Shown piece by piece: positions 1 through 64,000 of a stretch of 64,000 bases of DNA. The translations under genes and the position numbers were made by a program. The DNA comes from Pedobacter psychroterrae (GTDB lineage: Bacteria; Bacteroidota; Bacteroidia; Sphingobacteriales; Sphingobacteriaceae), in assembly GCF_004331695.1 (NCBI RefSeq), contig NZ_SJSL01000001.1, forward strand, positions 1,550,001-1,614,000, read 5' to 3'. Position 1 is the stretch's first letter; the number at the start of each line of letters is the position of its first letter. Under the pieces are notes generated by a model that was given only the letters and a program-made list of their open reading frames with translations, ran no database searches and was not told the DNA's origin.

Positions 1-179
1 AGCCAATGATAAATGCCGGGGTTGCAGGAGTTAAGTTTTGGTCTGACGGTTGGACAGTAACGACAAAGGATAATAAACCGTCAGCACATTTTGAACACAC
101 GGTTGCTATAAAAAAGGGGAAGGCAGATGTTTTATCAACCTTTTCATTAATTGAAGAAGTTTTAACAGAAAAAAGGTAA
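1..179 (+). CDS. map: Methionine aminopeptidase, C-terminal fragment
   Basis: Partial gene cut by the window edge; the frame is set by the codon starting at base 3. The 58 visible residues contain PMINAG, a conserved tryptophan segment and SAHFEHTV, which is the C-terminal metal-ligand region of type I methionine aminopeptidase (M24 family). The enzyme removes the initiator methionine from nascent proteins in the cytoplasm. Its place just before infA in the ribosomal superoperon is the usual one (secY-map-infA-rpmJ). The stop codon lies 71 bases before infA. Confidence 0.9.
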   Translation, partial: PMINAGVAGVKFWSDGWTVTTKDNKPSAHFEHTVAIKKGKADVLSTFSLIEEVLTEKR

Positions 180-198
180 ATAATTAAAATTTTTTATT

Positions 199-206
199 TA
201 ATTTTG
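199..206 (+). promoter_or_regulatory. Possible -7 box (TAATTTTG) before infA
   Basis: The octamer TAATTTTG matches the Bacteroidota primary-sigma -7 consensus TAnnTTTG. It lies 44 bases before the infA start. No clear TTTG -33 box was seen at the usual distance. This would be an internal promoter of the ribosomal operon, so read-through from upstream is also likely. Confidence 0.4.
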
Positions 207-250
207 CGTCCCTGTTTAATAGCAGCTAATTAAGTAAAAATCAATATTAT

Positions 251-469
251 ATGGCTAAACAAGCCTCAATTGAACAAGACGGTGTAATAAAGGAAGCGTT
301 ATCAAATGCTATGTTTCGGGTCGAACTGGAGAATGGACATGAGATTATCGCTCACATTTCGGGAAAAATGAGGATGCACTACATCAAAATTTTGCCCGGA
401 GATAAAGTAAAATTAGAGATGTCGCCTTACGATTTATCAAAAGGCAGGATTACTTATAGATATAAATAA
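251..469 (+). CDS. infA: Translation initiation factor IF-1
   Basis: A 72-residue protein, the standard IF-1 length, forming one S1/OB-fold domain. It starts [11 protein letters not shown] and includes the conserved segments [16 protein letters not shown] and [10 protein letters not shown]-1 binds the ribosomal A site and helps IF-2 and IF-3 during initiation. It sits between map and rpmJ as in most bacteria; its stop is separated from rpmJ by one base, so the two are probably translationally coupled. Confidence 0.97.
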
Positions 470-470
470 A

Positions 471-587
471 ATGAAAGTTAGGTCATCAATTAAAAAGCGC
501 AGTGCTGATTGTAAGGTTATTCGTCGTAAAGGTAAACTTTACGTAATCAACAAGAAGAACCCTAAATTTAAGCAACGTCAAGGTTAA
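471..587 (+). CDS. rpmJ: 50S ribosomal protein L36, zinc-independent form
   Basis: A 38-codon gene starting [15 protein letters not shown] and ending NPKFKQRQG, a clear L36. The zinc-binding form has ligands at about C11, C14, C27 and H33. Here only C14 remains; the other three are S11, N27 and F33. This is therefore a C-minus type L36 that should not bind zinc. It directly follows infA and precedes rpsM. Confidence 0.95.
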
Positions 588-669
588 GAAATTATTGAAG
601 TATGATTGGATTGAATGTACAGGTTACTCAATCTGTCGTTTAATCAAATAATCAACATTTAGTATAAAT

Positions 670-1047
670 ATGGCAAGGATATCAGGTATTGATTTACCAA
701 GAAACAAAAGAGGCGAAATTGGATTGACTTATATCTTCGGAATAGGCAGATCAACTGCACAACGTATATTAACAGAGGCAGGTATCGATTTAAGCAAAAA
801 AGTACAGGACTGGTCTGACGATGAATTATCGGCTATCCGTACAATTATCAACGACGGCGTAAAAGTGGAAGGCGCTTTGCGGTCGGAAGTTCAGTTAAAC
901 ATAAAGCGTTTAATGGACATCGGTTGTTACCGTGGTTTACGTCACAGGAAAGGTTTGCCAGTACGTGGTCAGCGCACTAAGAACAATTCTCGTACTCGTA
1001 AAGGCAAGAGAAAAACAGTTGCTAACAAGAAAAAAGCTACTAAATAA
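670..1047 (+). CDS. rpsM: 30S ribosomal protein S13
   Basis: A 125-residue protein starting [20 protein letters not shown], with the H2TH-type core and the basic C-terminal tail ([17 protein letters not shown]) that reaches toward tRNA and the 16S head. Length and order (rpsM-rpsK-rpsD-rpoA-rplQ) match the alpha operon. The 82-base gap before it holds no other gene; in enterobacteria S4 binds this leader to control the operon, but no S4 pseudoknot could be established here by eye. Confidence 0.97.
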
Positions 1048-1069
1048 AATTTAGTACTGAATAATAATT

Positions 1070-1459
1070 ATGGCTAAGAGTAAAAAAGTTACCAAAAAGC
1101 GTATTGTTGTTATTGAGTCTGTAGGTCAGGCTCACATCAATGCTACTTTTAACAATATCATTGTTACCTTAACAAACAACAATGGTCAAACTATTTCATG
1201 GTCTTCTGCAGGTAAAATGGGATTTAAGGGTTCTAAAAAGAACACTCCTTATGCTGCAGGCCAAGCTGCATCTGATTGTGGTAAAGTAGCATTTGACTTA
1301 GGGCTACGTAAAGTAGAAGTTTTTGTAAAAGGTCCGGGTTCAGGCCGTGAGTCTGCAATTAGAACATTGCAGGTTTCGGGTATTGAAGTTACCTCAATCA
1401 AAGATATTACACCGCTTCCACATAATGGATGTCGTCCTCCTAAGAAGAGAAGAGTTTAA
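1070..1459 (+). CDS. rpsK: 30S ribosomal protein S11
   Basis: A 129-residue protein with the S11 core: [40 protein letters not shown] and the C-terminal [14 protein letters not shown]. It forms part of the 30S platform near the 3' end of 16S rRNA. It lies 22 bases after rpsM in the alpha operon. Confidence 0.97.
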
Positions 1460-1524
1460 TTTATTAATTTTTAAAGCTAAGAGTCTACAGCTTTAGGTTG
1501 TAAGATACTTTAAAACAAAAAACA

Positions 1525-2133
1525 ATGGCAAGATACACAGGACCAAAATCCAAAATCGCGCGTAAGTTCAGAGAGCCAATTTTCGGCCCTGACAAGGTCT
1601 TAGACAGAAAGAACTATCCTCCTGGACAACATGGGGCTTCAAAAAGAAGAGGTAAGCAATCTGAATACGCTGTTCAGTTGATGGAAAAGCAGAAGGTTAA
1701 ATATACATACGGTGTATTGGAGCGCCAGTTCCGTAACTTATTTACTAAAGCTTCTTCTCGTGAAGGCATTACCGGTGATAACTTATTGCAATTATTGGAA
1801 GCTCGTTTAGATAATACTGTTTACAGATTAGGTATCGCTACCACACGTTCGGCTGCCCGTCAGTTAGTTAGCCATAAACACGTAACAGTTAACGGTGAGG
1901 TAGTAAATATTCCTTCATATCAATTAAAGGCTGGTGATGTGGTTGCAGTTCGTGAGAAGTCTAAAACTTTGGAGGCAATCACAAATTCAGTAGCAGGAAG
2001 AGTAGTCAATAAATTTAATTGGCTGGATTGGAATGCACATGAATTAACTGGGAAATTCCTCGCTTATCCAAACCGTGATGAGATTCCAGAGAACATCAAA
2101 GAAAACCTTATAGTAGAGCTGTACTCTAAGTAA
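1525..2133 (+). CDS. rpsD: 30S ribosomal protein S4
   Basis: A 202-residue S4. The N-terminal part ([18 protein letters not shown]) has no cysteines, so this is the zinc-free form. The S4 RNA-binding domain is visible at about residues 92-150 ([29 protein letters not shown]). S4 starts 30S assembly and in many bacteria represses its own operon. It lies between rpsK and rpoA; a strong hairpin follows its stop codon. Confidence 0.97.
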
Positions 2134-2141
2134 TATATTTG

Positions 2142-2169
2142 TGACTAATTGTCTATTGACAATTAGTCA
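2142..2169 (+). promoter_or_regulatory. Perfect 12-bp hairpin between rpsD and rpoA
   Basis: Arms 2142-2153 (TGACTAATTGTC) and 2158-2169 are exact reverse complements with a TATT loop. No T-run follows, so it is not a typical intrinsic terminator. It lies just after the rpsD stop and 43 bases before rpoA. Possible roles are an RNA-processing or stability element, a weak attenuator that sets the rpoA level, or a protein site. The structure is seen; the role is inferred. Confidence 0.6.
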
Positions 2170-2212
2170 AATTGCGTTACAAAATTTTAATAACGATCTA
2201 AAAACATTATAA

Positions 2213-3205
2213 ATGGCAATTTTAGCATTTCAGAAACCCGATAAGGTAATCATGCAGAAGTCGACTGATTTCGATGGTATATTTGAATTTCGTCCTTTAG
2301 AGCCCGGTTTCGGTGTAACAATTGGTAATGCCTTGAGAAGAATATTGCTTTCTTCATTGGAAGGTTATGCCATTACAAGTATTCGTTTTTCTGGTGTATC
2401 TCATGAATTCTCTACCATAAAAGGAGTAGTAGAGGATTTAACTGAGATTATTCTTAACTTAAAGCAAGTACGTTTTAAAAAAGTAGGAGATTCTGGTGAT
2501 TCTGAGAAAGTTTTTATCGTGGTGAATGGTCAAGAGCAGTTTACTGCAGGAGATATCACTAAATTTTCTACAAACTTTGAGGTTCTTAATCCGGATTTTG
2601 TTATTTGTAACATGGAGAAAGCGGTTACTTTAGAAGTTGAGCTAACCATTAACAAAGGACGGGGCTATGTACCTGCAGAAGAAAATAAAATTAATGACGC
2701 TGTAGTTGGAGTTATTGCTATTGATTCGATCTTTACTCCAATGAAAAATGTGAAATATACGATTGAAAATTATCGTGTTGAACAGAAAACAGATTATGAA
2801 AAACTAATATTAGATATTTCAACGGATGGTTCAATTCATCCTGAGGAGGCATTAAAGGAGGCTGCGAAGATTTTGATTCAGCACTTTATGTTGTTTTCTG
2901 ATGAAAACTTAGTATTGGAATCTCAGGCAAAAGAAGAGACTAAAGAAGTTGACGAGGAAATTTTGCATATGCGTAAAATCCTTAAAACTGAACTTGTTGA
3001 TCTTGATTTGTCAGTTCGTGCATTGAACTGCTTGAAAGCAGCTGATATACGTACATTGGCAGATCTTGTTTCTTATGATGTAGCTGACATGTTGAAATTC
3101 AGAAACTTTGGTAAGAAATCTTTAACAGAGATACAAGAACTGGTTAAATCTAAGAGTTTATCATTTGGAATGAACTTGTCTAAATTTAAATTGGACGAAG
3201 AATAA
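2213..3205 (+). CDS. rpoA: DNA-directed RNA polymerase alpha subunit
   Basis: A 330-residue alpha subunit, the usual length. The N-terminal dimerisation domain contains [19 protein letters not shown] (about residues 31-49). The C-terminal domain (about 255-330) contains [19 protein letters not shown] and [13 protein letters not shown], which bind promoter UP elements and activators. It lies between rpsD and rplQ, as in other bacteria. Confidence 0.98.
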
Positions 3206-3296
3206 TAAGCTATAAAAGCATAAATAACATATTGTTAATAGTGTGTAATTCCCTCAAATAACTTAAAGAGACGGTATACACTGAATAAATTGAAAA

Positions 3297-3854
3297 ATGA
3301 GACACGGTAAAAAAGTAAATCACTTAGGAAGAACAGATTCACATCGTAAGGCGATGTTGGCTAACATGGCTTCATCGTTGATTAAACATAAGAGAATTTC
3401 AACTACGTTAGCTAAGGCGAAAGCGTTGCGTATGTATGTTGAACCAATTATCACTAAATCTAAAAATGATACTACACACTCTCGTCGTATTGTATTTAGC
3501 TACTTACAAGATAAAGAAACGGTAACCGAATTGTTTCGGGACATTGCAGCGAAAGTTGCTAACCGTCCAGGTGGTTATACCAGAATCATTAAATTAAATA
3601 ATCGTTTAGGTGATAATGCTGAAATGGCATTGATCGAATTGGTTGATTATAATGAGGTTTACGGTAAGGAAGCTGAATCGGCTGAGAAGAAAACAACCCG
3701 TCGTGGAAGAAGCAAAGTTAAAAAGGCTGATGCTCCTGCTGCTAAAGCTGAAAAGACTGCTGAAGCAACAGTTGAAGCCGAGACTTCTGCTAAAGAAGAT
3801 GCTACACCTGAGGCACCTGCTGTTGAAGAAACAAAAGAGGATAAAGGCGAATAA
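3297..3854 (+). CDS. rplQ: 50S ribosomal protein L17 with long acidic/Ala-rich tail
   Basis: A 185-residue protein. The first 120 or so residues are the L17 core ([49 protein letters not shown]). The remaining 65 or so residues are a low-complexity tail rich in Ala, Glu and Lys. Tails of this kind are common on L17 in Bacteroidota; their function is unknown. It is the last gene of the operon and is followed by a strong palindrome. Confidence 0.96.
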
Positions 3855-3873
3855 ATATTTATTTGCTGACATT

Positions 3874-3917
3874 ATAACAAAAGACCCTGACCGATATCGG
3901 TCAGGGTCTTTTGTTAT
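3874..3917. terminator. 44-bp perfect palindrome, operon terminator
   Basis: Bases 3874-3895 are the exact reverse complement of 3896-3917. The GC-rich core (GACCCTGACCGAT and its complement) is flanked by A-runs on the left and T-runs on the right, so it can terminate in either direction. It lies 20 bases after rplQ and closes the ribosomal operon. There is no unpaired loop in the DNA, which is unusual. Confidence 0.85.
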
Positions 3918-4062
3918 TCTTAACAGGTTGAAGTAGTTTTAGCCTTGTTTCTTTCTTTAGCATATTGTTTATTCTACGTGGTTTTAATGTCATATGGTGC
4001 CTAAAGTGACGACAAAGAAAGTGATTCCATAAAGCTAATTTACTATTCATTTTCTAAAAAGG

Positions 4063-4070
4063 TACCTTTG
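4063..4070 (+). promoter_or_regulatory. -7 box (TACCTTTG) for the methyltransferase gene
   Basis: TACCTTTG matches the Bacteroidota -7 consensus and lies 17 bases before the ATG at 4088, giving a very short leader. A good -33 TTTG was not seen. It is the first promoter-like element after the ribosomal terminator. Confidence 0.5.
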
Positions 4071-4087
4071 TCCTATAATCAAATCTC

Positions 4088-5302
4088 ATGTCTAATCAAC
4101 GCCATTTACAGCAATTTATAGATCAGCTTGCAAATAACATTTCATCTAATGTATTTGTTAAAATTTCTCTCGGTAATTATCAGGGGAACGAGAAGGAATT
4201 AAAGAATATTTATGTTAGAAGGGTAAAGATCAAGAGAACAGATATGCTGTCATTTACTTATCGCTACAAGTCACGTGATATCATTAAAAACTTTCCTGTA
4301 GCTGAGGGCATTACTTTGGTAGGACATTTTATGAGCAATGATTTTAAGATAGCCACATTGTTTACCACGGAAAAGGAAGTTATTTTGGAGCATGGGAAAA
4401 ACCAGCAGATTTCTATGCGGGAACAGATGCTTAGCAAGGCAGTTACCCCAGACTTATCCCACAATAAGGAGAAGAAGCGGTTGATACAGGCCAGCGGAAA
4501 GCCATATTTGGTTGAGCTTAAACTAACCGATTCAGAAGGGAATATTTTTAAGAATGCCCAGGATAAATACAGGCAGATTAATCAATATATCGAAATTTTA
4601 AATAGTCTTATCAAAGAATTGCCGGCAGGTACTATTAAGCAGGTAGTAGACATGGGATCGGGTAAGGGATACCTGACCTTTGCGCTTTATGATTATCTGC
4701 AAAATGTACTAAAGGAAACTATTAAAGTTACAGGAGTAGAATATCGAGAGGACCTGGTACTCTTGTGTAATGCTATAGCCAAGCAATCAGGATTTAAACA
4801 ACTGGATTTTGTTCAGGGAACTATAGAAAATTATGAGGTCTCAGCTATTGATTTGCTAATTGCCCTGCATGCCTGTGATACGGCTACGGATGATGCGATA
4901 TTTAAAGGTATTAAGGCTAGTGCCAAATTGATTGTCGTAGCTCCTTGCTGTCATAAACAGATCAGGCGTGAGATGGAAAAACATAAGGTTAAAAATGAAA
5001 TTTCCGTATTGACAAAATACGGGATATTTATGGAGCGGCAAGCGGAAATGGTAACAGATGGGATCCGCGCCCTGATCCTGGAATATTTTGGCTACAAGAC
5101 CAAGATTTTTGAATTCATATCAGATGCACATACACCCAAGAATGTGTTAGTTGTTGGTGTTAAATCAGCTGATCAGGACCAAAGTAAAAATCTGGAAACT
5201 AAAAAGCAGGAAATAAAACAAAAGATTTTGGAAACTAAAACATATTTCGGAATCGGCTATCATCATTTGGAGAGACTTTTGATGCAGGAACAATTGATGT
5301 GA
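4088..5302 (+). CDS. Class I SAM-dependent methyltransferase (Methyltransf_32-like)
   Basis: A 404-residue protein. The SAM-binding motif VVDMGSGKGYLTFALYDYL is at about residues 187-205. Downstream are LLIALHACDTATDDA (about 257-271) and IVVAPCCHKQIRRE (about 281-294), a combination typical of the Methyltransf_32 family that also includes METTL25-like eukaryotic proteins. The N-terminal 180 residues are family-specific and not recognised. Substrate is unknown; RNA is plausible from the family. It is a single gene between the ribosomal terminator and dnaK. Confidence 0.8.
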   Translation: MSNQRHLQQFIDQLANNISSNVFVKISLGNYQGNEKELKNIYVRRVKIKRTDMLSFTYRYKSRDIIKNFPVAEGITLVGHFMSNDFKIATLFTTEKEVILEHGKNQQISMREQMLSKAVTPDLSHNKEKKRLIQASGKPYLVELKLTDSEGNIFKNAQDKYRQINQYIEILNSLIKELPAGTIKQVVDMGSGKGYLTFALYDYLQNVLKETIKVTGVEYREDLVLLCNAIAKQSGFKQLDFVQGTIENYEVSAIDLLIALHACDTATDDAIFKGIKASAKLIVVAPCCHKQIRREMEKHKVKNEISVLTKYGIFMERQAEMVTDGIRALILEYFGYKTKIFEFISDAHTPKNVLVVGVKSADQDQSKNLETKKQEIKQKILETKTYFGIGYHHLERLLMQEQLM

Positions 5303-5399
5303 GTCTTGTTTCTGTCATACTGTCACATTTCTGTAACAGCATTCGGACATAAAATTCTTTAATTATTCCATATCAGAGGGATTATCTGCCAAAAACCAA

Positions 5400-5415
5400 T
5401 TGGCACATTGCTTGT
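5400..5415 (+). promoter_or_regulatory. Sigma-54-like element upstream of dnaK
   Basis: TTGGCAC followed by ATTGC and TTGT resembles the -24/-12 sigma-54 consensus (TGGCAC-N5-TTGC), with one mismatch at the -12 GC dinucleotide. It lies 51 bases before the dnaK ATG. No TAnnTTTG box was found in this gap. Whether a sigma-54 or another heat-shock control acts here cannot be decided from the sequence. Confidence 0.3.
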
Positions 5416-5466
5416 TAAACAGTTGTAAAATAATAAGATTTCATAACATAAACAGAGATAAATAGC

Positions 5467-7386
5467 ATGTCAAAAATTATTGGTATAGACTTAGGAACAA
5501 CAAACTCTTGCGTAGCCGTAATGGAAGGTAACGAACCTGTAGTTATAGCCAACAGTGAGGGTAAACGTACTACGCCATCCATTGTTGCTTTTGCGGAGAA
5601 TGGTGAGCGTAAGGTGGGAGAGCCGGCAAAACGTCAGGCAATAACTAACCCAACAAAAACAATTTCATCAATTAAGCGCTTTATGGGAAGTAGCTTTGCC
5701 GAGGTTTCAAAAGAAACAGGCCGCGTACCCTATAAAGTAATTAAGGGCGACAACAATACACCGCGTGTTGAAATTGACGATCGTAAATATACTCCTCAGG
5801 AGATTTCTGCAATGATCTTGCAGAAAATGAAAAAAACAGCAGAAGATTTTTTGGGTCATGAAGTGACAGAAGCAGTCATTACTGTTCCCGCTTATTTTAA
5901 TGATGCACAGCGTCAGGCAACGAAAGAAGCCGGAGAGATTGCTGGCTTAACAGTTAAACGTATCATTAACGAACCAACAGCAGCAGCTTTGGCTTATGGT
6001 TTGGATAAAGCACACAAAGACATGAAAATTGTTGTGTTTGACTGTGGTGGCGGTACGCATGATGTTTCGGTATTGGAATTAGGCGATGGAGTATTTGAAG
6101 TTAAATCAACTGATGGTGATACGCACTTGGGTGGTGATGATTTTGACCATATCATAATTGATTGGTTAGCAGAAGAATTTAAAACCGAAAATGGCATGGA
6201 CTTAGCAAAAGATCCAATGGCATTACAACGTTTAAAAGAAGCTGCTGAAAAAGCTAAAATTGAATTGTCAAGTACTACTTCTACAGAAGTTAACTTACCT
6301 TACATTACTGCTGATGCTAGCGGACCAAAACACTTAGTACGTACGTTAAGTCGTGCTAAATTTGAGCAATTGGCGGGCGATTTAATTAAACGTACCATCG
6401 ATCCTTGTAAATCGGCATTGAAAAATGCAGGCTTAAAAGTTGGTGATATCGACGAAATTATCTTAGTAGGCGGTTCAACACGTATTCCTGCAATTCAAGA
6501 AGCTGTTAAAGCTTTCTTTGGTAAAGAGCCAAGTAAAGGTGTAAATCCTGATGAGGTTGTAGCTATTGGTGCAGCTATTCAAGGTGGCGTGTTAACAGGT
6601 GAAGTTAAAGATGTATTGTTATTAGATGTTACTCCGCTTTCTTTAGGTATCGAAACTATGGGTGGTGTTATGACTAAATTGATTGAAGCCAACACGACTA
6701 TTCCTTCTAAAAAAGCAGAAACTTTCTCTACGGCAGCTGATAATCAGCCTTCGGTAGAAATCCATATTTTACAAGGCGAGCGCCCTATGGCAGCTTCAAA
6801 TCGTACTATTGGTCGGTTCATTTTAGATGGAATTCCACCAGCGCCACGCGGTGTGCCTCAAGTAGAAGTTGCTTTTGATATTGATGCGAATGGTATCTTA
6901 CACGTAAGTGCTAAAGATAAAGCTACTGGTAAAGAGCAAAAAATCCGTATCGAGGCTTCGTCTGGTTTAACGGATGAAGAAATCAAAAAAATGAAAGAAG
7001 AAGCTGAAGCAAATGCTGAGTCGGATGCTAAACAAAAAGAAGAGGCGGACAAAATTAATAGCGCAGATGCTTTAATTTTCTCAACAGAAAAGCAGCTAAA
7101 AGAATTTGGCGATAAGCTTTCTGCTGATAAGAAAGCGCCGATTGAATCTGGGTTACAGAAACTTAAAGACGCTCATACAGCTCGTAGTTTTGCCGACATT
7201 GATGCAGCTCAGGAAGAGTTACAAAATGCTTGGAATGTTGCCTCAGAGGAAATGTATAAAGCAGGACAAGATGGCGCACAACCAGAAAGTACTGCCACGG
7301 ATCCAAATACAGGTGGACAATCATCTGATGGTGGAGATAATGTTACTGATGTTGATTTTGAAGAAGTGAAAGACGATAAAAAGTAA
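5467..7386 (+). CDS. dnaK: Molecular chaperone DnaK (Hsp70)
   Basis: A 639-residue Hsp70. The ATPase domain shows [16 protein letters not shown] at the start, the second phosphate loop as [15 protein letters not shown] (usually DLGGGTFDVS), and [14 protein letters not shown]. The substrate-binding domain begins after [18 protein letters not shown]. The disordered tail ends in an acidic [11 protein letters not shown] motif. It folds and holds unfolded proteins with DnaJ and GrpE, which are not adjacent here. The gene is monocistronic, with its own terminator. Confidence 0.98.
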
Positions 7387-7402
7387 TTGTTATAAGTCCT
7401 AT

Positions 7403-7445
7403 AAAAAGAAAAGGCCCTGATCGTTTGACAGGGCCTTTTCTTTTT
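7403..7445. terminator. Bidirectional terminator between dnaK and the nucleotidyltransferase
   Basis: Arms 7403-7419 and 7429-7445 form a 17-bp perfect stem (core AAGGCCCTG) with a 9-base loop. A-rich on the left and T-rich on the right, it serves both convergent genes. Confidence 0.9.
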
Positions 7446-7457
7446 AATTGCAAAAGG

Positions 7458-8357
7458 TTAGTTCCAAAGATTCTCTGGATAAGTTCCATCTTTTACAAGC
7501 TGGTCTATACTATTTTGTACAAAAGGTTTATCTTCCTTGTAAGTTACACCAAACCATTGATTGTCTGTTGGGATCACTTTAAAATTAGCTTTGTTAGTTC
7601 TAACCAGGTTTTCTCCAATTAAAGGTATAAAGAATTCTGCTTTTGGCTTTTCTTTATTTTCCAAGGCAAATACTTTAAAAAGATCTTCGGTAAGTTTGAA
7701 AACTGCAGGAGTAAATCCCCAGAAGTTCATTGATACCGGCGTGTCAAAACTCAAAGGATACTCAGTGCCATTTTCTTCATAAACAATGCCATCTCCTTTT
7801 TTATAAACTTGTGTGCGTTCTGTAATTTCTTCCAGATAACCTGCATCACTCGTTTTACAAACACCACGGGAAACGGAGCCAAAATCAGATAGTGTTTTTC
7901 CAATCTGATAGCCAACAATAGAATAATTACTGTCGTCAGCTTCGTTATTTAAGAAATCAACCATTTTCTTAAATGCATCAAATCCATAATAATCATCGGC
8001 ATTAATAACACAAAATGGTTCGTTAATTACTTTTCTTCCAGAAAGAATTGCGTGAGCTGTTCCCCAAGGTTTCTCACGGTAAATTTCTTCTTCAATACCA
8101 AATTGCTTCAGGTCGAAATTTTGAAATACATAATCTGTTTCAATTCTGCCCTTGAGTTTTGGTTCGAATATTGATTTAAAATTTTCAACAAATTCTTCTT
8201 TAATAATGAATACTACTTTGCCAAATCCGGCCTTAATAGCATCATAAATTGAATAGTCAATAATAGTTTCTCCATTAGGGCCGAACCCGTCGATTTGTTT
8301 CATGCTGCCATAACGGCTTGCCATACCAGCAGCTAATATTAATAAAGTAGGTTTCAT
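7458..8357 (-). CDS. Sugar-phosphate nucleotidyltransferase family protein
   Basis: A 299-residue protein with the N-terminal nucleotidyltransferase motif LLILAAGMASRYGSMKQ, followed by GPNGETIIDYSIYDA and the metal-binding type segment VINADDYYGFDAF. The family transfers NMP from NTP to a sugar phosphate, or to a related phosphorylated headgroup. The substrate cannot be told from the sequence. The gene converges on dnaK and lies 34 bases downstream of the M42 peptidase gene, with which it may be cotranscribed. Confidence 0.75.
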   Translation of the reverse strand: MKPTLLILAAGMASRYGSMKQIDGFGPNGETIIDYSIYDAIKAGFGKVVFIIKEEFVENFKSIFEPKLKGRIETDYVFQNFDLKQFGIEEEIYREKPWGTAHAILSGRKVINEPFCVINADDYYGFDAFKKMVDFLNNEADDSNYSIVGYQIGKTLSDFGSVSRGVCKTSDAGYLEEITERTQVYKKGDGIVYEENGTEYPLSFDTPVSMNFWGFTPAVFKLTEDLFKVFALENKEKPKAEFFIPLIGENLVRTNKANFKVIPTDNQWFGVTYKEDKPFVQNSIDQLVKDGTYPENLWN

Positions 8358-8391
8358 CTAGCGAAAATAGTAATTAGATTTTTAAAAGTTG

Positions 8392-9504
8392 TTATTTTGA
8401 ATAAGTAAAATCGTGTCCATTCTTAATATTCAGAAGAGAATGATATATCAGGCTAATTACATTGTCAACATCTTCTTTATGAATCATTTCTACAGTTGTG
8501 TGCATATAACGTAACGGCAGGGATATTAAAGCTGAAGGAACTCCGCCATTAGAATAAGCAAAAGCATCCGTATCAGTCCCTGTAGACCTCGATGACGCCT
8601 GACGCTGAAAAGGAATGTTATTCTTCTCAGCCGTCTCGATCAATAGCCTGTTGAGATTCGTTTGAACCGCGGGTGCATACGAAACAACAGGGCCTTTGCC
8701 ACAAGCGAGGTCTCCCTGGGTAATCTTGGATATCATTGGCGTAGATGTATCATGCGTTACATCTGTAACAATCGCTACATTGGGTTTAATTCTATGTGCA
8801 ATCATTTCAGCTCCCCGCAAACCAATCTCTTCCTGGACGGAATTAACAATGTAAAGCCCGAAGGGAAGCTTCTTTTTATTCTCCTTAAGCAATCTGGCAA
8901 CTTCCGCGATCATGAAACCTCCAGCCCTGTTATCTAACGCACGACCTACATAATAACGGTCGTTGAGTATCATAAACTCATCTTCATAGGTTATCACACA
9001 GCCAACATGGATTCCTAATTTCTCCACTTCTTCTTTCGTAGTACATCCACAGTCCAGAAAAATGTTTTTAAGCAATGGAGCTTCTTCTTTTTCTCCACTT
9101 CTGGTGTGAATGGCTGGCCAACCAAAAACAGCCTTTACAAGGCCTTTATCCGTATGTATATTGACCCTTTTTGATGGAGCGATCTGATGATCCGAACCAC
9201 CATTGCGGATTACGTAAATAAGTCCGTCTGATGTAATGTAATTCACAAACCAAGAGATTTCATCAGCATGTGCTTCTATCACCACTTTAAAGTCTGCCTT
9301 AGGATTAATTACACCCACCGCCGTGCCATAACTGTCTATAAAGCTTTCATCGATATACGGTTTCAAATAGTCCAGCCACAACTTCTGGCCCGGATATTCA
9401 AATCCGGTAGGAGAGGGATTGTTTATGTATTTTTCAAAAAATTGAAGGGATTTTTTATTAACGACGTTAATATGGGTTTTTTTATCTTCTTTTTTCTTTG
9501 CCAT
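8392..9504 (-). CDS. M42 family metallopeptidase (glutamyl aminopeptidase-like)
   Basis: A 370-residue cytosolic di-metal aminopeptidase of the M42 family. Visible metal and catalytic segments are EAHADEISWFV (H79), RALDNRAGGFMIAE, NSVQEEIGLRGAEM, VTDVTHDTSTP and the C-terminal RYMHTTVEMIHKEDV. Such enzymes form tetrahedral dodecamers and trim peptides from the N-terminus. A near-consensus -7 box (TAAGTTTA) lies at 9525-9532 on the minus strand. Confidence 0.9.
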   Translation of the reverse strand: MAKKKEDKKTHINVVNKKSLQFFEKYINNPSPTGFEYPGQKLWLDYLKPYIDESFIDSYGTAVGVINPKADFKVVIEAHADEISWFVNYITSDGLIYVIRNGGSDHQIAPSKRVNIHTDKGLVKAVFGWPAIHTRSGEKEEAPLLKNIFLDCGCTTKEEVEKLGIHVGCVITYEDEFMILNDRYYVGRALDNRAGGFMIAEVARLLKENKKKLPFGLYIVNSVQEEIGLRGAEMIAHRIKPNVAIVTDVTHDTSTPMISKITQGDLACGKGPVVSYAPAVQTNLNRLLIETAEKNNIPFQRQASSRSTGTDTDAFAYSNGGVPSALISLPLRYMHTTVEMIHKEDVDNVISLIYHSLLNIKNGHDFTYSK

Positions 9505-9590
9505 TTTTTATTTTTTAACAGTGGTAAACTTAGATAAAAGTGTTTAAGCATTCATGGATGACTTTAAAATATTGCAAAAAATAAATTAAA

Positions 9591-10016
9591 TCAATCTTCC
9601 GGGTCAATTTTTAGTTCCATGATCACAAAATCAATGTCATCCTGGATAAAGTATTGAGGTGTTTCTTCAAAGCCAAATTTATTGTAAAATGAAATAACAG
9701 ATACGCGTGCATTGCACCATAATTTTTTACCATTCGTTTTTTTTACATACATGATAATATATTCAAGCAGCTTAGTTCCGTATCCTTTTCCCTGAGCAGC
9801 ATTTATTGTAGCAAACTTCCTGAACTGGTAAATATTGTTTACTTCAAATAATGAAATGACCGAAGTAAGCTGATTTTTTGCATATAGACCAAAATGGATA
9901 CCGTCTTTGTCATTTTTGAGTTTAATATTTTCAAAAGGCAAATCGGGATGCATTACTTCATGCCGAATCCTCCAGGTTAGCTCAAATCTTATCTGTTCTA
10001 TCTGAATATCATCCAT
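9591..10016 (-). CDS. GNAT family N-acetyltransferase
   Basis: A 141-residue protein with the acetyl-CoA binding motif A as NAAQGKGYGTKLLEYIIMYVKK and the following WCNARVSVISFYNKFGFEE, both typical of GNAT enzymes. The substrate is unknown. Its start lies three bases after the stop of the upstream acyl-CoA carboxylase gene, so the two are probably one transcript. Confidence 0.85.
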   Translation of the reverse strand: MDDIQIEQIRFELTWRIRHEVMHPDLPFENIKLKNDKDGIHFGLYAKNQLTSVISLFEVNNIYQFRKFATINAAQGKGYGTKLLEYIIMYVKKTNGKKLWCNARVSVISFYNKFGFEETPQYFIQDDIDFVIMELKIDPED

Positions 10017-10019
10017 TAT

Positions 10020-11561
10020 CTACAAAGGAATGTTCCCATGTTTCTTACGTGGGCTATTGACAACTTTATTCTCTAGCATTTTAAACGCTTTAATTAGTTT
10101 CGATCTCGTCTGAGACGGTTCTATAACCTCATCTACAAAGCCCCTTTCTGCCGCACGATATGGATTAGCAAAGATGTCGGAATAGAGTTTCTCCTTTTCC
10201 AGCCATTTTTCCTGAGGATGCTCTGCCGTGGTTATTTCTTTTTTAAAGATGATCTCCGCAGCACCTTTTGCCCCCATAACAGCTATTTCTGCACTCGGCC
10301 ATGCATAATTTAGATCTGCTCCTATATGTTTTGAATTCATCACATCATAAGCTCCGCCATATGCTTTTCTGGTGATTACTGTAATCCGTGGCACGGTAGC
10401 CTCGCTAAAGGCATACAATAGTTTAGCCCCATTTGTAATAATGCCATGCCATTCCTGATCAGTACCCGGTAGAAAACCAGGCACATCTTCAAAAACCAGT
10501 AAGGGAATGTTAAAACAATCACAAAAGCGAACAAACCTTGCCGCTTTAACCGATGCGTTATTGTCCAGCACACCGGCTAAATAAGCCGGTTGATTGGCGA
10601 TAATCCCAATGCTGCGACCTGCCAAACGTGCAAAACCTACAACAATATTTTCAGCATAGTCTTTATGTACTTCCAAAAAACTGTCGCTATCCGATACCTC
10701 AGCAATTATGCCTCTTATGTCATATGGCTGATTCGCATTTTCAGGCATAATGGAGTTTAATGATGCCCGATGCTCATCTGCCATTGTATAAGGCAGCATA
10801 GCAGGTGTCTCTTCACAATTCTGAGGCATATAACTTAGCAGCCGTTTAACATGATTAATGGCATCTAATTCGTTTGAGCAGGCAAAATGAGTCACACCCG
10901 ATTTTGTTGCATGCGTAAAAGCACCACCCAGTTCTTCGGAAGTTACTTCCTCATGTGTTACAGTCTTCACTACATTCGGGCCAGTTACGAACATGTATGA
11001 GGTATTTTCTACCATCAGTATAAAATCTGTTATCGCCGGAGAATACACTGCTCCACCAGCACATGGCCCCATTATTGCCGAAAGTTGTGGCACAACACCC
11101 GATGCCTGAACATTTCTGTAAAATATGTCGGCATATCCCCCTAAAGACACCACACCTTCCTGTATACGTGCCCCACCACTGTCATTTAAGCCAATAACAG
11201 GCGCGCCGTTTTTCATCGCCATTTCCATTATCTTGCAAATCTTCTCTGCATGAGTTTCGGAAAGGGAACCCCCAAATACAGTAAAATCCTGAGAAAAAAC
11301 ATATACAAGCCTGCCATTGATGTTTCCATATCCGGTTACTACGCCATCTCCATAATATTTTTCATGCTCCATGTCAAAATCAGTACTTCGGTGAGTGACC
11401 AACATGCCAATTTCTTCAAATGAATTTTCATCCATTAAAAAGTGGATCCTTTCTCTTGCAGTTAGCTTTCCCTTTTTATGCTGATGATCTATTCTTGCCT
11501 GGCCACCTCCCAGATGTGCGCTGGCAATTTTATCCTTTAATACGGTTATTTTGTCTTTCAT
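10020..11561 (-). CDS. Acyl-CoA carboxylase, carboxyltransferase (beta) subunit
   Basis: A 513-residue biotin-dependent carboxyltransferase of the PccB/MmdA type. Both crotonase-like halves are visible: an N-terminal half with [30 protein letters not shown] and [12 protein letters not shown], and a C-terminal half with [29 protein letters not shown] and [11 protein letters not shown]. Propionyl-CoA is the likely substrate by family, though methylmalonyl-CoA decarboxylase use cannot be excluded. No biotin carboxylase or carrier gene is nearby. It lies 19 bases after the porin gene. Confidence 0.88.
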
Positions 11562-11580
11562 GATAACATTTGGTTAAATA

Positions 11581-12813
11581 TTACCAACGATATTGCAATC
11601 TGGTGGTAAATACATCGTCCTTAAGGTCATTAATATATTTGGGCAGTGTTGTGCCGTCATTTACTATATGTTCATTATAGACAGTTAGCTTTATTCTTTG
11701 TCCGATCAGATAACTTACTCCGTATCCCAGAGTGCTAAACTTAATGTCGCCCGCAGTAGTGTTATTTTCTTTGCCAATTTCCATCTCGCTAATATCCTGG
11801 TTCGGATCGTAGACATCATAGGAGACCATGGCCGTCAAGCCTGTTTTGGCTACCTGCTGTGTCAACCATACGTAATATCCGTTGAATTGTCGTAAATAGA
11901 GATCTGTTTCTGGCTGAGAAGAAAAGCTCATGCTGGATGCAGGCCCCGCTATGCTAGCCGATGATCCTATCCCGGGCTGCTTCCCTGCTACATATTCCGT
12001 TTTTAATAAAGTTTTACCAAAAGTATTGTCATATTGAAGTTGCAAATTCACTCCATAGTAGTCGCGTGCGGCATTCCAATTGATATGATCTGCACTTGTG
12101 TTTTTTAAATATCCGTTAGCCGTACTGCTAAAATAAGTCTCCGTATTACTCCTCACTGTTCCTTTATAGAAGGAGCCGCCAAATCCGATATGAAACTTTT
12201 TGTTTGCTAAACTGTCAAATTTGAATGCCAGATTCCCTACTATATCTTTTTTTGAATCGTAATCTCTGGAACTATACCCACTTCCATTCAGCACTGCAAA
12301 TTCAGCGGTGATAAATTTGAAGGCATTTGAAGGATGATAGCTTACCATAGCGCCAATATCACGTTCCCGTGGCATTAGCGTCTGAAACACCCGTGCACGT
12401 TCAGGGAAATCCCTGTAGCCGGACGAATAGACAATTGAATGCCCAAATGGGCGGTTGAACAACCCTGCTGTAAACAGAAAAGTTTTAGAGCCCGGTTGAT
12501 GCAATTGAATAAAAGCATCCATGAGCATAACCCCATTTTGAGTAGCATCAATCTGGAAAACAATATTTGAATATTTATCAGCACGATCTATTTTTAATCT
12601 GCCTCTTCTTACCATAAACCTATCAGCAGAATTCTTTCCAAAATCTCCTCCTGAAAAAGATAATATCCCTGCAGATTGGGCCCGTTGATATTGAGTTTGA
12701 AGGTAACCCGTGATGGCTATTTCATGCGGATCATAAGATGACGGTGCATTATTGCTTTGAGAGAAGGCATAAACCGGAAGCATAAATAGGAGGAGGGATA
12801 CAATTTTCTTCAT
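11581..12813 (-). CDS. Phosphate-selective porin O/P-like outer membrane protein
   Basis: A 410-residue protein with an N-terminal signal peptide (MKKIVSLLLFMLPVYAFSQ). It is rich in alternating beta-strand segments and ends in RLQYRW, with a C-terminal aromatic residue as in outer membrane barrels. The segments RRGRLKIDRADKYSNIVFQ and AGLFNRPFGHSIVYSSGYRD resemble the porin O/P family. The transported solute is unknown. It is the first gene of a minus-strand run with the carboxylase and GNAT genes. Confidence 0.75.
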   Translation of the reverse strand: MKKIVSLLLFMLPVYAFSQSNNAPSSYDPHEIAITGYLQTQYQRAQSAGILSFSGGDFGKNSADRFMVRRGRLKIDRADKYSNIVFQIDATQNGVMLMDAFIQLHQPGSKTFLFTAGLFNRPFGHSIVYSSGYRDFPERARVFQTLMPRERDIGAMVSYHPSNAFKFITAEFAVLNGSGYSSRDYDSKKDIVGNLAFKFDSLANKKFHIGFGGSFYKGTVRSNTETYFSSTANGYLKNTSADHINWNAARDYYGVNLQLQYDNTFGKTLLKTEYVAGKQPGIGSSASIAGPASSMSFSSQPETDLYLRQFNGYYVWLTQQVAKTGLTAMVSYDVYDPNQDISEMEIGKENNTTAGDIKFSTLGYGVSYLIGQRIKLTVYNEHIVNDGTTLPKYINDLKDDVFTTRLQYRW

Positions 12814-12949
12814 GAAATAGCTAAAAGTGTTTAAGGTCGCTAAATTACAGTAAAAGCAGGATGTATCTATATTATGGTGTTGTTTTTTAGAATTTTTAAG
12901 CTAAAGTATTCGTTGCAACAACTAAATTACATTTTTTTTACAAGTTATG

Positions 12950-12981
12950 TTGCTCTGTAAGGATGTTTGGACTTATTTTTG
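12950..12981 (+). promoter_or_regulatory. Promoter for the 112-aa protein/SulP unit
   Basis: The -7 box TATTTTTG (12974-12981) is an exact TAnnTTTG match. A TTG at 12950-12952 lies 21 bases upstream, which fits the -33/-7 spacing. The ATG at 13013 is 31 bases downstream. Confidence 0.55.
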
Positions 12982-13012
12982 GTGATTATAATAAAACTAC
13001 AGAGAAAATTAA

Positions 13013-13351
13013 ATGTTCGTTAGTAAATACAGACTTCCTATAGTTATTGCCTTTTTGAGCATCTTCTTTGCAAAGATGCTAATTTCCGGCGCGCCTGTAT
13101 TTTTCAACCATATTGATAAACAGATCATGAATGCTGTTATCATGCAGATTGAGGCAGAGCACAGTGCTGACGGTGAAGGGGGCAAAGCAAAAGTGAAGCT
13201 TTGTGATTACAAAATTGATTTTCAGTATAACAATACACCGTTATCGGTGCTGGATTTGTATGGCCTCAACAATAGTTTTATAGACCATTCCAAGCGGTAT
13301 GTTGACCCGTTTCATCCTTCAGTTCCCACACCACCCCCTAACCGTTGCTAA
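13013..13351 (+). CDS. Small membrane-anchored protein of unknown function
   Basis: A 112-residue protein not recognised as any family. An N-terminal hydrophobic segment (about residues 9-28, IVIAFLSIFFAKMLISGAPV) follows a short basic start, so it is a signal anchor or signal peptide. The rest is soluble and polar. The tail is proline-rich with a final cysteine (HPSVPTPPPNRC). It has its own good promoter and precedes the SulP and carbonic anhydrase genes by 79 bases, so a role near that transport unit is possible but unproven. Confidence 0.6.
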   Translation: MFVSKYRLPIVIAFLSIFFAKMLISGAPVFFNHIDKQIMNAVIMQIEAEHSADGEGGKAKVKLCDYKIDFQYNNTPLSVLDLYGLNNSFIDHSKRYVDPFHPSVPTPPPNRC

Positions 13352-13430
13352 TTTCAGGCATAATAATGATCTTTCAGGAGATAAATTATGCAAATTTTAA
13401 AAATTAGTTAAAACATTAAAACATAGTTTT

Positions 13431-15035
13431 ATGCAACGTGGAAACTCAGTCTTTTCAAGATTGGAAGTGAAAAAATATATATTAAAAAAGAATTTAAAGC
13501 GTGACCTCCCTGCTAGTATAGTGGTGTTTTTGGTTGCACTGCCACTTTGTTTGGGTATTGCGCTTGCATCAGGAGCCCCGCTGTTTGCAGGTCTTATAAC
13601 CGGGGTAATTGGTGGTATTGTAGTGGCCAGTATAAGTGGCTCTCAGCTTAGTGTAAGCGGACCAGCCGCTGGTCTTACCGCGATCGTCCTGGGAGCAATT
13701 ACCACGCTCGGTAACTACGAGACATTTTTGCTGGCAGTAGTACTTGCCGGAGTCATCCAGTTGATCCTAGGTATATTAAAAGGAGGGATGATCGGAAACT
13801 ATTTTCCGTCAAGCGTGATAGAAGGTATGCTGGCTGCTATTGGTCTTACTTTGATACTTAAGCAGCTGCCTCATGCTTTAGGAGTAGATTCTGATTTTTT
13901 TGGTGACGAGAGCTTTGTACAGGGAGATAATGAAAATACTTTTTCTGCTATAAGCAATGCTTTTAGTCATTTTGGTGTTGCTGCCATTGTTATTAGCGCC
14001 TTGTCAATTGCAGTGCTTATAATCTGGCCGAAATTTAAAAAGCTTAGTGTGATCCCAGCCCCACTGCTAGTTGTGGTTTTGGGCGTTGCTCTTGCCCTGG
14101 CATTTAGCGGTACAGAATATGCGCTGGCACAGTCACATATGGTAGAAATTCCTGTCGTAAACGGAATTGGTGAATTTTTTAGCCTGTTTACATTGCCAGA
14201 TTTTTCGCAGATTACCAATAGTAAAGTTTGGGTAGTTGCCGGTACAATTGCCGTGGTAGCCAGTCTGGAAACTTTGCTTAGTATCGAAGCAATAGATAAA
14301 ATTGACCCTATCAAACGGGTTTCTCCTACCAATAGAGAATTGGTTGCACAAGGTGCAGGTAATATAGTTAGCGGTTTGGTGGGCGGATTACCGATGACTT
14401 CAGTGATCGTACGGAGTTCGGCAAACGTAAATTCAGGGGGAAGAACAAAAATGTCAGCCATCTTTCACGGAACCTGGTTACTTTTGTCCTTGTTATTTAT
14501 TCCGGGTCTGATAAATATGATACCTTTGGCATGTTTAGCTGCTATACTATTGGTAACAGGTTATAAACTTACACGAATAGCTTTATTCAAGCACATGTAC
14601 CACAAAGGCTGGGATCAATTTATCCCATTTGTGATCACCATTGTTGCGGTATTGCTTACAGACCTTTTAAAAGGTGTGGCAATTGGTATGCTATTTTCAA
14701 TATTCTATCTGCTGCGTACCAATATGCGCAACCCATTCTTTTACAAAGTACAAGAGGAGGGAGATAAAAAGCATATCCGGATCAAACTTGCCGAGGAGGT
14801 TTCCTTCCTTAATAAAGCATCCATACAAGTGTTGCTTACTAATATACCAAAGGAAACCAATGTCATCATAGATGGTACTAATTCCAGATATATAGATCCG
14901 GACGTTCTGGAAACTATATTTAATTATAAGCATAATGCTTATACAAAAGGTATTATTGTTAGTTTAGAGAACATTCAACAACAATACATAGTACCTAAAC
15001 TAAATAATAAAGCTATAGAAGAAATCAATAATTAA
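13431..15035 (+). CDS. SulP family inorganic anion transporter (probable bicarbonate)
   Basis: A 534-residue membrane protein. It starts with the SulP signature (KRDLPASIVVFLVALPLCLG, SGSQLSVSGPAAGLTAIV), continues with a SulP-type hydrophobic core of multiple membrane segments to about residue 435, and ends with a shortened STAS-like domain (about 446-534, VSFLNKASIQVLL, NVIIDGTNSRYIDPDVLE). SulP proteins carry sulfate, bicarbonate or other anions. The beta-carbonic anhydrase starting 6 bases after its stop argues for bicarbonate, as seen for related pairs. Confidence 0.85.
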   Translation: MQRGNSVFSRLEVKKYILKKNLKRDLPASIVVFLVALPLCLGIALASGAPLFAGLITGVIGGIVVASISGSQLSVSGPAAGLTAIVLGAITTLGNYETFLLAVVLAGVIQLILGILKGGMIGNYFPSSVIEGMLAAIGLTLILKQLPHALGVDSDFFGDESFVQGDNENTFSAISNAFSHFGVAAIVISALSIAVLIIWPKFKKLSVIPAPLLVVVLGVALALAFSGTEYALAQSHMVEIPVVNGIGEFFSLFTLPDFSQITNSKVWVVAGTIAVVASLETLLSIEAIDKIDPIKRVSPTNRELVAQGAGNIVSGLVGGLPMTSVIVRSSANVNSGGRTKMSAIFHGTWLLLSLLFIPGLINMIPLACLAAILLVTGYKLTRIALFKHMYHKGWDQFIPFVITIVAVLLTDLLKGVAIGMLFSIFYLLRTNMRNPFFYKVQEEGDKKHIRIKLAEEVSFLNKASIQVLLTNIPKETNVIIDGTNSRYIDPDVLETIFNYKHNAYTKGIIVSLENIQQQYIVPKLNNKAIEEINN

Positions 15036-15041
15036 AATATT

Positions 15042-15713
15042 ATGTGCGCAAAATTAGAAAAACAACATACAGATCAAATAACATACGAAGGTTTATTAAA
15101 AGGAAATAAAGATTGGGTTGCTGCAACGCTTGATGAAGATCCTGGATTTTTTGACAGATTATCAGCAGGACAGGCTCCGCCGGTATTATGGATCGGATGC
15201 TCAGATAGCCGTGTCCCGGCCAATCAGATTACCAATACCATGCCCGGCGATATCTTTGTTCATAGGAACATTGCCAATGTCGTTGCCCATACAGATATGA
15301 ACCTATTGAGTGTATTGGACTATTCAGTCAATGTACTTAAGATAAAGCACATCATTGTTTGCGGTCATTATGGTTGCGGAGGGGTAAATGCTGCACTTGG
15401 CGACAAACAGGTTGGATTAATTGACAACTGGTTGAGGCATATCAAAGATGTCATCCGTATGCATGAACGTGAATTAAGTACCATTAAAGACCCTGTAAAG
15501 AAATCTAACCGTCTTGTTGAGCTAAATGCAATTGAAGGTGCTGCCAACGTGATGAGTACATCCATTGTGCAAAATGCATGGGCTGGTGGCCAGGAGCTTT
15601 CTGTTCATGCATGGGCTTACAGTCTTCAAACAGGACTGATCAAAGACCTGCAGGTAAGTGCTTCCAGTGCCGATGACCTGTCGCCGGTGTTCAAAATGAA
15701 CGCAGGAAAGTAG
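15042..15713 (+). CDS. Beta-class carbonic anhydrase
   Basis: A 223-residue zinc enzyme. Zinc ligands are C53 (IGCSDSRVP), H109 and C112 (CGHYGCGGV). The Asp-Arg dyad is D55/R57. It interconverts CO2 and bicarbonate in the cytoplasm. It is tightly linked to the SulP transporter upstream and is followed by a bidirectional terminator. Such a pair would supply bicarbonate to carboxylases such as acetyl-CoA, propionyl-CoA or PEP carboxylase. Confidence 0.95.
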   Translation: MCAKLEKQHTDQITYEGLLKGNKDWVAATLDEDPGFFDRLSAGQAPPVLWIGCSDSRVPANQITNTMPGDIFVHRNIANVVAHTDMNLLSVLDYSVNVLKIKHIIVCGHYGCGGVNAALGDKQVGLIDNWLRHIKDVIRMHERELSTIKDPVKKSNRLVELNAIEGAANVMSTSIVQNAWAGGQELSVHAWAYSLQTGLIKDLQVSASSADDLSPVFKMNAGK

Positions 15714-15730
15714 CTAAATGATAAGGTGCT

Positions 15731-15771
15731 AAACAAAAAACTCCCGGTTATATACCGGGAGTTTTTTGTTT
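15731..15771. terminator. Bidirectional terminator between carbonic anhydrase and pruA
   Basis: Arms 15731-15748 and 15754-15771 pair over 18 bp (core CTCCCGGT) with a TATAT loop, flanked by A- and T-runs. The right arm overlaps the stop codon of pruA on the opposite strand. Confidence 0.92.
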
Positions 15772-17404
15772 AATCATTTGCCAGAAAAGGATATCGATAA
15801 TCCTTTGGCGGATCAAATGTTTCCTTAATTGTACGTGGCGAAACCCAGCGTAACAAGTTGATCATTGATCCGGCTTTATCATTTGTACCTGAACCTCTGG
15901 CGCCACCAAAAGGCTGCTGACCAACTACAGCACCGGTACATTTATCATTGATATAGAAATTACCGGCGGCATTTCTTAGCCTTTGGGTTGCTTTTTCAAT
16001 TGCATAGCGGTCCTGTGCAATAAAAGCACCAGTCAGTGCATAAATAGAAGTGGTATCAACGATATCCAATATCTTGTCAAATTCTGCATCATCATAAACA
16101 TAGATCGTCAGCACAGGTCCAAACAGCTCTTCGCACATGGTCGTGTACATTGGATCTTGTACAACAAGTACTGTAGGTTCAATAAAATAACCTTTTGACT
16201 TGTCATAATTTCCACCGGCAATGACCTCTACAGCAGTGTCTTTCTTAGCCTCATCTATATAAGATGCCAGCTTGTCAAAAGAATTCTCATCAATAACAGC
16301 ATTGATAAAATTACCGAAATCTTCCGTACCACCCATTTTAAAAGTAGCCAGGTCACGCAGCATAAATTCTTTTACCTGAGGCCATAGACTTTTTGCGATG
16401 TACACACGCGATGCAGCAGAACATTTTTGTCCCTGGTATTCAAAAGCACCACGTATGATTGCTGTACTCGAAACTTCCGCATCCGCAGAGCTATGTGCAA
16501 GAATGAAATCCTTACCACCTGTCTCGCCAACAATACGCGGATAGGTTTTAAATTTATGAATGTTGTTGCCAATTGTTTTCCAGATATTCTGGAAAACACC
16601 GGTAGAGCCTGTAAAATGGATTCCCGCAAAATCAGGGTGACTAAAAATTACATCACCTGCATCAGGACCGGAAACATATACCAGGTTGATCACACCATCT
16701 GGCAGTCCGGCTTCTTTAAAGATCTGCATCAATACATTGGCAGCAAAAATCTGCGTATTTGCAGGTTTCCATACCACTACGTTGCCCATCATGGCAGCAG
16801 ATGTAGGAAGATTTCCGGCTATGGCAGTAAAGTTAAAAGGAGTTAAAGCAAATACAAAGCCCTCAAGCGGGCGTTGCTCAACCCTGTTCCATGATCCTTT
16901 TGGTGATACAGGAGGCTGCTGCTTGTAGATCTCAGTCATGTAGCTTACATTAAAACGCAGAAAGTCTATCAATTCGCAGGCAGAATCAATTTCGGCCTGA
17001 TAAGCATTTTTAGACTGGCCCAGCATGGTTGCCGCATTTAATTTATAGCGGTAGGGCCCTGCTATTAAATCTGCAGCTTTAAGAAAGATAGCTGCACGAT
17101 GTTCCCAGGCCAGATTTTCCCAATTTGCCTTAGCGGCAAGGGCAGCATCAATTGCCTGCTGTACATGCGTCTTTTCACCCTTACTGTATTGACCTAAAAT
17201 ATGCTGGTGATCATGTGGCGGAGTTACTTTACCCTTATTGTCTGTATGGACTTTCTCAGCGCCAATATACATTGGTATGTCAATCTGTTCAGAGCGGGCT
17301 TCGGCTAGTGCAGCCTTCAAAAGTTCACGTTCTTTGCTACCGGGTGCGTAAGCTAAAATTGGCTCATTTACCGGAGCCGGTACGTTAAAAAATCCTTTAA
17401 GCAT
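15770..17404 (-). CDS. pruA: 1-pyrroline-5-carboxylate / glutamate semialdehyde dehydrogenase
   Basis: A 544-residue aldehyde dehydrogenase starting MLKGFFNVPAPVNEP. Visible are FALTPFNFTAIAGNLPTSAA, the glycine motif FTGSTGVFQNIW, the catalytic glutamate region IVGETGGKDF and the catalytic cysteine in EYQGQKCSAASRVY. It oxidises glutamate semialdehyde to glutamate in proline breakdown, using NAD. A longer frame with a TTG start at 17428 exists, but that TTG lies inside a -7 box, so the ATG at 17404 is preferred. No proline dehydrogenase gene is adjacent. Confidence 0.93.
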   Translation of the reverse strand: MLKGFFNVPAPVNEPILAYAPGSKERELLKAALAEARSEQIDIPMYIGAEKVHTDNKGKVTPPHDHQHILGQYSKGEKTHVQQAIDAALAAKANWENLAWEHRAAIFLKAADLIAGPYRYKLNAATMLGQSKNAYQAEIDSACELIDFLRFNVSYMTEIYKQQPPVSPKGSWNRVEQRPLEGFVFALTPFNFTAIAGNLPTSAAMMGNVVVWKPANTQIFAANVLMQIFKEAGLPDGVINLVYVSGPDAGDVIFSHPDFAGIHFTGSTGVFQNIWKTIGNNIHKFKTYPRIVGETGGKDFILAHSSADAEVSSTAIIRGAFEYQGQKCSAASRVYIAKSLWPQVKEFMLRDLATFKMGGTEDFGNFINAVIDENSFDKLASYIDEAKKDTAVEVIAGGNYDKSKGYFIEPTVLVVQDPMYTTMCEELFGPVLTIYVYDDAEFDKILDIVDTTSIYALTGAFIAQDRYAIEKATQRLRNAAGNFYINDKCTGAVVGQQPFGGARGSGTNDKAGSMINLLRWVSPRTIKETFDPPKDYRYPFLAND

Positions 17405-17425
17405 CGTATAAAAAATTAGTTCGTG

Positions 17426-17433
17426 CAAAGGTA
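17426..17433 (-). promoter_or_regulatory. -7 box (TACCTTTG) for pruA
   Basis: On the minus strand this reads TACCTTTG, an exact match to the Bacteroidota -7 consensus, 21 bases before the ATG at 17404. It decides the start choice, since the alternative TTG codon lies within it. Confidence 0.55.
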
Positions 17434-17488
17434 ATTGTTTTTTTGGTTGTAACTTACCATACTTTATATATTGATCTGTAATAATTCT

Positions 17489-17496
17489 TATTTTTG
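17489..17496 (+). promoter_or_regulatory. -7 box (TATTTTTG) for lpxK
   Basis: TATTTTTG is an exact -7 match just before lpxK. It overlaps the alternative TTG start at 17494, which supports the ATG at 17506. The leader would be only a few bases long. Confidence 0.5.
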
Positions 17497-17505
17497 AGTC
17501 GACAC

Positions 17506-18567
17506 ATGATTAGATACCTACGACTGCTATTACTCCCCTTTTCCGTGCTATATGGAATAATAGTCCTGATAAGAAATAAATTATATGATGCGGGAGTATT
17601 TAAACAAACAAGCTTTGACCTTCCGGTGATATGTGTGGGAAATCTTGTGGTAGGTGGTTCCGGCAAGAGTCCGGTTACAGAATATCTGATAAATTTATTA
17701 GCAGGAAAGCGGATAGCGGTGCTTAGCAGGGGATACGGACGTAATTCTAAGGGTTACATTGTTGCAGACCAGGCTGCTACATCAATGACTATAGGAGATG
17801 AGCCTATGCAGTTTTACCGTAAATTTCCGAACATTACTGTGGCAGTGTGCGAAGACAGGGTAAAAGGCATCAATCGGCTCAAAGAAACACATGACCTGAT
17901 CATCCTTGATGATGCCTTTCAGCACAGGAGTGTAAAACCCGGATTCAGTATTCTGTTATTTGAATTTCAGAAATTACAGCATCCACAGTTCCTGCTGCCT
18001 GCAGGCAATCTGAGGGAGTCATTTAGTGGTTACCACCGTGCCCAGGCTTTACTGGTTACCAAAGCCCCTCAGGGCATCACAGAAATGCAGCGGTCAGCTT
18101 GTGCGGCAAAGTTTGACACGGATTCAGCCAACAGGCTTTCGTTCTCCTACCTTACCTATCATGACCTGGTCCATCTTACACTTTCCGAAAAAAGATCCTG
18201 TTCTTCTATCTCTGTTTGCACTAGCGTATTTTTGCTTACAGGTATTGCCAATCCATTGCCACTGGTCAGTTATCTAAAGCAGTATACTCAGCTTATATTT
18301 CATCATAACTATCCTGACCATTATCGATTTAGCGTTCAGAATATTTCGCTGCTTGTATCTGCTTTCAACAAGAATCCATCGCAGGATAAAATCATCATAA
18401 CAACAGAAAAGGATGCGCAGCGTTTATTAGATAATACTTTAAAGGAATTACTGTTAAATTTGCCAGTCTATTATTTGCCGGTCAAAATAGCGTTAACTGA
18501 CGAAGATAGAATTACATTTGACAACAAGATCATAGAATATGTTTCAAGCACTACACGAAACCGTTGA
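17506..18567 (+). CDS. lpxK: Tetraacyldisaccharide 4'-kinase
   Basis: A 353-residue lipid A enzyme starting MIRYLRLLLLPFSVLYG, with an N-terminal membrane-associating helix. The P-loop region is CVGNLVVGGSGKSPVTEYL, and DLIILDDAFQHRSVKPG is the conserved metal/substrate region. It phosphorylates the 4' position of the lipid A precursor at the inner membrane. The last 29 bases overlap the start of the purine nucleoside phosphorylase gene. Confidence 0.93.
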   Translation: MIRYLRLLLLPFSVLYGIIVLIRNKLYDAGVFKQTSFDLPVICVGNLVVGGSGKSPVTEYLINLLAGKRIAVLSRGYGRNSKGYIVADQAATSMTIGDEPMQFYRKFPNITVAVCEDRVKGINRLKETHDLIILDDAFQHRSVKPGFSILLFEFQKLQHPQFLLPAGNLRESFSGYHRAQALLVTKAPQGITEMQRSACAAKFDTDSANRLSFSYLTYHDLVHLTLSEKRSCSSISVCTSVFLLTGIANPLPLVSYLKQYTQLIFHHNYPDHYRFSVQNISLLVSAFNKNPSQDKIIITTEKDAQRLLDNTLKELLLNLPVYYLPVKIALTDEDRITFDNKIIEYVSSTTRNR

Positions 18568-19354
18568 ATATATAAAGCGTAAAACAAATAATTACGCTCC
18601 CGAAATCGGAATAGTTCTGGGTACAGGCCTTGGGGGACTGGTCAATGATATTCAGATAGAACATCAGCTGATGTATGCCAATATCCCAAATTTCCCGATC
18701 TCAACTCTGGAATTCCACTCAGGTAAATTAATCTTTGGCCAATTGAACGGAAAAAAAGTAGTTGCCATGCAGGGCAGGCTTCATTATTATGAAGGGTATT
18801 CCATGCAGCAGATTACCTTTCCTATACGGGTCATGAAAGTGCTCGGTATAGCCCACCTTTTTGTCTCTAATGCAGCAGGCTCACTCAATTCGGAATTTAA
18901 AAAGGGTGATCTCATGGTTATCAATGACCACATCAACCTCCAGCCTGAAAGCCCGTTGCGTGGCAGCAATGATACAGATATGGGCCCGAGGTTTCCTGAC
19001 ATGAGCCAGCCCTACAACAGAAAACTTATCCATAGCGCAATAAAGATTGCCAAAGAGCACAACATTACCTGCCATCAGGGCGTTTACATTGCCGTAACAG
19101 GACCAAATCTTGAAACTAAGGCAGAATACAATTATCTTAGGATCATTGGTGGCGATGCAGTGGGAATGAGTACGGTACCCGAAGTAATTGTAGCCAACCA
19201 TATGAGTATACCCGTATTTGCGATCTCGGTTTTGACAGACGAAGGCTTTCCTGAAGTGCTTCAGCCCGTAAGCCTTGAAGAGATACTGAAAACTGCAAAA
19301 GCCGCAGAACCTAAGATGACTAAAATATTGAGCCAGTTAATTTCGACGATATAA
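18539..19354 (+). CDS. Purine nucleoside phosphorylase (PNP, family 2)
   Basis: A 271-residue trimeric-type PNP. Visible are IGIVLGTGLGGLVNDI, the substrate segment MQGRLHYYEGYSMQQITFP, VSNAAGSLN, and VTGPNLETKAEYNYLR with GADAVGMS-type residues (GGDAVGMSTVPE). It splits purine nucleosides with phosphate to give the base and ribose 1-phosphate. It starts inside lpxK and its TAA overlaps the next ATG by one base, so translation of all three genes is probably coupled. Confidence 0.93.
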   Translation: MFQALHETVEYIKRKTNNYAPEIGIVLGTGLGGLVNDIQIEHQLMYANIPNFPISTLEFHSGKLIFGQLNGKKVVAMQGRLHYYEGYSMQQITFPIRVMKVLGIAHLFVSNAAGSLNSEFKKGDLMVINDHINLQPESPLRGSNDTDMGPRFPDMSQPYNRKLIHSAIKIAKEHNITCHQGVYIAVTGPNLETKAEYNYLRIIGGDAVGMSTVPEVIVANHMSIPVFAISVLTDEGFPEVLQPVSLEEILKTAKAAEPKMTKILSQLISTI

Positions 19355-21357
19355 TGTATAAAAACATTGCCTTATTTGTTTTTTGCCTTGCCATGTTTGT
19401 TAGTGGTGAATTGTTTGCCCAGGATCTGAAGACTAAGGTTAATGAGAATAAAGAGCTGGATTCTTTAAGAAAAAAGGAAGAAGAGGGGAAAGATTCTGTC
19501 ATTTTCACTTCAAAATATATCAGATATACCACACTCCGGCTCACAAAAGATAGCATACAGACTGTACAGCTTGATACCTCATTGACCGGTATACATAATT
19601 TCAGTGTACTTATACAACCACGAAATCCAACCCAGGGCCTGGGCAACCTGGGCCTGTCTGCCTTGCCGCTTTTATTCGAGCCTGTCAAGACCATTGGCTT
19701 TGACGCAGGATTCCACACCCTTGACTATTATGCAATGACACAGGATGATGTGAAGTACTACCAGGCAAGGGCGCCATTTACAAGCCTTTACTATGTTAAT
19801 GCCGGTGAAAAGGAACAGGTCTTTAAAGTTGTCCATTCTCAAAACATTAAAAAGAACTGGAATTTCGGGGCCAATTACAACAGGATAGGAGCAAATGGAG
19901 AATACCGGCGTCAGCGGGGTGATCACCTGAATGCGGCCCTGTTTACCTGGTATCAAAGTCCCAATAAACGGTACAACCTATGGGCCAGCGGCGTCTTTAA
20001 TACGCTAAAGGCTCAGGAGAATGGATCTACTACAAATGATTCCATCTTTTCAGCTAATGCACTCGATATAGCCAGAGAATCTGAATTAGTACGCTTGTCC
20101 GATGCGAGGCGGATTTACCGTCAGAACTCACTAATGCTCAAACAAACTTTTTTTGTGGGACGCATAGACAGCCTGGCGCAGGAGATCACAAAGAAAATAT
20201 TACCTACCAATAAGATCTCTTACACTTTTAAGTACAATACCAATTCTTATGCCTTTCAGGATGCATCAGACGACCGTAGTATTTTATCCCTGGGCAGGGC
20301 CTCCCTGCAGACATATACCAACGACAGCACCAGCTACAAACAAATACAAAACGAATTTATTTATAGCTTTTTTCTTCGTTCAAAGGGCAGTGCACTCATT
20401 AAAAATGAGCTGAAAATAGATGCAGGGATCAGACATGACTTTTATAATTACGCACAGCGGGTACTTTACCCGGAGGGAACAAATTACTATAATTATACTT
20501 CTTCCTTCCAGAATGTAAGTTTACTAGGGTTTGCAGGATACAGATTTAGTAACCGAATCGATTTGAACCTGGATCTTCAGCAAATCTTTCAGGGTAGGCA
20601 CATAGGAGACTTCCTATATGAAGCCAAGAGCAATGTGTTGTTGAGTAAATCGGTTGGGCGGGTGGTATTAGGTGCCTACTTCCAGAACAAATCTCCTGAA
20701 GAGATCTATGAAAGGTATTTCGGAAATCACCTCGACTGGGTGAATAAGCAGTTTGAACGCACCAAAACCATTAATTTTTCTTTCAACTATCTCAATGACA
20801 AGCTTAAACTGGATGCCGGGGTTCAGTACTTTTTAATAGATAAGTACCTTTATTTTGAACAAGGCGAAATTGGTGCCAGCATGATTAAGCCAGCTCAGTC
20901 TACTGCGGCGATCAATCTGTTCAAAATAACTTTAGGCAAAAAGTTTTCATATGGTAAATTCAGACTGGATACTTATGTTGTCTATCAGAAAACAGACAAT
21001 GAGAACATTTTAAGAACACCGGAAGTTTATACCTTCAACAGCTTTTATGTAGATCAAACCCTTTTTAAGGTGCTCAGAGCTAATATTGGTTTTGATGTGC
21101 GGTACAATACGCCATACAAAGCGTACCGCTACTCAGTAGCAGCGGGACAATTTTACATAGGTTCTGAAGAAACGTTTACCAGCATACCAATTATCGATGT
21201 ATGGTTTAAGGCAAGTTTGAGAAGGGCCAATATTTTTGTGAAATGCGATTATGTAAACCAGGGCTATCCGCTAAACGGCTATTACACAGTAGACAGGTAC
21301 CCAATGCAAGACCGGTCGCTCTTTAAGTTTGGGGTAAGCTGGAATTTTTACGACTAG
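19354..21357 (+). CDS. Putative outer membrane porin (Porin_10-like)
   Basis: A 667-residue protein with a signal peptide ending at about ELFAQ (residues 1-22). A charged Lys/Glu-rich segment follows, then a long region of alternating beta strands ending in FKFGVSWNFYD. The segment LIQPRNPTQGLGNLGLSALPLLF and the overall plan match the putative porin family common in Bacteroidota. Substrate unknown. It ends two bases before the convergent next gene, with no terminator between them. Confidence 0.75.
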   Translation: MYKNIALFVFCLAMFVSGELFAQDLKTKVNENKELDSLRKKEEEGKDSVIFTSKYIRYTTLRLTKDSIQTVQLDTSLTGIHNFSVLIQPRNPTQGLGNLGLSALPLLFEPVKTIGFDAGFHTLDYYAMTQDDVKYYQARAPFTSLYYVNAGEKEQVFKVVHSQNIKKNWNFGANYNRIGANGEYRRQRGDHLNAALFTWYQSPNKRYNLWASGVFNTLKAQENGSTTNDSIFSANALDIARESELVRLSDARRIYRQNSLMLKQTFFVGRIDSLAQEITKKILPTNKISYTFKYNTNSYAFQDASDDRSILSLGRASLQTYTNDSTSYKQIQNEFIYSFFLRSKGSALIKNELKIDAGIRHDFYNYAQRVLYPEGTNYYNYTSSFQNVSLLGFAGYRFSNRIDLNLDLQQIFQGRHIGDFLYEAKSNVLLSKSVGRVVLGAYFQNKSPEEIYERYFGNHLDWVNKQFERTKTINFSFNYLNDKLKLDAGVQYFLIDKYLYFEQGEIGASMIKPAQSTAAINLFKITLGKKFSYGKFRLDTYVVYQKTDNENILRTPEVYTFNSFYVDQTLFKVLRANIGFDVRYNTPYKAYRYSVAAGQFYIGSEETFTSIPIIDVWFKASLRRANIFVKCDYVNQGYPLNGYYTVDRYPMQDRSLFKFGVSWNFYD

Positions 21358-21359
21358 TA

Positions 21360-22622
21360 TTAGGTCTTTTGAGGTTTCTTTTTTGCTGCTGGAAACAGCA
21401 CATTGTTTAGTATCAAACGGTACCCGGCCGAGTTCGGGTGTAAGTTAAGGTCGGTAGGAGGGTCGCCCACCTCATGTTGATAGTCTTCAGGATCATGTCC
21501 GCCATAAAATGTAAATCGTCCCTTTCCTATTTCTCCATTTAAATAGCGCACTTCTTCAGCACCTTTATTTTCTCCAAGTACGGTGATGTTAGGTTTTACC
21601 AGCCCTTTTCTAAAGGCCGTTGTCTGGCCCATAAATCCTTTAACTACTTTATCATGGTTTTGTGTAAGCATGGTAGGTACCTGGTCCCACTTGGCAGAGA
21701 AGTCAAATAATGTAAAGAAGTCATTCGTCTGGTTAAGGGTTCTCGTTTGTGTGGCATCTATATTGGAAAATTCGTAATTACGGGGATTTATATCCAGTTT
21801 GAAATCTTTGAAAGCAACCGTTTTATTAAAATCAAGTTTATCCTGGGCATGTGGGTCGGCCGCATCACCGTCAAACATGCTTTCACAGATATCAACCCCA
21901 TCGGCGCTGAGTGCTATGTCAAAACTATCTGTTCCGGAGCACATTGCGAAGAGAAACCCTCCCCCTGCACAGAATTCTTTGATGCGTTTGGCTACTTCAA
22001 GTTTCATTTCAGAGACCTTTTTAAAGCCATTTTTCTTTGCTGCGGCCTCCTGGTTTTTAACATCATCCCTGTACCATGTTGCGTTTCTAAAATTGGCCCA
22101 GAACCTTCCGTATTGGCCCGTGAAATCTTCATGGTGCAGGTGCAGCCAGTCATAGCTACTTAGTTTATCTTTTAGTACATCGTCATCATAGATCACTTCA
22201 TATGGGATTTCTGCATAAGTAAGCACCAGCGTTACGGCATCATCCCAGGGAAGTTTACTTTTTGGAGAGTAGACCGCCATCTTTGGGGCTTTCTCAAGCT
22301 TTATCAGTTCCATGTTTACTTCCGGATCACTGATCTCGTTTAATATCGCAGTTACCTTGCCGTCAGCTACTACCTGATAGGAAATACCTCTTATCTTACA
22401 TTCATCTTCCACGCCTTTATTGTAAGCAATTAAAAAGCTGCCACCACGATAATTAAGTAACCAGCTTACGTCGGCACTTTGCTTGATACTCCAGTAAGCA
22501 ATCCCGTATGCTTTGAGGTGATTTTTTTGGCCTTCATCCATGTAAATGAGAATAGACGATGACTTAGCTATCAGGCTACAGAATAACAGAAAAAATAAAA
22601 TAGGGATTTGTCTGATAGTCAT
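21360..22622 (-). CDS. Secreted Bacteroidota protein, often labelled asparagine synthetase B
   Basis: A 420-residue protein with a signal peptide (MTIRQIPILFFLLFCSLIAKSS). It contains ILIYMDEGQKNHLKAYGIAY, YDWLHLHHEDFTGQYG and, near the C-terminus, FTFYGGHDPEDYQHEVGDP. In databases relatives carry the name asparagine synthetase B, but no glutamine amidotransferase start (Met-Cys) and no ATP-pyrophosphatase motif is visible, and it is exported. The name is therefore probably wrong. The middle part (FCAGGGFLFAMCSGTDSFD) resembles a ThuA/GATase-like fold; this is a guess. Confidence 0.6.
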   Translation of the reverse strand: MTIRQIPILFFLLFCSLIAKSSSILIYMDEGQKNHLKAYGIAYWSIKQSADVSWLLNYRGGSFLIAYNKGVEDECKIRGISYQVVADGKVTAILNEISDPEVNMELIKLEKAPKMAVYSPKSKLPWDDAVTLVLTYAEIPYEVIYDDDVLKDKLSSYDWLHLHHEDFTGQYGRFWANFRNATWYRDDVKNQEAAAKKNGFKKVSEMKLEVAKRIKEFCAGGGFLFAMCSGTDSFDIALSADGVDICESMFDGDAADPHAQDKLDFNKTVAFKDFKLDINPRNYEFSNIDATQTRTLNQTNDFFTLFDFSAKWDQVPTMLTQNHDKVVKGFMGQTTAFRKGLVKPNITVLGENKGAEEVRYLNGEIGKGRFTFYGGHDPEDYQHEVGDPPTDLNLHPNSAGYRLILNNVLFPAAKKKPQKT

Positions 22623-22786
22623 AAAAAAAGGTATGGAAGCGAATGTAACTATATAACGCTACATAAAAAAGTAAATTATCATCCGATGTCAGGCCTGCAC
22701 CCTCCTTGCACAAGACCTGAACCTTATTCAATAATCAATCAATGATAAGCATGCTATGAATCCGCATTATTACGGAAAAAGGCGGC

Positions 22787-22819
22787 CTCAATGCGGGTTT
22801 AACGGGGGCTCAATGCGGG
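22787..22819. repeat. Two 11-bp direct repeats, period 22, in a 368-base gap
   Basis: CTCAATGCGGG occurs at 22787-22797 and 22809-22819. The gap 22623-22990 is otherwise AT-rich. This GC-rich island stands out. It contains no convincing gene; a 43-codon frame at 22756-22887 runs through the repeats but has no support. A 22-bp period equals two helical turns and would suit a dimeric regulator acting on the metalloprotease promoter. Confidence 0.5.
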
Positions 22820-22990
22820 GTCATCTAGAACCCATATGCAACCTGCTAACAAATTATGTCGTTTATCCCTTTTCAATACCGGGGTAGTAACCACACAATA
22901 TAGCCATAAAAAATGGAATTTAAGACCTTAAAGACCGTAATTGAATATAGATTTACTGAAAATTCATATATTTATTGAAAACTATTATTC

Positions 22991-25618
22991 ATGAAAAAAA
23001 CCCTCTTATTATTACCTCTTGTGGTATTACTCTCGATGGGAGTATCAGCCCAGGATAAAAAGAAGGCATTGGCCACTGCCGATTCCTTAAAGAAAGTGCT
23101 TGCCCCTCCTGCAAAAGTGGGCATTGCCGAAAAAATTAAATCGAGCAAGAAGATTGACGGTCTCTTTACACTGTATAAAGATACAGTTACGGGAAGCTTG
23201 CAGTTGTACATTAAAAAAGGCCAACTGGACAAAGATTATATTTATCAGAGCTTTTCTATGGGCGGGCCTACTACACTGTACCTGAACCAGAATATGATCA
23301 GAAATACCATGTTGTTTTATGTTAAGAAGCGTAATGATAAAATTGAATTCCTGCAGAAAAATACCAGCTTTTATTATGACAAGAACAATCCCGTAAGCAA
23401 AGCTGCCAATGTCGATGTTTCTGACGCGGTATTTTATAGCGATAAGTTTAGCGCAGAAGACAAAGACGGGTATCTTGTCTCAGTAGACGGGTTGTTTATT
23501 GGAGATAAATTGGATCCAATAAAACCTGTTTATCCTCCTACTATGCCTCCGGGAGCAGTTTTTAACCTGGGAAATTTGAATACTTCCAAATCAAACTACA
23601 CTAAAGTAAGGTCTTTTCCGCACAATACAGATGTGGTAGTAGACCTTGCATATGACAATCCGGTGCCGATGAACACAGGAGGAAAGGATATCACAGATGC
23701 GCGTTACGTACGTATCAAAATGCAACATTCTTTTCTTGAAGTACCTAAAAATGACTTTCGCCCACGTCGTGATGATCCGAGGGTAGGTTATTTTGGGGCT
23801 GAGGTAGATGACCTTACTTCCATTTCATCTACTCCATACAAAGATTTTATCAGTCGCTGGTATTTGAAAAAGAAAGATCCTAATGCCAAGCTCAGTGAGC
23901 CGGTAGCGCCTATCGTTTTTTGGATCGAAAATACTACGCCATTCGAATACAGGGAGATTATAAAAGAGGCTGGTGAAAAATGGAATGAGGCATTTGAAAA
24001 AGCTGGCTTTAAGAATGCGGTAGTGATGAAAATCCAACCGGATACTGCTACCTGGGATCCTGCCGATATTTCTTACAATGTGATACGCTGGGTTTCTTCT
24101 GCTTATCCCTCTTATGGTGCCATTGGGCCAAGTTTCTTTAACCCGTTGACAGGCCAAATCCTGGGTGCAGACATTACTGTAGAATGGCGTTCGGGTGCAG
24201 GCACGCCTGTACTGGATGACCTGTTTAACGCAGGTAAGGCAAGCTTACAGTTGCCATGGGAAAATCCGGCAGCAGCGATAGCTGCAGATCAGCAGCACAA
24301 TAATGGTTTTAGTAAAAGTCATATGGCTAGCTGCAATCTGGCACATGAACTTGGTATGCAATATCAAACAGGTATTACCGCCATTGAAGCCCTTGATGCA
24401 GATGCACCTGAGGCAGTCAGAGCAGATCAGGTACGCGAAATGCACAAGCAGTTTTTGTATTACCTGATCATGCATGAAATGGGGCATACGCTTGGCTTAA
24501 ATCATAACATGAAAGCCAGTCAGATGCTTAGTCCTAAAGAAATGAATGATGTCTCAATTACCCATAAAATAGGCTTGCAGGGTTCTGTAATGGATTACCC
24601 TGCCATCAATGTGAGCAGTGACCGCAGCAAGCAAGGCGATTATTATACTACCAAAGCAGGGCCGTACGACTGGTGGGCAATTGAGTATGGCTATACTCCC
24701 TTCACAGAATCAGAGGAAGAAGCAGGATTAAACAAGATCCTGAGCCGTAGTACAGATCCACAACTTGCTTTTGGCAATGATGCAGACGATATGAGAAGCC
24801 CTGGTGGAGGTATAGATCCACGGGTAAATATAAACGACCATACAAATGATATGGTGACCTATGGTGAAGACAGGTTTAAACTGATCAATACCATGATGCC
24901 GAAGCTAAAGGAAAGGTTTAGCAAACCTAATCAGAGTTATCAGGAACTGCGTGTCAGATACGGACAGTTGAACGGGCAGCGCAACAGTATGGCAGCTGCT
25001 TTGAGCCGTTTTATTGGCGGGGTTTATGTAGACAGGAGTTTTGTGGGGCAGGATACTAAAACAACACCATTTACACCAGTGCCGGTAGCTTATCAGAAGA
25101 AAGCACTGGATCTGCTGGGCAAATATGTATTTGCACCTGATGCATTTGATTCAGATACTGAATTGTTTCCTTATCTTCAGATACAGCGCAGGGGATTTAA
25201 CTTCTTTGGTAACAATGAAGACATTAAACCGCTAAACAGCTTTATGTCTATGCAGTTGAGTACCCTTGCACAGATTCTGCATCCAAATACGCTTAACAGG
25301 ATTAGCAATAGTGGATTGTATGGCAATAAATATTCGGTTGCAAGTGTGATGAGTGATCTGTCGGAGGATATCTTTGAAGCAGATCTTAAAAGCAATGTAA
25401 ATGCATTCCGTCAAAACCTGCAAACGGAGTTTATAAAGGCGACCATTGCCATTGTTGGAGCTCCGGCAGGCTATGATAATCCTAGTAAAGCAGCAGCACT
25501 TGCTACGCTCATCAAAGTAAAAGAGCAGTTGGCAGGCGCTTCAGGTGGTGATGAACAAACTAAAGCACACCGTGTAAATTTGATATTTTTGATAGACAAG
25601 GCATTGTCAGTGAATTAA
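22991..25618 (+). CDS. Secreted zinc-dependent metalloprotease (DUF5117-type)
   Basis: An 875-residue protein with a signal peptide (cleavage near SMGVSAQ). The zinc motif HEMGHTLGLNHN (about residues 493-504) is a full HExxHxxGxxH metzincin-like site. Flanking regions match the large Bacteroidota DUF5117/DUF4953 metalloproteases: FWIENTTPFEYREIIKEAGEKWNEAFEKAGF, DPADISYNVIRWV and the C-terminal LKSNVNAFRQNLQ region. It probably acts in the periplasm or outside the cell. It is monocistronic with its own terminator. Confidence 0.88.
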   Translation: MKKTLLLLPLVVLLSMGVSAQDKKKALATADSLKKVLAPPAKVGIAEKIKSSKKIDGLFTLYKDTVTGSLQLYIKKGQLDKDYIYQSFSMGGPTTLYLNQNMIRNTMLFYVKKRNDKIEFLQKNTSFYYDKNNPVSKAANVDVSDAVFYSDKFSAEDKDGYLVSVDGLFIGDKLDPIKPVYPPTMPPGAVFNLGNLNTSKSNYTKVRSFPHNTDVVVDLAYDNPVPMNTGGKDITDARYVRIKMQHSFLEVPKNDFRPRRDDPRVGYFGAEVDDLTSISSTPYKDFISRWYLKKKDPNAKLSEPVAPIVFWIENTTPFEYREIIKEAGEKWNEAFEKAGFKNAVVMKIQPDTATWDPADISYNVIRWVSSAYPSYGAIGPSFFNPLTGQILGADITVEWRSGAGTPVLDDLFNAGKASLQLPWENPAAAIAADQQHNNGFSKSHMASCNLAHELGMQYQTGITAIEALDADAPEAVRADQVREMHKQFLYYLIMHEMGHTLGLNHNMKASQMLSPKEMNDVSITHKIGLQGSVMDYPAINVSSDRSKQGDYYTTKAGPYDWWAIEYGYTPFTESEEEAGLNKILSRSTDPQLAFGNDADDMRSPGGGIDPRVNINDHTNDMVTYGEDRFKLINTMMPKLKERFSKPNQSYQELRVRYGQLNGQRNSMAAALSRFIGGVYVDRSFVGQDTKTTPFTPVPVAYQKKALDLLGKYVFAPDAFDSDTELFPYLQIQRRGFNFFGNNEDIKPLNSFMSMQLSTLAQILHPNTLNRISNSGLYGNKYSVASVMSDLSEDIFEADLKSNVNAFRQNLQTEFIKATIAIVGAPAGYDNPSKAAALATLIKVKEQLAGASGGDEQTKAHRVNLIFLIDKALSVN

Positions 25619-25640
25619 TAATAGGTTTATTTTAGCAAGG

Positions 25641-25669
25641 ACCGTCTCATTTTGAGGCGGTTTTTTTTT
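25641..25669 (+). terminator. Terminator after the metalloprotease gene
   Basis: ACCGTCTCA (25641-25649) pairs with TGAGGCGGT (25653-25661), with one G-T pair, and a T-run follows to 25669. It lies 22 bases after the stop. Confidence 0.85.
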
Positions 25670-25796
25670 GGACAGCAAGCAATGAACAGGAAGGGTTAGT
25701 ATTCTGAACATTTGAGAAAAATATTTTATTTACACGCAATAACAGGCTAAGCCTAACGTTTTTATAGGAAAGGGGAATCAATTTATTTCAAGATTA

Positions 25797-25830
25797 TTGA
25801 TAAATGATACGTAGTTTTTATCTAAGTTTG
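25797..25830 (+). promoter_or_regulatory. Promoter of the cyclophilin-DUF5606 unit
   Basis: The -7 box TAAGTTTG (25823-25830) is exact, and TTG at 25797-25799 lies 23 bases upstream as a -33 candidate. The ATG is 19 bases downstream of the box. The same TATCTAAGTTTGC context occurs before sucD. Confidence 0.6.
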
Positions 25831-25849
25831 CCCTTCACAAAAAATTACG

Positions 25850-26311
25850 ATGAGCAAAGCCATAATTAAGACAGATAAAGGTAACATGATTGTTGAGTTT
25901 TACGAACAGGATGCACCTATAGCAGTAGCTAACTTTAAAAAGCTGGCTAGTGAAGGATTTTATGACGGGATTACTTTCCATAGAGTGATTCCAAATTTTA
26001 TGATACAGGGCGGATGTCCTAATTCGAAAGATCCTTCCAAAGCACACCTGGCAGGTACAGGTGGGCCTGGTTATAAAATTGATTGCGAATTAACAGGCGA
26101 AAATCAATATCATGACCGTGGGGTGTTGTCTATGGCACATGCCGGCAGAAATACAGGTGGATCCCAGTTTTTTATCTGCCACAGTCGCGATAATACGGCA
26201 CATTTGGACAGAAACCATACCTGCTTTGGTAAGGTAATAGAAAATATAGATATTGTTGACGACATCAGACAGGGTGATAAGATTGTAGGTATAGACGTAA
26301 TAGAAGATTAA
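25850..26311 (+). CDS. Peptidyl-prolyl cis-trans isomerase, cyclophilin type
   Basis: A 153-residue cytoplasmic cyclophilin. The core motifs GITFHRVIPNFMIQGG, GPGYKIDCE, GVLSMAHAGRNTGGSQFFI and LDRNHTCFGKVIENIDIVD are all present, including the catalytic arginine in FHRV. It accelerates proline isomerisation in folding proteins. The next gene starts one base after its stop. Confidence 0.95.
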   Translation: MSKAIIKTDKGNMIVEFYEQDAPIAVANFKKLASEGFYDGITFHRVIPNFMIQGGCPNSKDPSKAHLAGTGGPGYKIDCELTGENQYHDRGVLSMAHAGRNTGGSQFFICHSRDNTAHLDRNHTCFGKVIENIDIVDDIRQGDKIVGIDVIED

Positions 26312-26312
26312 T

Positions 26313-26852
26313 ATGAATTTAAGAGGAATAGTAGCAGTATCGGGAAGGCCGGGATTGTATAGGCTGGTAGGACAAAACAAGGGCGGATACGTTCTTGAAA
26401 GCCTGGATGCCCAAAAAGTTAAAATTGTAACCAATATTACTACAACTAAGCTGGCGTCATTAGAAGACATTACTGTTTATGGTCAGGATGATGATCTTAA
26501 GCTGGTAGACGTACTGGCCAATATCAAGGCTGCAAAAAGTAATGTTCCTGATGCAAAATCAGATGTAAATGCTTTAAAATCGTTTTTTAAAGAAGTTGCG
26601 CCAGATCATGATGATGATAAAGTGTATACTTCTGATATGAAAAAAATCATTACCTGGTACCACATACTAAAGGATCTTCCTTTGTTTGTGGAGGATGCCC
26701 CGGCAGTTATTCCTGATCAGGAAGGAATAAAAGGAGAAGATAAGGTGGAGAAAAAGCCAAAGGCTACATCCAAACCATCCAATGCAAAAGCTCCTTCTAA
26801 AACTGCACAGCCAGCTAAAAAGGCAAATATGACAAGTAAAAAAGGGGTTTAA
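26313..26852 (+). CDS. DUF5606 domain protein
   Basis: A 179-residue protein. The N-terminal 70 residues (MNLRGIVAVSGRPGLYRLVG, GGYVLESLDAQKVK, LASLEDITVY) match the DUF5606 family found in Bacteroidota. The middle part is helical, and the last 45 or so residues are a Lys/Ala/Pro-rich tail. Function unknown. It is coupled to the cyclophilin gene, and its last codons form the left arm of the terminator. Confidence 0.8.
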   Translation: MNLRGIVAVSGRPGLYRLVGQNKGGYVLESLDAQKVKIVTNITTTKLASLEDITVYGQDDDLKLVDVLANIKAAKSNVPDAKSDVNALKSFFKEVAPDHDDDKVYTSDMKKIITWYHILKDLPLFVEDAPAVIPDQEGIKGEDKVEKKPKATSKPSNAKAPSKTAQPAKKANMTSKKGV

Positions 26853-26868
26853 TCAACCCCTTTTTTTT
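26838..26868 (+). terminator. Terminator overlapping the DUF5606 stop codon
   Basis: A six-base A-run plus GGGGTT (26838-26849) pairs with AACCCC plus T-run (26855-26868). The TAA stop begins at the last base before the loop and lies mostly in it. Confidence 0.88.
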
Positions 26869-26869
26869 A

Positions 26870-26998
26870 TTACCCCAGATACCATAATGCCAGTAGGGCA
26901 ATCGCTGAAATAACAATGGCAATGATATAGCCTAAGCGGTCTTTTTTTCTGTCGCTTTTAAACTTATATTTTCTTTTAAAATCTCCTGGTAACTGCAT
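26870..26998 (-). CDS. 42-residue single-pass membrane protein
   Basis: A small gene on the minus strand, ATG at 26998 and TAA at 26870. A good Shine-Dalgarno sequence (AAAGGAG) lies 6 bases before the ATG. The protein has a strongly basic N-terminal half (DFKRKYKFKSDRKKDRLG) and a hydrophobic helix (YIIAIVISAIALLALWYLG), so it is probably a membrane protein with the N-terminus in the cytoplasm. It fills the space between the DUF5606 gene and rlmH. It could be cotranscribed with rlmH, whose stop lies 50 bases downstream of the small gene's start on the other side of the gap. Function unknown. Confidence 0.65.
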   Translation of the reverse strand: MQLPGDFKRKYKFKSDRKKDRLGYIIAIVISAIALLALWYLG

Positions 26999-27048
26999 TT
27001 TGATTCTCCTTTATATAATGATGACTGGCAGATTAAAATTCCACAAAT

Positions 27049-27522
27049 TTATTGATGATGGTAGGGCTCACCTTTTAGAATGGTAAACGCCCGGTAAAGT
27101 TGTTCTGTAAAGAAAAGGCGGACCATCTGATGGGAGAAGGTCATTGCAGAGAGCGAGATACTTCCATTGGCCCTTTTGTAAATTTGTTCGTCAAAGCCAT
27201 ATGGCCCACCGATGATAAACACCAGGTGCTGCACACTGCCGATCATTTGTTTGTTCAGGTAATTTGCAAACAGTACGGATGTATAGGTTTTACCATTCTC
27301 ATCAAGCAGGATTAGGGTATCAGCATTGCTGACCTGCTTGAGGATCAGTTCCGCTTCTTTGCTTTTTTGTTGCGCTTCGGTTAAGCTCTTAGTGTTTTTT
27401 AGTTCAGGAATTACCAGCATATTGAAGCCAATATAATGCTTTAACCGGTTGATGTATTTTTCGATACCTTCTATCAGGTACTTATCTTCTGTTTTTCCAA
27501 CTACCAATAAACTGATCTTCAT
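27049..27522 (-). CDS. rlmH: 23S rRNA pseudouridine-1915 N3-methyltransferase
   Basis: A 157-residue SPOUT methyltransferase, the usual RlmH length. The SAM-binding knot is visible as VFIIGGPYGFDEQIYKRA and the conserved C-terminal ISLSAMTFSHQMVRLFFTEQLYRA followed by GEPYHH. It methylates pseudouridine 1915 in helix 69 of 23S rRNA on assembled ribosomes. Confidence 0.96.
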   Translation of the reverse strand: MKISLLVVGKTEDKYLIEGIEKYINRLKHYIGFNMLVIPELKNTKSLTEAQQKSKEAELILKQVSNADTLILLDENGKTYTSVLFANYLNKQMIGSVQHLVFIIGGPYGFDEQIYKRANGSISLSAMTFSHQMVRLFFTEQLYRAFTILKGEPYHHQ

Positions 27523-27594
27523 TTACATTATCTTTATGTGCTTATATCACGTAACATCTATGAGGAAGAGTTGTCAAAATAGCCCTTCCTAAAA

Positions 27595-29427
27595 ATGATA
27601 AAGATAATGGTAAAAACAAAATATAACGTCTTAACCGCTTACCAAAATAGTGCAGATAAGCAACAATCACTAATCGATGACCTTAAAAAAAAGCTGAATC
27701 GGATCTCCTTCTCCAGACTCGGACTTTTTATCCTCGAGATCCTGATCGTTGCACTCATTATCAGCCTGGGTTTTTTCTGGTATTTTGGAGTGCTTGCAGT
27801 TGTTCCCGTCTTTTTCTTCCTGATTCTTATAAAGCGGCAGGCCAGGGTCCAGAATGAACTGGATTATGCTTTACAGCTCCTGTGGGTTTATCAGAACGAA
27901 ATAGACCAACTTACCACAGGAAAGAATGGATATGCCGATGGCGACCTGTATAGTGATGAACAGCACCCATACACTGGTGATTTAGATATTTTGGGCCCAA
28001 GGTCAGTATATGCCAATGTCAACAGGTGTAATACCACTGCGGGTTTGGACCTGCTGGCCTCAGGTTTGCTGGCACCGGCAGAAAAAATTACGATAGAATT
28101 GCGGCAAGAAGCTATAAAAGAGCTGGTCGCTCATATAGATGAAACCTATCATTTTCGCGCAGAGCTGCAAAATCATAAGCCAAGCCAATTGGAAATTATA
28201 AAGGATAAACTGGTGCATCAGCTTCCTTTACAATTGGGCTTTGCCAGAAGCAGACTGTTGAAAACATATGTAAGTGCAGTGCCTTTTTTAACAGTTGGAT
28301 TGCTGGTTTTGGGAGTTTTGTTTGGAGGAGTAATGTGGAATGTGTTTGCTTTGATAGCGGTATTCAATGCCGGCCTGACATTCTTTAACCTTAGTGATAT
28401 TAATAAGGTGTATTACGGTTTTACAGGGAGCTCCAATCAGCTCAACGCCTTTGCAGGTACCATTAAATGGACAGAAGATGTCGACTGGCAAAGTCAGTAT
28501 ATAAAAGATATGTTTAAGGAAGAGGATTCGGGGAAAGCTGCAAGTCCTGTCAGCACACAGATAAGGCAGCTCACCTCCATCATACAAGCCTTTGATGCGC
28601 GATTAAATATTCTGGTAAGTTTGGTGCTGAACCTGTTTCTTTTATGGGACCTTAAATGTTCGGTCAGGTTGGCCGACTGGCATTCCATGTCTTCAGTGTC
28701 GCTTGTTCATGGTTTGTATAGAATCAGTCAGTTTGAAGAACTGATTTCATTCGCCACTTTAACACACAATCATCCAGACTGGAATTTTCCAGTCATCGAA
28801 GATACATTTCAATTACATGCAGTTGGACTTGGACATCCACTAATTAATGAAAAGGAGCGTGTTTTAAATAATTTTGAACTCGCTGTACAACCTACTGTTG
28901 ACATTGTTACCGGATCTAATATGGCAGGAAAGAGTACATTTCTGCGTACCCTGGGGGTCAATATGGTTCTTGGGTTTGCAGGCGCACCAGTATGTGCTGA
29001 TAGCATGTCACTTTCTATATTTAAGGTATTTTCTTACATGCGCATCAAGGATTCATTGAACGATCACACGTCCACCTTTAAAGCTGAACTGAACCGCTTA
29101 AAAATGATTCTCGATGCCATCAGCAATATTCCCAATTCCTTTGTACTGATCGATGAAATGTTACGTGGTACAAACAGTAAAGATAAATACCTCGGTTCTA
29201 AGGTGTTTATTGAAAAATTGATATCACAAAATACACCTGCTTTATTTGCTACTCATGACTTGCAACTTTCTGAGATGGAGGTGGACTATCCTCAGAATAT
29301 TAGAAATTACCACTTTGATATCCAGATGGCAGAAGATGAAATGAGGTTTGATTACAAGCTGAAACATGGGCCTTGCAAAACATTTAATGCAGCGCTGTTG
29401 CTGAAGCAGATAGGGCTATCCTTATAA
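27595..29427 (+). CDS. Membrane-anchored MutS-like ATPase
   Basis: A 610-residue protein with a MutS-family ATPase domain at the C-terminus: Walker A GSNMAGKSTFLRT (about 440-452), Walker B FVLIDEMLRGTNSKDK (about 515-530) and the conserved ATHDLQLSEME. Two hydrophobic hairpins are predicted, at about residues 42-82 and 223-265, so it is a membrane protein. The mismatch-recognition and connector domains of MutS are missing. A role in mismatch repair is therefore unlikely; the true role is unknown. Relatives are widespread in Bacteroidota. Confidence 0.8.
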   Translation: MIKIMVKTKYNVLTAYQNSADKQQSLIDDLKKKLNRISFSRLGLFILEILIVALIISLGFFWYFGVLAVVPVFFFLILIKRQARVQNELDYALQLLWVYQNEIDQLTTGKNGYADGDLYSDEQHPYTGDLDILGPRSVYANVNRCNTTAGLDLLASGLLAPAEKITIELRQEAIKELVAHIDETYHFRAELQNHKPSQLEIIKDKLVHQLPLQLGFARSRLLKTYVSAVPFLTVGLLVLGVLFGGVMWNVFALIAVFNAGLTFFNLSDINKVYYGFTGSSNQLNAFAGTIKWTEDVDWQSQYIKDMFKEEDSGKAASPVSTQIRQLTSIIQAFDARLNILVSLVLNLFLLWDLKCSVRLADWHSMSSVSLVHGLYRISQFEELISFATLTHNHPDWNFPVIEDTFQLHAVGLGHPLINEKERVLNNFELAVQPTVDIVTGSNMAGKSTFLRTLGVNMVLGFAGAPVCADSMSLSIFKVFSYMRIKDSLNDHTSTFKAELNRLKMILDAISNIPNSFVLIDEMLRGTNSKDKYLGSKVFIEKLISQNTPALFATHDLQLSEMEVDYPQNIRNYHFDIQMAEDEMRFDYKLKHGPCKTFNAALLLKQIGLSL

Positions 29428-29453
29428 AAAACTTACGAAAGGCAGTAAACATA

Positions 29454-29480
29454 AAAACTCCTGCCGTAAGCAGGAGTTTT
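29454..29480. terminator. Bidirectional terminator between mutS-like gene and aconitase
   Basis: AAAACTCCTGC (29454-29464) and GCAGGAGTTTT (29470-29480) form an 11-bp stem with a CGTAA loop, between convergent genes. Confidence 0.85.
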
Positions 29481-29507
29481 AAATACTATAGGTGTAGCAT
29501 ATGCTGG

Positions 29508-31784
29508 TTAAGCATTTTTAGCTGCTGCTTCTCTGCGGATGATGTTTAGCGCACCACCTGCTTTGAACCATTCTATCTGTTGTGTGTTGTAACTATGGTT
29601 TACCAAAATTTCCTCCTTAGTGCCATTCGCATGGTTTAATGCCAGTACAAGTGGTACGTTTGGAGTAAATGTAGTTAAGCCTATGATGTCGATCACATCA
29701 TCTTCCAGTATTTTATCGTAATCATCTTTAATGGAAAATGTAAGGCCAAGCATTCCCTGTTTTTTAAGGTTGGTCTCATGAATACGCGCAAATGATTTTA
29801 CTAAAACCGCACGGACACCTAAGTGACGTGGTTCCATGGCTGCATGTTCACGGCTTGATCCTTCACCATAGTTTTCATCTCCTACCACAATCGCACCCAG
29901 GCCTGCGGCTTTGTAGGCGCGCTGAGTTGCCGGTACAGGGCCATACTCGCCTGTCAGGCTGTTTTTAACAAAGTCAGTTTTCTCATTGTAGAAGTTAACA
30001 GCACCTATCAGCATATTGTTGGAGATGTTGTCCAGATGGCCACGGAATTTTAACCAAGGACCGGCCATAGAGATATGATCGGTAGTACATTTTCCTTTAG
30101 CCTTGATCAGTAGTTTTAAACCCTTAAGGTCAGTTCCTTCCCATGCTGCAAAAGGATCCAGCAATTGCAGACGATGCGAGGTAGGAGATACCAGTACCTG
30201 TACGCCGCTACCATCTATTGAAGGAGCCTGATAGCCTGCGTCTTCAACGGCATAACCGTTTACCGGCAGCTCATCGCCTTTTGGCGGATCCAGTTTAACC
30301 TGTTCGCCGTTGTTATTGGTCAATGTGTCTGTAAGTGGATTAAAACCTAAATTCCCGGCAATAGCAATTGCCGCTACGATTTCTGGGGAAGTTACGAACG
30401 CAAAAGTATTTGGATTACCGTCAGCACGTTTAGCAAAGTTCCTGTTAAACGAATGTACAATGGTATTTTTTTCTTGTTTTTCGGCGCCAACTCTGTCCCA
30501 CATACCGATGCATGGTCCGCAGGCATTGGTAAAGATGGTGGCGTTTAAAGCTTCGAATGTCCCCAATAACCCATCACGGTTTGCCGTGTAGCGTACTTGT
30601 TCAGATCCTGGGTTGATGCCAAAATCTGCTTTTATTGTTAAGCCTTTGTCAATTGCCTGCTGTGCTATAGAGGCTGCCCTCGACAGATCCTCATATGAGG
30701 AATTTGTACAAGAGCCAATCAGTCCCCATTCTACTTTTAATGGCCACCCGTTTGCCTCGGCTACCTCTTTCATTTTAGAGATAGGTGTAGCAAGGTCAGG
30801 AGTAAATGGTCCGTTCAGGTAAGGTTCAAGTTCAGACAGGTTGATCTCAATCAGCTGGTCAAAATATTTTTCTGGTTCAGCATATACTTCAGGATCACCG
30901 GTTAAGTGTTCTTTTATTTCATTTGCAGCATCGGCTACTTCAGCTCTGTCTGTAGCACGCAGATAACGTTCCATGCTCTCGTCATAGCCAAAAGTTGAGG
31001 TGGTAGCACCTATCTCGGCCCCCATGTTACAAATAGTTCCTTTGCCTGTACAGCTCATGCCGGTAGCGCCATCACCAAAATATTCAACAATAGCACCGGT
31101 ACCACCTTTTACAGTAAGGATACCAGCCACTTTAAGGATCACATCTTTGGCAGAGGTCCAGCCGCTTAGTTTTCCGGTCAGCTTTACGCCTATTAGTTTA
31201 GGGAATTTGAGTTCCCATGGAAGGCCTGCCATTACGTCACAGGCATCAGCACCGCCTACACCGATAGCGACCATACCCAGGCCACCTGCATTTACCGTGT
31301 GCGAATCTGTACCGATCATCATTCCACCCGGAAAGGCATAGTTTTCCAGCACTACCTGGTGAATAATACCTGCGCCCGGTTTCCAGAAACCGATGCCATA
31401 TTTATCTGAAACTGAAGCCAGGAAATCGAATACTTCTTTGCTTTCTGTATTTGCTGCAGGCAAATCAATGGCTGCACCATTTTTTGCAGTAATTAAGTGG
31501 TCACAGTGAACCGTTGAGGGAACAGCCACTTTAGGTCTGCCGGCCTGCATGAATTGCAATAAAGCCATCTGCGCAGTAGCATCTTGCATGGCAACACGGT
31601 CAGGAGCAAAATCTACATAGTCTGTACCTCTTGAATAAGCGGTACTTGCATTTCCATCCCAAAGGTGGGTGTAAAGTATTTTTTCTGAGAGTGTTAAAGG
31701 TCTGCCTACTAATTTACGTGCCGCTTCTGTGCGTGGGCCAAAGTTTGCATACACCTTTTTGATCATTTCTATATCAAAAGCCAT
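29508..31784 (-). CDS. Aconitate hydratase (mitochondrial type)
   Basis: A 758-residue aconitase. The 4Fe-4S cysteines are in [14 protein letters not shown] and [13 protein letters not shown]. The substrate-binding segments [15 protein letters not shown] and [20 protein letters not shown] are present. It isomerises citrate to isocitrate in the TCA cycle. It appears monocistronic. With sucD further downstream it is one of two TCA genes in the window. Confidence 0.96.
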
Positions 31785-32065
31785 TGATAATTAGTGTTAA
31801 AAGGGTAAGTATTTTGTTATTTTTAGCGAATTTACAAAAAAAAACAGGGGTATGAGATCATATGTATATCATTATATTATTTATACTTTTTCTAAATAGG
31901 GTGTTGCTTCAAGAATTGCCGCGTTTATAAATTATTACCGGTCATTTATGGACACAGCTGTCCGGTATTGAACAGCTTTCTTTTGTTTTTCATTGCTAAT
32001 TGGCTGACGATCAGATATTTGTTTTGTTGTTGTGTTTTGGTCTAAACTTGGTATGTACCTTATTA

Positions 32066-32683
32066 TCAGAGTGTATTAAATTGATAACCCTGAGCGGCAA
32101 AATATTCCAGTACTTTTGGTAAAGCATGCTTTATCCTGTCGGAAGCTTTAAAACTGTCATGAAAAACGATAATCGATCCATTTTTTGCATATTTGATGAC
32201 GTTTTTGTGGCATGCCTCCGCGCTAATGGACTGATCAAAATCACCACTCAGAATATCCCACATGATAATTTCCATTTCGGGATAGACTGATTTGATCTTC
32301 GAGATCTGTGATTTATTGATGCGGCCGTAAGGGGGGCGAAAGAGGTTTGTGCCGGTCAGTTCCTGACACATCCTGAAGTTTGCCAGGTAGGTTTCATCCG
32401 GTGTTTTCCACCCTTTCAGGTGGTTAAAGGTATGATTGCCGATCTGGTGCCCATCGTTCTTTATTTTATTAAATATATCCGGATGTTTGCAAATGTTATC
32501 TCCTATGCAAAAAAATGTAGCTTTTGCGTTAAAGCTTTTTAAAGTTTTTAGCACGAATTCTGTAACATCCGGTATGGGTCCATCGTCAAAGGTCAAATAA
32601 ATAACTTTATGTTCCCGGCTTTTGTTCCAGGTCAGCGATGGGTAATACCATTTTAATAAAAGTGGAGATTTTACCAGGTACAT
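32066..32683 (-). CDS. Polysaccharide deacetylase family protein (NodB domain)
   Basis: A 205-residue protein that is almost wholly a NodB domain. Motif 1 is LTFDDGPIPDV with the catalytic and metal aspartates, motif 2 is GNHTFNHLKGW with the two histidines, and motif 3 is FRPPYGRINKSQ. The family removes N- or O-acetyl groups from cell-wall or surface polysaccharides using a metal. No signal peptide is obvious. The 281-base gap on its left, up to aconitase, holds only AT-rich sequence with no feature I could support. Confidence 0.88.
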   Translation of the reverse strand: MYLVKSPLLLKWYYPSLTWNKSREHKVIYLTFDDGPIPDVTEFVLKTLKSFNAKATFFCIGDNICKHPDIFNKIKNDGHQIGNHTFNHLKGWKTPDETYLANFRMCQELTGTNLFRPPYGRINKSQISKIKSVYPEMEIIMWDILSGDFDQSISAEACHKNVIKYAKNGSIIVFHDSFKASDRIKHALPKVLEYFAAQGYQFNTL

Positions 32684-32770
32684 ATGTAAAGGTAGTAAAA
32701 TACCATGTTGTACCCTAAAATTTACAAATTGAGTAAGTTGTTTATGTTATTATTGTGTGAAAATTAAATT

Positions 32771-34195
32771 ATGAAGAAGTTTCCCCTAGTATTGTCTTTT
32801 GTTTTTCTGGTTGGGTTTGTTCAGCAATCTGTAGGGCAGGAGGTGATAACCATAGAGCAGGCAATAGAAAAAACGCTGTCTAATAACCTGCAGGTTAAAC
32901 AATCGCAATTAAGTGAAAGTTTATCAGACGAGAATTTAAAGCAATCAAAAAATGCACTGTTACCCACATTAAATGGTAACGGTGGGTACAATATTAATTT
33001 TGGACGTAGTGTCGATCCTTCTACCAATCAATTTAACAGTCAGAAGTTCTCCTCCTTTAATGGCGGCGTATCGACAGGTATTGATATTTTTAATGGTTTT
33101 CAAAAGATCAACCAGATCAGGCAAAATAAACTTTTGCTAGATGCTGATAAAACCAATACAGAAAAAGTAAAGAACGACCTGATCCTGCAGGTGGTGACCT
33201 CCTATTTACAGATATTGTACAACAAGGATTTTCTGAGAGCAGCAGAACAGCAGCTTGCAGTAGCAAAGCAGCAGCTGACACGCGAACAGGAATTGCTGGA
33301 TGTGGGAAATAAGACGCTGGCTGATCTTTCACAGGCCAAGTCTCAATTGGCCACAGCAGAATTGAATGTGACCAATGCTACGAATGACCTGACTATATCT
33401 TATATTACGCTTGCACAGTTGATGGACATTCCTTCCTCTACTGTTTATTCGGTAAGTGCACCGGTGTTGCAAAGCTTTAATAAGCCATCTTCCGATTATA
33501 ATCCTGAGGACGTTTATAGCTCTGCAATGAAATCGAATCCTGATATAAAGCTTGCCGCTATACGTACTGAAGCTTCTAAAGCTGGAATAGATATCGCAAA
33601 GGGCAACTATTATCCTACGCTATCGTTCGGTGCTGGTCTGAATACAAATTATTCAAGTGGAAGAGACCGGGTGCTCAATACTATTCAAAACGGATTTAGG
33701 GAAATTGGCAGGACTCAGACTACAAACGAAGCTGTGCTTACACCAGATTTCACAGCCTTAACAGAAGCCTACAGGTTTAATGATCAGCTTAGAGATAATT
33801 TTGGTCAGTATGTAGGGGTAAGCTTGCGGGTGCCTATCTTTAATGGTTTCTCTGCCAGGTCTACCGTGAGGAGGGCGCGGATTAATTATTTGCAAAATCA
33901 GACTCAGGAACAACTGGCACATAATAACCTAAACAAAGTTATCTATCAGGCGGTTGCAGATTTGAAAGCTGCAGGAAGCCGTTTCACATCTACTACCAAT
34001 ACCTTCCTGGCACAAAAAGATGCATTCAATGTAATAGAACAACGGTATGCAGTAGGCCTGGTAAATTCTTTGGATTACAGTACATCACAAACTAATTTAA
34101 ATAAAGCAGAAATAGATATGATCCAGGCCAAATATGACTTGCTGTTCAGGGCCAAGCTGATAGATTACTATTTAGGCAAACAAATAATTTTCTAG
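32771..34195 (+). CDS. TolC family outer membrane efflux protein
   Basis: A 474-residue protein with a signal peptide (ends near FVQQSVGQE). It has the duplicated helix-strand plan of TolC channels: ITIEQAIEKTLSNNLQVKQSQ at the start, long Gln/Ala-rich coiled-coil helices, and a repeat LRVPIFNGFSARSTVRRARI in the second half. It would form the outer membrane exit of a tripartite pump with the adaptor encoded 51 bases downstream. Confidence 0.92.
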   Translation: MKKFPLVLSFVFLVGFVQQSVGQEVITIEQAIEKTLSNNLQVKQSQLSESLSDENLKQSKNALLPTLNGNGGYNINFGRSVDPSTNQFNSQKFSSFNGGVSTGIDIFNGFQKINQIRQNKLLLDADKTNTEKVKNDLILQVVTSYLQILYNKDFLRAAEQQLAVAKQQLTREQELLDVGNKTLADLSQAKSQLATAELNVTNATNDLTISYITLAQLMDIPSSTVYSVSAPVLQSFNKPSSDYNPEDVYSSAMKSNPDIKLAAIRTEASKAGIDIAKGNYYPTLSFGAGLNTNYSSGRDRVLNTIQNGFREIGRTQTTNEAVLTPDFTALTEAYRFNDQLRDNFGQYVGVSLRVPIFNGFSARSTVRRARINYLQNQTQEQLAHNNLNKVIYQAVADLKAAGSRFTSTTNTFLAQKDAFNVIEQRYAVGLVNSLDYSTSQTNLNKAEIDMIQAKYDLLFRAKLIDYYLGKQIIF

Positions 34196-34246
34196 TCTAA
34201 TTAGTAAGGCTTGATGATACAATATATTAAATAACAAATAAAGCAA

Positions 34247-35584
34247 ATGAAACTAAAACCTATATTAATCGCTCTGGCAATAATAGTCGCCTTATTGGCC
34301 ATTGCAAAATTCACTGGCCTGATCGGAGGTGAAAAAGCTGAAAAGATAACGACTGAGAAGGCAACGACTAAGAATGTTATTGAAACAGTGACCGCCAGTG
34401 GTAAGGTACAACCTGAAACCGAAGTAAAATTAAGCTCTGAGGTGTCGGGCGAGGTTACTGAACTATTGGTAAAAGAAGGTGATGTGGTAAAAAAGGGACA
34501 ACTGCTGATCAAAGTAAGGCCCGATGTATTAAAATCAGGGTATGACAGGGCTATTGCATCGAACAGCTCTCAGAAAGCAAATGTAGCAGCTACACAACAG
34601 GTTTTACAGCAAAATCAAGGGAATTTTGTAAATGCCGAGGCTACTTACAAGCGTAATGTTGAGTTGTTCAATAAAAAGGTAATATCAGCCTCAGAGTTTG
34701 ATGCAGCCAAAGCAGCTTACTTAACTGCGAAAACGAACCTGGGCAGATCAAGGGAAGAAGTGACAGCTGCCAAGTTTCAACTTGCGCAGACCAGCGCCAA
34801 TGTACAGGAGGCAAGCGCTAACCTTGCCAAGGCTACTATATTTGCCCCTGTTGACGGTGTGATTTCTAAATTATCAGTTGAACTTGGCGATCGTATCCTG
34901 GGAACAGCACAGATGGCCGGTACTGAGATTATGCGGATTTCAAATTTGTCTTCCATGGAAGTAAATGTGGATGTGAATGAAAATGATATCAACCGGGTAA
35001 ATGTGGGTGACAATGCGGTAATCGAAGTCGATGCATTTGCTGATAAGAAATTTAAAGGTACCGTAACCGAAATAGCAAGTTCTTCTAAAGATGTGGGAAC
35101 AGCTACCAGTGTTGACCAGGTGACTAATTTCAATGTTAAAGTACGCATATTGTCAGATTCTTATTCGGATATCAAAGGTGTTAACGACCTTCCTTCTCCA
35201 TTCAGGCCAGGGATGTCTGCTACGGTTGATATAGAAAGCGAATCTGTAAACGGCATGGCTATTCCTATACAATCGGTATTTACGGAAGACAAGAAAAAAT
35301 CGGATAAACCGGAAGAAGGAAATAACGCTGATGCGGATAAGCAAAAGTCAAAACTTGCTGATAAAGCCATCAAGCAATACGTATATGTGTTTAACAATGG
35401 TACTGTAAAACGTACTGAAGTATCTACAGGGATTCAGAACGACCAGTATATCATTGTCAAGTCAGGACTAAAATCCGGTCAGGAAGTGGTAAGTGGGCCA
35501 TATTCTGCCATTCAGAATAAACTAAAGGACGGTATGAAAGTAGAAAAAACGACTAAGGATCAGTTGTTTGCTGCTCCCAAATAG
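34247..35584 (+). CDS. Periplasmic adaptor (membrane fusion) protein, HlyD/MacA type
   Basis: A 445-residue protein with an N-terminal membrane anchor (ILIALAIIVALLAIAKFTG). It has the biotinyl-lipoyl-like domain split around a coiled coil (SGEVTELLVKEGDVVKKGQLL and IFAPVDGVISKLSVELGDRI), then a beta-barrel domain. It links an inner membrane pump to TolC. The expected ABC or RND transporter gene is not in the window; a terminator follows, so the partner is encoded elsewhere. Confidence 0.92.
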   Translation: MKLKPILIALAIIVALLAIAKFTGLIGGEKAEKITTEKATTKNVIETVTASGKVQPETEVKLSSEVSGEVTELLVKEGDVVKKGQLLIKVRPDVLKSGYDRAIASNSSQKANVAATQQVLQQNQGNFVNAEATYKRNVELFNKKVISASEFDAAKAAYLTAKTNLGRSREEVTAAKFQLAQTSANVQEASANLAKATIFAPVDGVISKLSVELGDRILGTAQMAGTEIMRISNLSSMEVNVDVNENDINRVNVGDNAVIEVDAFADKKFKGTVTEIASSSKDVGTATSVDQVTNFNVKVRILSDSYSDIKGVNDLPSPFRPGMSATVDIESESVNGMAIPIQSVFTEDKKKSDKPEEGNNADADKQKSKLADKAIKQYVYVFNNGTVKRTEVSTGIQNDQYIIVKSGLKSGQEVVSGPYSAIQNKLKDGMKVEKTTKDQLFAAPK

Positions 35585-35622
35585 AAAGTAAACATCATCA
35601 GTCATTTTAAATAAGTAAATTG

Positions 35623-35656
35623 CCCCGGTTTTAAAACATTAAGCCGGGGTTTTTTA
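35623..35656 (+). terminator. Terminator after the adaptor gene
   Basis: CCCCGGTTT (35623-35631) pairs with AAGCCGGGG (35641-35649), with one G-T pair, followed by a T-run. Confidence 0.8.
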
Positions 35657-35666
35657 TTTATAAGTT

Positions 35667-36665
35667 ATGATACCTAAAGTTACAATGATCGGTGGGGGTA
35701 GTTGGGCTACCGCAATCATAAAGATGCTGTCAGACAATGTTACACAAAAAGAGATCTTTTGGTGGATGCGCAGTGCAGAGGCAATAACGCATCTTCAAAA
35801 ATATAAACACAATCCCAATTACTTAAGTTCAGTAGAAATCAGGATTCCTGAAGAGAATATTTCCAATGACCTTTCAAAAGTTATTGATACAGCCGATTAT
35901 ATTATTTTAAATGTACCTGCTGCCTTTCTTAAAGAAACATTGAAGGCAATTAAACCAGGGCAACTAAAAGGCAAAAAGATTATATCTGCCATAAAGGGGA
36001 TTGTGCCGGATGAGAACCTGATCATCGGAGAGTTTCTCCACCAAAAATATGATATCCCATTTGAGGATGTTGTAGTGATCAGCGGCCCCTGCCATGCAGA
36101 GGAGGTAGCGCTTGAAAAGCTTTCATACCTAACTATAGCATCGGTAGATGTGGAACTTGCGGAGCTATTTGCCAGTATGTTAAGTACCAGATATATTAAG
36201 ACCAATGTTTCCGATGATATTTTTGGAACTGAGTATGCGGCGGTGCTGAAGAACATTTACGCTGTTGCAAGCGGGATTTGTCACGGAGTAGGATATGGCG
36301 ATAACTTTCAGGCGGTTTTGATCTCCAATGCGATCCGTGAAATTAATAGGTTTGTAAATGCTGTGCATCCCATTTCGAGGGATATTAAAGAGTCTGCTTA
36401 TCTTGGAGATCTCCTTGTGACGGCTTATTCACAATTTAGCCGCAACCGGACTTTTGGCAATATGATTGGAAAGGGCTATACAGTAAAATCTGCGCAGTTA
36501 GAGATGAATATGATTGCAGAGGGATATTATGCTGCCAATTGTATGCATTATATCAATAAGAAATATAAAGTAGATATGCCCATTAGCAGGGCTGTTTATG
36601 CTATTCTTTATGAAAAACATTCGCCGCATATAGAAATGCGGTTACTTACTGAACAGCTAAATTGA
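35667..36665 (+). CDS. gpsA: Glycerol-3-phosphate dehydrogenase [NAD(P)+]
   Basis: A 332-residue enzyme. The nucleotide-binding glycine motif is VTMIGGGSWATAIIKML, and the family segments ISAIKGIVPDENLIIGEFL, VISGPCHAEEVA, EYAAVLKNIYAVASGI and YLGDLLVTAYSQFSRNRTFG are present, including the catalytic lysine. It makes glycerol 3-phosphate from dihydroxyacetone phosphate for phospholipid synthesis. The ATG lies 10 bases after the previous terminator. Confidence 0.95.
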   Translation: MIPKVTMIGGGSWATAIIKMLSDNVTQKEIFWWMRSAEAITHLQKYKHNPNYLSSVEIRIPEENISNDLSKVIDTADYIILNVPAAFLKETLKAIKPGQLKGKKIISAIKGIVPDENLIIGEFLHQKYDIPFEDVVVISGPCHAEEVALEKLSYLTIASVDVELAELFASMLSTRYIKTNVSDDIFGTEYAAVLKNIYAVASGICHGVGYGDNFQAVLISNAIREINRFVNAVHPISRDIKESAYLGDLLVTAYSQFSRNRTFGNMIGKGYTVKSAQLEMNMIAEGYYAANCMHYINKKYKVDMPISRAVYAILYEKHSPHIEMRLLTEQLN

Positions 36666-36674
36666 TAAAGCATA

Positions 36675-36712
36675 AAAAAGCTCCCAACAAGATAACCTGT
36701 TGGGAGCTTTTT
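36675..36712. terminator. Bidirectional terminator between gpsA and the helicase
   Basis: A 15-bp perfect stem (36675-36689 with 36698-36712, core GCTCCCAACA) between convergent genes, flanked by A- and T-runs. Confidence 0.92.
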
Positions 36713-36726
36713 GTAAGATTATATAA

Positions 36727-38616
36727 TTAAGACCTGCGTTTTCTATCGCTTCCGCCTTCGCGTTTTCCAGCACTGCTTCCGCCTCTTTCTTCACGGCTTC
36801 TTCCAGAGAAATCTCTGAAACCACCACCGCTGTTTCCACCCTCACGTCTGCCGCTTCCACCGCTGCTTCTTCTATCACTGCTTCCGCCTTCACGTCTTCC
36901 GCCGCTATAGCCTCCGCCACCGCCACCGCTTCTTCTTTCGCCACCGCCAAAGCCACGACCGCCGCCGCCACTTCTGCGTTCTCCTCCGCCATCACCATCA
37001 GCAGTTTTTTCGATTCTTACACCGCGGTTGTTAAATTCAACACCTTTAAAGTTATTGAACAATGAATCTACCGTAGCATTTTCAACCTCAAAGAATGAAT
37101 AAACACCTTTTAAGTCAATTTTTCCAATGTTTTTTCCGCTGATCTTACCGTTGTTACATACAAAAGATAAAAGATCTCCTCTTGTAAAATCATCAACAGA
37201 ACCAAGGTTTATAAACAAGCGGGTATAACCTTCATTGCTTCTCTGTCCTCTTTCACCACGCTCACCGCGCTCACCACCTTTGTCATCCGTAGCATTCAGA
37301 TCAGGTGCATTCTTGTAATACTCCAAAAAGCGGTTAAACTCTAAAGAAGCAAAACGTTTGATCACCTCATCTTTGCTCAGTTCAGCAAACTCGTCCATGA
37401 TGCGGGGCATATACTGCTCTATCTGGGCTTCATTTACTTCTACATTGTGTACTTTATGTACCAAAGCAAATAATTGCTTTTCGCACACGTCAAAGCCTGT
37501 AGGAAGATCTGCTTTGGTAAATTTCTTACCAATGATCCTTTCAATCTGACGGATCTTGCCAATCTCTTTAGAGTTGACGATACAGATAGAGATACCTGTT
37601 TTACCTGCACGACCAGTACGGCCGCTACGGTGGGTATAACTTTCAATTTCGTCAGGCAATGAGTAATTGATTACATGGGTAACGTTGTTTACGTCGATAC
37701 CACGTGCCGCTACGTCCGTTGCAATAAGTAACTGCATGTTGCGGTCGCGGAAACGCTGCATCACCTTATCCCGTTGCTGCTGAGAAAGATCCCCGTGCAA
37801 CGCGTCAGCATTGTAGCCATCTTTGATCAGGTGTTCTGCAACATCCTGGGTGTCCAGTTTAGTTTTACAAAATACTACCGCAAAGATCTCAGGATTGAAA
37901 TCCACTATGCGTTTCAGTGCAGCATATTTATCTCTTGCACGTACTGTATAGTACTCGTGCTCAATATTTACGTTACCAGCATTTTTTGTGCCCATGGTCA
38001 GCTCCACCGGGTTGTCCATGTAATTTTTAGCTATCCTTCTTACCTCTGGAGGCATAGTAGCGGAGAATAACCATGTTTTTTTGTCATCAGGAGTGGTCGA
38101 CAAGATGTCGTTAATGTCCTCCTGGAAGCCCATGTTCAACATTTCGTCAGCCTCGTCGAGTACTACAAATTTCACGTTTGTGAAATCTATAGCCTTACGG
38201 CCAATAATGTCCAGCATGCGGCCCGGTGTAGCCACTACTATTTGTACACCGATTCTAATTTCACGCAGCTGCTGCATAATGTTTGCGCCACCGTAAACGG
38301 CAACGACATTAGCACCAGAGATGTTTTTTGAGAAATTCTTGATGTCGCTTGTAATCTGCAAGCAAAGCTCTCTTGTCGGGCATAAAATCAATGCCTGAGG
38401 CTTATTGCTTTTAAAGTCGATCAATTCTAACAGAGGTAAACCGAATGCGGCTGTCTTTCCTGTTCCTGTTTGGGCCAAACCAACAAAATCGTTATTGCCC
38501 TCTAACAGTACAGGAATACTTTGTTCCTGAATAGGAGTAGGTGTTTCGAAACCTAAATCCTTTACGGCATTAACAACGTCATCACTTATCCCCAAAATAC
38601 TAAATGGGTTTGTCAT
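36727..38616 (-). CDS. DEAD-box RNA helicase with DbpA-type domain and RGG tail
   Basis: A 629-residue helicase. The Q motif (GFETPTPIQEQSIP), motif I (AQTGTGKTAA), motif II (VLDEADEML), SAT (FSATMPPE) and motif VI (HRSGRTGRAGK) are intact. A DbpA-type RNA-binding domain lies at about 470-550 (YTRLFINLGSVDDFTRGDLLSFV). The last 70 or so residues are Gly/Arg/Ser repeats (RRSGGGG and related), likely disordered and RNA-binding. It unwinds RNA in ribosome assembly or cold adaptation. A -7 box is at 38638-38645. Confidence 0.93.
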   Translation of the reverse strand: MTNPFSILGISDDVVNAVKDLGFETPTPIQEQSIPVLLEGNNDFVGLAQTGTGKTAAFGLPLLELIDFKSNKPQALILCPTRELCLQITSDIKNFSKNISGANVVAVYGGANIMQQLREIRIGVQIVVATPGRMLDIIGRKAIDFTNVKFVVLDEADEMLNMGFQEDINDILSTTPDDKKTWLFSATMPPEVRRIAKNYMDNPVELTMGTKNAGNVNIEHEYYTVRARDKYAALKRIVDFNPEIFAVVFCKTKLDTQDVAEHLIKDGYNADALHGDLSQQQRDKVMQRFRDRNMQLLIATDVAARGIDVNNVTHVINYSLPDEIESYTHRSGRTGRAGKTGISICIVNSKEIGKIRQIERIIGKKFTKADLPTGFDVCEKQLFALVHKVHNVEVNEAQIEQYMPRIMDEFAELSKDEVIKRFASLEFNRFLEYYKNAPDLNATDDKGGERGERGERGQRSNEGYTRLFINLGSVDDFTRGDLLSFVCNNGKISGKNIGKIDLKGVYSFFEVENATVDSLFNNFKGVEFNNRGVRIEKTADGDGGGERRSGGGGRGFGGGERRSGGGGGGYSGGRREGGSSDRRSSGGSGRREGGNSGGGFRDFSGRSREERGGSSAGKREGGSDRKRRS

Positions 38617-38637
38617 GTATTATAATTTATTAAGCCG

Positions 38638-38645
38638 CAAAGGTA
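38638..38645 (-). promoter_or_regulatory. -7 box (TACCTTTG) for the helicase gene
   Basis: The minus-strand octamer TACCTTTG is an exact -7 match 21 bases before the ATG at 38616. Confidence 0.5.
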
Positions 38646-38700
38646 CGGTTAATAATCGGTATTTTATAGAAGCCTAACTAAATAAAAATGAGGGGCTTAA

Positions 38701-39168
38701 TTATCTCAGTCGGTCGGCTGATCTCAGTAATTGCTCGTCTTTACGGATTCCGCGGATTGCAAGGAGGTTAAATACCAAAGCTACGAGAGGGAGGAACGTA
38801 CCTGCAGCGATGGATGCTCCGTTTAGTCCACCGGGCAATTGCTGCCCACTATAAAAGCAAATCACAGCCAAAGCGGCGATGACAAAATTAGCAACCAGGA
38901 TAATCCCTTTCTGAAGCTTGCGGTTTTTGAAGAAGAAAATAGCAGCGAAACAAAGTATTGCAGCGGCCAGGTTTAAGGTTATGGGTACAAAGGCATACCT
39001 AACAACATAACTGGACGCTGATTCTGTCTGTATGTCCGTAAGAAGGCCGCTTGTGTAAATGCCGTGTACAACACCGTTTACATTTTTACTAAGCAAAGGC
39101 AGGAAAAACATGCATATCAGCGTTATTACCGCTAAAACCAACCAGATCGATTGAACCCTTTGTATCAT
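38701..39168 (-). CDS. DUF4293 family membrane protein
   Basis: A 155-residue protein starting MIQRVQSIWLVLAVITLICM with four predicted membrane helices (about 7-25, 58-75, 84-105 and 120-140). The start and plan match the DUF4293 family of Bacteroidota. Function unknown. It is divergent from truA; both have good promoter boxes in the 85-base space between them. Confidence 0.75.
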   Translation of the reverse strand: MIQRVQSIWLVLAVITLICMFFLPLLSKNVNGVVHGIYTSGLLTDIQTESASSYVVRYAFVPITLNLAAAILCFAAIFFFKNRKLQKGIILVANFVIAALAVICFYSGQQLPGGLNGASIAAGTFLPLVALVFNLLAIRGIRKDEQLLRSADRLR

Positions 39169-39187
39169 ATCAATTTAATAATTTTAG

Positions 39188-39217
39188 CAAAGATATTAAA
39201 AGACAGAAACTAAGCAA
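39188..39217 (-). promoter_or_regulatory. Promoter of the DUF4293 gene
   Basis: On the minus strand, TATCTTTG (39195-39188) is an exact -7 box and TTG (39217-39215) lies 19 bases upstream, the expected -33 spacing. The ATG at 39168 is 19 bases downstream. Confidence 0.6.
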
Positions 39218-39240
39218 TCTGATATATGATTTAAAAAAGA

Positions 39241-39248
39241 TAAATTTG
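39241..39248 (+). promoter_or_regulatory. -7 box (TAAATTTG) just before truA
   Basis: An exact TAnnTTTG match that ends only 5 bases before the TTG start codon at 39254. If used, transcription would begin at or next to the start codon, giving an almost leaderless mRNA. Confidence 0.4.
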
Positions 39249-39253
39249 TAGCA

Positions 39254-40027
39254 TTGAACAAGCATAGATATTTTATTGAATTAGCTTACAATGGCACCGC
39301 ATATCATGGCTGGCAGATACAGCCCAATGCCATTACTGTGCAGGAATGTTTGGATAAGGCATTGTCTATCTATTTCAGACAGCCAATAGCCTCGCTTGGC
39401 TGCGGCAGGACAGACACTGGCGTACATGCCAAAGAATTCTATGCTCACTTCGATCTGGAATTGGCCCAAGCTGAAGAACTCAGGTCAAAGATGCCAAATC
39501 CCGAATCTTCGGTATCCGGTATCAATTCGCTGCTGCCTTATGATATTTCTGTAAAACGCATATTTAAAGTCGCAAATGATGCACACGCCCGTTTCGACGC
39601 AACCGAAAGGGCATACCAGTATCACTTACACTTTCATAAAGACCCTTTTAAGCTGGACAGGTCCTGGCTGTACAAGTGGGAGCTTGATGTAGCAGCTATG
39701 AATGAAGCAGCAGAAATTCTACTGGTACACACAGATTTTTCCTGCTTTAGTAAATCCAATACCCAGACTTTTACCAACAACTGTAAAGTAACTGAAGCCC
39801 GGTTTCAGGCAGGTGATGACGGACTAGTCTTTACCATAAAGGCAGACAGGTTCTTAAGAAATATGGTTCGTGCCGTTGTTGGTACGCTGATGAGAATAGG
39901 TAAAAATGAAATCAGCTTGGATCAGTTTAAAGAGGTCATTGAAAGTAAGGACCGCAGCAATGCCGGACAGTCTGTTCCCGCCTGTGGCTTATACCTTACT
40001 AGTGTAATTTATCCATATGTCAACTAA
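39254..40027 (+). CDS. truA: tRNA pseudouridine(38-40) synthase
   Basis: A 257-residue pseudouridine synthase. The catalytic aspartate is in GCGRTDTGVHAKEF, and HYLHF-type (QYHLHFHKDPF) and RNMVRAVVGTLMRIG segments are typical of TruA. It modifies positions 38-40 of the tRNA anticodon arm. The start is a TTG codon at 39254; a stop codon 25 bases upstream in frame excludes an earlier start, and no ATG precedes the conserved YFIELAYNGTAYHGWQ. The ABC exporter starts three bases after its stop. Confidence 0.93.
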   Translation: MNKHRYFIELAYNGTAYHGWQIQPNAITVQECLDKALSIYFRQPIASLGCGRTDTGVHAKEFYAHFDLELAQAEELRSKMPNPESSVSGINSLLPYDISVKRIFKVANDAHARFDATERAYQYHLHFHKDPFKLDRSWLYKWELDVAAMNEAAEILLVHTDFSCFSKSNTQTFTNNCKVTEARFQAGDDGLVFTIKADRFLRNMVRAVVGTLMRIGKNEISLDQFKEVIESKDRSNAGQSVPACGLYLTSVIYPYVN

Positions 40028-40030
40028 GCC

Positions 40031-41800
40031 ATGTCTAAAATAACCGGAGATGCATTCAATTCAGGCCTGCTGAAAAGAATATTTCAGTATGTAAGGCCCT
40101 ATAGAAATATCTTTGCCTGGGCAATTGTTTTGACCATATTACTGGCATTGATTGCGCCTGTCAGGCCTTTTCTTATCCAGTATACGCTTGACAATCATAT
40201 TATGAAAGGCAATTATTCAGGGTTGCTTAATATGACGATCATTATGCTGGTGCTGCTGGTACTGCAGGCGGTAATACAGTTCAGCCATACTTTGTTAACA
40301 AATACACTCGGACAATCCGCCATCAGGGACCTGCGCATCAATGTGTTTAACCACATTACGAAACTAAGGCTGAAATATTTTGACAATACACCAATCGGGC
40401 AACTGATCACCCGGACAGTTTCTGATTTGGAAACCATTGCTGAGATATTTTCAGAGGGATTGATCGTTATTATTGGTGATATACTGATGGTTATTGTCAT
40501 CATCGGGGTTATGTTGTACAAGGACTGGACCTTAACCATCATCGTATTGCTGCCCATGCCCTTGCTGATCATTGCCACATCTATTTTTCAAAAGGCCATA
40601 AAATCGGCTTTTCAGGAAATTAGAACAGAGGTGTCCAACCTTAATACTTACCTGCAGGAACACATCACCGGTATTTCTATCATCCAGTATTTTGCAAGAG
40701 AAAACCAGGAATATAAAAAGTTTATCAAAATAAATGCCCGGTACCGTGATGCCAATATCCGGTCCAACTGGTATTATTCCATCTTTTTTCCTGTAGTAGA
40801 GATTATATCGGCCATGTCGCTCGGCTTACTGGTATGGTATGGGTCTAAAAGTATTCTTTCCAACCCCCTTACCGTTACCCCCGGAATTATAGCAGAGTTT
40901 ATCCTGTACATCAGTATGCTGTTCCGGCCCATTCGCGAGCTTGCTGATAAGTTCAATACCCTCCAAATGGGGATGGTAGGAGCAGAGCGGGTATTTAAAG
41001 TTTTGGATACCGATGAAGTAACCGAGAATAAAGGTGCCCTGGCTCCTGAAAAAATGAAGGGTGCCATTGCCTTCCAAAATGTATGGTTTGCATATAACGA
41101 TGACAACTACGTATTAAAAGATATTTCCTTTGAGGTAGAAGCAGGAAAAACCATAGCGCTTGTAGGGGCAACCGGTGCTGGTAAATCATCCACCATCAAT
41201 ATTTTAAACCGTTTCTATGAGATCCAGAGGGGTGAAATAAAAGTCGATGGGCTGAGGATTCAGGATTATGAGCTCAGTTATCTGCGCGGTAAGATTGCTA
41301 CAGTTCTGCAGGATGTATTCTTGTTTTCAGATACCATATTTAACAACATTACCCTTAATAACCCAGCCATTACTATGGAGCAGGTAGTAGATGCGGCAAA
41401 AAAAGTAGGTGCTCATGACTTTATTGAACGATTGCCAGGAGGTTATCAGTACAATGTGATGGAGCGTGGCGCAACGCTATCAGCGGGACAGGCCCAATTG
41501 GTTTCCTTTATCAGGGCATTGGTCTACAATCCATCTATTTTAGTGCTGGATGAAGCTACTTCTTCTGTGGATACGGAAACAGAAATGCTGATACAGCTTG
41601 CCATAGAAAACCTGATGCAGGGGCGTACTTCTATCGTTATCGCCCACCGTTTATCTACCATACAGAAGGCCGACAGAATATTGGTGCTGGACAAGGGGGA
41701 GATCAAAGAAATGGGAACGCATCAGCAATTACTCAAGCTGAACGGATACTACAAGAAGTTGTATGACCTGCAGTTCCATTCAGCTGGAGTAAAAATCTAA
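40031..41800 (+). CDS. MsbA-type ABC exporter (ATPase fused to permease)
   Basis: A 589-residue half-transporter. Six membrane helices lie in the first 320 residues. The ATPase domain has Walker A LVGATGAGKSSTI (about 376-388), Q-loop ATVLQDVFLFSDTI, signature LSAGQAQLVSFIRAL, Walker B ILVLDEATSSVDTETE and the H-loop IAHRLSTI. The signature is LSAGQ rather than LSGGQ. It functions as a dimer in the inner membrane, exporting lipids or drugs. It follows truA closely. The 117 bases after it hold no clear terminator. Confidence 0.93.
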   Translation: MSKITGDAFNSGLLKRIFQYVRPYRNIFAWAIVLTILLALIAPVRPFLIQYTLDNHIMKGNYSGLLNMTIIMLVLLVLQAVIQFSHTLLTNTLGQSAIRDLRINVFNHITKLRLKYFDNTPIGQLITRTVSDLETIAEIFSEGLIVIIGDILMVIVIIGVMLYKDWTLTIIVLLPMPLLIIATSIFQKAIKSAFQEIRTEVSNLNTYLQEHITGISIIQYFARENQEYKKFIKINARYRDANIRSNWYYSIFFPVVEIISAMSLGLLVWYGSKSILSNPLTVTPGIIAEFILYISMLFRPIRELADKFNTLQMGMVGAERVFKVLDTDEVTENKGALAPEKMKGAIAFQNVWFAYNDDNYVLKDISFEVEAGKTIALVGATGAGKSSTINILNRFYEIQRGEIKVDGLRIQDYELSYLRGKIATVLQDVFLFSDTIFNNITLNNPAITMEQVVDAAKKVGAHDFIERLPGGYQYNVMERGATLSAGQAQLVSFIRALVYNPSILVLDEATSSVDTETEMLIQLAIENLMQGRTSIVIAHRLSTIQKADRILVLDKGEIKEMGTHQQLLKLNGYYKKLYDLQFHSAGVKI

Positions 41801-41917
41801 TGATCTCTTCAAAGGCTGCATTTCCGATGAAGGATCGGAACGCTATTCCTTTTCTGAGATATTAAATTTTAAGGTCACAAGGAGCTAGAAAGTAAAAATC
41901 CTTGTTATATATACCCG

Positions 41918-43570
41918 TTAGCGAAGCCGTTGTTTTTGTTTCAGCAGTAGTTTTTCGAGTTTGTCGTATTCTACATCCTGCACATTGATTTTGTCATCAA
42001 TCGCGATAGCTGCGGCTGTAGCCGCTGATTCACCAAGGATCATGAAAACGGGCTCCATCCTTGCCGAACCATAGGCGATGTGCGAACTTGATAAACAGAC
42101 TGGTACAAATAAATTGGTGCATTCCGAAGCTTTAGGTACAATTGCACCATAACCAATACTATAAGGTTTAGGTGCTTTTACGCCTATATCCCCCTCATTT
42201 TGCACAAAGCCCTTGTCCGTAACATAGCGCTGTGTATTGTGAGAGTCCAGAGAATACGAACCCATTCCTACTGGTTTTGGTACTTCTTTTTTACCCAGCA
42301 CTTCGTTTTCAGTCATTACATAATCACTCACCATTCTTCTTGATTCCCGTATGTAAAGCTGATGTGGCCAGTTGCCATTGTCCTTAAATTCATCTTTAGA
42401 CAAACCCCAGGTTTTCAGTTTTTTTTGCAGCGCAGCAGGCACTCTTGTATCCGTGATCATAAAGTAATACAGGCCTTTCTGATAATTCTCATGTTCTTTA
42501 ACGATCTTCCTGCGCTGCTCATAGGAAGCTTCCGGATAGTCATAGTTCATGCCGATAAAGTCTGTGCTAAAAGGGCCGTGATTGTTGGTGTCGGTCTTTC
42601 TGTTCGGAATATCGTCAAACTTCTCAAACAGTTCTGTCCAGCCACTCTGGAATACCCTGGCCAGCAGTTCATAGTCCATTGCGTTATAATTATCCGGTTT
42701 TGGAAATGTAATCCGGTTGTCCGGATGGTTGGTCATACACACCCTGAAGCAGTATGCCTGAAGCTTATCATCACCCTGACCTTTTATGCCAGGTGGCTGA
42801 TCGGAAATCCCCGCCAGCAATCCGCTGCTTTTATCACCCGGTACTTTATAAGGATCTACAGGTGTCATAAAATGATGCTTATGCTGAAAAACTTCAGTTT
42901 GCACACCATTCCATTGCTCCCCATACACCGAATTTGCTTCCCTGCCTATGTGGTAGCTCACTTTTGAGGTAGCCATCAAGTCGCCTTCATAGGTGGCATC
43001 TATAAACATTTTTCCTTTAAATACTTTTCCACTCAGCGTTTTCACAGAAAGGATTTTTCCGTTCTTCATGGTCACGCCATTGCTGCGGTCCAGCCATTCG
43101 TTGCGGTATACCGTGATCTTATGTTCCTTTACAAAATCCTCCATGATCTTTTCCGCTACATGAGGCTCAAAGATCCACATGGTACGGTCTTTTCCATCCA
43201 TCGCAGGGGTGCCCTGTCCCTTATTGCCGTATTCACTTTTCATTTGCCATTTCCAGGAGGCATCATCCTGATAGTGCATATAGACCCGGTGATAGAACTC
43301 CCTTGATAATCCGCCTATCACCTCTTTATTGCCTGTGTCAGTAAATCCAAGTCCCCCGGATGACAATCCGCCCAGGTGTATCTCCGGAGATACCACGATC
43401 ACTTTTTTGCCTAGTTTTACTGCGCTTACTGCGGCTGTAATTCCTGCCGACGTACCACCATAAATGATGATGTCTGCTTCCAGGTTCTTTTTCTGAAAAG
43501 CAGACAAGTCAATGAACAGGAAAAGCAACGCTATGACAAGAGATATACTTATAATTTTTTTTTTATTCAT
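41918..43570 (-). CDS. Exported FAD-dependent oxidoreductase (FAD_oxidored family)
   Basis: A 550-residue protein from the ATG at 43570 (MNKKKIISISLVIALLFLF), which gives a Sec-type signal; an in-frame upstream ATG exists but would overlap the preceding gene. The FAD-binding motif follows (IIIYGGTSAGITAAVSAVKL, GGLSSGGLG) and later IDATYEGDLMATS. The family occurs often in Bacteroidota glycan loci; the substrate is unknown, but an oxidised sugar is plausible. It is the last gene of the SusCD locus, two bases after the SGNH gene. Confidence 0.78.
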   Translation of the reverse strand: MNKKKIISISLVIALLFLFIDLSAFQKKNLEADIIIYGGTSAGITAAVSAVKLGKKVIVVSPEIHLGGLSSGGLGFTDTGNKEVIGGLSREFYHRVYMHYQDDASWKWQMKSEYGNKGQGTPAMDGKDRTMWIFEPHVAEKIMEDFVKEHKITVYRNEWLDRSNGVTMKNGKILSVKTLSGKVFKGKMFIDATYEGDLMATSKVSYHIGREANSVYGEQWNGVQTEVFQHKHHFMTPVDPYKVPGDKSSGLLAGISDQPPGIKGQGDDKLQAYCFRVCMTNHPDNRITFPKPDNYNAMDYELLARVFQSGWTELFEKFDDIPNRKTDTNNHGPFSTDFIGMNYDYPEASYEQRRKIVKEHENYQKGLYYFMITDTRVPAALQKKLKTWGLSKDEFKDNGNWPHQLYIRESRRMVSDYVMTENEVLGKKEVPKPVGMGSYSLDSHNTQRYVTDKGFVQNEGDIGVKAPKPYSIGYGAIVPKASECTNLFVPVCLSSSHIAYGSARMEPVFMILGESAATAAAIAIDDKINVQDVEYDKLEKLLLKQKQRLR

Positions 43571-43572
43571 GT

Positions 43573-44325
43573 TTACGAAGTTAATAATGCTTTTAAATAA
43601 CCGGGATAATTTTCTGCGTCGCCCTTTGTAATGCTGTCTCCAAAACACACCGTTTTATGGTAAGGGATTTTATGATCTAGAATGTAATCATACACACTGA
43701 CTGCAATGAACCTGTAGCCATTGGCAGTAGGGTGGATGCCGTCCCTTTTATTGCTGTTTGCCAGGTTTTTCAATAGCGAGTCCTTATCGTCACTGATCTT
43801 ACCAATGGCATTAAACAGGTGTTCAAGGTCTATCAGGTGTGCTTTGTAGTCGGCCGCTATTTTTTTGATCACGTCATTTACCTGTTTTCTTCTGCCGGCT
43901 ACTCCCTCTGGTTCATAGAAAGCTGCAGGATGCCGGGTCAAAAGATCTGGTTCATGACAGGGTAGTATGGTCATCATAATGAGTTTGCTTTTCCTGGCCA
44001 GTATGCCTTTGGCCAGTTCCCGCATGTTTTGCTCGTACTGCTTCAGCGGAATGTATTTCACGCTGTTCATATCATTTGTGCCTGCCATTAAAATGGTCAG
44101 TTCGGCTTTATGTAGATAACAATCCTTTTCTACTCTGCCCAGAAGGTCCTTAGTGGTATTTCCGCCTATTCCGGCATTGATGATTACTAAATCGCCATCA
44201 TTTCCTGCCGCCGGACCCAGGTGATCATTTGCTGCAATAGCAGGTGTGCCAAGCAGGATATTCCCTGCTACCACACCTGCTATAGTTTTTGCAATATTTT
44301 TAACTGCTGTTCTTCTGTTATACAT
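43573..44325 (-). CDS. SGNH/GDSL hydrolase with circularly permuted motif order
   Basis: A 250-residue exported protein. The N-terminus (MYNRRTAVKNIAKTIAG) looks like a Tat-type signal with twin arginines. Block II is INAGIGGNTT (G52-G55), block III is MAGTNDMNS (N84), and block V is DGIHPTANGY (D195, H198). Block I with the catalytic serine, CFGDSITKG (S231), is at the extreme C-terminus with its following helix (YPGYLKALL). In ordinary family members block I is first. All four blocks are present once, so the enzyme is probably active as an esterase or deacetylase on a glycan. Confidence 0.82.
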   Translation of the reverse strand: MYNRRTAVKNIAKTIAGVVAGNILLGTPAIAANDHLGPAAGNDGDLVIINAGIGGNTTKDLLGRVEKDCYLHKAELTILMAGTNDMNSVKYIPLKQYEQNMRELAKGILARKSKLIMMTILPCHEPDLLTRHPAAFYEPEGVAGRRKQVNDVIKKIAADYKAHLIDLEHLFNAIGKISDDKDSLLKNLANSNKRDGIHPTANGYRFIAVSVYDYILDHKIPYHKTVCFGDSITKGDAENYPGYLKALLTS

Positions 44326-44326
44326 T

Positions 44327-44818
44327 TTAATTGGTAAGCGTATACGTAAAGATTTTGTAGTTCTTGTCTACACCGAGGCCAAGTTCCGTGTTGTTGCTGG
44401 CCGAACTTAATGTAATGATAATTGTTTTGTTACCGCCAATCAGAGGGGTATTGATGACCGGGATATTAATGGCGGCAAAATACTGTCCTGCCGGAATTGT
44501 TACACTTTTCTGTGCCGGGGCATTGTAATTGACCCCATCTGCCGCCGTACCGCTCAGCGTATACTGAATAGTGACGTCAAAGGTTTTCAGTGTATTTACA
44601 TACACCCTGGCGCTGGCCGGCGATACAGAAACTTTGCCAGTAGCCGTGTTCCCTATAGCAGTACTTGCTGTGGGGCTTGGTCCGGTATTTAATTTGGCAA
44701 TAATGTAGACCGCATCGGGAATAGGCGGGTAGTTTTTATCATCTTTTTTGCAGCTGCTGATCAGTGTAATGCCCAGCATTAAAAAAACAGCGTATGGTAT
44801 TAATTTATGTAAGTTCAT
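44327..44818 (-). CDS. Calx-beta-like surface lipoprotein
   Basis: A 163-residue protein with a lipoprotein signal (lipobox ISSC, Cys23). The region at about 63-150 (FDVTIQYTLSGTAADGVNY, VTIPAGQYFAAINIPVIN, KTIIITLSSASNNTELG) looks like one Calx-beta or related immunoglobulin-like domain. Such small lipoproteins downstream of SusD often bind glycan at the cell surface. It sits 11 bases after susD and one base before the SGNH gene. Confidence 0.68.
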   Translation of the reverse strand: MNLHKLIPYAVFLMLGITLISSCKKDDKNYPPIPDAVYIIAKLNTGPSPTASTAIGNTATGKVSVSPASARVYVNTLKTFDVTIQYTLSGTAADGVNYNAPAQKSVTIPAGQYFAAINIPVINTPLIGGNKTIIITLSSASNNTELGLGVDKNYKIFTYTLTN

Positions 44819-44829
44819 GATAGGTTTTT

Positions 44830-46239
44830 TTAATAGCCGGGATTAGGAACCAGATTAGGGTTAATGATCAATTCAGAGGCAGGGATCGGCCAGCGTACCC
44901 AGTTTGCATTGGTATAGCCGGTCACGGCCGCATACCTGCCAGTTCGGATCAGGTCATAGTACCGCTTTCCTTCGTATACCAGTTCAGATAACCTTTCCTT
45001 TTCTATGGCCAGCCGTACCTCATCTTGTGTCGCTGCACTGGTATTGCCTACATTAGCCCGGCTGCGGATCTGGTTGAGCAAAGGAATTGCCTCACCTGTT
45101 TTCCCGCTTTCGTTAAGTGCTTCGGCCCTGAAGAGGACAATCTCTGCCAGGCGGTATACAATGCGGTTGGCATCCTGCTGCAGCACATTGTTGGCCACTG
45201 TTCCGGGATACTTTGCAATATAGGTCTGGTTTGGATCACGGTACGGGGCAGGTACAGGGCCTGAGTTTTTAAAGGTGCCGGCCCTGCGAAGGTCGTTTGC
45301 AGGTAATGCATTCAGCACTGCTACCGATGGCTGAAAGCGCCAGTTGCCCGCTGTATATGCCGCACCCAGCGGTAGAAACAGATCGGTCAGCGGATTGCTG
45401 TTTCCTTCCTGGTAAGTGTAATTGTACTGAATTTCAAAGATGGATTCAGTCGTGTTTTTGGAAGCAAAGATGCTGGCGTAATTGTTACCTGCCACGAGGC
45501 TATAATTGGCAGGGCTGATGATGACCAGCCTGGCCATTTCAGCCGCATCATCATATTTCTTTTGCCACAGGTAAAGGTCAGCCAGCATACTTCTTATGGC
45601 AGCTTTGGTAGCTCTTCCCTTGTTCTCCAGTGTACTGCCAAAAGGCAGATCAGGCACCCTGTCCAGCGCCGCTTTAAGGTCCGTTTCCACTTGGATAAAC
45701 AGCGCCTGTCTGTTGCTCAGCGAAGGATAGAGATTGTCCGTCCCACCTTCAAAAGGTTCCAATACCAAGGGTGCGTTTTCAAATGTCCTTGCCAGGTAGA
45801 AATACACCATCCCCCTTAAAAAATACGCCTCTCCCAAAATACGCTCTTTGCGTGCATTCAAGGCCGGGTCTGACATTCCAGGTACATATTTAAGGACGTT
45901 ATTTATTCTGTTCATTGCCGAATAGAGAAAGTTCCATGTGGCATAACCGTTTGCTGAGCCTACATTTCCGGTGGTAATTTCGAGTTCCGTAGCGAATGAA
46001 CGGTCTGTACTGGCAAATACATCCGTACGGCCGTCGCCCCACATTACATAAGCATTTGCATTGCCCTGCATGGCATCATAGCAGCCTATGATTGCATTGT
46101 CTGCATCGGATGCAGTTTTAAAGAAGTTGCTTCCGGTAATTAGACTTTCGGGTACTTGCTCCGTTACCTTTTCACAGGCAAACAAGGAGAGGGCAACTGT
46201 ATATAGTACTATTAATTTTAAGTTCTTCATCTTCATCAT
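44830..46239 (-). CDS. SusD/RagB family glycan-binding lipoprotein
   Basis: A 469-residue lipoprotein (lipobox LFAC, Cys22). It has the SusD plan: N-terminal NFFKTASDADNAIIGCYDAMQ, TPR-like helices (AYFLRGMVYFYLARTFENAPLV, KAAIRSMLADLYLWQKKYDDAAE) and the C-terminal RLAEIVLFRAEALNESGKTGEAIPLLNQIR region with LIRTGRYA. It caps the SusC channel and delivers oligosaccharide. It starts three bases after susC. Confidence 0.95.
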   Translation of the reverse strand: MMKMKNLKLIVLYTVALSLFACEKVTEQVPESLITGSNFFKTASDADNAIIGCYDAMQGNANAYVMWGDGRTDVFASTDRSFATELEITTGNVGSANGYATWNFLYSAMNRINNVLKYVPGMSDPALNARKERILGEAYFLRGMVYFYLARTFENAPLVLEPFEGGTDNLYPSLSNRQALFIQVETDLKAALDRVPDLPFGSTLENKGRATKAAIRSMLADLYLWQKKYDDAAEMARLVIISPANYSLVAGNNYASIFASKNTTESIFEIQYNYTYQEGNSNPLTDLFLPLGAAYTAGNWRFQPSVAVLNALPANDLRRAGTFKNSGPVPAPYRDPNQTYIAKYPGTVANNVLQQDANRIVYRLAEIVLFRAEALNESGKTGEAIPLLNQIRSRANVGNTSAATQDEVRLAIEKERLSELVYEGKRYYDLIRTGRYAAVTGYTNANWVRWPIPASELIINPNLVPNPGY

Positions 46240-46242
46240 TTT

Positions 46243-49200
46243 TTAAAATCCAACGCTTAAACCAAATATGAACGATCTGTACTGAGGGTAGGTGCCCTGG
46301 TCGAGACCTATGTCTGTTACCCCGTTTGCCATTGCACTGGCTTCCGGATCATAGCCTGTATAGTTGGTGATGGTAAACAGGTTTTGCGCCGTAGCATAGA
46401 TCCTGCAGTTTTTAACAGGAGTGCGGCTTAGCGCCGTATTAGGAAGTTTGTATCCAAGTGTTGCGGTCTTGATGCGGAAGTAAGAGCCATCTTCCAGCCA
46501 GCGGTTGGAGAAGCGCCTGTTGCCCGCAGGATCGGCAGCATTAGCTCTAGGGATATCTGTAACATCACCTTCATTTCTCCATCTTCTCAGATTGCTGTAA
46601 TTACCGCTAAAACGCTGGTCTGACTCTGTGGTATAACGGGTTCCATTTACGATATCATTTCCATAAACAAAGGTTGCCAGTACATTCAGGTCAAAATTCT
46701 GATAGGTAAAATTGTTGCTCAGACCTCCTGTAAATTTAGGGAGTGCCCTGCCTATGATCATCCTGTCGAGGTTATCAATGGTATTATTGCCATTGGCATC
46801 TGTAATGATCAGGTCGCCTCCTCTATAAACATAGTTGGTTGTTCCAATACTGGTAGAAGTAAGGCCTGTGCTGTTGTCTGTGGTGTACTGATAGACGCCG
46901 TTTGACTGCCATCCGTAGAAGCTTCCGATCGGTTCACCTACTCTCAACACCGAATAGGATACCAGCGAGCCTGTCAGCCCTGCCCCTTTACTGAGGATGA
47001 TTTCTGTAGCGCCCGAGTTGAGGGCCACCACCTTATTCTTGTTAAATGAAACGTTAAAATTGGTGCTCCAGCTAAATTTCTGGTTTTCAATGTTACGGGT
47101 ATCTAAGTTAAACTCCAGTCCCCTGTTTTCCGTTGCGCCTACATTCTGTAGTACAGAACCAAATCCTGTAGTACCCGGCAGCGGAACGTTTAACAGCAGA
47201 TTAGACGTTTTTTTAACATAGGCATCCACATTCAGTGCAATCCGCGAATTCAGTATAGAGACATCCATCCCGATGTTGTACTGGTCTGTGGTCTCCCAGG
47301 TAAGGTCCTGATTAGGCAATATACCCAGACTGATACCGCTCTGTCCGATATATCTTGTGCCGGTATTGTACTGGCCCTGTGCTACATAGTCGCCTATATC
47401 CTGGTTTCCTGTGCGGCCTACGCTACCTCTCAGTTTTAAATCATTGATCAGGGACGATTTGTTCCAGAAGCCTTCGTTGGTAATGCGCCAGGCAGCAGAG
47501 ATTGCAGGGAACATTGCATATTTTTTGTTCGCCCCAAACCTTGACGAGCCGTCACGCCTCACTGTTCCCTCCAGCAGGTACTTGTCAGCAAAGGAGTACC
47601 CGATCCTGGCAAAAGCTGAAGAAAGCCCGTTGGCGGATACCGATGAGGAAACGCTACCCGCTATAGAAGCCGCATTCAGCGTATAAATATTGTTGGTAGC
47701 ATATTGTGATCCTGACTCGTTCATCGCAAAAGAGCGTCTTTTTTGCTGACTGTAACCTACTAATCCAGTCAGTAAGTGTTTCCCCAATGCCTTGGTATAG
47801 ACCAATGTATTCTCGTTGATCCAGCCATTTACGTCAGAAGAGAAAGCCACACCCGAAGAAGTACCGTTGCGCATGGCGTCTGAAGGCTCAAAGAACGTAT
47901 CCAGTACACCGGCATAGTTTAATCCAAAGGTAGCCCTTAACTTTAGGTCCGGCAAAATGTTGTATTCTCCGTATACATTGCCTACCAAAGAAGCTACCTC
48001 ATTCTCATACTTTACCCTCTGGGCATAGATCACGGGATTGATAAAGCCAGAGACATCGTCGTTATACAAGGTGCCGTCAGCATTATACAAGGGCATGGAA
48101 GGAGATTTTTTTAAACCCACCTGGATGAGTGATAATCCCCCGTCATCCGTAGAAGCCCTTTTATTGATGTATTTGGTAATGGAGATGTTCGAACCGAACT
48201 TAAATTTATCAGTGGCATCATAGTCCATATTGAACCTGCCATTTCCTCTTTTATAGCTGGAATTGATGATGATGCCTTCCTGATCAAAGTAATTTCCGCT
48301 CAGAGAAAAACGAAGTTTATTCTCGCCGCCCCTTATGGCCAGTTCATAGTTTGAAATAGGAGCCGCTCTTAGGATTTCGTCCTGCCAGTCGGTATCCGCG
48401 AGCCTCCCGAGCGTATCCGGCAATATAAAGCCATACAAAGCAGTAGTTCCATAATTCAGGGCATTGGCCCTTCCTTCCTGGATTAGCTCCAGCGATTGCG
48501 AGCTGTTCAGCATTTTAATCCTGGTGTTTTTGTTGTCCTGTTGAGTACCTGTATAGTAATTCAAACTATAGGTGGTTCCGCCTTTTTTACCTCTCTTGGT
48601 AGTGATCAGCACGACGCCATTTGCAGCTCTCGAACCATAAATCGCCAGTGCGCCTGCATCTTTCAATACCTCCATAGACTCTATGTCGTCGGCATTGATG
48701 GCCGAAAGGGCAGATGGGGGAGTACCACCGCGGCTATTATATCCGGTCAGGGAACCCGATTCAACCGGAACACCATCTACAATATACAATGGATCGTTGC
48801 CTGCATTGATGGAAGTAGTACCTCTGATCCTGAGGGTTACTGCACTTCCTGGTGCTCCCGAGTTTTGCACTACCTGCACGCCCGAAGCCCTTCCCTGAAT
48901 CAGCGACTGAGGGGTAGCTACCGGAAGGTTTACGATTTCTTCACCTCTTATAGAGGATACTGCCGAAAGCAGGTCCTTTTTCTTCTGTGTACCATAGCCC
49001 ACTACTACCACCTGGTTCAGTTCCTTACGGTTCTCTTCCAGTTTCACGTTGATAGTGCTTTGGTTATTTACTTCAATTTCCTGGTTGAGGTAGCCGATGT
49101 ACGAAAATACCAATACGCCATCCTGGGGAACATTCAATATATAAGTGCCATCCTTATCGGTGGTGGTACCGATGGTACTACCTTTTAGCTGGATACTGAC

Positions 49201-49647
49201 ACCTGTCATGGCCAAATTAGCCGCATCCGTCACCCGTCCTTTTACCACGATGTCTTTTCGCGCTTTCTGGTCAGACACGATGACTACCAGTCCGTCGCCA
49301 AACAGGCGGTAGTTTAGTCCGGTATCTTTCAGTACCATTTTAAGCACCTCCAATACAGGGGTATTGTCTACATTTATGGAGACTTTATTGTTTAGCCCTT
49401 CAAATTCCTCACTGTAAAGCAGACGGATATTTCCCTTCTCTTCCAGCATAGAAAAAGCGCGCTTTATCCTGATTTCCTTGGCGTCGATGCTCACATTATT
49501 TTGCGAGTATCCGTTTGCGGAAACCTTGATGCATAAAACTAATGTTAAGATAATGGTCCAATTAAGCATTAAAAGGAGTTTGGTTGAGAAAACATTAGAC
49601 AAAAAATACCTTAAGAAAACGCTGTTGCATAGTTCCTTATATTTCAT
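46243..49647 (-). CDS. SusC/RagA TonB-dependent transporter with STN signalling domain
   Basis: An 1134-residue outer membrane protein. After a long N-terminal signal comes an STN domain (about 50-115, NVSIDAKEIRIKRAFSMLEE), a carboxypeptidase-like domain (about 131-210, KGRVTDAANLAMTGVSIQLKG), the plug (NQVVVVGYGTQKKKDLLSAV, VVQNSGAPGSAVTLRIRGT, DPLYIVDGVP) and a beta barrel ending FIFGLSVGF. The STN domain means it also signals to the FecR anti-sigma factor encoded upstream. It imports oligosaccharides with SusD using TonB energy. Confidence 0.96.
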   Translation of the reverse strand: MKYKELCNSVFLRYFLSNVFSTKLLLMLNWTIILTLVLCIKVSANGYSQNNVSIDAKEIRIKRAFSMLEEKGNIRLLYSEEFEGLNNKVSINVDNTPVLEVLKMVLKDTGLNYRLFGDGLVVIVSDQKARKDIVVKGRVTDAANLAMTGVSIQLKGSTIGTTTDKDGTYILNVPQDGVLVFSYIGYLNQEIEVNNQSTINVKLEENRKELNQVVVVGYGTQKKKDLLSAVSSIRGEEIVNLPVATPQSLIQGRASGVQVVQNSGAPGSAVTLRIRGTTSINAGNDPLYIVDGVPVESGSLTGYNSRGGTPPSALSAINADDIESMEVLKDAGALAIYGSRAANGVVLITTKRGKKGGTTYSLNYYTGTQQDNKNTRIKMLNSSQSLELIQEGRANALNYGTTALYGFILPDTLGRLADTDWQDEILRAAPISNYELAIRGGENKLRFSLSGNYFDQEGIIINSSYKRGNGRFNMDYDATDKFKFGSNISITKYINKRASTDDGGLSLIQVGLKKSPSMPLYNADGTLYNDDVSGFINPVIYAQRVKYENEVASLVGNVYGEYNILPDLKLRATFGLNYAGVLDTFFEPSDAMRNGTSSGVAFSSDVNGWINENTLVYTKALGKHLLTGLVGYSQQKRRSFAMNESGSQYATNNIYTLNAASIAGSVSSSVSANGLSSAFARIGYSFADKYLLEGTVRRDGSSRFGANKKYAMFPAISAAWRITNEGFWNKSSLINDLKLRGSVGRTGNQDIGDYVAQGQYNTGTRYIGQSGISLGILPNQDLTWETTDQYNIGMDVSILNSRIALNVDAYVKKTSNLLLNVPLPGTTGFGSVLQNVGATENRGLEFNLDTRNIENQKFSWSTNFNVSFNKNKVVALNSGATEIILSKGAGLTGSLVSYSVLRVGEPIGSFYGWQSNGVYQYTTDNSTGLTSTSIGTTNYVYRGGDLIITDANGNNTIDNLDRMIIGRALPKFTGGLSNNFTYQNFDLNVLATFVYGNDIVNGTRYTTESDQRFSGNYSNLRRWRNEGDVTDIPRANAADPAGNRRFSNRWLEDGSYFRIKTATLGYKLPNTALSRTPVKNCRIYATAQNLFTITNYTGYDPEASAMANGVTDIGLDQGTYPQYRSFIFGLSVGF

Positions 49648-49710
49648 AATTTTGTGGTTACAAGTTAATAAATCTGAAAAAGTAGCATAGCTACTGCGGA
49701 TGATTTCATA

Positions 49711-49738
49711 ATCGGGGGGTGTTGTCGCACCACCCGAT
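49711..49738 (-). promoter_or_regulatory. Hairpin between fecR and susC
   Basis: Arms 49711-49721 (ATCGGGGGGTG) and 49728-49738 pair with one mismatch. It starts 8 bases after the fecR stop and ends 64 bases before the susC ATG. On the coding strand no T-run follows, so it may mark RNA processing or attenuation between the low-level regulator and the highly expressed transporter rather than a full terminator. Confidence 0.5.
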
Positions 49739-49745
49739 TTGTTTT

Positions 49746-50846
49746 TTAGTAAATCTCTATGTCATGGTTCTGGATTTTGAAGTTAAAGTGTTTGGTTAAT
49801 TGCATTGCCTGCAGGGCCTGGAGGATGGTTTCTTTAGAAAACGCGCCCGTATAGCGGTAGTCTTTTATTTTAGGGTCTCTGATGTTGATCTTCACATTGT
49901 ACCAGCGGTCCAGCTTTGGGGCCAGTTCTTCCATCGATTCATTTTTAAACACCAGGTAGTTTTCTTTCCAGGATGTTTCTGTCAGGTATTCTTTGTTGGC
50001 CACAATTACAGGCGCCACGTATTCTATGATTATTTTAGCGCCTTTTACGCTGGAAGGATCTTGTTTAGTAGGGTTGTCTTGTTCGTTGAGAATGAATTTC
50101 TCTGATGGTTTTAAGACGATCTTTTCGTTTGGCCTGTTGTTTACAGAAAGCTCTACCGAACCCCTGATCAGGGTAGTTTCCGTACGCTCATCATTTTCAT
50201 AAGCCCGCACATTAAAGGATGTGCCCAATACCTTGATAGATATTTTCTCTGTTTTGATGATAAAAGGGTGCTCTTTGTCGTGTTTTACGTCGAAAAAAGC
50301 CTCCCCACTGAGCGTGACCACCCTTTGGTCTCTGTTGACCATGGCCTTATCGTAAGATAGTTTGCTCTCAGAATTAAGCCAAATATTCGTTCCATCGGGC
50401 AATGTGATATTTTTCCGGATGCCTTTGCCCGATATAATCTGCGTATCCGCTACCGTTACTTCGGCTGTTTTTGGATAGTAAAATAACACAACTGTTACCA
50501 AAGCCAGAAACAAGGTACACGTATAAAGTACCCTGGATATACTCCATTTGCTTCGCGGTTCTTCTTCATTGTCAATGGCCATTTCAATTTCCATTGCATT
50601 CATATTCTGAGTTTGTCTTTCCTTGTCAAAATTGAACAGCGATTTATGTTTCAGCAGATGCTTTTCGTAAAGCTCATTTACGTTTGTATCCTCTGCCGGA
50701 TTGGCCCATATTTGCTTAAAGATTTCTTCGTAGTAGACCGCATCAGGGTAATGAGCCATCAGCTCTCCGAGTTCTATTAACTCAAGTTCTGAAATTTCTC
50801 CTGCCATTTTACAGCCCAATAGCTCTATGATGCGATGATCATTCAT
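49746..50846 (-). CDS. FecR-type anti-sigma factor
   Basis: A 366-residue protein. The cytoplasmic N-terminal part (1-98) would hold the ECF sigma factor, one membrane helix lies at about 105-125 (VLYTCTLFLALVTVVLFYY), and the periplasmic FecR domain follows (ISGKGIRKNITLPDGTNIWLNSESKLSY, VVTLSGEAFFDVKHDKEHPFIIKT) with a C-terminal DUF4974-like part (LAPKLDRWYNVKINI). It would receive the signal from the SusC STN domain. Confidence 0.93.
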   Translation of the reverse strand: MNDHRIIELLGCKMAGEISELELIELGELMAHYPDAVYYEEIFKQIWANPAEDTNVNELYEKHLLKHKSLFNFDKERQTQNMNAMEIEMAIDNEEEPRSKWSISRVLYTCTLFLALVTVVLFYYPKTAEVTVADTQIISGKGIRKNITLPDGTNIWLNSESKLSYDKAMVNRDQRVVTLSGEAFFDVKHDKEHPFIIKTEKISIKVLGTSFNVRAYENDERTETTLIRGSVELSVNNRPNEKIVLKPSEKFILNEQDNPTKQDPSSVKGAKIIIEYVAPVIVANKEYLTETSWKENYLVFKNESMEELAPKLDRWYNVKINIRDPKIKDYRYTGAFSKETILQALQAMQLTKHFNFKIQNHDIEIY

Positions 50847-50960
50847 ACTCGCGTGGTCTTATTATATCTGGTTATATGTGTAAGACAATATTTTTTAAGA
50901 AACTCCCTAGTGGAGGTGAAAAAAAATTAGTGACTGTCTGCTTTCTATCTGCGTACTTCT

Positions 50961-51018
50961 CTGAGCCGGACATCGTTGGGAGCTGAGCCGGAGGTGGCCC
51001 GGACCTCGTCTGGACCTC
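50961..51018. repeat. GC-rich direct repeats between sigma and fecR genes
   Basis: CTGAGCCGGA occurs at 50961-50970 and 50983-50992 (period 22). GGACCTC occurs at 51001-51007 and 51012-51018 (period 11). They lie in a 242-base gap that is otherwise AT-rich and carries no gene. Possible operator for the fecR promoter or an RNA structure. Confidence 0.45.
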
Positions 51019-51088
51019 AAAGGGTACCAGATCAAGCACAAATCAAATTTGGTAAGGCAATTTTAGGAATAGACAACAAATCGGCTTC

Positions 51089-51646
51089 TTAAGCCAAATT
51101 AAACTCATCTTTCAGGATGACCATCAGCTTCTTGATGGAAGCAACCAAATGTGCATCTACCGTCTTGACTGAAATGTTCAGGATCTCTGCCACTTCTTTA
51201 TAGCTAAAGCCATCCTCTTTTACCAGCTTAAACACTAGCTTGCCTTTTTCAGGAAGGGTATTGATCGTTTCTTCCAGTCGCTTCCTCAATTCGTCATTGA
51301 TCAGCAACTGCTCAGGGGTCCTGATGTTAAGGTGTACACTGACATCGAGGTCATCGAGGGAAGTAAACTTCCTGCTGCTGTCTTTCTTTACCAGATTCAG
51401 TGAAAGGTTTCGGGCGGTGATGAATGCATATGACCTGACATTCTTTACGGCTGTGAGTTCTACCCGCCTTTGCCATAAAACCAGCATTACGTCGCTGGCT
51501 GTCTCTTCAGACAGTTGTCGGGATTTTAAAAAGCAAAGAGAAAACCGGGTGAGGGGGCCGAATAATAGCGTAAAAAGCCTTCTGTACGAAGTCTCGCAAT
51601 TGCGTTTAGCCATGCTATCTATCAATATGGCAATCTCGTCGTACAT
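51089..51646 (-). CDS. ECF-type RNA polymerase sigma factor
   Basis: A 185-residue sigma-70 family factor of the Bacteroidota ECF group. Region 2 is YRRLFTLLFGPLTRFSLCFLKSRQLSEETASDVMLVLWQ; region 4 is LPEKGKLVFKLVKEDGFSYKEVAEILNISVKTVDAHLVASI with a clear helix-turn-helix. It is followed by fecR and susC with an STN domain, so it should activate the transport locus when the glycan binds. Confidence 0.95.
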   Translation of the reverse strand: MYDEIAILIDSMAKRNCETSYRRLFTLLFGPLTRFSLCFLKSRQLSEETASDVMLVLWQRRVELTAVKNVRSYAFITARNLSLNLVKKDSSRKFTSLDDLDVSVHLNIRTPEQLLINDELRKRLEETINTLPEKGKLVFKLVKEDGFSYKEVAEILNISVKTVDAHLVASIKKLMVILKDEFNLA

Positions 51647-51649
51647 GGT

Positions 51650-51678
51650 GTTTGGTTATAGTTGGTTAACCAAACTTA
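51650..51678 (-). promoter_or_regulatory. Sigma gene promoter with inverted repeat
   Basis: On the minus strand TAAGTTTG (51678-51671) is an exact -7 box 24 bases before the ATG. GTTTGGTTA at 51650-51658 is repeated inverted at 51667-51675, and TTGGTTAACCAA (51662-51673) is a 12-bp perfect palindrome. The repeats overlap the -7 box and the leader, so they could be an operator or a leader hairpin near the start codon. Confidence 0.5.
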
Positions 51679-51697
51679 ATTAAATACTTTATTAATT

Positions 51698-51737
51698 AAA
51701 AAAAAGAGCGATAGAATTTTCTACCGCTCTTTTTTTT
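51698..51737 (-). terminator. Terminator of the xylose operon
   Basis: GAGCG plus TAG (51706-51714, one mismatch) pairs with CTA plus CGCTC (51721-51729), with an A-run on the left that is a T-run on the minus strand. It lies 14 bases after the symporter stop. Confidence 0.8.
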
Positions 51738-51751
51738 GTTATGATAATTGA

Positions 51752-53440
51752 TTACCAATAGATGGTGTAAAGGGCGACAATTAATCCGCAAACTATAATA
51801 GCTCCTATTGCAAAGCCTTTACTGGTTTTAAACATGCCGCTGTCTATATCCAACCCTTTCGCAACAACGCCACGTCTAGTCTCGAATATACTGATCAGGT
51901 ACATCACTACCACACAGATGATAAATACAAAACCCATGCGGTCGAGGAATGGAATTTCATACAGCATAGCCCCGTCTTTTTGCGCCACCAGTTTGGAAAA
52001 GCCTGATGCGCTCAGGAACTCCAGGTTCATGATAAATGGCAGGAACTTGAAGAATACAGACAATACAAATCCACCTACAGTAGCAAATAAAGCTGCATTG
52101 GAGGTGGTCTTTTTCCAGAAAAAGCCCAGGATGAACATAGCAAAAATACCCGGAGAGAAAAATCCGGTGTATTCCTGGATGAACTGGAAGCCCCCTTTTT
52201 TGTCAATACCCAATAGCGGGGCAATAAGAATCGCAATAAGCATTGCAAAAACAACTGTATATCGTCCTATAACTACCTGTTTGTCCTCATGTGCATCTTT
52301 ATTGATCACTTTTTTATAGATATCCAGCGTAAAGATCGTGGCTATACTATTTGCTTTTCCGGCTAATGAGGCCACTACTGCCGCAGTAAGTGCAGCAAAA
52401 GACAAGCCTTTTAATCCTGCCGGAAGGAGGTTTAACAACACAGGATAGGCAGTATCAGGCGCCACTTCCCCGCCTTTGTTCATGCTGTTCTGGAAATCAC
52501 CGTAACCTTCCTTGTAAAGGACATAGGCAGCGATACCAGGCAGTACAACAATCACTGGCATCAGCAATTTTAAGAAGGACGCAAAGAGAATCCCGTTGCG
52601 TGCGGTCTTAAGGTCTGCACCCAAAGCCCGCTGCGTAATGTATTGATTACAGCCCCAGTAATTTAGGTTTACAATCCACATACCACCCACAAGGACTGTA
52701 AGCCCAGGCAGGTCGAGGTAATTTTCGTTCTCCTTCTCAAAGATCATGTGGAAATGATCGTCTGCATGTTCTGTGAGGAGGTTGAAACCGTTGAGCACCC
52801 CGCTCGATCCGAAGTGGCTGGCCACCAGATCCAGCGCAAGATAGGTGGTAGCCAGTCCGCCCAATATCAGGAAAAAGACCTGTATTACATCTGTATACCC
52901 AATTACCTTCATGCCACCCAATGTAATGATGATGGCAAAGATGGCCAGGATATACATACAGGCAGTAAGGTTGATGCCTGATATGCTGTTGATGGCCAAT
53001 GCACCCAAATAAAGTATGGAAGTAAGGTTGACCACTACATAAAGCAGCAGCCAGAATACCGCCATGATCATCGCCACCGTACCATTGTACCGCTGATGCA
53101 GGAATTGGGGCATGGTGTAGATCTTGTTTTTGAGATATACCGGAATGAAGAATACGGCTACAATAACCAATGTCACTGCCGCCATCCATTCATAGGTGGC
53201 AATGGCCAGTCCCATTTTAAATCCCGATCCGCTCATGCCTATAAACTGCTCCGCAGAAATGTTGGAAGCAATCAGTGATGCGCCTATGGCCCACCAGGTA
53301 AGAGAATCTTTAGCAAGAAAGAAATCTTTAGAGTTTTCTTTGTTTGCTTTCTTTTGGCGGTATATCCACCAGCCATAAAAAGCTACGATAAAGAAATAGA
53401 TCAGGAAAACGGCATAGTCTAAGGTGCCCAGAGTCTTCAT
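51752..53440 (-). CDS. Sodium:solute symporter (SGLT type), probable xylose transporter
   Basis: A 562-residue protein with about 14 membrane helices. The SSS/SGLT features SLIASNISAEQFIGMSGSGF, YEWMAAVTLV, NLNYWGCNQYITQRALGA and SFAALTAAVVASLAGKANS are present. Its place 25 bases after xylA in the xylB-xylA unit makes xylose or a related pentose the likely substrate, carried with sodium. Confidence 0.88.
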   Translation of the reverse strand: MKTLGTLDYAVFLIYFFIVAFYGWWIYRQKKANKENSKDFFLAKDSLTWWAIGASLIASNISAEQFIGMSGSGFKMGLAIATYEWMAAVTLVIVAVFFIPVYLKNKIYTMPQFLHQRYNGTVAMIMAVFWLLLYVVVNLTSILYLGALAINSISGINLTACMYILAIFAIIITLGGMKVIGYTDVIQVFFLILGGLATTYLALDLVASHFGSSGVLNGFNLLTEHADDHFHMIFEKENENYLDLPGLTVLVGGMWIVNLNYWGCNQYITQRALGADLKTARNGILFASFLKLLMPVIVVLPGIAAYVLYKEGYGDFQNSMNKGGEVAPDTAYPVLLNLLPAGLKGLSFAALTAAVVASLAGKANSIATIFTLDIYKKVINKDAHEDKQVVIGRYTVVFAMLIAILIAPLLGIDKKGGFQFIQEYTGFFSPGIFAMFILGFFWKKTTSNAALFATVGGFVLSVFFKFLPFIMNLEFLSASGFSKLVAQKDGAMLYEIPFLDRMGFVFIICVVVMYLISIFETRRGVVAKGLDIDSGMFKTSKGFAIGAIIVCGLIVALYTIYW

Positions 53441-53465
53441 ATAATGGTTTGTTTTTGGTTTGGCC

Positions 53466-54794
53466 TTAAATATACCTGTTTATTAGGTTTTCCAAAAATT
53501 CTTGTCTTCCGCTTAGCGTAGCTGGTTCGCCATTCTGTACCGCATACTCACGCAGGTCTTCCAGGTTCAAAGCTCCGTTTTCAAATTCTTTTCCTTTGCC
53601 GCTATCGAACGATGCATAACGATCGGTCCGGATCTTTTTATAATCCGACTTGTTGAGGATCTCATCTGCCACGATCAAAGCACGAGCAAACATGTCCATG
53701 CCGCCAATGTGTGCATAGAAAAGGTCTGCTCTGTCGGTAGAATTTCTACGGATCTTTGCATCAAAGTTGATACCTCCTGTTTTGAGACCGCCCGATTCAA
53801 GAATGATCAGCATAGATTCTACCAGCTCATTGATGTTGTTCGGGAACTGGTCAGTATCCCATCCGTTTTGGTAATCGCCTCTGTTGGCGTCTATTGATCC
53901 AAGGATACCTGCATCAACAGCTACCTGCAACTCATGCTGGAAGGTGTGTCCCGCCAAGGTAGCATGGTTTACTTCCAGGTTTAGTTTAAAATCTCCAAGT
54001 AAATCATACTTCTGAAGGAAGCCCAATACGGTAGCCGCGTCATAATCGTACTGGTGTTTGGTAGGCTCACATGGTTTAGGTTCGATCAGGAAGGTTCCTT
54101 TAAATCCATTCTTTCTGGCATAGTCTTTAGACGCATGCAGGAATTTGGCCAGGTGTTCCTGTTCCCGTTTCATATCAGTGTTTAACAGCGACATATAGCC
54201 TTCTCTACCTCCCCAGAATACATAGTTTTCGCCGCCCAGCGCTATCGTAGCATCCAATGCTGCTTTTACCTGTGCTGCACCATGTGCCAATACATGAAAA
54301 TCAGGATTGGTAGCAGCACCGTTCATATACCTTCTGTGAGAGAACAGGTTGGCCGTGCCCCACAATAACTTTACTCCGCTTTCTGCTTGTTTTTCTTTGG
54401 CGTAATCTACCAGGGTCTGCAGCCTTTTGTCATTTACATTGATGTCATTGTCATAGTCTACCACGTCTACATCGTGGAAGCAGTAGTAAGGGATGTCCAG
54501 CTTGGTTAAAAATTCAAATGCAGCATCCATTTTGTCTTTGGCACGTTCTACAGGGTCGCTTTTTTCATCCCATGGGAAAATGTGACTTGGTCCGCCAAAG
54601 GGATCTGCGCCATTGCCGACAAACGAATGCCAGTAAGCCCCGGCAAAGCGAAGGTGTTCTTTCAATGTTTTGCCGCCTATTACTCTTTCAGCATCGTACC
54701 ATCTGAATGCAAGGGGATTGTCTGTTTGAGGTCCTTCGTAGGCGATCTTGCCGATCTGCGCGAAGTATTCTTTCTCTGAATTAAGTGTTGACAT
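53466..54794 (-). CDS. xylA: Xylose isomerase
   Basis: A 442-residue class II xylose isomerase. The catalytic histidine region is [13 protein letters not shown], metal ligands lie in [40 protein letters not shown] and [18 protein letters not shown], and the C-terminal [12 protein letters not shown] is typical. It converts D-xylose to D-xylulose. It lies between xylB and the symporter. Confidence 0.97.
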
Positions 54795-54822
54795 AATGTA
54801 TTTAGGTTTTAAAGTGTATATG

Positions 54823-56307
54823 TTAGATTATGGTATTTAATTGTTGCATCAGTAACTGCTTCCAGTTCTGGTAATGTTCTTCCAGGTTTTCTCCGTTCGG
54901 TTCTACCAGCTGGATAGGTTTTTTGTTGGTGAATGCCTCACTGGCAGATTTGAATATACCTGCTCCGATTCCTGCACCTATGGCGGCTCCGTAACTGCCA
55001 TCATTGTTGTGCAGCTCTACAGGAACGCCTGTGATGTTAACGAAGGATTGGGTAAAGAGTTCGCTGAGGAAAAGATTGGATTTTCCAGCCCTGATAATAG
55101 AGGGCTGCATACCGTTCTCTCTTAAAATGTCCAGACCGTATCTGAATGAAAAAGCTATACCTTCCTGCACAGCACGGAATATATGCGCCTGTGTATGCAG
55201 GTTGAGGTCTATGTGGTGAAGGTGTACACCTACCATTTTGTTGTTCAACATTCGCTCTGCTCCATTTCCGAACGGCAATACGCGCAGCCCGTCACTGCCC
55301 ACAGCAATACTCGCGGCGGCGCGGTTCATGGAATTATAGTCAACAGCAGCACCAAACACGTTTTTAATCCAGCGGTTCATGCTTCCCGTGCCGTTGATGC
55401 AAAGCAACACACCGAGTCTTTGTTGCTCGATGGCGTGGTTTACATGCGCGAAGGTATTTACCCTCGATTGCGGATCCGACAGCAGGTGATCGGTCACTCC
55501 ATAGATCACTCCGGAAGTGCCTGCCGTAGCGGCTACTTCACCGGGCTCGGTCACGTTTAGCGACAAGGCATTGTTGGGCTGGTCTCCCGCTTTATAAGAT
55601 ACTGGTATGCCCGGTTTTAATCCAAGGCTGTCGGCAACTGATTTAGTAATATAACCATGCGCTGAGAATACAGGCCTGATCTGAGGGATCACTGAGTCAT
55701 CAAAGCCATAATAGTCCATCAGTTCAGATGACAGCTTGTTTTCTTTAAAATCCCAGAAAATACCCTCCGAAAGTGCCGATATACTGGTAGTGATATCGCC
55801 TGTCAGTTTCATTGCGATGAAATCGCCCGGCAGCATTAGTTTGTCTGCTTTACTGTATACCTCAGGCTCATTTTGCTTTACCCAGGCCATTTTGGAGGCA
55901 GTAAAGTTACCTGGTGAGTTGAGCAGGCGGCTTAATGAAAACTCCTCTCCCAACGCATCAAAGGCTTTGTTGCCTATCTCAACTGCCCGGCTATCACACC
56001 AGATGATGCTGTTTCGGAGGTTTTGCTGGTCCTTGTCTACAATCACCAGTCCATGCATCTGATAGGCAATACCAATTGCAGCGATCTGCTGCGGATCATA
56101 TTTCTGTTGCTGGTTGCAGCGCATGATCGCTTTTTGCACATGCTCCCACCACATGTCGGGAGATTGCTCTGCCCATCCATATTTTGGGGCCAGAATTTCT
56201 GATTCGCTGTCGGGGTACTGTGCGCTTGCCAGAATGTTGCCAGAAGCAGTATCAACCACCGAAACCTTGATAGAGGAAGTGCCTACATCAATACCTAATA
56301 AATACAT
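54823..56307 (-). CDS. xylB: Xylulokinase
   Basis: A 494-residue FGGY kinase from the ATG at 56307 ([19 protein letters not shown]). Further motifs are [43 protein letters not shown] and the ATP-binding [15 protein letters not shown]. An in-frame ATG at 56364 would add 19 poorly conserved residues and lies before the likely transcription start, so it is rejected. It phosphorylates D-xylulose for the pentose phosphate pathway. Confidence 0.95.
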
Positions 56308-56361
56308 TTGATTTGATTTAACTTGTTGTTCAATTTGATTAATTTGGTTAACGAAAATAAT

Positions 56362-56369
56362 CAAATATT
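56362..56369 (-). promoter_or_regulatory. Near-consensus -7 box for xylB
   Basis: On the minus strand AATATTTG differs from TAnnTTTG at the first two positions (only A for T at the first and the A retained at the second gives one mismatch). It lies directly downstream of the LacI-type operator, as expected for a repressed promoter. Confidence 0.35.
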
Positions 56370-56377
56370 TATATTAA

Positions 56378-56389
56378 GCAATCGATTGC
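56378..56389. promoter_or_regulatory. LacI-type operator between xylB and the regulator
   Basis: GCAATCGATTGC is a perfect 12-bp palindrome with the central CG typical of LacI/PurR family operators. It lies in the space between the divergent xylB and LacI-type genes, 33 bases before the regulator ATG and 70 bases before xylB, so one bound dimer could control both promoters. Confidence 0.7.
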
Positions 56390-56422
56390 GATAAAAATAT
56401 TTTATCATATTTACATTCGTTT

Positions 56423-57457
56423 ATGAAGAATCAGAAAAGGACTACTATTTACGACATCGCAAAGAAGCTAAATATAAACGCATCCTCGGTTTCAAGGGCG
56501 CTTACCAACGGTATGAACGTAAGTGAGGCCACCCGGCAACTGATTGTAAAAACTGCTAAGGAGCTCAATTATAAACAAAATAGTCTTGCCTCTAATCTTC
56601 GTAAAGGACAAAATCAGACAATTGGCGTAGTTGTGCCACGCATCAACCAGAACTTTTTTGCGGATGTAATAGCCGGAATAGAAGAGGTTACATACCAAGA
56701 AGGTTATAACCTGATCATTTGTCAGTCAAACGAATCTTATGAAAGGGAAGTTAAATGTGTAAATACGCTGATCAACCAGCATGTTAGTTGCATCATCATT
56801 TCCATCAGCGCAGACTTTGAAGACGGACAGCACCTTAAAAATGCCATGGACCAGGGCATTCGCCTCATTCAGTTTGACCGTGTGGCAGATAACCTGGATA
56901 CTTTTAAGGTATTGAATGATAATGAACAAGCTTCGGAGGAAGCGGTGAGCCATCTGATTGCACAGGGATATAAACGGATCGCTTTGCTGGAAGGCCCGCA
57001 AAACCTCAATATTTTTAAACAGCGTAAAGCCGGTTACCTGGCCGCTTTAAAGAAACATGGTTATCCTGTGTTGCCGGAACTGATCAAAGAAAATGCCTGG
57101 ACTAAGGAACTTGGTGCCGAGGCTACTTCGGCCTTGCTGAACCTCCCGGACAGGCCAGATGCCATCTTTGCCTCTACATCAGATTTTTCGGCCCTTGGTG
57201 TGCTCGAGGTGGCGACTAAAATGGGCCTGAACGTGCCGAACGAATTGGGGGTCTGCGGTTATTCTAATGAAGCTTTTACCGAAATTACCAGTCCGTCTAT
57301 CACCACAATAGACCAGTACAGCATGAGTATGGGCAAGACAATTGCCAACCTGTACTTTCAGAATATGCTGTCAGACCAGGTTAATGTAGTGCCTAAAATA
57401 GTCAGCATAAAGCCCAAACTGATCATCCGTTCTTCCACACAAAGATATAGCATATAG
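56423..57457 (+). CDS. LacI family transcriptional regulator of the xylose locus
   Basis: A 344-residue regulator. The N-terminal helix-turn-helix and hinge are TTIYDIAKKLNINASSVSRAL and NYKQNSLASNLRKGQ. The effector domain is periplasmic-binding-protein-like (IGVVVPRINQNFFADVIAGIEE, FASTSDFSALGVLEVATKMG, GVCGYSNEAFTEITSPSITTIDQ). It probably represses xylB-xylA-symporter and itself, released by xylose or a derivative. The next gene starts one base after its stop. Confidence 0.93.
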   Translation: MKNQKRTTIYDIAKKLNINASSVSRALTNGMNVSEATRQLIVKTAKELNYKQNSLASNLRKGQNQTIGVVVPRINQNFFADVIAGIEEVTYQEGYNLIICQSNESYEREVKCVNTLINQHVSCIIISISADFEDGQHLKNAMDQGIRLIQFDRVADNLDTFKVLNDNEQASEEAVSHLIAQGYKRIALLEGPQNLNIFKQRKAGYLAALKKHGYPVLPELIKENAWTKELGAEATSALLNLPDRPDAIFASTSDFSALGVLEVATKMGLNVPNELGVCGYSNEAFTEITSPSITTIDQYSMSMGKTIANLYFQNMLSDQVNVVPKIVSIKPKLIIRSSTQRYSI

Positions 57458-57458
57458 T

Positions 57459-58733
57459 ATGGTAAAACATTTAATATCCAACCTTACGTTTCAGGTTTTG
57501 CTGGCGATCACGCTCGGTATAGCAGTCGGCGCATTTTTTCCCGGTTTTGCACCTCATGCTAAGTTGATTAGTCAGAGTTTTATCAGTATGATCAGCATGC
57601 TCATCGCACCCATTATATTTCTAACCATTGTGCTGGGGATAGCACATATGGGCGATATGAAAAAGGTGGGCAGGGTAGGCGGGAAGGCGCTGCTATATTT
57701 TGAACTCGTTACCACACTGGCCATCATAATTGGTATGGTGGTAGCTAATTTGTTAAAGCCCGGAGTAGGCATCCAGGTAGCAGAAGGAGATGTCAATAAG
57801 GTAAAAACGTATACGGAACAGGCAGATGGTATCAACTGGATGGAGTTCTTTGCACACATCATTCCCCACAATGTATTTGAGTCCTTTGCCAAAGGTGATA
57901 TTTTGCAGATTTTGTTTTTCGCCATACTATTTGGTTATGGCCTTAACAAAATGGGCGAAACAGGACATTCGTTGCTGAGTACTTTTGATAAAATATCCAA
58001 AGTGTTTTTTAACATCATGAAGATCGTGATGCGTCTGGCACCGGTTGGCGCTTTTGGTGGCATGGCCTACAGCGTGGGCACTTACGGACTTGATACGCTA
58101 CTTCCGATGGCAAAGCTGATGGGAGCAGTATACCTGACCTGCTTCCTCTTCATTTTTGTGGTGCTGAACGCGATATGCAGGTTTTATAAATTTAGTTTAT
58201 GGCAATATCTTAAATACATCCGGCAGGAGATCCTTATCGTGCTTGGTACTTCCTCTTCAGAATCTGTACTGCCCAGTATGATGCAGAAAATGGAAGCCAT
58301 AGGATGTAAAAAGTCGGTGGTAGGTTTGGTGATCCCTACTGGCTATTCTTTTAACCTTGATGGTACGGCAATCTATTTGTCTATGGCGGTGATATTCCTG
58401 TGCCAGGTATTTAACGTCAATCTTTCCGTTGGCCAGCAGATCAGTATACTTGCAGTTTTAATGGTTACATCCAAAGGTGCGGCAGGGGTAACGGGCAGCG
58501 GTTTTATTGTTTTGGCTTCTACCCTGGCGGCATTAAAGATTATGCCGGTAGAGCACATAGCTATACTGCTGGGTGTGGACCGGTTTATGTCTGAAGCGCG
58601 TGCCATTACCAATATGATCGGTAATGGAATTGCTACTATTGTGATTGCGAAAAGTGAAAATGAATTTGACGAAGCGAAATATCAGTTGGCAATACGTCCA
58701 GAAGCCATTGAAAAAGCAGAAGAAAGTATTTAA
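57459..58733 (+). CDS. Dicarboxylate:cation symporter, DctA-like
   Basis: A 424-residue DAACS family transporter. The family signatures are LGTSSSESVLPSMMQKMEAI, IPTGYSFNLDGTAIYLSMAV, SKGAAGVTGSGFIVLASTLA and LGVDRFMSEARAITNMIGNG; the last favours C4-dicarboxylates over glutamate. It imports succinate, fumarate or malate with protons or sodium. It is in one transcript with the LacI-type regulator, which is unusual for a DctA and suggests shared carbon-source control. Confidence 0.9.
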   Translation: MVKHLISNLTFQVLLAITLGIAVGAFFPGFAPHAKLISQSFISMISMLIAPIIFLTIVLGIAHMGDMKKVGRVGGKALLYFELVTTLAIIIGMVVANLLKPGVGIQVAEGDVNKVKTYTEQADGINWMEFFAHIIPHNVFESFAKGDILQILFFAILFGYGLNKMGETGHSLLSTFDKISKVFFNIMKIVMRLAPVGAFGGMAYSVGTYGLDTLLPMAKLMGAVYLTCFLFIFVVLNAICRFYKFSLWQYLKYIRQEILIVLGTSSSESVLPSMMQKMEAIGCKKSVVGLVIPTGYSFNLDGTAIYLSMAVIFLCQVFNVNLSVGQQISILAVLMVTSKGAAGVTGSGFIVLASTLAALKIMPVEHIAILLGVDRFMSEARAITNMIGNGIATIVIAKSENEFDEAKYQLAIRPEAIEKAEESI

Positions 58734-58763
58734 ACATGTTTCTTTTTTTACAATGATTGGCAA

Positions 58764-58771
58764 TACATTTG
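58764..58771 (+). promoter_or_regulatory. -7 box (TACATTTG) for ppnP
   Basis: An exact TAnnTTTG match 37 bases before the ppnP ATG. Confidence 0.5.
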
Positions 58772-58808
58772 TTTTAAGTAATTAACATTAATCAGATAGA
58801 ACTAAACT

Positions 58809-59114
58809 ATGGATAATTCAACAGCACCCCTGCAATCGGTAGAACATAATTTATATTTTGAAGGAAAGGTACAAAGCCTTGGACTGCAAACAGATAAAGG
58901 TAAAGCTACAGTTGGCGTAATGAAAAAAGGCAGTTATACTTTTTCGGCATCTGCACCCGAAAGAATGAAGGTTATTTCAGGGGTATTGGATGTAAAATTA
59001 AAGGACACTGAATATAAAAAGTACCACGAGCAGGACGAATTTGAAGTTGCTGCAGGTACTTCATTTGACGTGATCTGCGAAGATGACGTAGCTTATATCT
59101 GCTTTTACGGATAA
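58809..59114 (+). CDS. ppnP: Pyrimidine/purine nucleoside phosphorylase PpnP
   Basis: A 101-residue single-domain cupin. YFEGKVQSLGLQTDKGKATVGVM and the final FDVICEDDVAYICFYG match the PpnP (formerly DUF1255) family. It splits several nucleosides with phosphate. It is the second nucleoside phosphorylase in the window. It appears to have its own promoter. Confidence 0.9.
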   Translation: MDNSTAPLQSVEHNLYFEGKVQSLGLQTDKGKATVGVMKKGSYTFSASAPERMKVISGVLDVKLKDTEYKKYHEQDEFEVAAGTSFDVICEDDVAYICFYG

Positions 59115-59166
59115 TCTGTTGCGTAAAGGATTAACGATACTTCAAAAATATTGTTAAATTTCATGC

Positions 59167-61332
59167 ATGAAAAATGCGCTGCTATTAATTACTTTCACCA
59201 CATACACACTTTTTTGTTCGGCGCAGAGCCAGTTAAAAGAGAAAACTGCATTCCAGACGGGGAGTGCATGGCGACCAGAAATAGATGTAAGATCTGATAT
59301 TGCCATTGTGTATGGTGCAGGCGACAGGCCTGGTATGACATTCGAACAAAGAGTGAAGTCCTGGCGTGATCATGGATATCAGACACATTTTATGACTGGC
59401 ATTGCATGGGGAGAATACCAGGATTATTTTTTGGGTAAATGGGACGGAAAGAACCACCAGGAAATAGGGCAGATGGATCGAAACGGGCAGGTCATCTGGC
59501 ATGGTGGTGGGGTGCCCTATATTGTACCTGTGCAGTCTTTTCTGGAATATATGAAAACTGCTATAATCAAAAAGGTAATAGATGCCGGCATCAGTTCTAT
59601 TTATCTGGAAGAGCCGGAATTCTGGTCGAGAGCAGGATATAGCCAGGTTTTTAAAGAGGAGTGGAAGAAATACTATGGGTTTGACTGGAAGCCGCAACAT
59701 GAATCGGCTGAAAATACCTACCTGTCCAGCAAACTGAAATACCAACTGTATTACAATGCCGTCAAAGATGTATCTGCCTATGCCAAATCTTATGGTATGA
59801 GAAAGGGTATGAATATTAAGGTCTATATCGCCACACATTCACTGGTCAACTATTCGTCCTGGAGGATCGTCAGTCCCGAAGCAAGCCTGTCGGCCCTGCC
59901 GGGAATAGATGGCTACATTGCCCAGGTATGGACAGGGACATCCAGGGAACCCACGTTTTATGATGGTAACAGTAAGGAAAGGGTATTTGAGAATGCTTTT
60001 CTTGAATACGGATCAATGGTGTCTATGACCGCGCCAACCGGTCGCAAAATGTTCTTTCTGACAGATCCAATTGAAGACTGGCCGCGGGACTGGGCCGATT
60101 ATAAGCGCAATTATCAGGCGACTTTTACCGCTAAACTCCTTTATCCAATGGTAGCTGACTATGAGGTAATGCCCTGGCCTGAGCGGATTTATACCAGGCC
60201 TTATAAGCTGGCCAATAGTGCAGAAGAAGTACTGATTCCTTCATACTATGCTACCCAGATGCAGGTGATGGTCAATGCGCTGAATGATATGCCCAGGTCA
60301 GATAACCGTGTCACAGGCCAGAATGGGATCGGTGTGCTGATGAGCAATAGTCTGATGTTTCAGCGTTTCCCTGATCATAAAGGCTACGATGATCCGCAGT
60401 TCTCCAACTTTTACGGACAGACCCTCCCCTTATTAAAGAACGGGGTGCCTGTACAAACAGTACATATGGAGAATTTATCCTTTAAAGGCGCTTTAAAAGA
60501 TATTAAAGTGCTGATTGTGAGCTATTCTAATATGAAGCCAAATTCAGAAGAAGTTCATGAATATCTGGCAGACTGGGTGAAGAAAGGCGGAGTGCTGGTA
60601 TACTGTGGCAGAGATGATGATCCTTATCAGGGAGTAATGGAATGGTGGAATACCAAAAACAATAAGTATAGCGCAGCATCTGAGCACCTGTTTGAGCTCA
60701 TGAAAATAAAGCCTGATGAAAATACAAGGATTGCCTCAGGAAAAGGATTTGTGTATGTGATCAGACAAAACCCTAAAGAATTTGTGTTGAAATCAAATCA
60801 GGACAAGGTACTGCTGGATGTGGTGCAGCAAGCTTATGAAAAAGACCTGCGTGCCGGTAGACTTGAGTTTAAAAACAGCTTTTATCTGGAACGAGGTCCG
60901 TATGATATTGTTTCGGTAATGGATGAGCACGCAGATAAGCAGCCATATGTGATCAACGGGCCGGTAATAGACCTTTTTGACCCTGCACTTCCTGTGCTTT
61001 CATCAAAAAGTATAAATCCGGGTGAACAGGCCCTGCTGTATAATATAAACAGGATCAAGGATCGGTCGCGACCGATGGTGCTTGCAAGTGCTTCAAGAAT
61101 ATATAATGAAGTAAGGGATGAAAAGGGATACAGTTTTGTCTGTAAAAGCCCCGCAAAAACCATAAACAGCATGCGCATTTTCCTGCCGGTTAAGCCTGTG
61201 GAAGTGTTGGCGACAAATGCTGCCGGAGAGAAAATGGAAGCAGTAAAAAGCTCATGGGATGCAACTTCCGGTACTTTTTACCTTTCATTTGACAATAATC
61301 CTGACGGAATTTCCATAAGATTAAGCTGGTAA
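59167..61332 (+). CDS. Large secreted protein, possible glycoside hydrolase
   Basis: A 721-residue protein with a signal peptide (ends near LFCSAQS). I do not recognise the family for certain. The first 400 or so residues resemble a TIM-barrel glycosidase: RPGMTFEQRVKSWRDHGY, GGGVPYIVPVQSFLEYM, ISSIYLEEPEFWSRAGYS (a cluster of possible catalytic glutamates). Residues about 420-510 (VPVQTVHMENLSFKG, VLIVSYSNMKPNSEEVHEYL, WVKKGGVLVYCGRD) look like the glutaminase-like domain found after the barrel in beta-galactosidases of GH42 type. The C-terminus looks like a beta sandwich. Confidence 0.55.
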   Translation: MKNALLLITFTTYTLFCSAQSQLKEKTAFQTGSAWRPEIDVRSDIAIVYGAGDRPGMTFEQRVKSWRDHGYQTHFMTGIAWGEYQDYFLGKWDGKNHQEIGQMDRNGQVIWHGGGVPYIVPVQSFLEYMKTAIIKKVIDAGISSIYLEEPEFWSRAGYSQVFKEEWKKYYGFDWKPQHESAENTYLSSKLKYQLYYNAVKDVSAYAKSYGMRKGMNIKVYIATHSLVNYSSWRIVSPEASLSALPGIDGYIAQVWTGTSREPTFYDGNSKERVFENAFLEYGSMVSMTAPTGRKMFFLTDPIEDWPRDWADYKRNYQATFTAKLLYPMVADYEVMPWPERIYTRPYKLANSAEEVLIPSYYATQMQVMVNALNDMPRSDNRVTGQNGIGVLMSNSLMFQRFPDHKGYDDPQFSNFYGQTLPLLKNGVPVQTVHMENLSFKGALKDIKVLIVSYSNMKPNSEEVHEYLADWVKKGGVLVYCGRDDDPYQGVMEWWNTKNNKYSAASEHLFELMKIKPDENTRIASGKGFVYVIRQNPKEFVLKSNQDKVLLDVVQQAYEKDLRAGRLEFKNSFYLERGPYDIVSVMDEHADKQPYVINGPVIDLFDPALPVLSSKSINPGEQALLYNINRIKDRSRPMVLASASRIYNEVRDEKGYSFVCKSPAKTINSMRIFLPVKPVEVLATNAAGEKMEAVKSSWDATSGTFYLSFDNNPDGISIRLSW

Positions 61333-61396
61333 TAAAGCGGCTTCAAAAAACTATTATTTATCGTATTTTGCGCAATTAAATTATAAACATCAGTAT

Positions 61397-62206
61397 ATGA
61401 AAGCTATTTTGTACATCACTACCGTCTCTTGTTTGTTGTTTTTAGGCTGTGGAGGGATGAAGCAGGGTTCGGGTAAGGCCAGCGAAGATAAAGACTGGGT
61501 TGCATTGTTCAACGGAAAGGACCTGGATGACTGGTTTGTGAAAATCCATCACCACGAAGTGGGAGAGAATTTTGGTAATACATTTAGGGTAGTGGATGGG
61601 ACTGTGCAAATCAGGTATGATCAGTATGGTGATTTTAATGACCAGTTCGGTCATTTGTATTATAAGGTTCCCTATTCTTATTATCACCTTAAGTTTGAAT
61701 ACCGCTTTGTAGGTAAATTGCAAAAGGGAGCACCCAGCTATACACTGTTAAACAGCGGTGTGATGTTTCACTCGCAGGATCCAAGAACCATGCTGAAAGA
61801 GCAGGACTGGCCGATATCGATAGAGATGCAGCTGTTGGCGGGACTCGGTGACGGCAAACCAAGGCCGACCGGTAACATGTGTTCGCCAGGTACGAATATA
61901 GTATATCAGGGGAAAATAGCAGCAGATCACTGTATTAATTCAACTTCTAAAACTTATGAAGGAGAGCAGTGGGTGAGTGGTGAGCTCATCGTTTTGGGCG
62001 ATTCAGTGATCAAACACATCATCAATGGCGATACGGTGCTGCAATATTCCAAACCCCAGATTGGTGGCGGAGTGGCAAATGGTTATGACCCAAAATACAA
62101 ACAAGACGGCAAATTACTAAGTAGTGGTTTTATTGCTTTGCAAAGTGAAGGTCAGCCGGTTGATTTTAGAAATATCAGGCTAAAAGATCTTTCACGTAAA
62201 AAGTAA
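61397..62206 (+). CDS. DUF1080 (3-keto-glycoside hydrolase-like) lipoprotein
   Basis: A 269-residue protein with a lipoprotein-type signal (FLGC, Cys18). The DUF1080 domain fills the rest: WVALFNGKDLDDWFVKI, HLYYKVPYSYYHLKFEYRF, NSGVMFHSQDP, SIEMQLL and the final GFIALQSEGQPVDFRNIRLKDL. Members have been linked to hydrolysis of 3-keto-disaccharides and related glycosides. It lies 64 bases after the putative glycosidase gene in the same direction. Confidence 0.85.
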   Translation: MKAILYITTVSCLLFLGCGGMKQGSGKASEDKDWVALFNGKDLDDWFVKIHHHEVGENFGNTFRVVDGTVQIRYDQYGDFNDQFGHLYYKVPYSYYHLKFEYRFVGKLQKGAPSYTLLNSGVMFHSQDPRTMLKEQDWPISIEMQLLAGLGDGKPRPTGNMCSPGTNIVYQGKIAADHCINSTSKTYEGEQWVSGELIVLGDSVIKHIINGDTVLQYSKPQIGGGVANGYDPKYKQDGKLLSSGFIALQSEGQPVDFRNIRLKDLSRKK

Positions 62207-62234
62207 TTGCCTTGTAACAAGTACCTGAAATGAA

Positions 62235-62265
62235 TTGGTTTTAAGAAGTATTTTATCTAAGTTTG
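62235..62265 (+). promoter_or_regulatory. Promoter of sucD
   Basis: The -7 box TAAGTTTG (62258-62265) is exact, and TTG at 62235-62237 lies 20 bases upstream as the -33 element. The ATG is 19 bases downstream of the box. Confidence 0.65.
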
Positions 62266-62284
62266 CACAAAAATTAAAAGATAC

Positions 62285-63157
62285 ATGAGTGTTTTAGTAA
62301 ATAAAGATTCTAAAGTTATTGTTCAGGGTTTTACTGGAAATGAGGGTACTTATCATGCTTCTCAGATGATCGAGTATGGAACGAATGTTGTTGGTGGTGT
62401 GACGCCTGGTAAAGGTGGGCAAACGCATTTAGACAGGCCGGTATTTAATACAGTAAAGGATTCGGTTGACAAAGCCGGTGCCAATGTATCTATTATATTT
62501 GTTCCCCCTGCATTTGCTGCTGATGCCATTATGGAAGCTGCTGAGGCGGGAATTAAAGTTATTGTTTGTATTACTGAAGGTATCCCTACAAAGGATATGA
62601 TTAAGGTTAAAGAATATATTGCTGGCAGGGATTGTCGTTTGATCGGCCCTAACTGTCCGGGAGTGATCACTGCTGATGAAGCTAAAATAGGTATTATGCC
62701 TGGTTTTATCTTTAAAAAAGGTACTGTTGGAGTAGTTTCCAAATCGGGTACTTTAACTTACGAAGCTGTTGATCAGGTTGTAAAAGCAGGTTTAGGAATC
62801 ACTACCGCCATAGGTATCGGTGGAGATCCGATCATAGGCACCACTACCAAAGAAGCTGTAGAATTGCTGATGAACGATCCTGAAACGGAAGGCATCATCA
62901 TGATCGGTGAAATAGGTGGCGGAATGGAAGCCGAGGCTGCACGCTGGATCAAAGAAAATGGTACTAAGCCTGTGGTTGGCTTTATTGCCGGACAAACTGC
63001 ACCAGCAGGACGCAGAATGGGCCATGCAGGTGCTATTGTGGGTGGAGCCGATGATACTGCTGCTGCCAAGATGAAGATTATGGCTGAGTGTGGTATTACT
63101 GTGGTAGAAAGCCCTGCTGAAATTGGCGAAGCAATGGCTGCATTACTGAAAAAATAA
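62285..63157 (+). CDS. sucD: Succinate-CoA ligase, alpha subunit
   Basis: A 290-residue subunit. The CoA-binding Rossmann part is [22 protein letters not shown], and the phosphorylated histidine is in [17 protein letters not shown] (about residue 246). [20 protein letters not shown] is also conserved. It makes ATP or GTP from succinyl-CoA in the TCA cycle. The beta subunit gene sucC is not adjacent, as is usual in this phylum. Confidence 0.97.
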
Positions 63158-63176
63158 AGATCTTCTTGCACAATGC

Positions 63177-63211
63177 AAAAAGCTCTGGTGAATTTTTCAT
63201 TGGAGCTTTTT
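63177..63211 (+). terminator. Terminator after sucD
   Basis: AAAAAGCTC (63177-63185) pairs with GAGCTTTTT (63203-63211); the inner part also pairs with several G-T pairs. It lies 19 bases after the stop. Confidence 0.8.
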
Positions 63212-63315
63212 ATTTTTAGTAGTTTTGGGTATTAAGACGTGACGTTACTATGGCATATTCAAAAATCTGCCTCCCGATCTTTGTACGTATATGATTACAA
63301 CTAATTTTACACCAG

Positions 63316-63795
63316 ATGAAAGCTTTAATTAATAAAACATTTGCCTTAGGTGCCTTGTTGATCATAACAAGCTTTGTGGCCTGCGCCCAGAAACCAAAAA
63401 AAGAAGAACAGAAGAAAACAACCAAAAATATGGAGTGGAATAAACTGACTAAAGAAGAAGAGGATGTAATTGTACGCAAGGGTACTGAATATCCCGGAAC
63501 TGGGGCATTGTTGAACAATAAAGAAAAGGGAACTTATATCTGTCGTCGCTGTAATGTGCCTTTGTATCGTTCAGAATCTAAATTTGAGTCACACTGCGGA
63601 TGGCCAAGTTTTGATGATGAGATTAAAGGGGCAGTAGTTAAGGTCCCTGATGCCGATGGCTCACGCACAGAGATCGTTTGTGCTAACTGCAAGGCACACT
63701 TAGGTCACGTTTTTATAGGTGAAGGCTTTACCGCTAAAAATACCCGTAACTGTGTAAACTCTATTTCTATGAGTTTTGTGCCAGATAAGAAATGA
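63316..63795 (+). CDS. msrB: Exported peptide-methionine (R)-S-oxide reductase
   Basis: A 159-residue protein with a signal, possibly lipoprotein (SFVAC, Cys24). The MsrB domain fills residues about 38-156. Two zinc CxxC pairs are CRRC and CANC; HCGWPSF is conserved, and the catalytic cysteine is in [13 protein letters not shown]. It reduces methionine-R-sulfoxide in exported proteins. The redox partner is not encoded nearby. Confidence 0.94.
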
Positions 63796-63817
63796 TTTTA
63801 TTTATAATGACATTACC

Positions 63818-63849
63818 ATAATGCCCGATGATAACTTATCGGGCATTAT
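63818..63849 (+). terminator. Terminator after msrB
   Basis: A 12-bp perfect stem (63818-63829 with 63838-63849, core ATGCCCGAT), with a short T-rich tail. Confidence 0.75.
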
Positions 63850-63881
63850 TTGTTTATAACAGTTTAGTTTACTTATGTTTG
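63849..63881 (+). promoter_or_regulatory. Promoter of the last, partial gene
   Basis: TTTG at 63849-63852 and TATGTTTG at 63874-63881 form a full -33/-7 pair spaced by 21 bases, the best match to the phylum consensus in the window. The ATG is 26 bases downstream. Confidence 0.65.
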
Positions 63882-63907
63882 CAAGGTTCACCAACTAAAG
63901 TAAATAT

Positions 63908-64000
63908 ATGAAGTATTGTTTATTGTTATGTGGGATGCTCATCTCTTCTATGGTTATTGGCCAGGATAAATCTGAAAAAGAAAGCTCAAATGAATTTTCA
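63908..64000 (+). CDS. Start of a secreted protein (partial)
   Basis: Only 31 codons are visible, cut by the window edge. MKYCLLLCGMLISSMVIGQ is a Sec signal peptide with likely cleavage after GQ, followed by a charged segment (DKSEKESSNEFS). The product cannot be identified. Confidence 0.7.
   Translation, partial: MKYCLLLCGMLISSMVIGQDKSEKESSNEFS

Follow-up and report, generated by a model that had tools for sequence, protein, structure and literature searches.

Can an SGNH hydrolase carry its catalytic serine in the last residues of the chain and still be an enzyme, or does such a gene record damage to an ordinary one? The question is raised by a reading frame in a 64,000-nucleotide stretch of the Pedobacter psychroterrae genome (NZ_SJSL01000001.1, positions 1,550,001 to 1,614,000; hereafter the window), which starts with ATG, encodes 250 amino acids without an internal stop, and presents the sequence blocks of this very common family in the order II-III-V-I, i.e., G-N-H-S (Table 1). 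The initial annotation had read this order as a circular permutation in which the chain was cut after helix 1 and before strand 2, each block occurring once in an intact frame. Blocks I and V indeed occur once each, and no GDS/GNS-type motif was found upstream of block II in the protein. The residue numbers given there for the triad (S231, D195, and H198) and the oxyanion hole (G52-G55 and N84) are likewise correct. We regard a circular permutation of an SGNH hydrolase as close to certain.

Table 1. Features of the permuted SGNH gene and its locus, in window coordinates.
Feature	Position	Strand	Remark
Circularly permuted SGNH hydrolase	43573..44325	-	250 aa; coordinates include the stop codon
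Export signal, twin-arginine-like (NRRTAVK), residues 1-32	44230..44325	-	Tat signal putative
Block II INAGIGGNTT, residues 49-58, with oxyanion-hole Gly G55	44152..44181	-	Motif placement
Block III GTND, residues 82-85, with oxyanion-hole Asn N84	44071..44082	-	Sequence, conservation
Block V DGIHP, residues 195-199, with catalytic D195 and H198	43729..43743	-	Sequence, conservation
Block I CFGDSIT, residues 227-233, with catalytic Ser S231, C-terminal	43627..43647	-	Sequence, conservation, Pfam rotation
Helix YPGYLKALL, residues 240-248, counterpart of canonical helix 1	43582..43608	-	Sequence, AlphaFold2 model
FAD-dependent oxidoreductase (PF12831), next gene	41918..43570	-	Pfam, tblastn
Lipoprotein-like protein (by eye)	44327..44818	-	Calx-beta/DUF4843/DUF5006 similarity weak, below Pfam cut-offs
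SusD family protein	44830..46239	-	Pfam
SusC-type TonB-dependent receptor	46243..49647	-	Pfam
FecR anti-sigma factor	49746..50846	-	Pfam
ECF-type sigma factor	51089..51646	-	

The block order is shared by the relatives of the window protein. These were gathered with permuted queries, a sampling that favours permuted proteins, and among the 45 proteins compared, the window protein included, all have the order II-III-V-I with block I at the C-terminus only; the canonical order I-II-III-V (S-G-N-H) is absent. The 45 comprise the window protein, L066, L068, two proteins from viral collections, and the other 40 rows of alignment A2. The fused proteins L066 and L071 entered the count with their SGNH part alone, and the damaged copies L016, L017, and L057 were left out of both A2 and the count. 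Block V was missed by the automatic pattern in L045, where DGLHP is present by eye. An N-terminal block I in homologs, which the initial annotation had named as a sign against permutation, was found in none of the 45 proteins, either whole or as a relic. G52, G55, N84, D195, H198, and S231 are invariant in all 41 rows of A2; G55, placed by the motif GIGGNTT, is the residue that we take to be the oxyanion Gly. The distance from the Ser to the C-terminus is 19 residues in the window protein and 18 to 33 across the 45 proteins. This spacing and the invariant catalytic residues indicate that the C-terminal block I is not there by chance. At the other end of the chain, the RR pair is conserved in 14 of the 16 sequences in alignment A1, which suggests that the window protein may be exported through the Tat system, and in several deeper relatives a lipobox-like cysteine replaces RR (by eye).

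Profile matching gives the same picture. Pfam assigns the window protein to Lipase_GDSL_2 with 80.8 bits against a cut-off of 32.9. In its native order the mature protein scored 80.5 bits against PF13472 (Lipase_GDSL_2) and matched profile positions 34 to 177 of 178, and placing the last 30 residues first raised the score to 95.5 bits and extended the match to positions 1 to 177 of 178. Two alternative rotations scored 76.4 bits (profile 1 to 137) and 84.7 bits (best stretch 1 to 98). Because the rotation completes the profile match, the C-terminal segment represents the missing start of the Lipase_GDSL_2 profile.

An AlphaFold2 model of residues 33 to 250 was built from an alignment of four sequences (the window protein, L031, L071, and L109), with a mean pLDDT of 79.8 and a pTM of 0.82. 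Ten-residue pLDDT means were lower in a few stretches (34 and 61 at the start, 69 at residues 51 to 60, and 62 and 55 at residues 91 to 110). The model opens with strand 2 (residues 47 to 49) and closes with a strand at 224 to 228, a short helix from S231, and a helix at 240 to 249 (full-length numbering). Searches with Foldseek and VIA-align returned 1yzf as the best structural match (Z 16.4, rmsd 2.3, 158 residues), followed by 7ddy, 3p94, 4iyj, Axe2, and others; together with the pTM, the 1yzf match establishes that the alpha/beta/alpha SGNH core fold is present. Model residues 4 to 187 align with residues 33 to 190 of the 1yzf chain, leaving unpaired the first 32 chain residues, which hold block I, and the last 30 or so residues of the model, which is what a sequential alignment should give for a permutant. 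The aligned range reaches the model's last residue in 6 of the 50 listed VIA-align rows (3mil, 4oap, 4jko, 4oao, 3w7v, and 5jd3), and so the unmatched tail is not a universal pattern. The Pfam rotation, the order of elements in the model, the 1yzf alignment, and the conservation agree in placing the cut between helix 1 and strand 2, as had been proposed.

The same sequence could in principle complete its active site in trans, with the C-terminal strand and Ser loop swapped between the subunits of a domain-swapped oligomer. Such an exchange would suit the shortness of both the C-terminal segment and its linker, and no permuted solved structure was recognized among 58 matched PDB sequences (two alignments viewed). 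The monomer model is nevertheless compact at its pTM of 0.82, and we consider a swap improbable compared with a permuted chain that folds on itself.

What the permuted enzyme might act on is suggested by its surroundings. Genes on the minus strand follow the order sigma factor, FecR, SusC, SusD, small lipoprotein-like protein, SGNH gene, and FAD oxidoreductase, the last of which starts 2 bases past the SGNH stop codon. Directly upstream of the sigma factor, on the same strand (window 51752 to 56307), are genes for a sodium:solute symporter, a xylose isomerase-like protein, and an FGGY sugar kinase. This stretch is probably a xylose-use operon, and it hints that the adjoining glycan locus may concern xylan.

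The oxidoreductase is a recurring neighbour. Using tblastn (at least 40 bits, within 2.5 kb of the permuted gene), we detected it in 23 of 39 neighbourhoods, including those of both damaged copies and two with weak or partial matches (L069 and L092). Pfam adds L105 and L106, bringing PF12831 to 25 of 39 neighbourhoods at this distance. The other 14, all outside the window protein's 24-row branch of tree 1 (described below), showed no PF12831 gene at this distance (L086 has one further off). The FAD oxidoreductase persists beside the damaged L016 and L017 (L087 and L088). Glycoside hydrolases also occur in relatives' loci: GH28 with GH88 (L079 and L080), GH97 (L080), GH88 (L104), GH92 (L075), and GH20 (L098), and L092 holds a 3-keto-disaccharide hydrolase with a GFO/IDH oxidoreductase. 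In L089 (6471 to 7559) a canonical-order SGNH esterase (Lipase_GDSL_3, GxDLY) is encoded immediately next to the permuted one and in the same direction, and in L107 (3529 to 14551) the permuted gene lies amid genes for an amidohydrolase, a GlcNAc 2-epimerase, an oxidoreductase-like protein, and an MFS transporter, which suggests amino-sugar use in that branch.

The initial annotation had described a compact stand-alone enzyme, which holds for the window protein and fails for two relatives, L066 and L071. L066 (198 to 2171) is a 658-aa protein in which a fucoidan-lyase-like N-terminal domain is followed by the permuted SGNH domain, possibly a lyase-deacylase fusion. Its N-terminal part matches 7xzf and eight more sequences with E values of 6.2e-66 to 1.5e-64 over residues 14 to 430 of 430. 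The likeness to the fucoidan lyase FdlA (7xza and relatives) is confined to this domain, a putative lyase that the window protein lacks. L071 (4323 to 5621) is one of two viral-collection contig proteins that are permuted; it has 432 aa, with the permuted domain as its C-terminal half, and a Laminin_G_3 protein is encoded two genes before it. No other family in the L071 stretch points clearly to a phage. The other, L109 (3013 to 3705), is a stand-alone protein of 231 aa with 35% identity; it comes directly after a protein of 588 aa that matches fibronectin type III and ahead of an endolysin gene, and a phage DNA-polymerase exonuclease gene lies further along the contig.

The window protein is very probably an active hydrolase. 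Gene context and the lyase fusion of a relative make it a likely glycan O-acyl esterase, an estimate that the fucoidan-lyase-like fusion of L066 raised slightly and that the acyltransferase neighbours of two relatives held down. Those neighbours, an Acyl_transf_3 gene 1.0 kb from L056 on the opposite strand (L100) and an HGSNAT_cat gene about 4 kb from L053 (L098), would fit an O-acyltransferase of the kind of the permuted AlgJ, AlgX, PatB1, and WssI rather than a hydrolase, as would the fact that the permuted SGNH proteins described in the portions of the literature available to us are O-acetyltransferases or participants in O-acetylation. However, block III of the window protein retains its Asn and block V its DxxH motif, whereas AlgJ, in the same portions, has a Tyr and DxH, and the SusC/SusD genes and relatives' glycoside hydrolases among the scanned neighbours, like the L066 fusion, point to breakdown over synthesis. 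We therefore rate a transferase as unlikely and retain the esterase reading.

The permuted form occurs both in the genus and beyond it. A single-sequence query of the window genome returned one match, and the A1 profile added a second of canonical order (G000:C1:1247242, L133). The genus was covered by 145 genomes, of which 85 matched at an E value of 0.001 or less, mostly weakly; intact permuted relatives were present in 15 of the 145, P. psychroterrae included (L001-L015), and damaged remnants in two more (L016 and L017). At the family level (399 genomes), 33 matches in 32 genomes had E values of at most 1.9e-21; 32 of these are intact and permuted, and L057 is broken by a stop and also has block I at its end. 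Among the lower-scoring family-level matches listed, all 20 that were read have the canonical order. Four of the 395 class-level genomes and four of the 395 phylum-level genomes matched at an E value of 1e-20 or less, P. psychroterrae included each time, and all are permuted. One permuted protein, L064 (genome G900), belongs to another class of the phylum; among 244 genomes of that class, a permuted match occurred in 1 and canonical matches (81 to 89 bits) in 4. In family f36 (195 genomes), the matches listed at 254 bits or more number 12 in 11 genomes, all permuted, and the 64 listed at 98 bits or less are canonical in 63 cases (L178 and L198 judged by eye), the other being a 79-aa permuted fragment (92 bits); this gap in scores indicates that the profile separates the permuted from the canonical order. 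Overall, the permuted proteins come from five family codes, distributed over two classes of the phylum. The search for homologs of the same order, which the initial annotation had proposed, found that order in all 44 relatives and in 12 of 12 strong f36 matches.

Beyond the phylum, the coverage consisted of viral, phage, and plasmid collections and a single-protein scan of genome contigs, which returned one locus. No permuted member was found among the five matches read in annotated phage records: those in Vibrio K389, Vibrio D526, and a Listeria phage contig have the canonical order, that in Prochlorococcus P-TIM68 is without SGNH blocks, and the Arthrobacter Anjali gene stops 6 codons past the match, too soon to hold a C-terminal block I. 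Two matches in plasmid records end at query residues 220 and 215, short of block I.

Damaged copies (L016, L017, L057, and L159) show an internal deletion, stops, or a fragment, and they suggest repeated loss of the gene. Their occurrence among relatives is what might favour reading the window gene itself as a damaged canonical gene that lost its N-terminal block I, with a terminal GDSIT-like motif that is coincidental or derives from an overlapping gene, but a C-terminal block I that is invariant in 41 of 41 rows and exclusive in all 45 proteins, those of two viral-collection contigs among them, leaves that reading scarcely any probability. Truncation, chance, and a frameshift are ruled out by the same two counts and by the f36 matches, and the preference for permutation over truncation first expressed from the window sequence stands.

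The permutation is a fixed, inherited form of a set of proteins, the window protein and its 44 relatives. A quick tree (tree 1) of 45 permuted proteins, entered in rotated form, and 33 canonical rows placed the permuted rows on one side of a branch with an SH-aLRT of 93. A more careful tree (tree 2) of 56 permuted and 37 canonical rows, in which 8 long-branch canonical rows were dropped and 11 permuted and 12 canonical rows were added (L065 and L151 among the permuted rows represent one gene), recovered the permuted branch with a bootstrap of 81 and an SH-aLRT of 46, the group being single in 80% of 200 bootstrap trees. Support for the permuted clade in this larger tree is moderate (SH-aLRT 46), and a single origin of the permutation is likely, not proven.

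Taken as a whole, we find it highly likely that this is a G-N-H-S permuted SGNH/GDSL hydrolase, probably of one origin and probably acting as an exported glycan esterase, an explanation that joins the observed order, conservation, and core fold to a predicted triad geometry and activity. The chain would open at the canonical strand 2, run through blocks II, III, and V to the last canonical helix, and pass by a short linker (about PYH) into the canonical strand 1 and the Ser loop GDSIT, with helix 1 as its terminal element. An ordinary fold and active site would result, with S231 as nucleophile, H198 and D195 as its partners, and an oxyanion hole formed by G55, N84, and the S231 backbone. The protein would be exported, probably by Tat, and act in the periplasm. 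There its most likely task would be to cleave O-acyl (acetyl) groups off a glycan that the locus's own SusC/SusD pair handles, and this deacylation may be linked with the step of the adjoining FAD oxidoreductase. The permutation most likely arose once and would now be the fixed form of the set.

Natural circular permutations that retain an enzyme active site are uncommon. The SGNH superfamily appears to have acquired one with a second cut point, now fixed in a set of proteins, and it thereby offers a natural test of the chain breaks that the fold tolerates. There are also implications for annotation: family profiles start matching the permuted proteins at or after block II, so that active members could be mistaken for truncated or dead ones by a reader relying on profiles alone. 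Both the FAD oxidoreductase that recurs beside the gene and the fusion to a fucoidan-lyase-like domain point to glycan-deacylation steps that are open to direct testing. More tentatively, the G-N-H-S permutants could constitute an undescribed enzyme family of single origin, a candidate carbohydrate-esterase family common to the phylum's glycan-uptake loci and viral contigs. One branch might form a deacylate-and-oxidise pair with PF12831 on one glycan, and another, fused to a fucoidan-lyase-like domain, might strip acyl groups during chain cutting; with the nucleophile on the segment made last, there might be no activity before the chain is complete.

Among known proteins, the canonical Lipase_GDSL_2 esterases (1yzf, 4iyj, 3p94, AlAXEase 7ddy, and Axe2 3w7v) share the core fold (Z 14.5 to 16.4), the catalytic residues, and the relative order of blocks II, III, and V. 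Block I (strand 1, the Ser, and helix 1) is N-terminal in these enzymes and C-terminal in the window protein, and residues 2 to 14 of 1yzf match the window protein's C-terminal block in the PDB sequence alignment. The CE12 rhamnogalacturonan acetylesterases are called prototypical SGNH hydrolases in the portion of the source available to us (PMC9487903), which implies the canonical order, unlike that of the window protein. The SGNH fold is common to both, and CE12 would also be a plausible guide to the kind of substrate, given the GH28 and GH88 genes beside relatives, with deacetylation by the window protein as a predicted activity.

The initial annotation had also pointed to AlgX and AlgJ as precedents. 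They are precedents for the kind of event, a natural circular permutation of the SGNH fold, and not for the cut, which differs (H-S-G-N/Y versus G-N-H-S). According to the available portions of the published accounts, AlgX, AlgJ, and PatB1 are circularly permuted (PMC5697884), with the order H-S-G-Y or H-S-G-N in AlgJ/AlgX (PMC4148444, PMC9487903; structures 4O8V and 4KNC named in the latter), a circularly permuted HSGN fold in PatB1 (PMC9487903), and the order H-S-G-D in WssI (PMC10302187). None of the AlgX, AlgJ, or PatB1 structures is among the 50 VIA-align entries listed, which excludes nothing. In the same portions AlgJ/AlgX are characterized by a GTSYS block I, DxH, a Tyr for the Asn, a cap domain, long antiparallel strands, and a role in alginate O-acetylation, in contrast to the GDSIT/GDSLT block I, the Asn in block III, and the DxxH of the window protein and its relatives; neither a cap domain nor two long antiparallel strands are evident in the element list of the AlphaFold2 model. 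Membership of the window protein in these AlgX/DHHW (H-S-G-N) families, which a circular permutation of the same fold might suggest, is thus barely credible given the different cut (II-III-V-I versus V-I-II-III), the different motifs of blocks I, III, and V, and a Pfam assignment to Lipase_GDSL_2 with no AlgX family listed; block order and motifs rule out kinship with AlgX/AlgJ. No description of the G-N-H-S order was found in the covered portions of the open-licence literature on SGNH permutation or on the locus. The G-N-H-S order adds to the SGNH fold a second natural permutation, distinct from the first, and its catalytic motifs are the canonical ones. PatB1 (DHHW family) and WssI, as far as the available accounts describe them, share the circularly permuted SGNH core, are O-acetyltransferases, and have the His block (DHHW in PatB1) ahead of the Ser block. 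Like AlgJ/AlgX, they open with the His block, whereas the window protein opens with block II and closes with block I.
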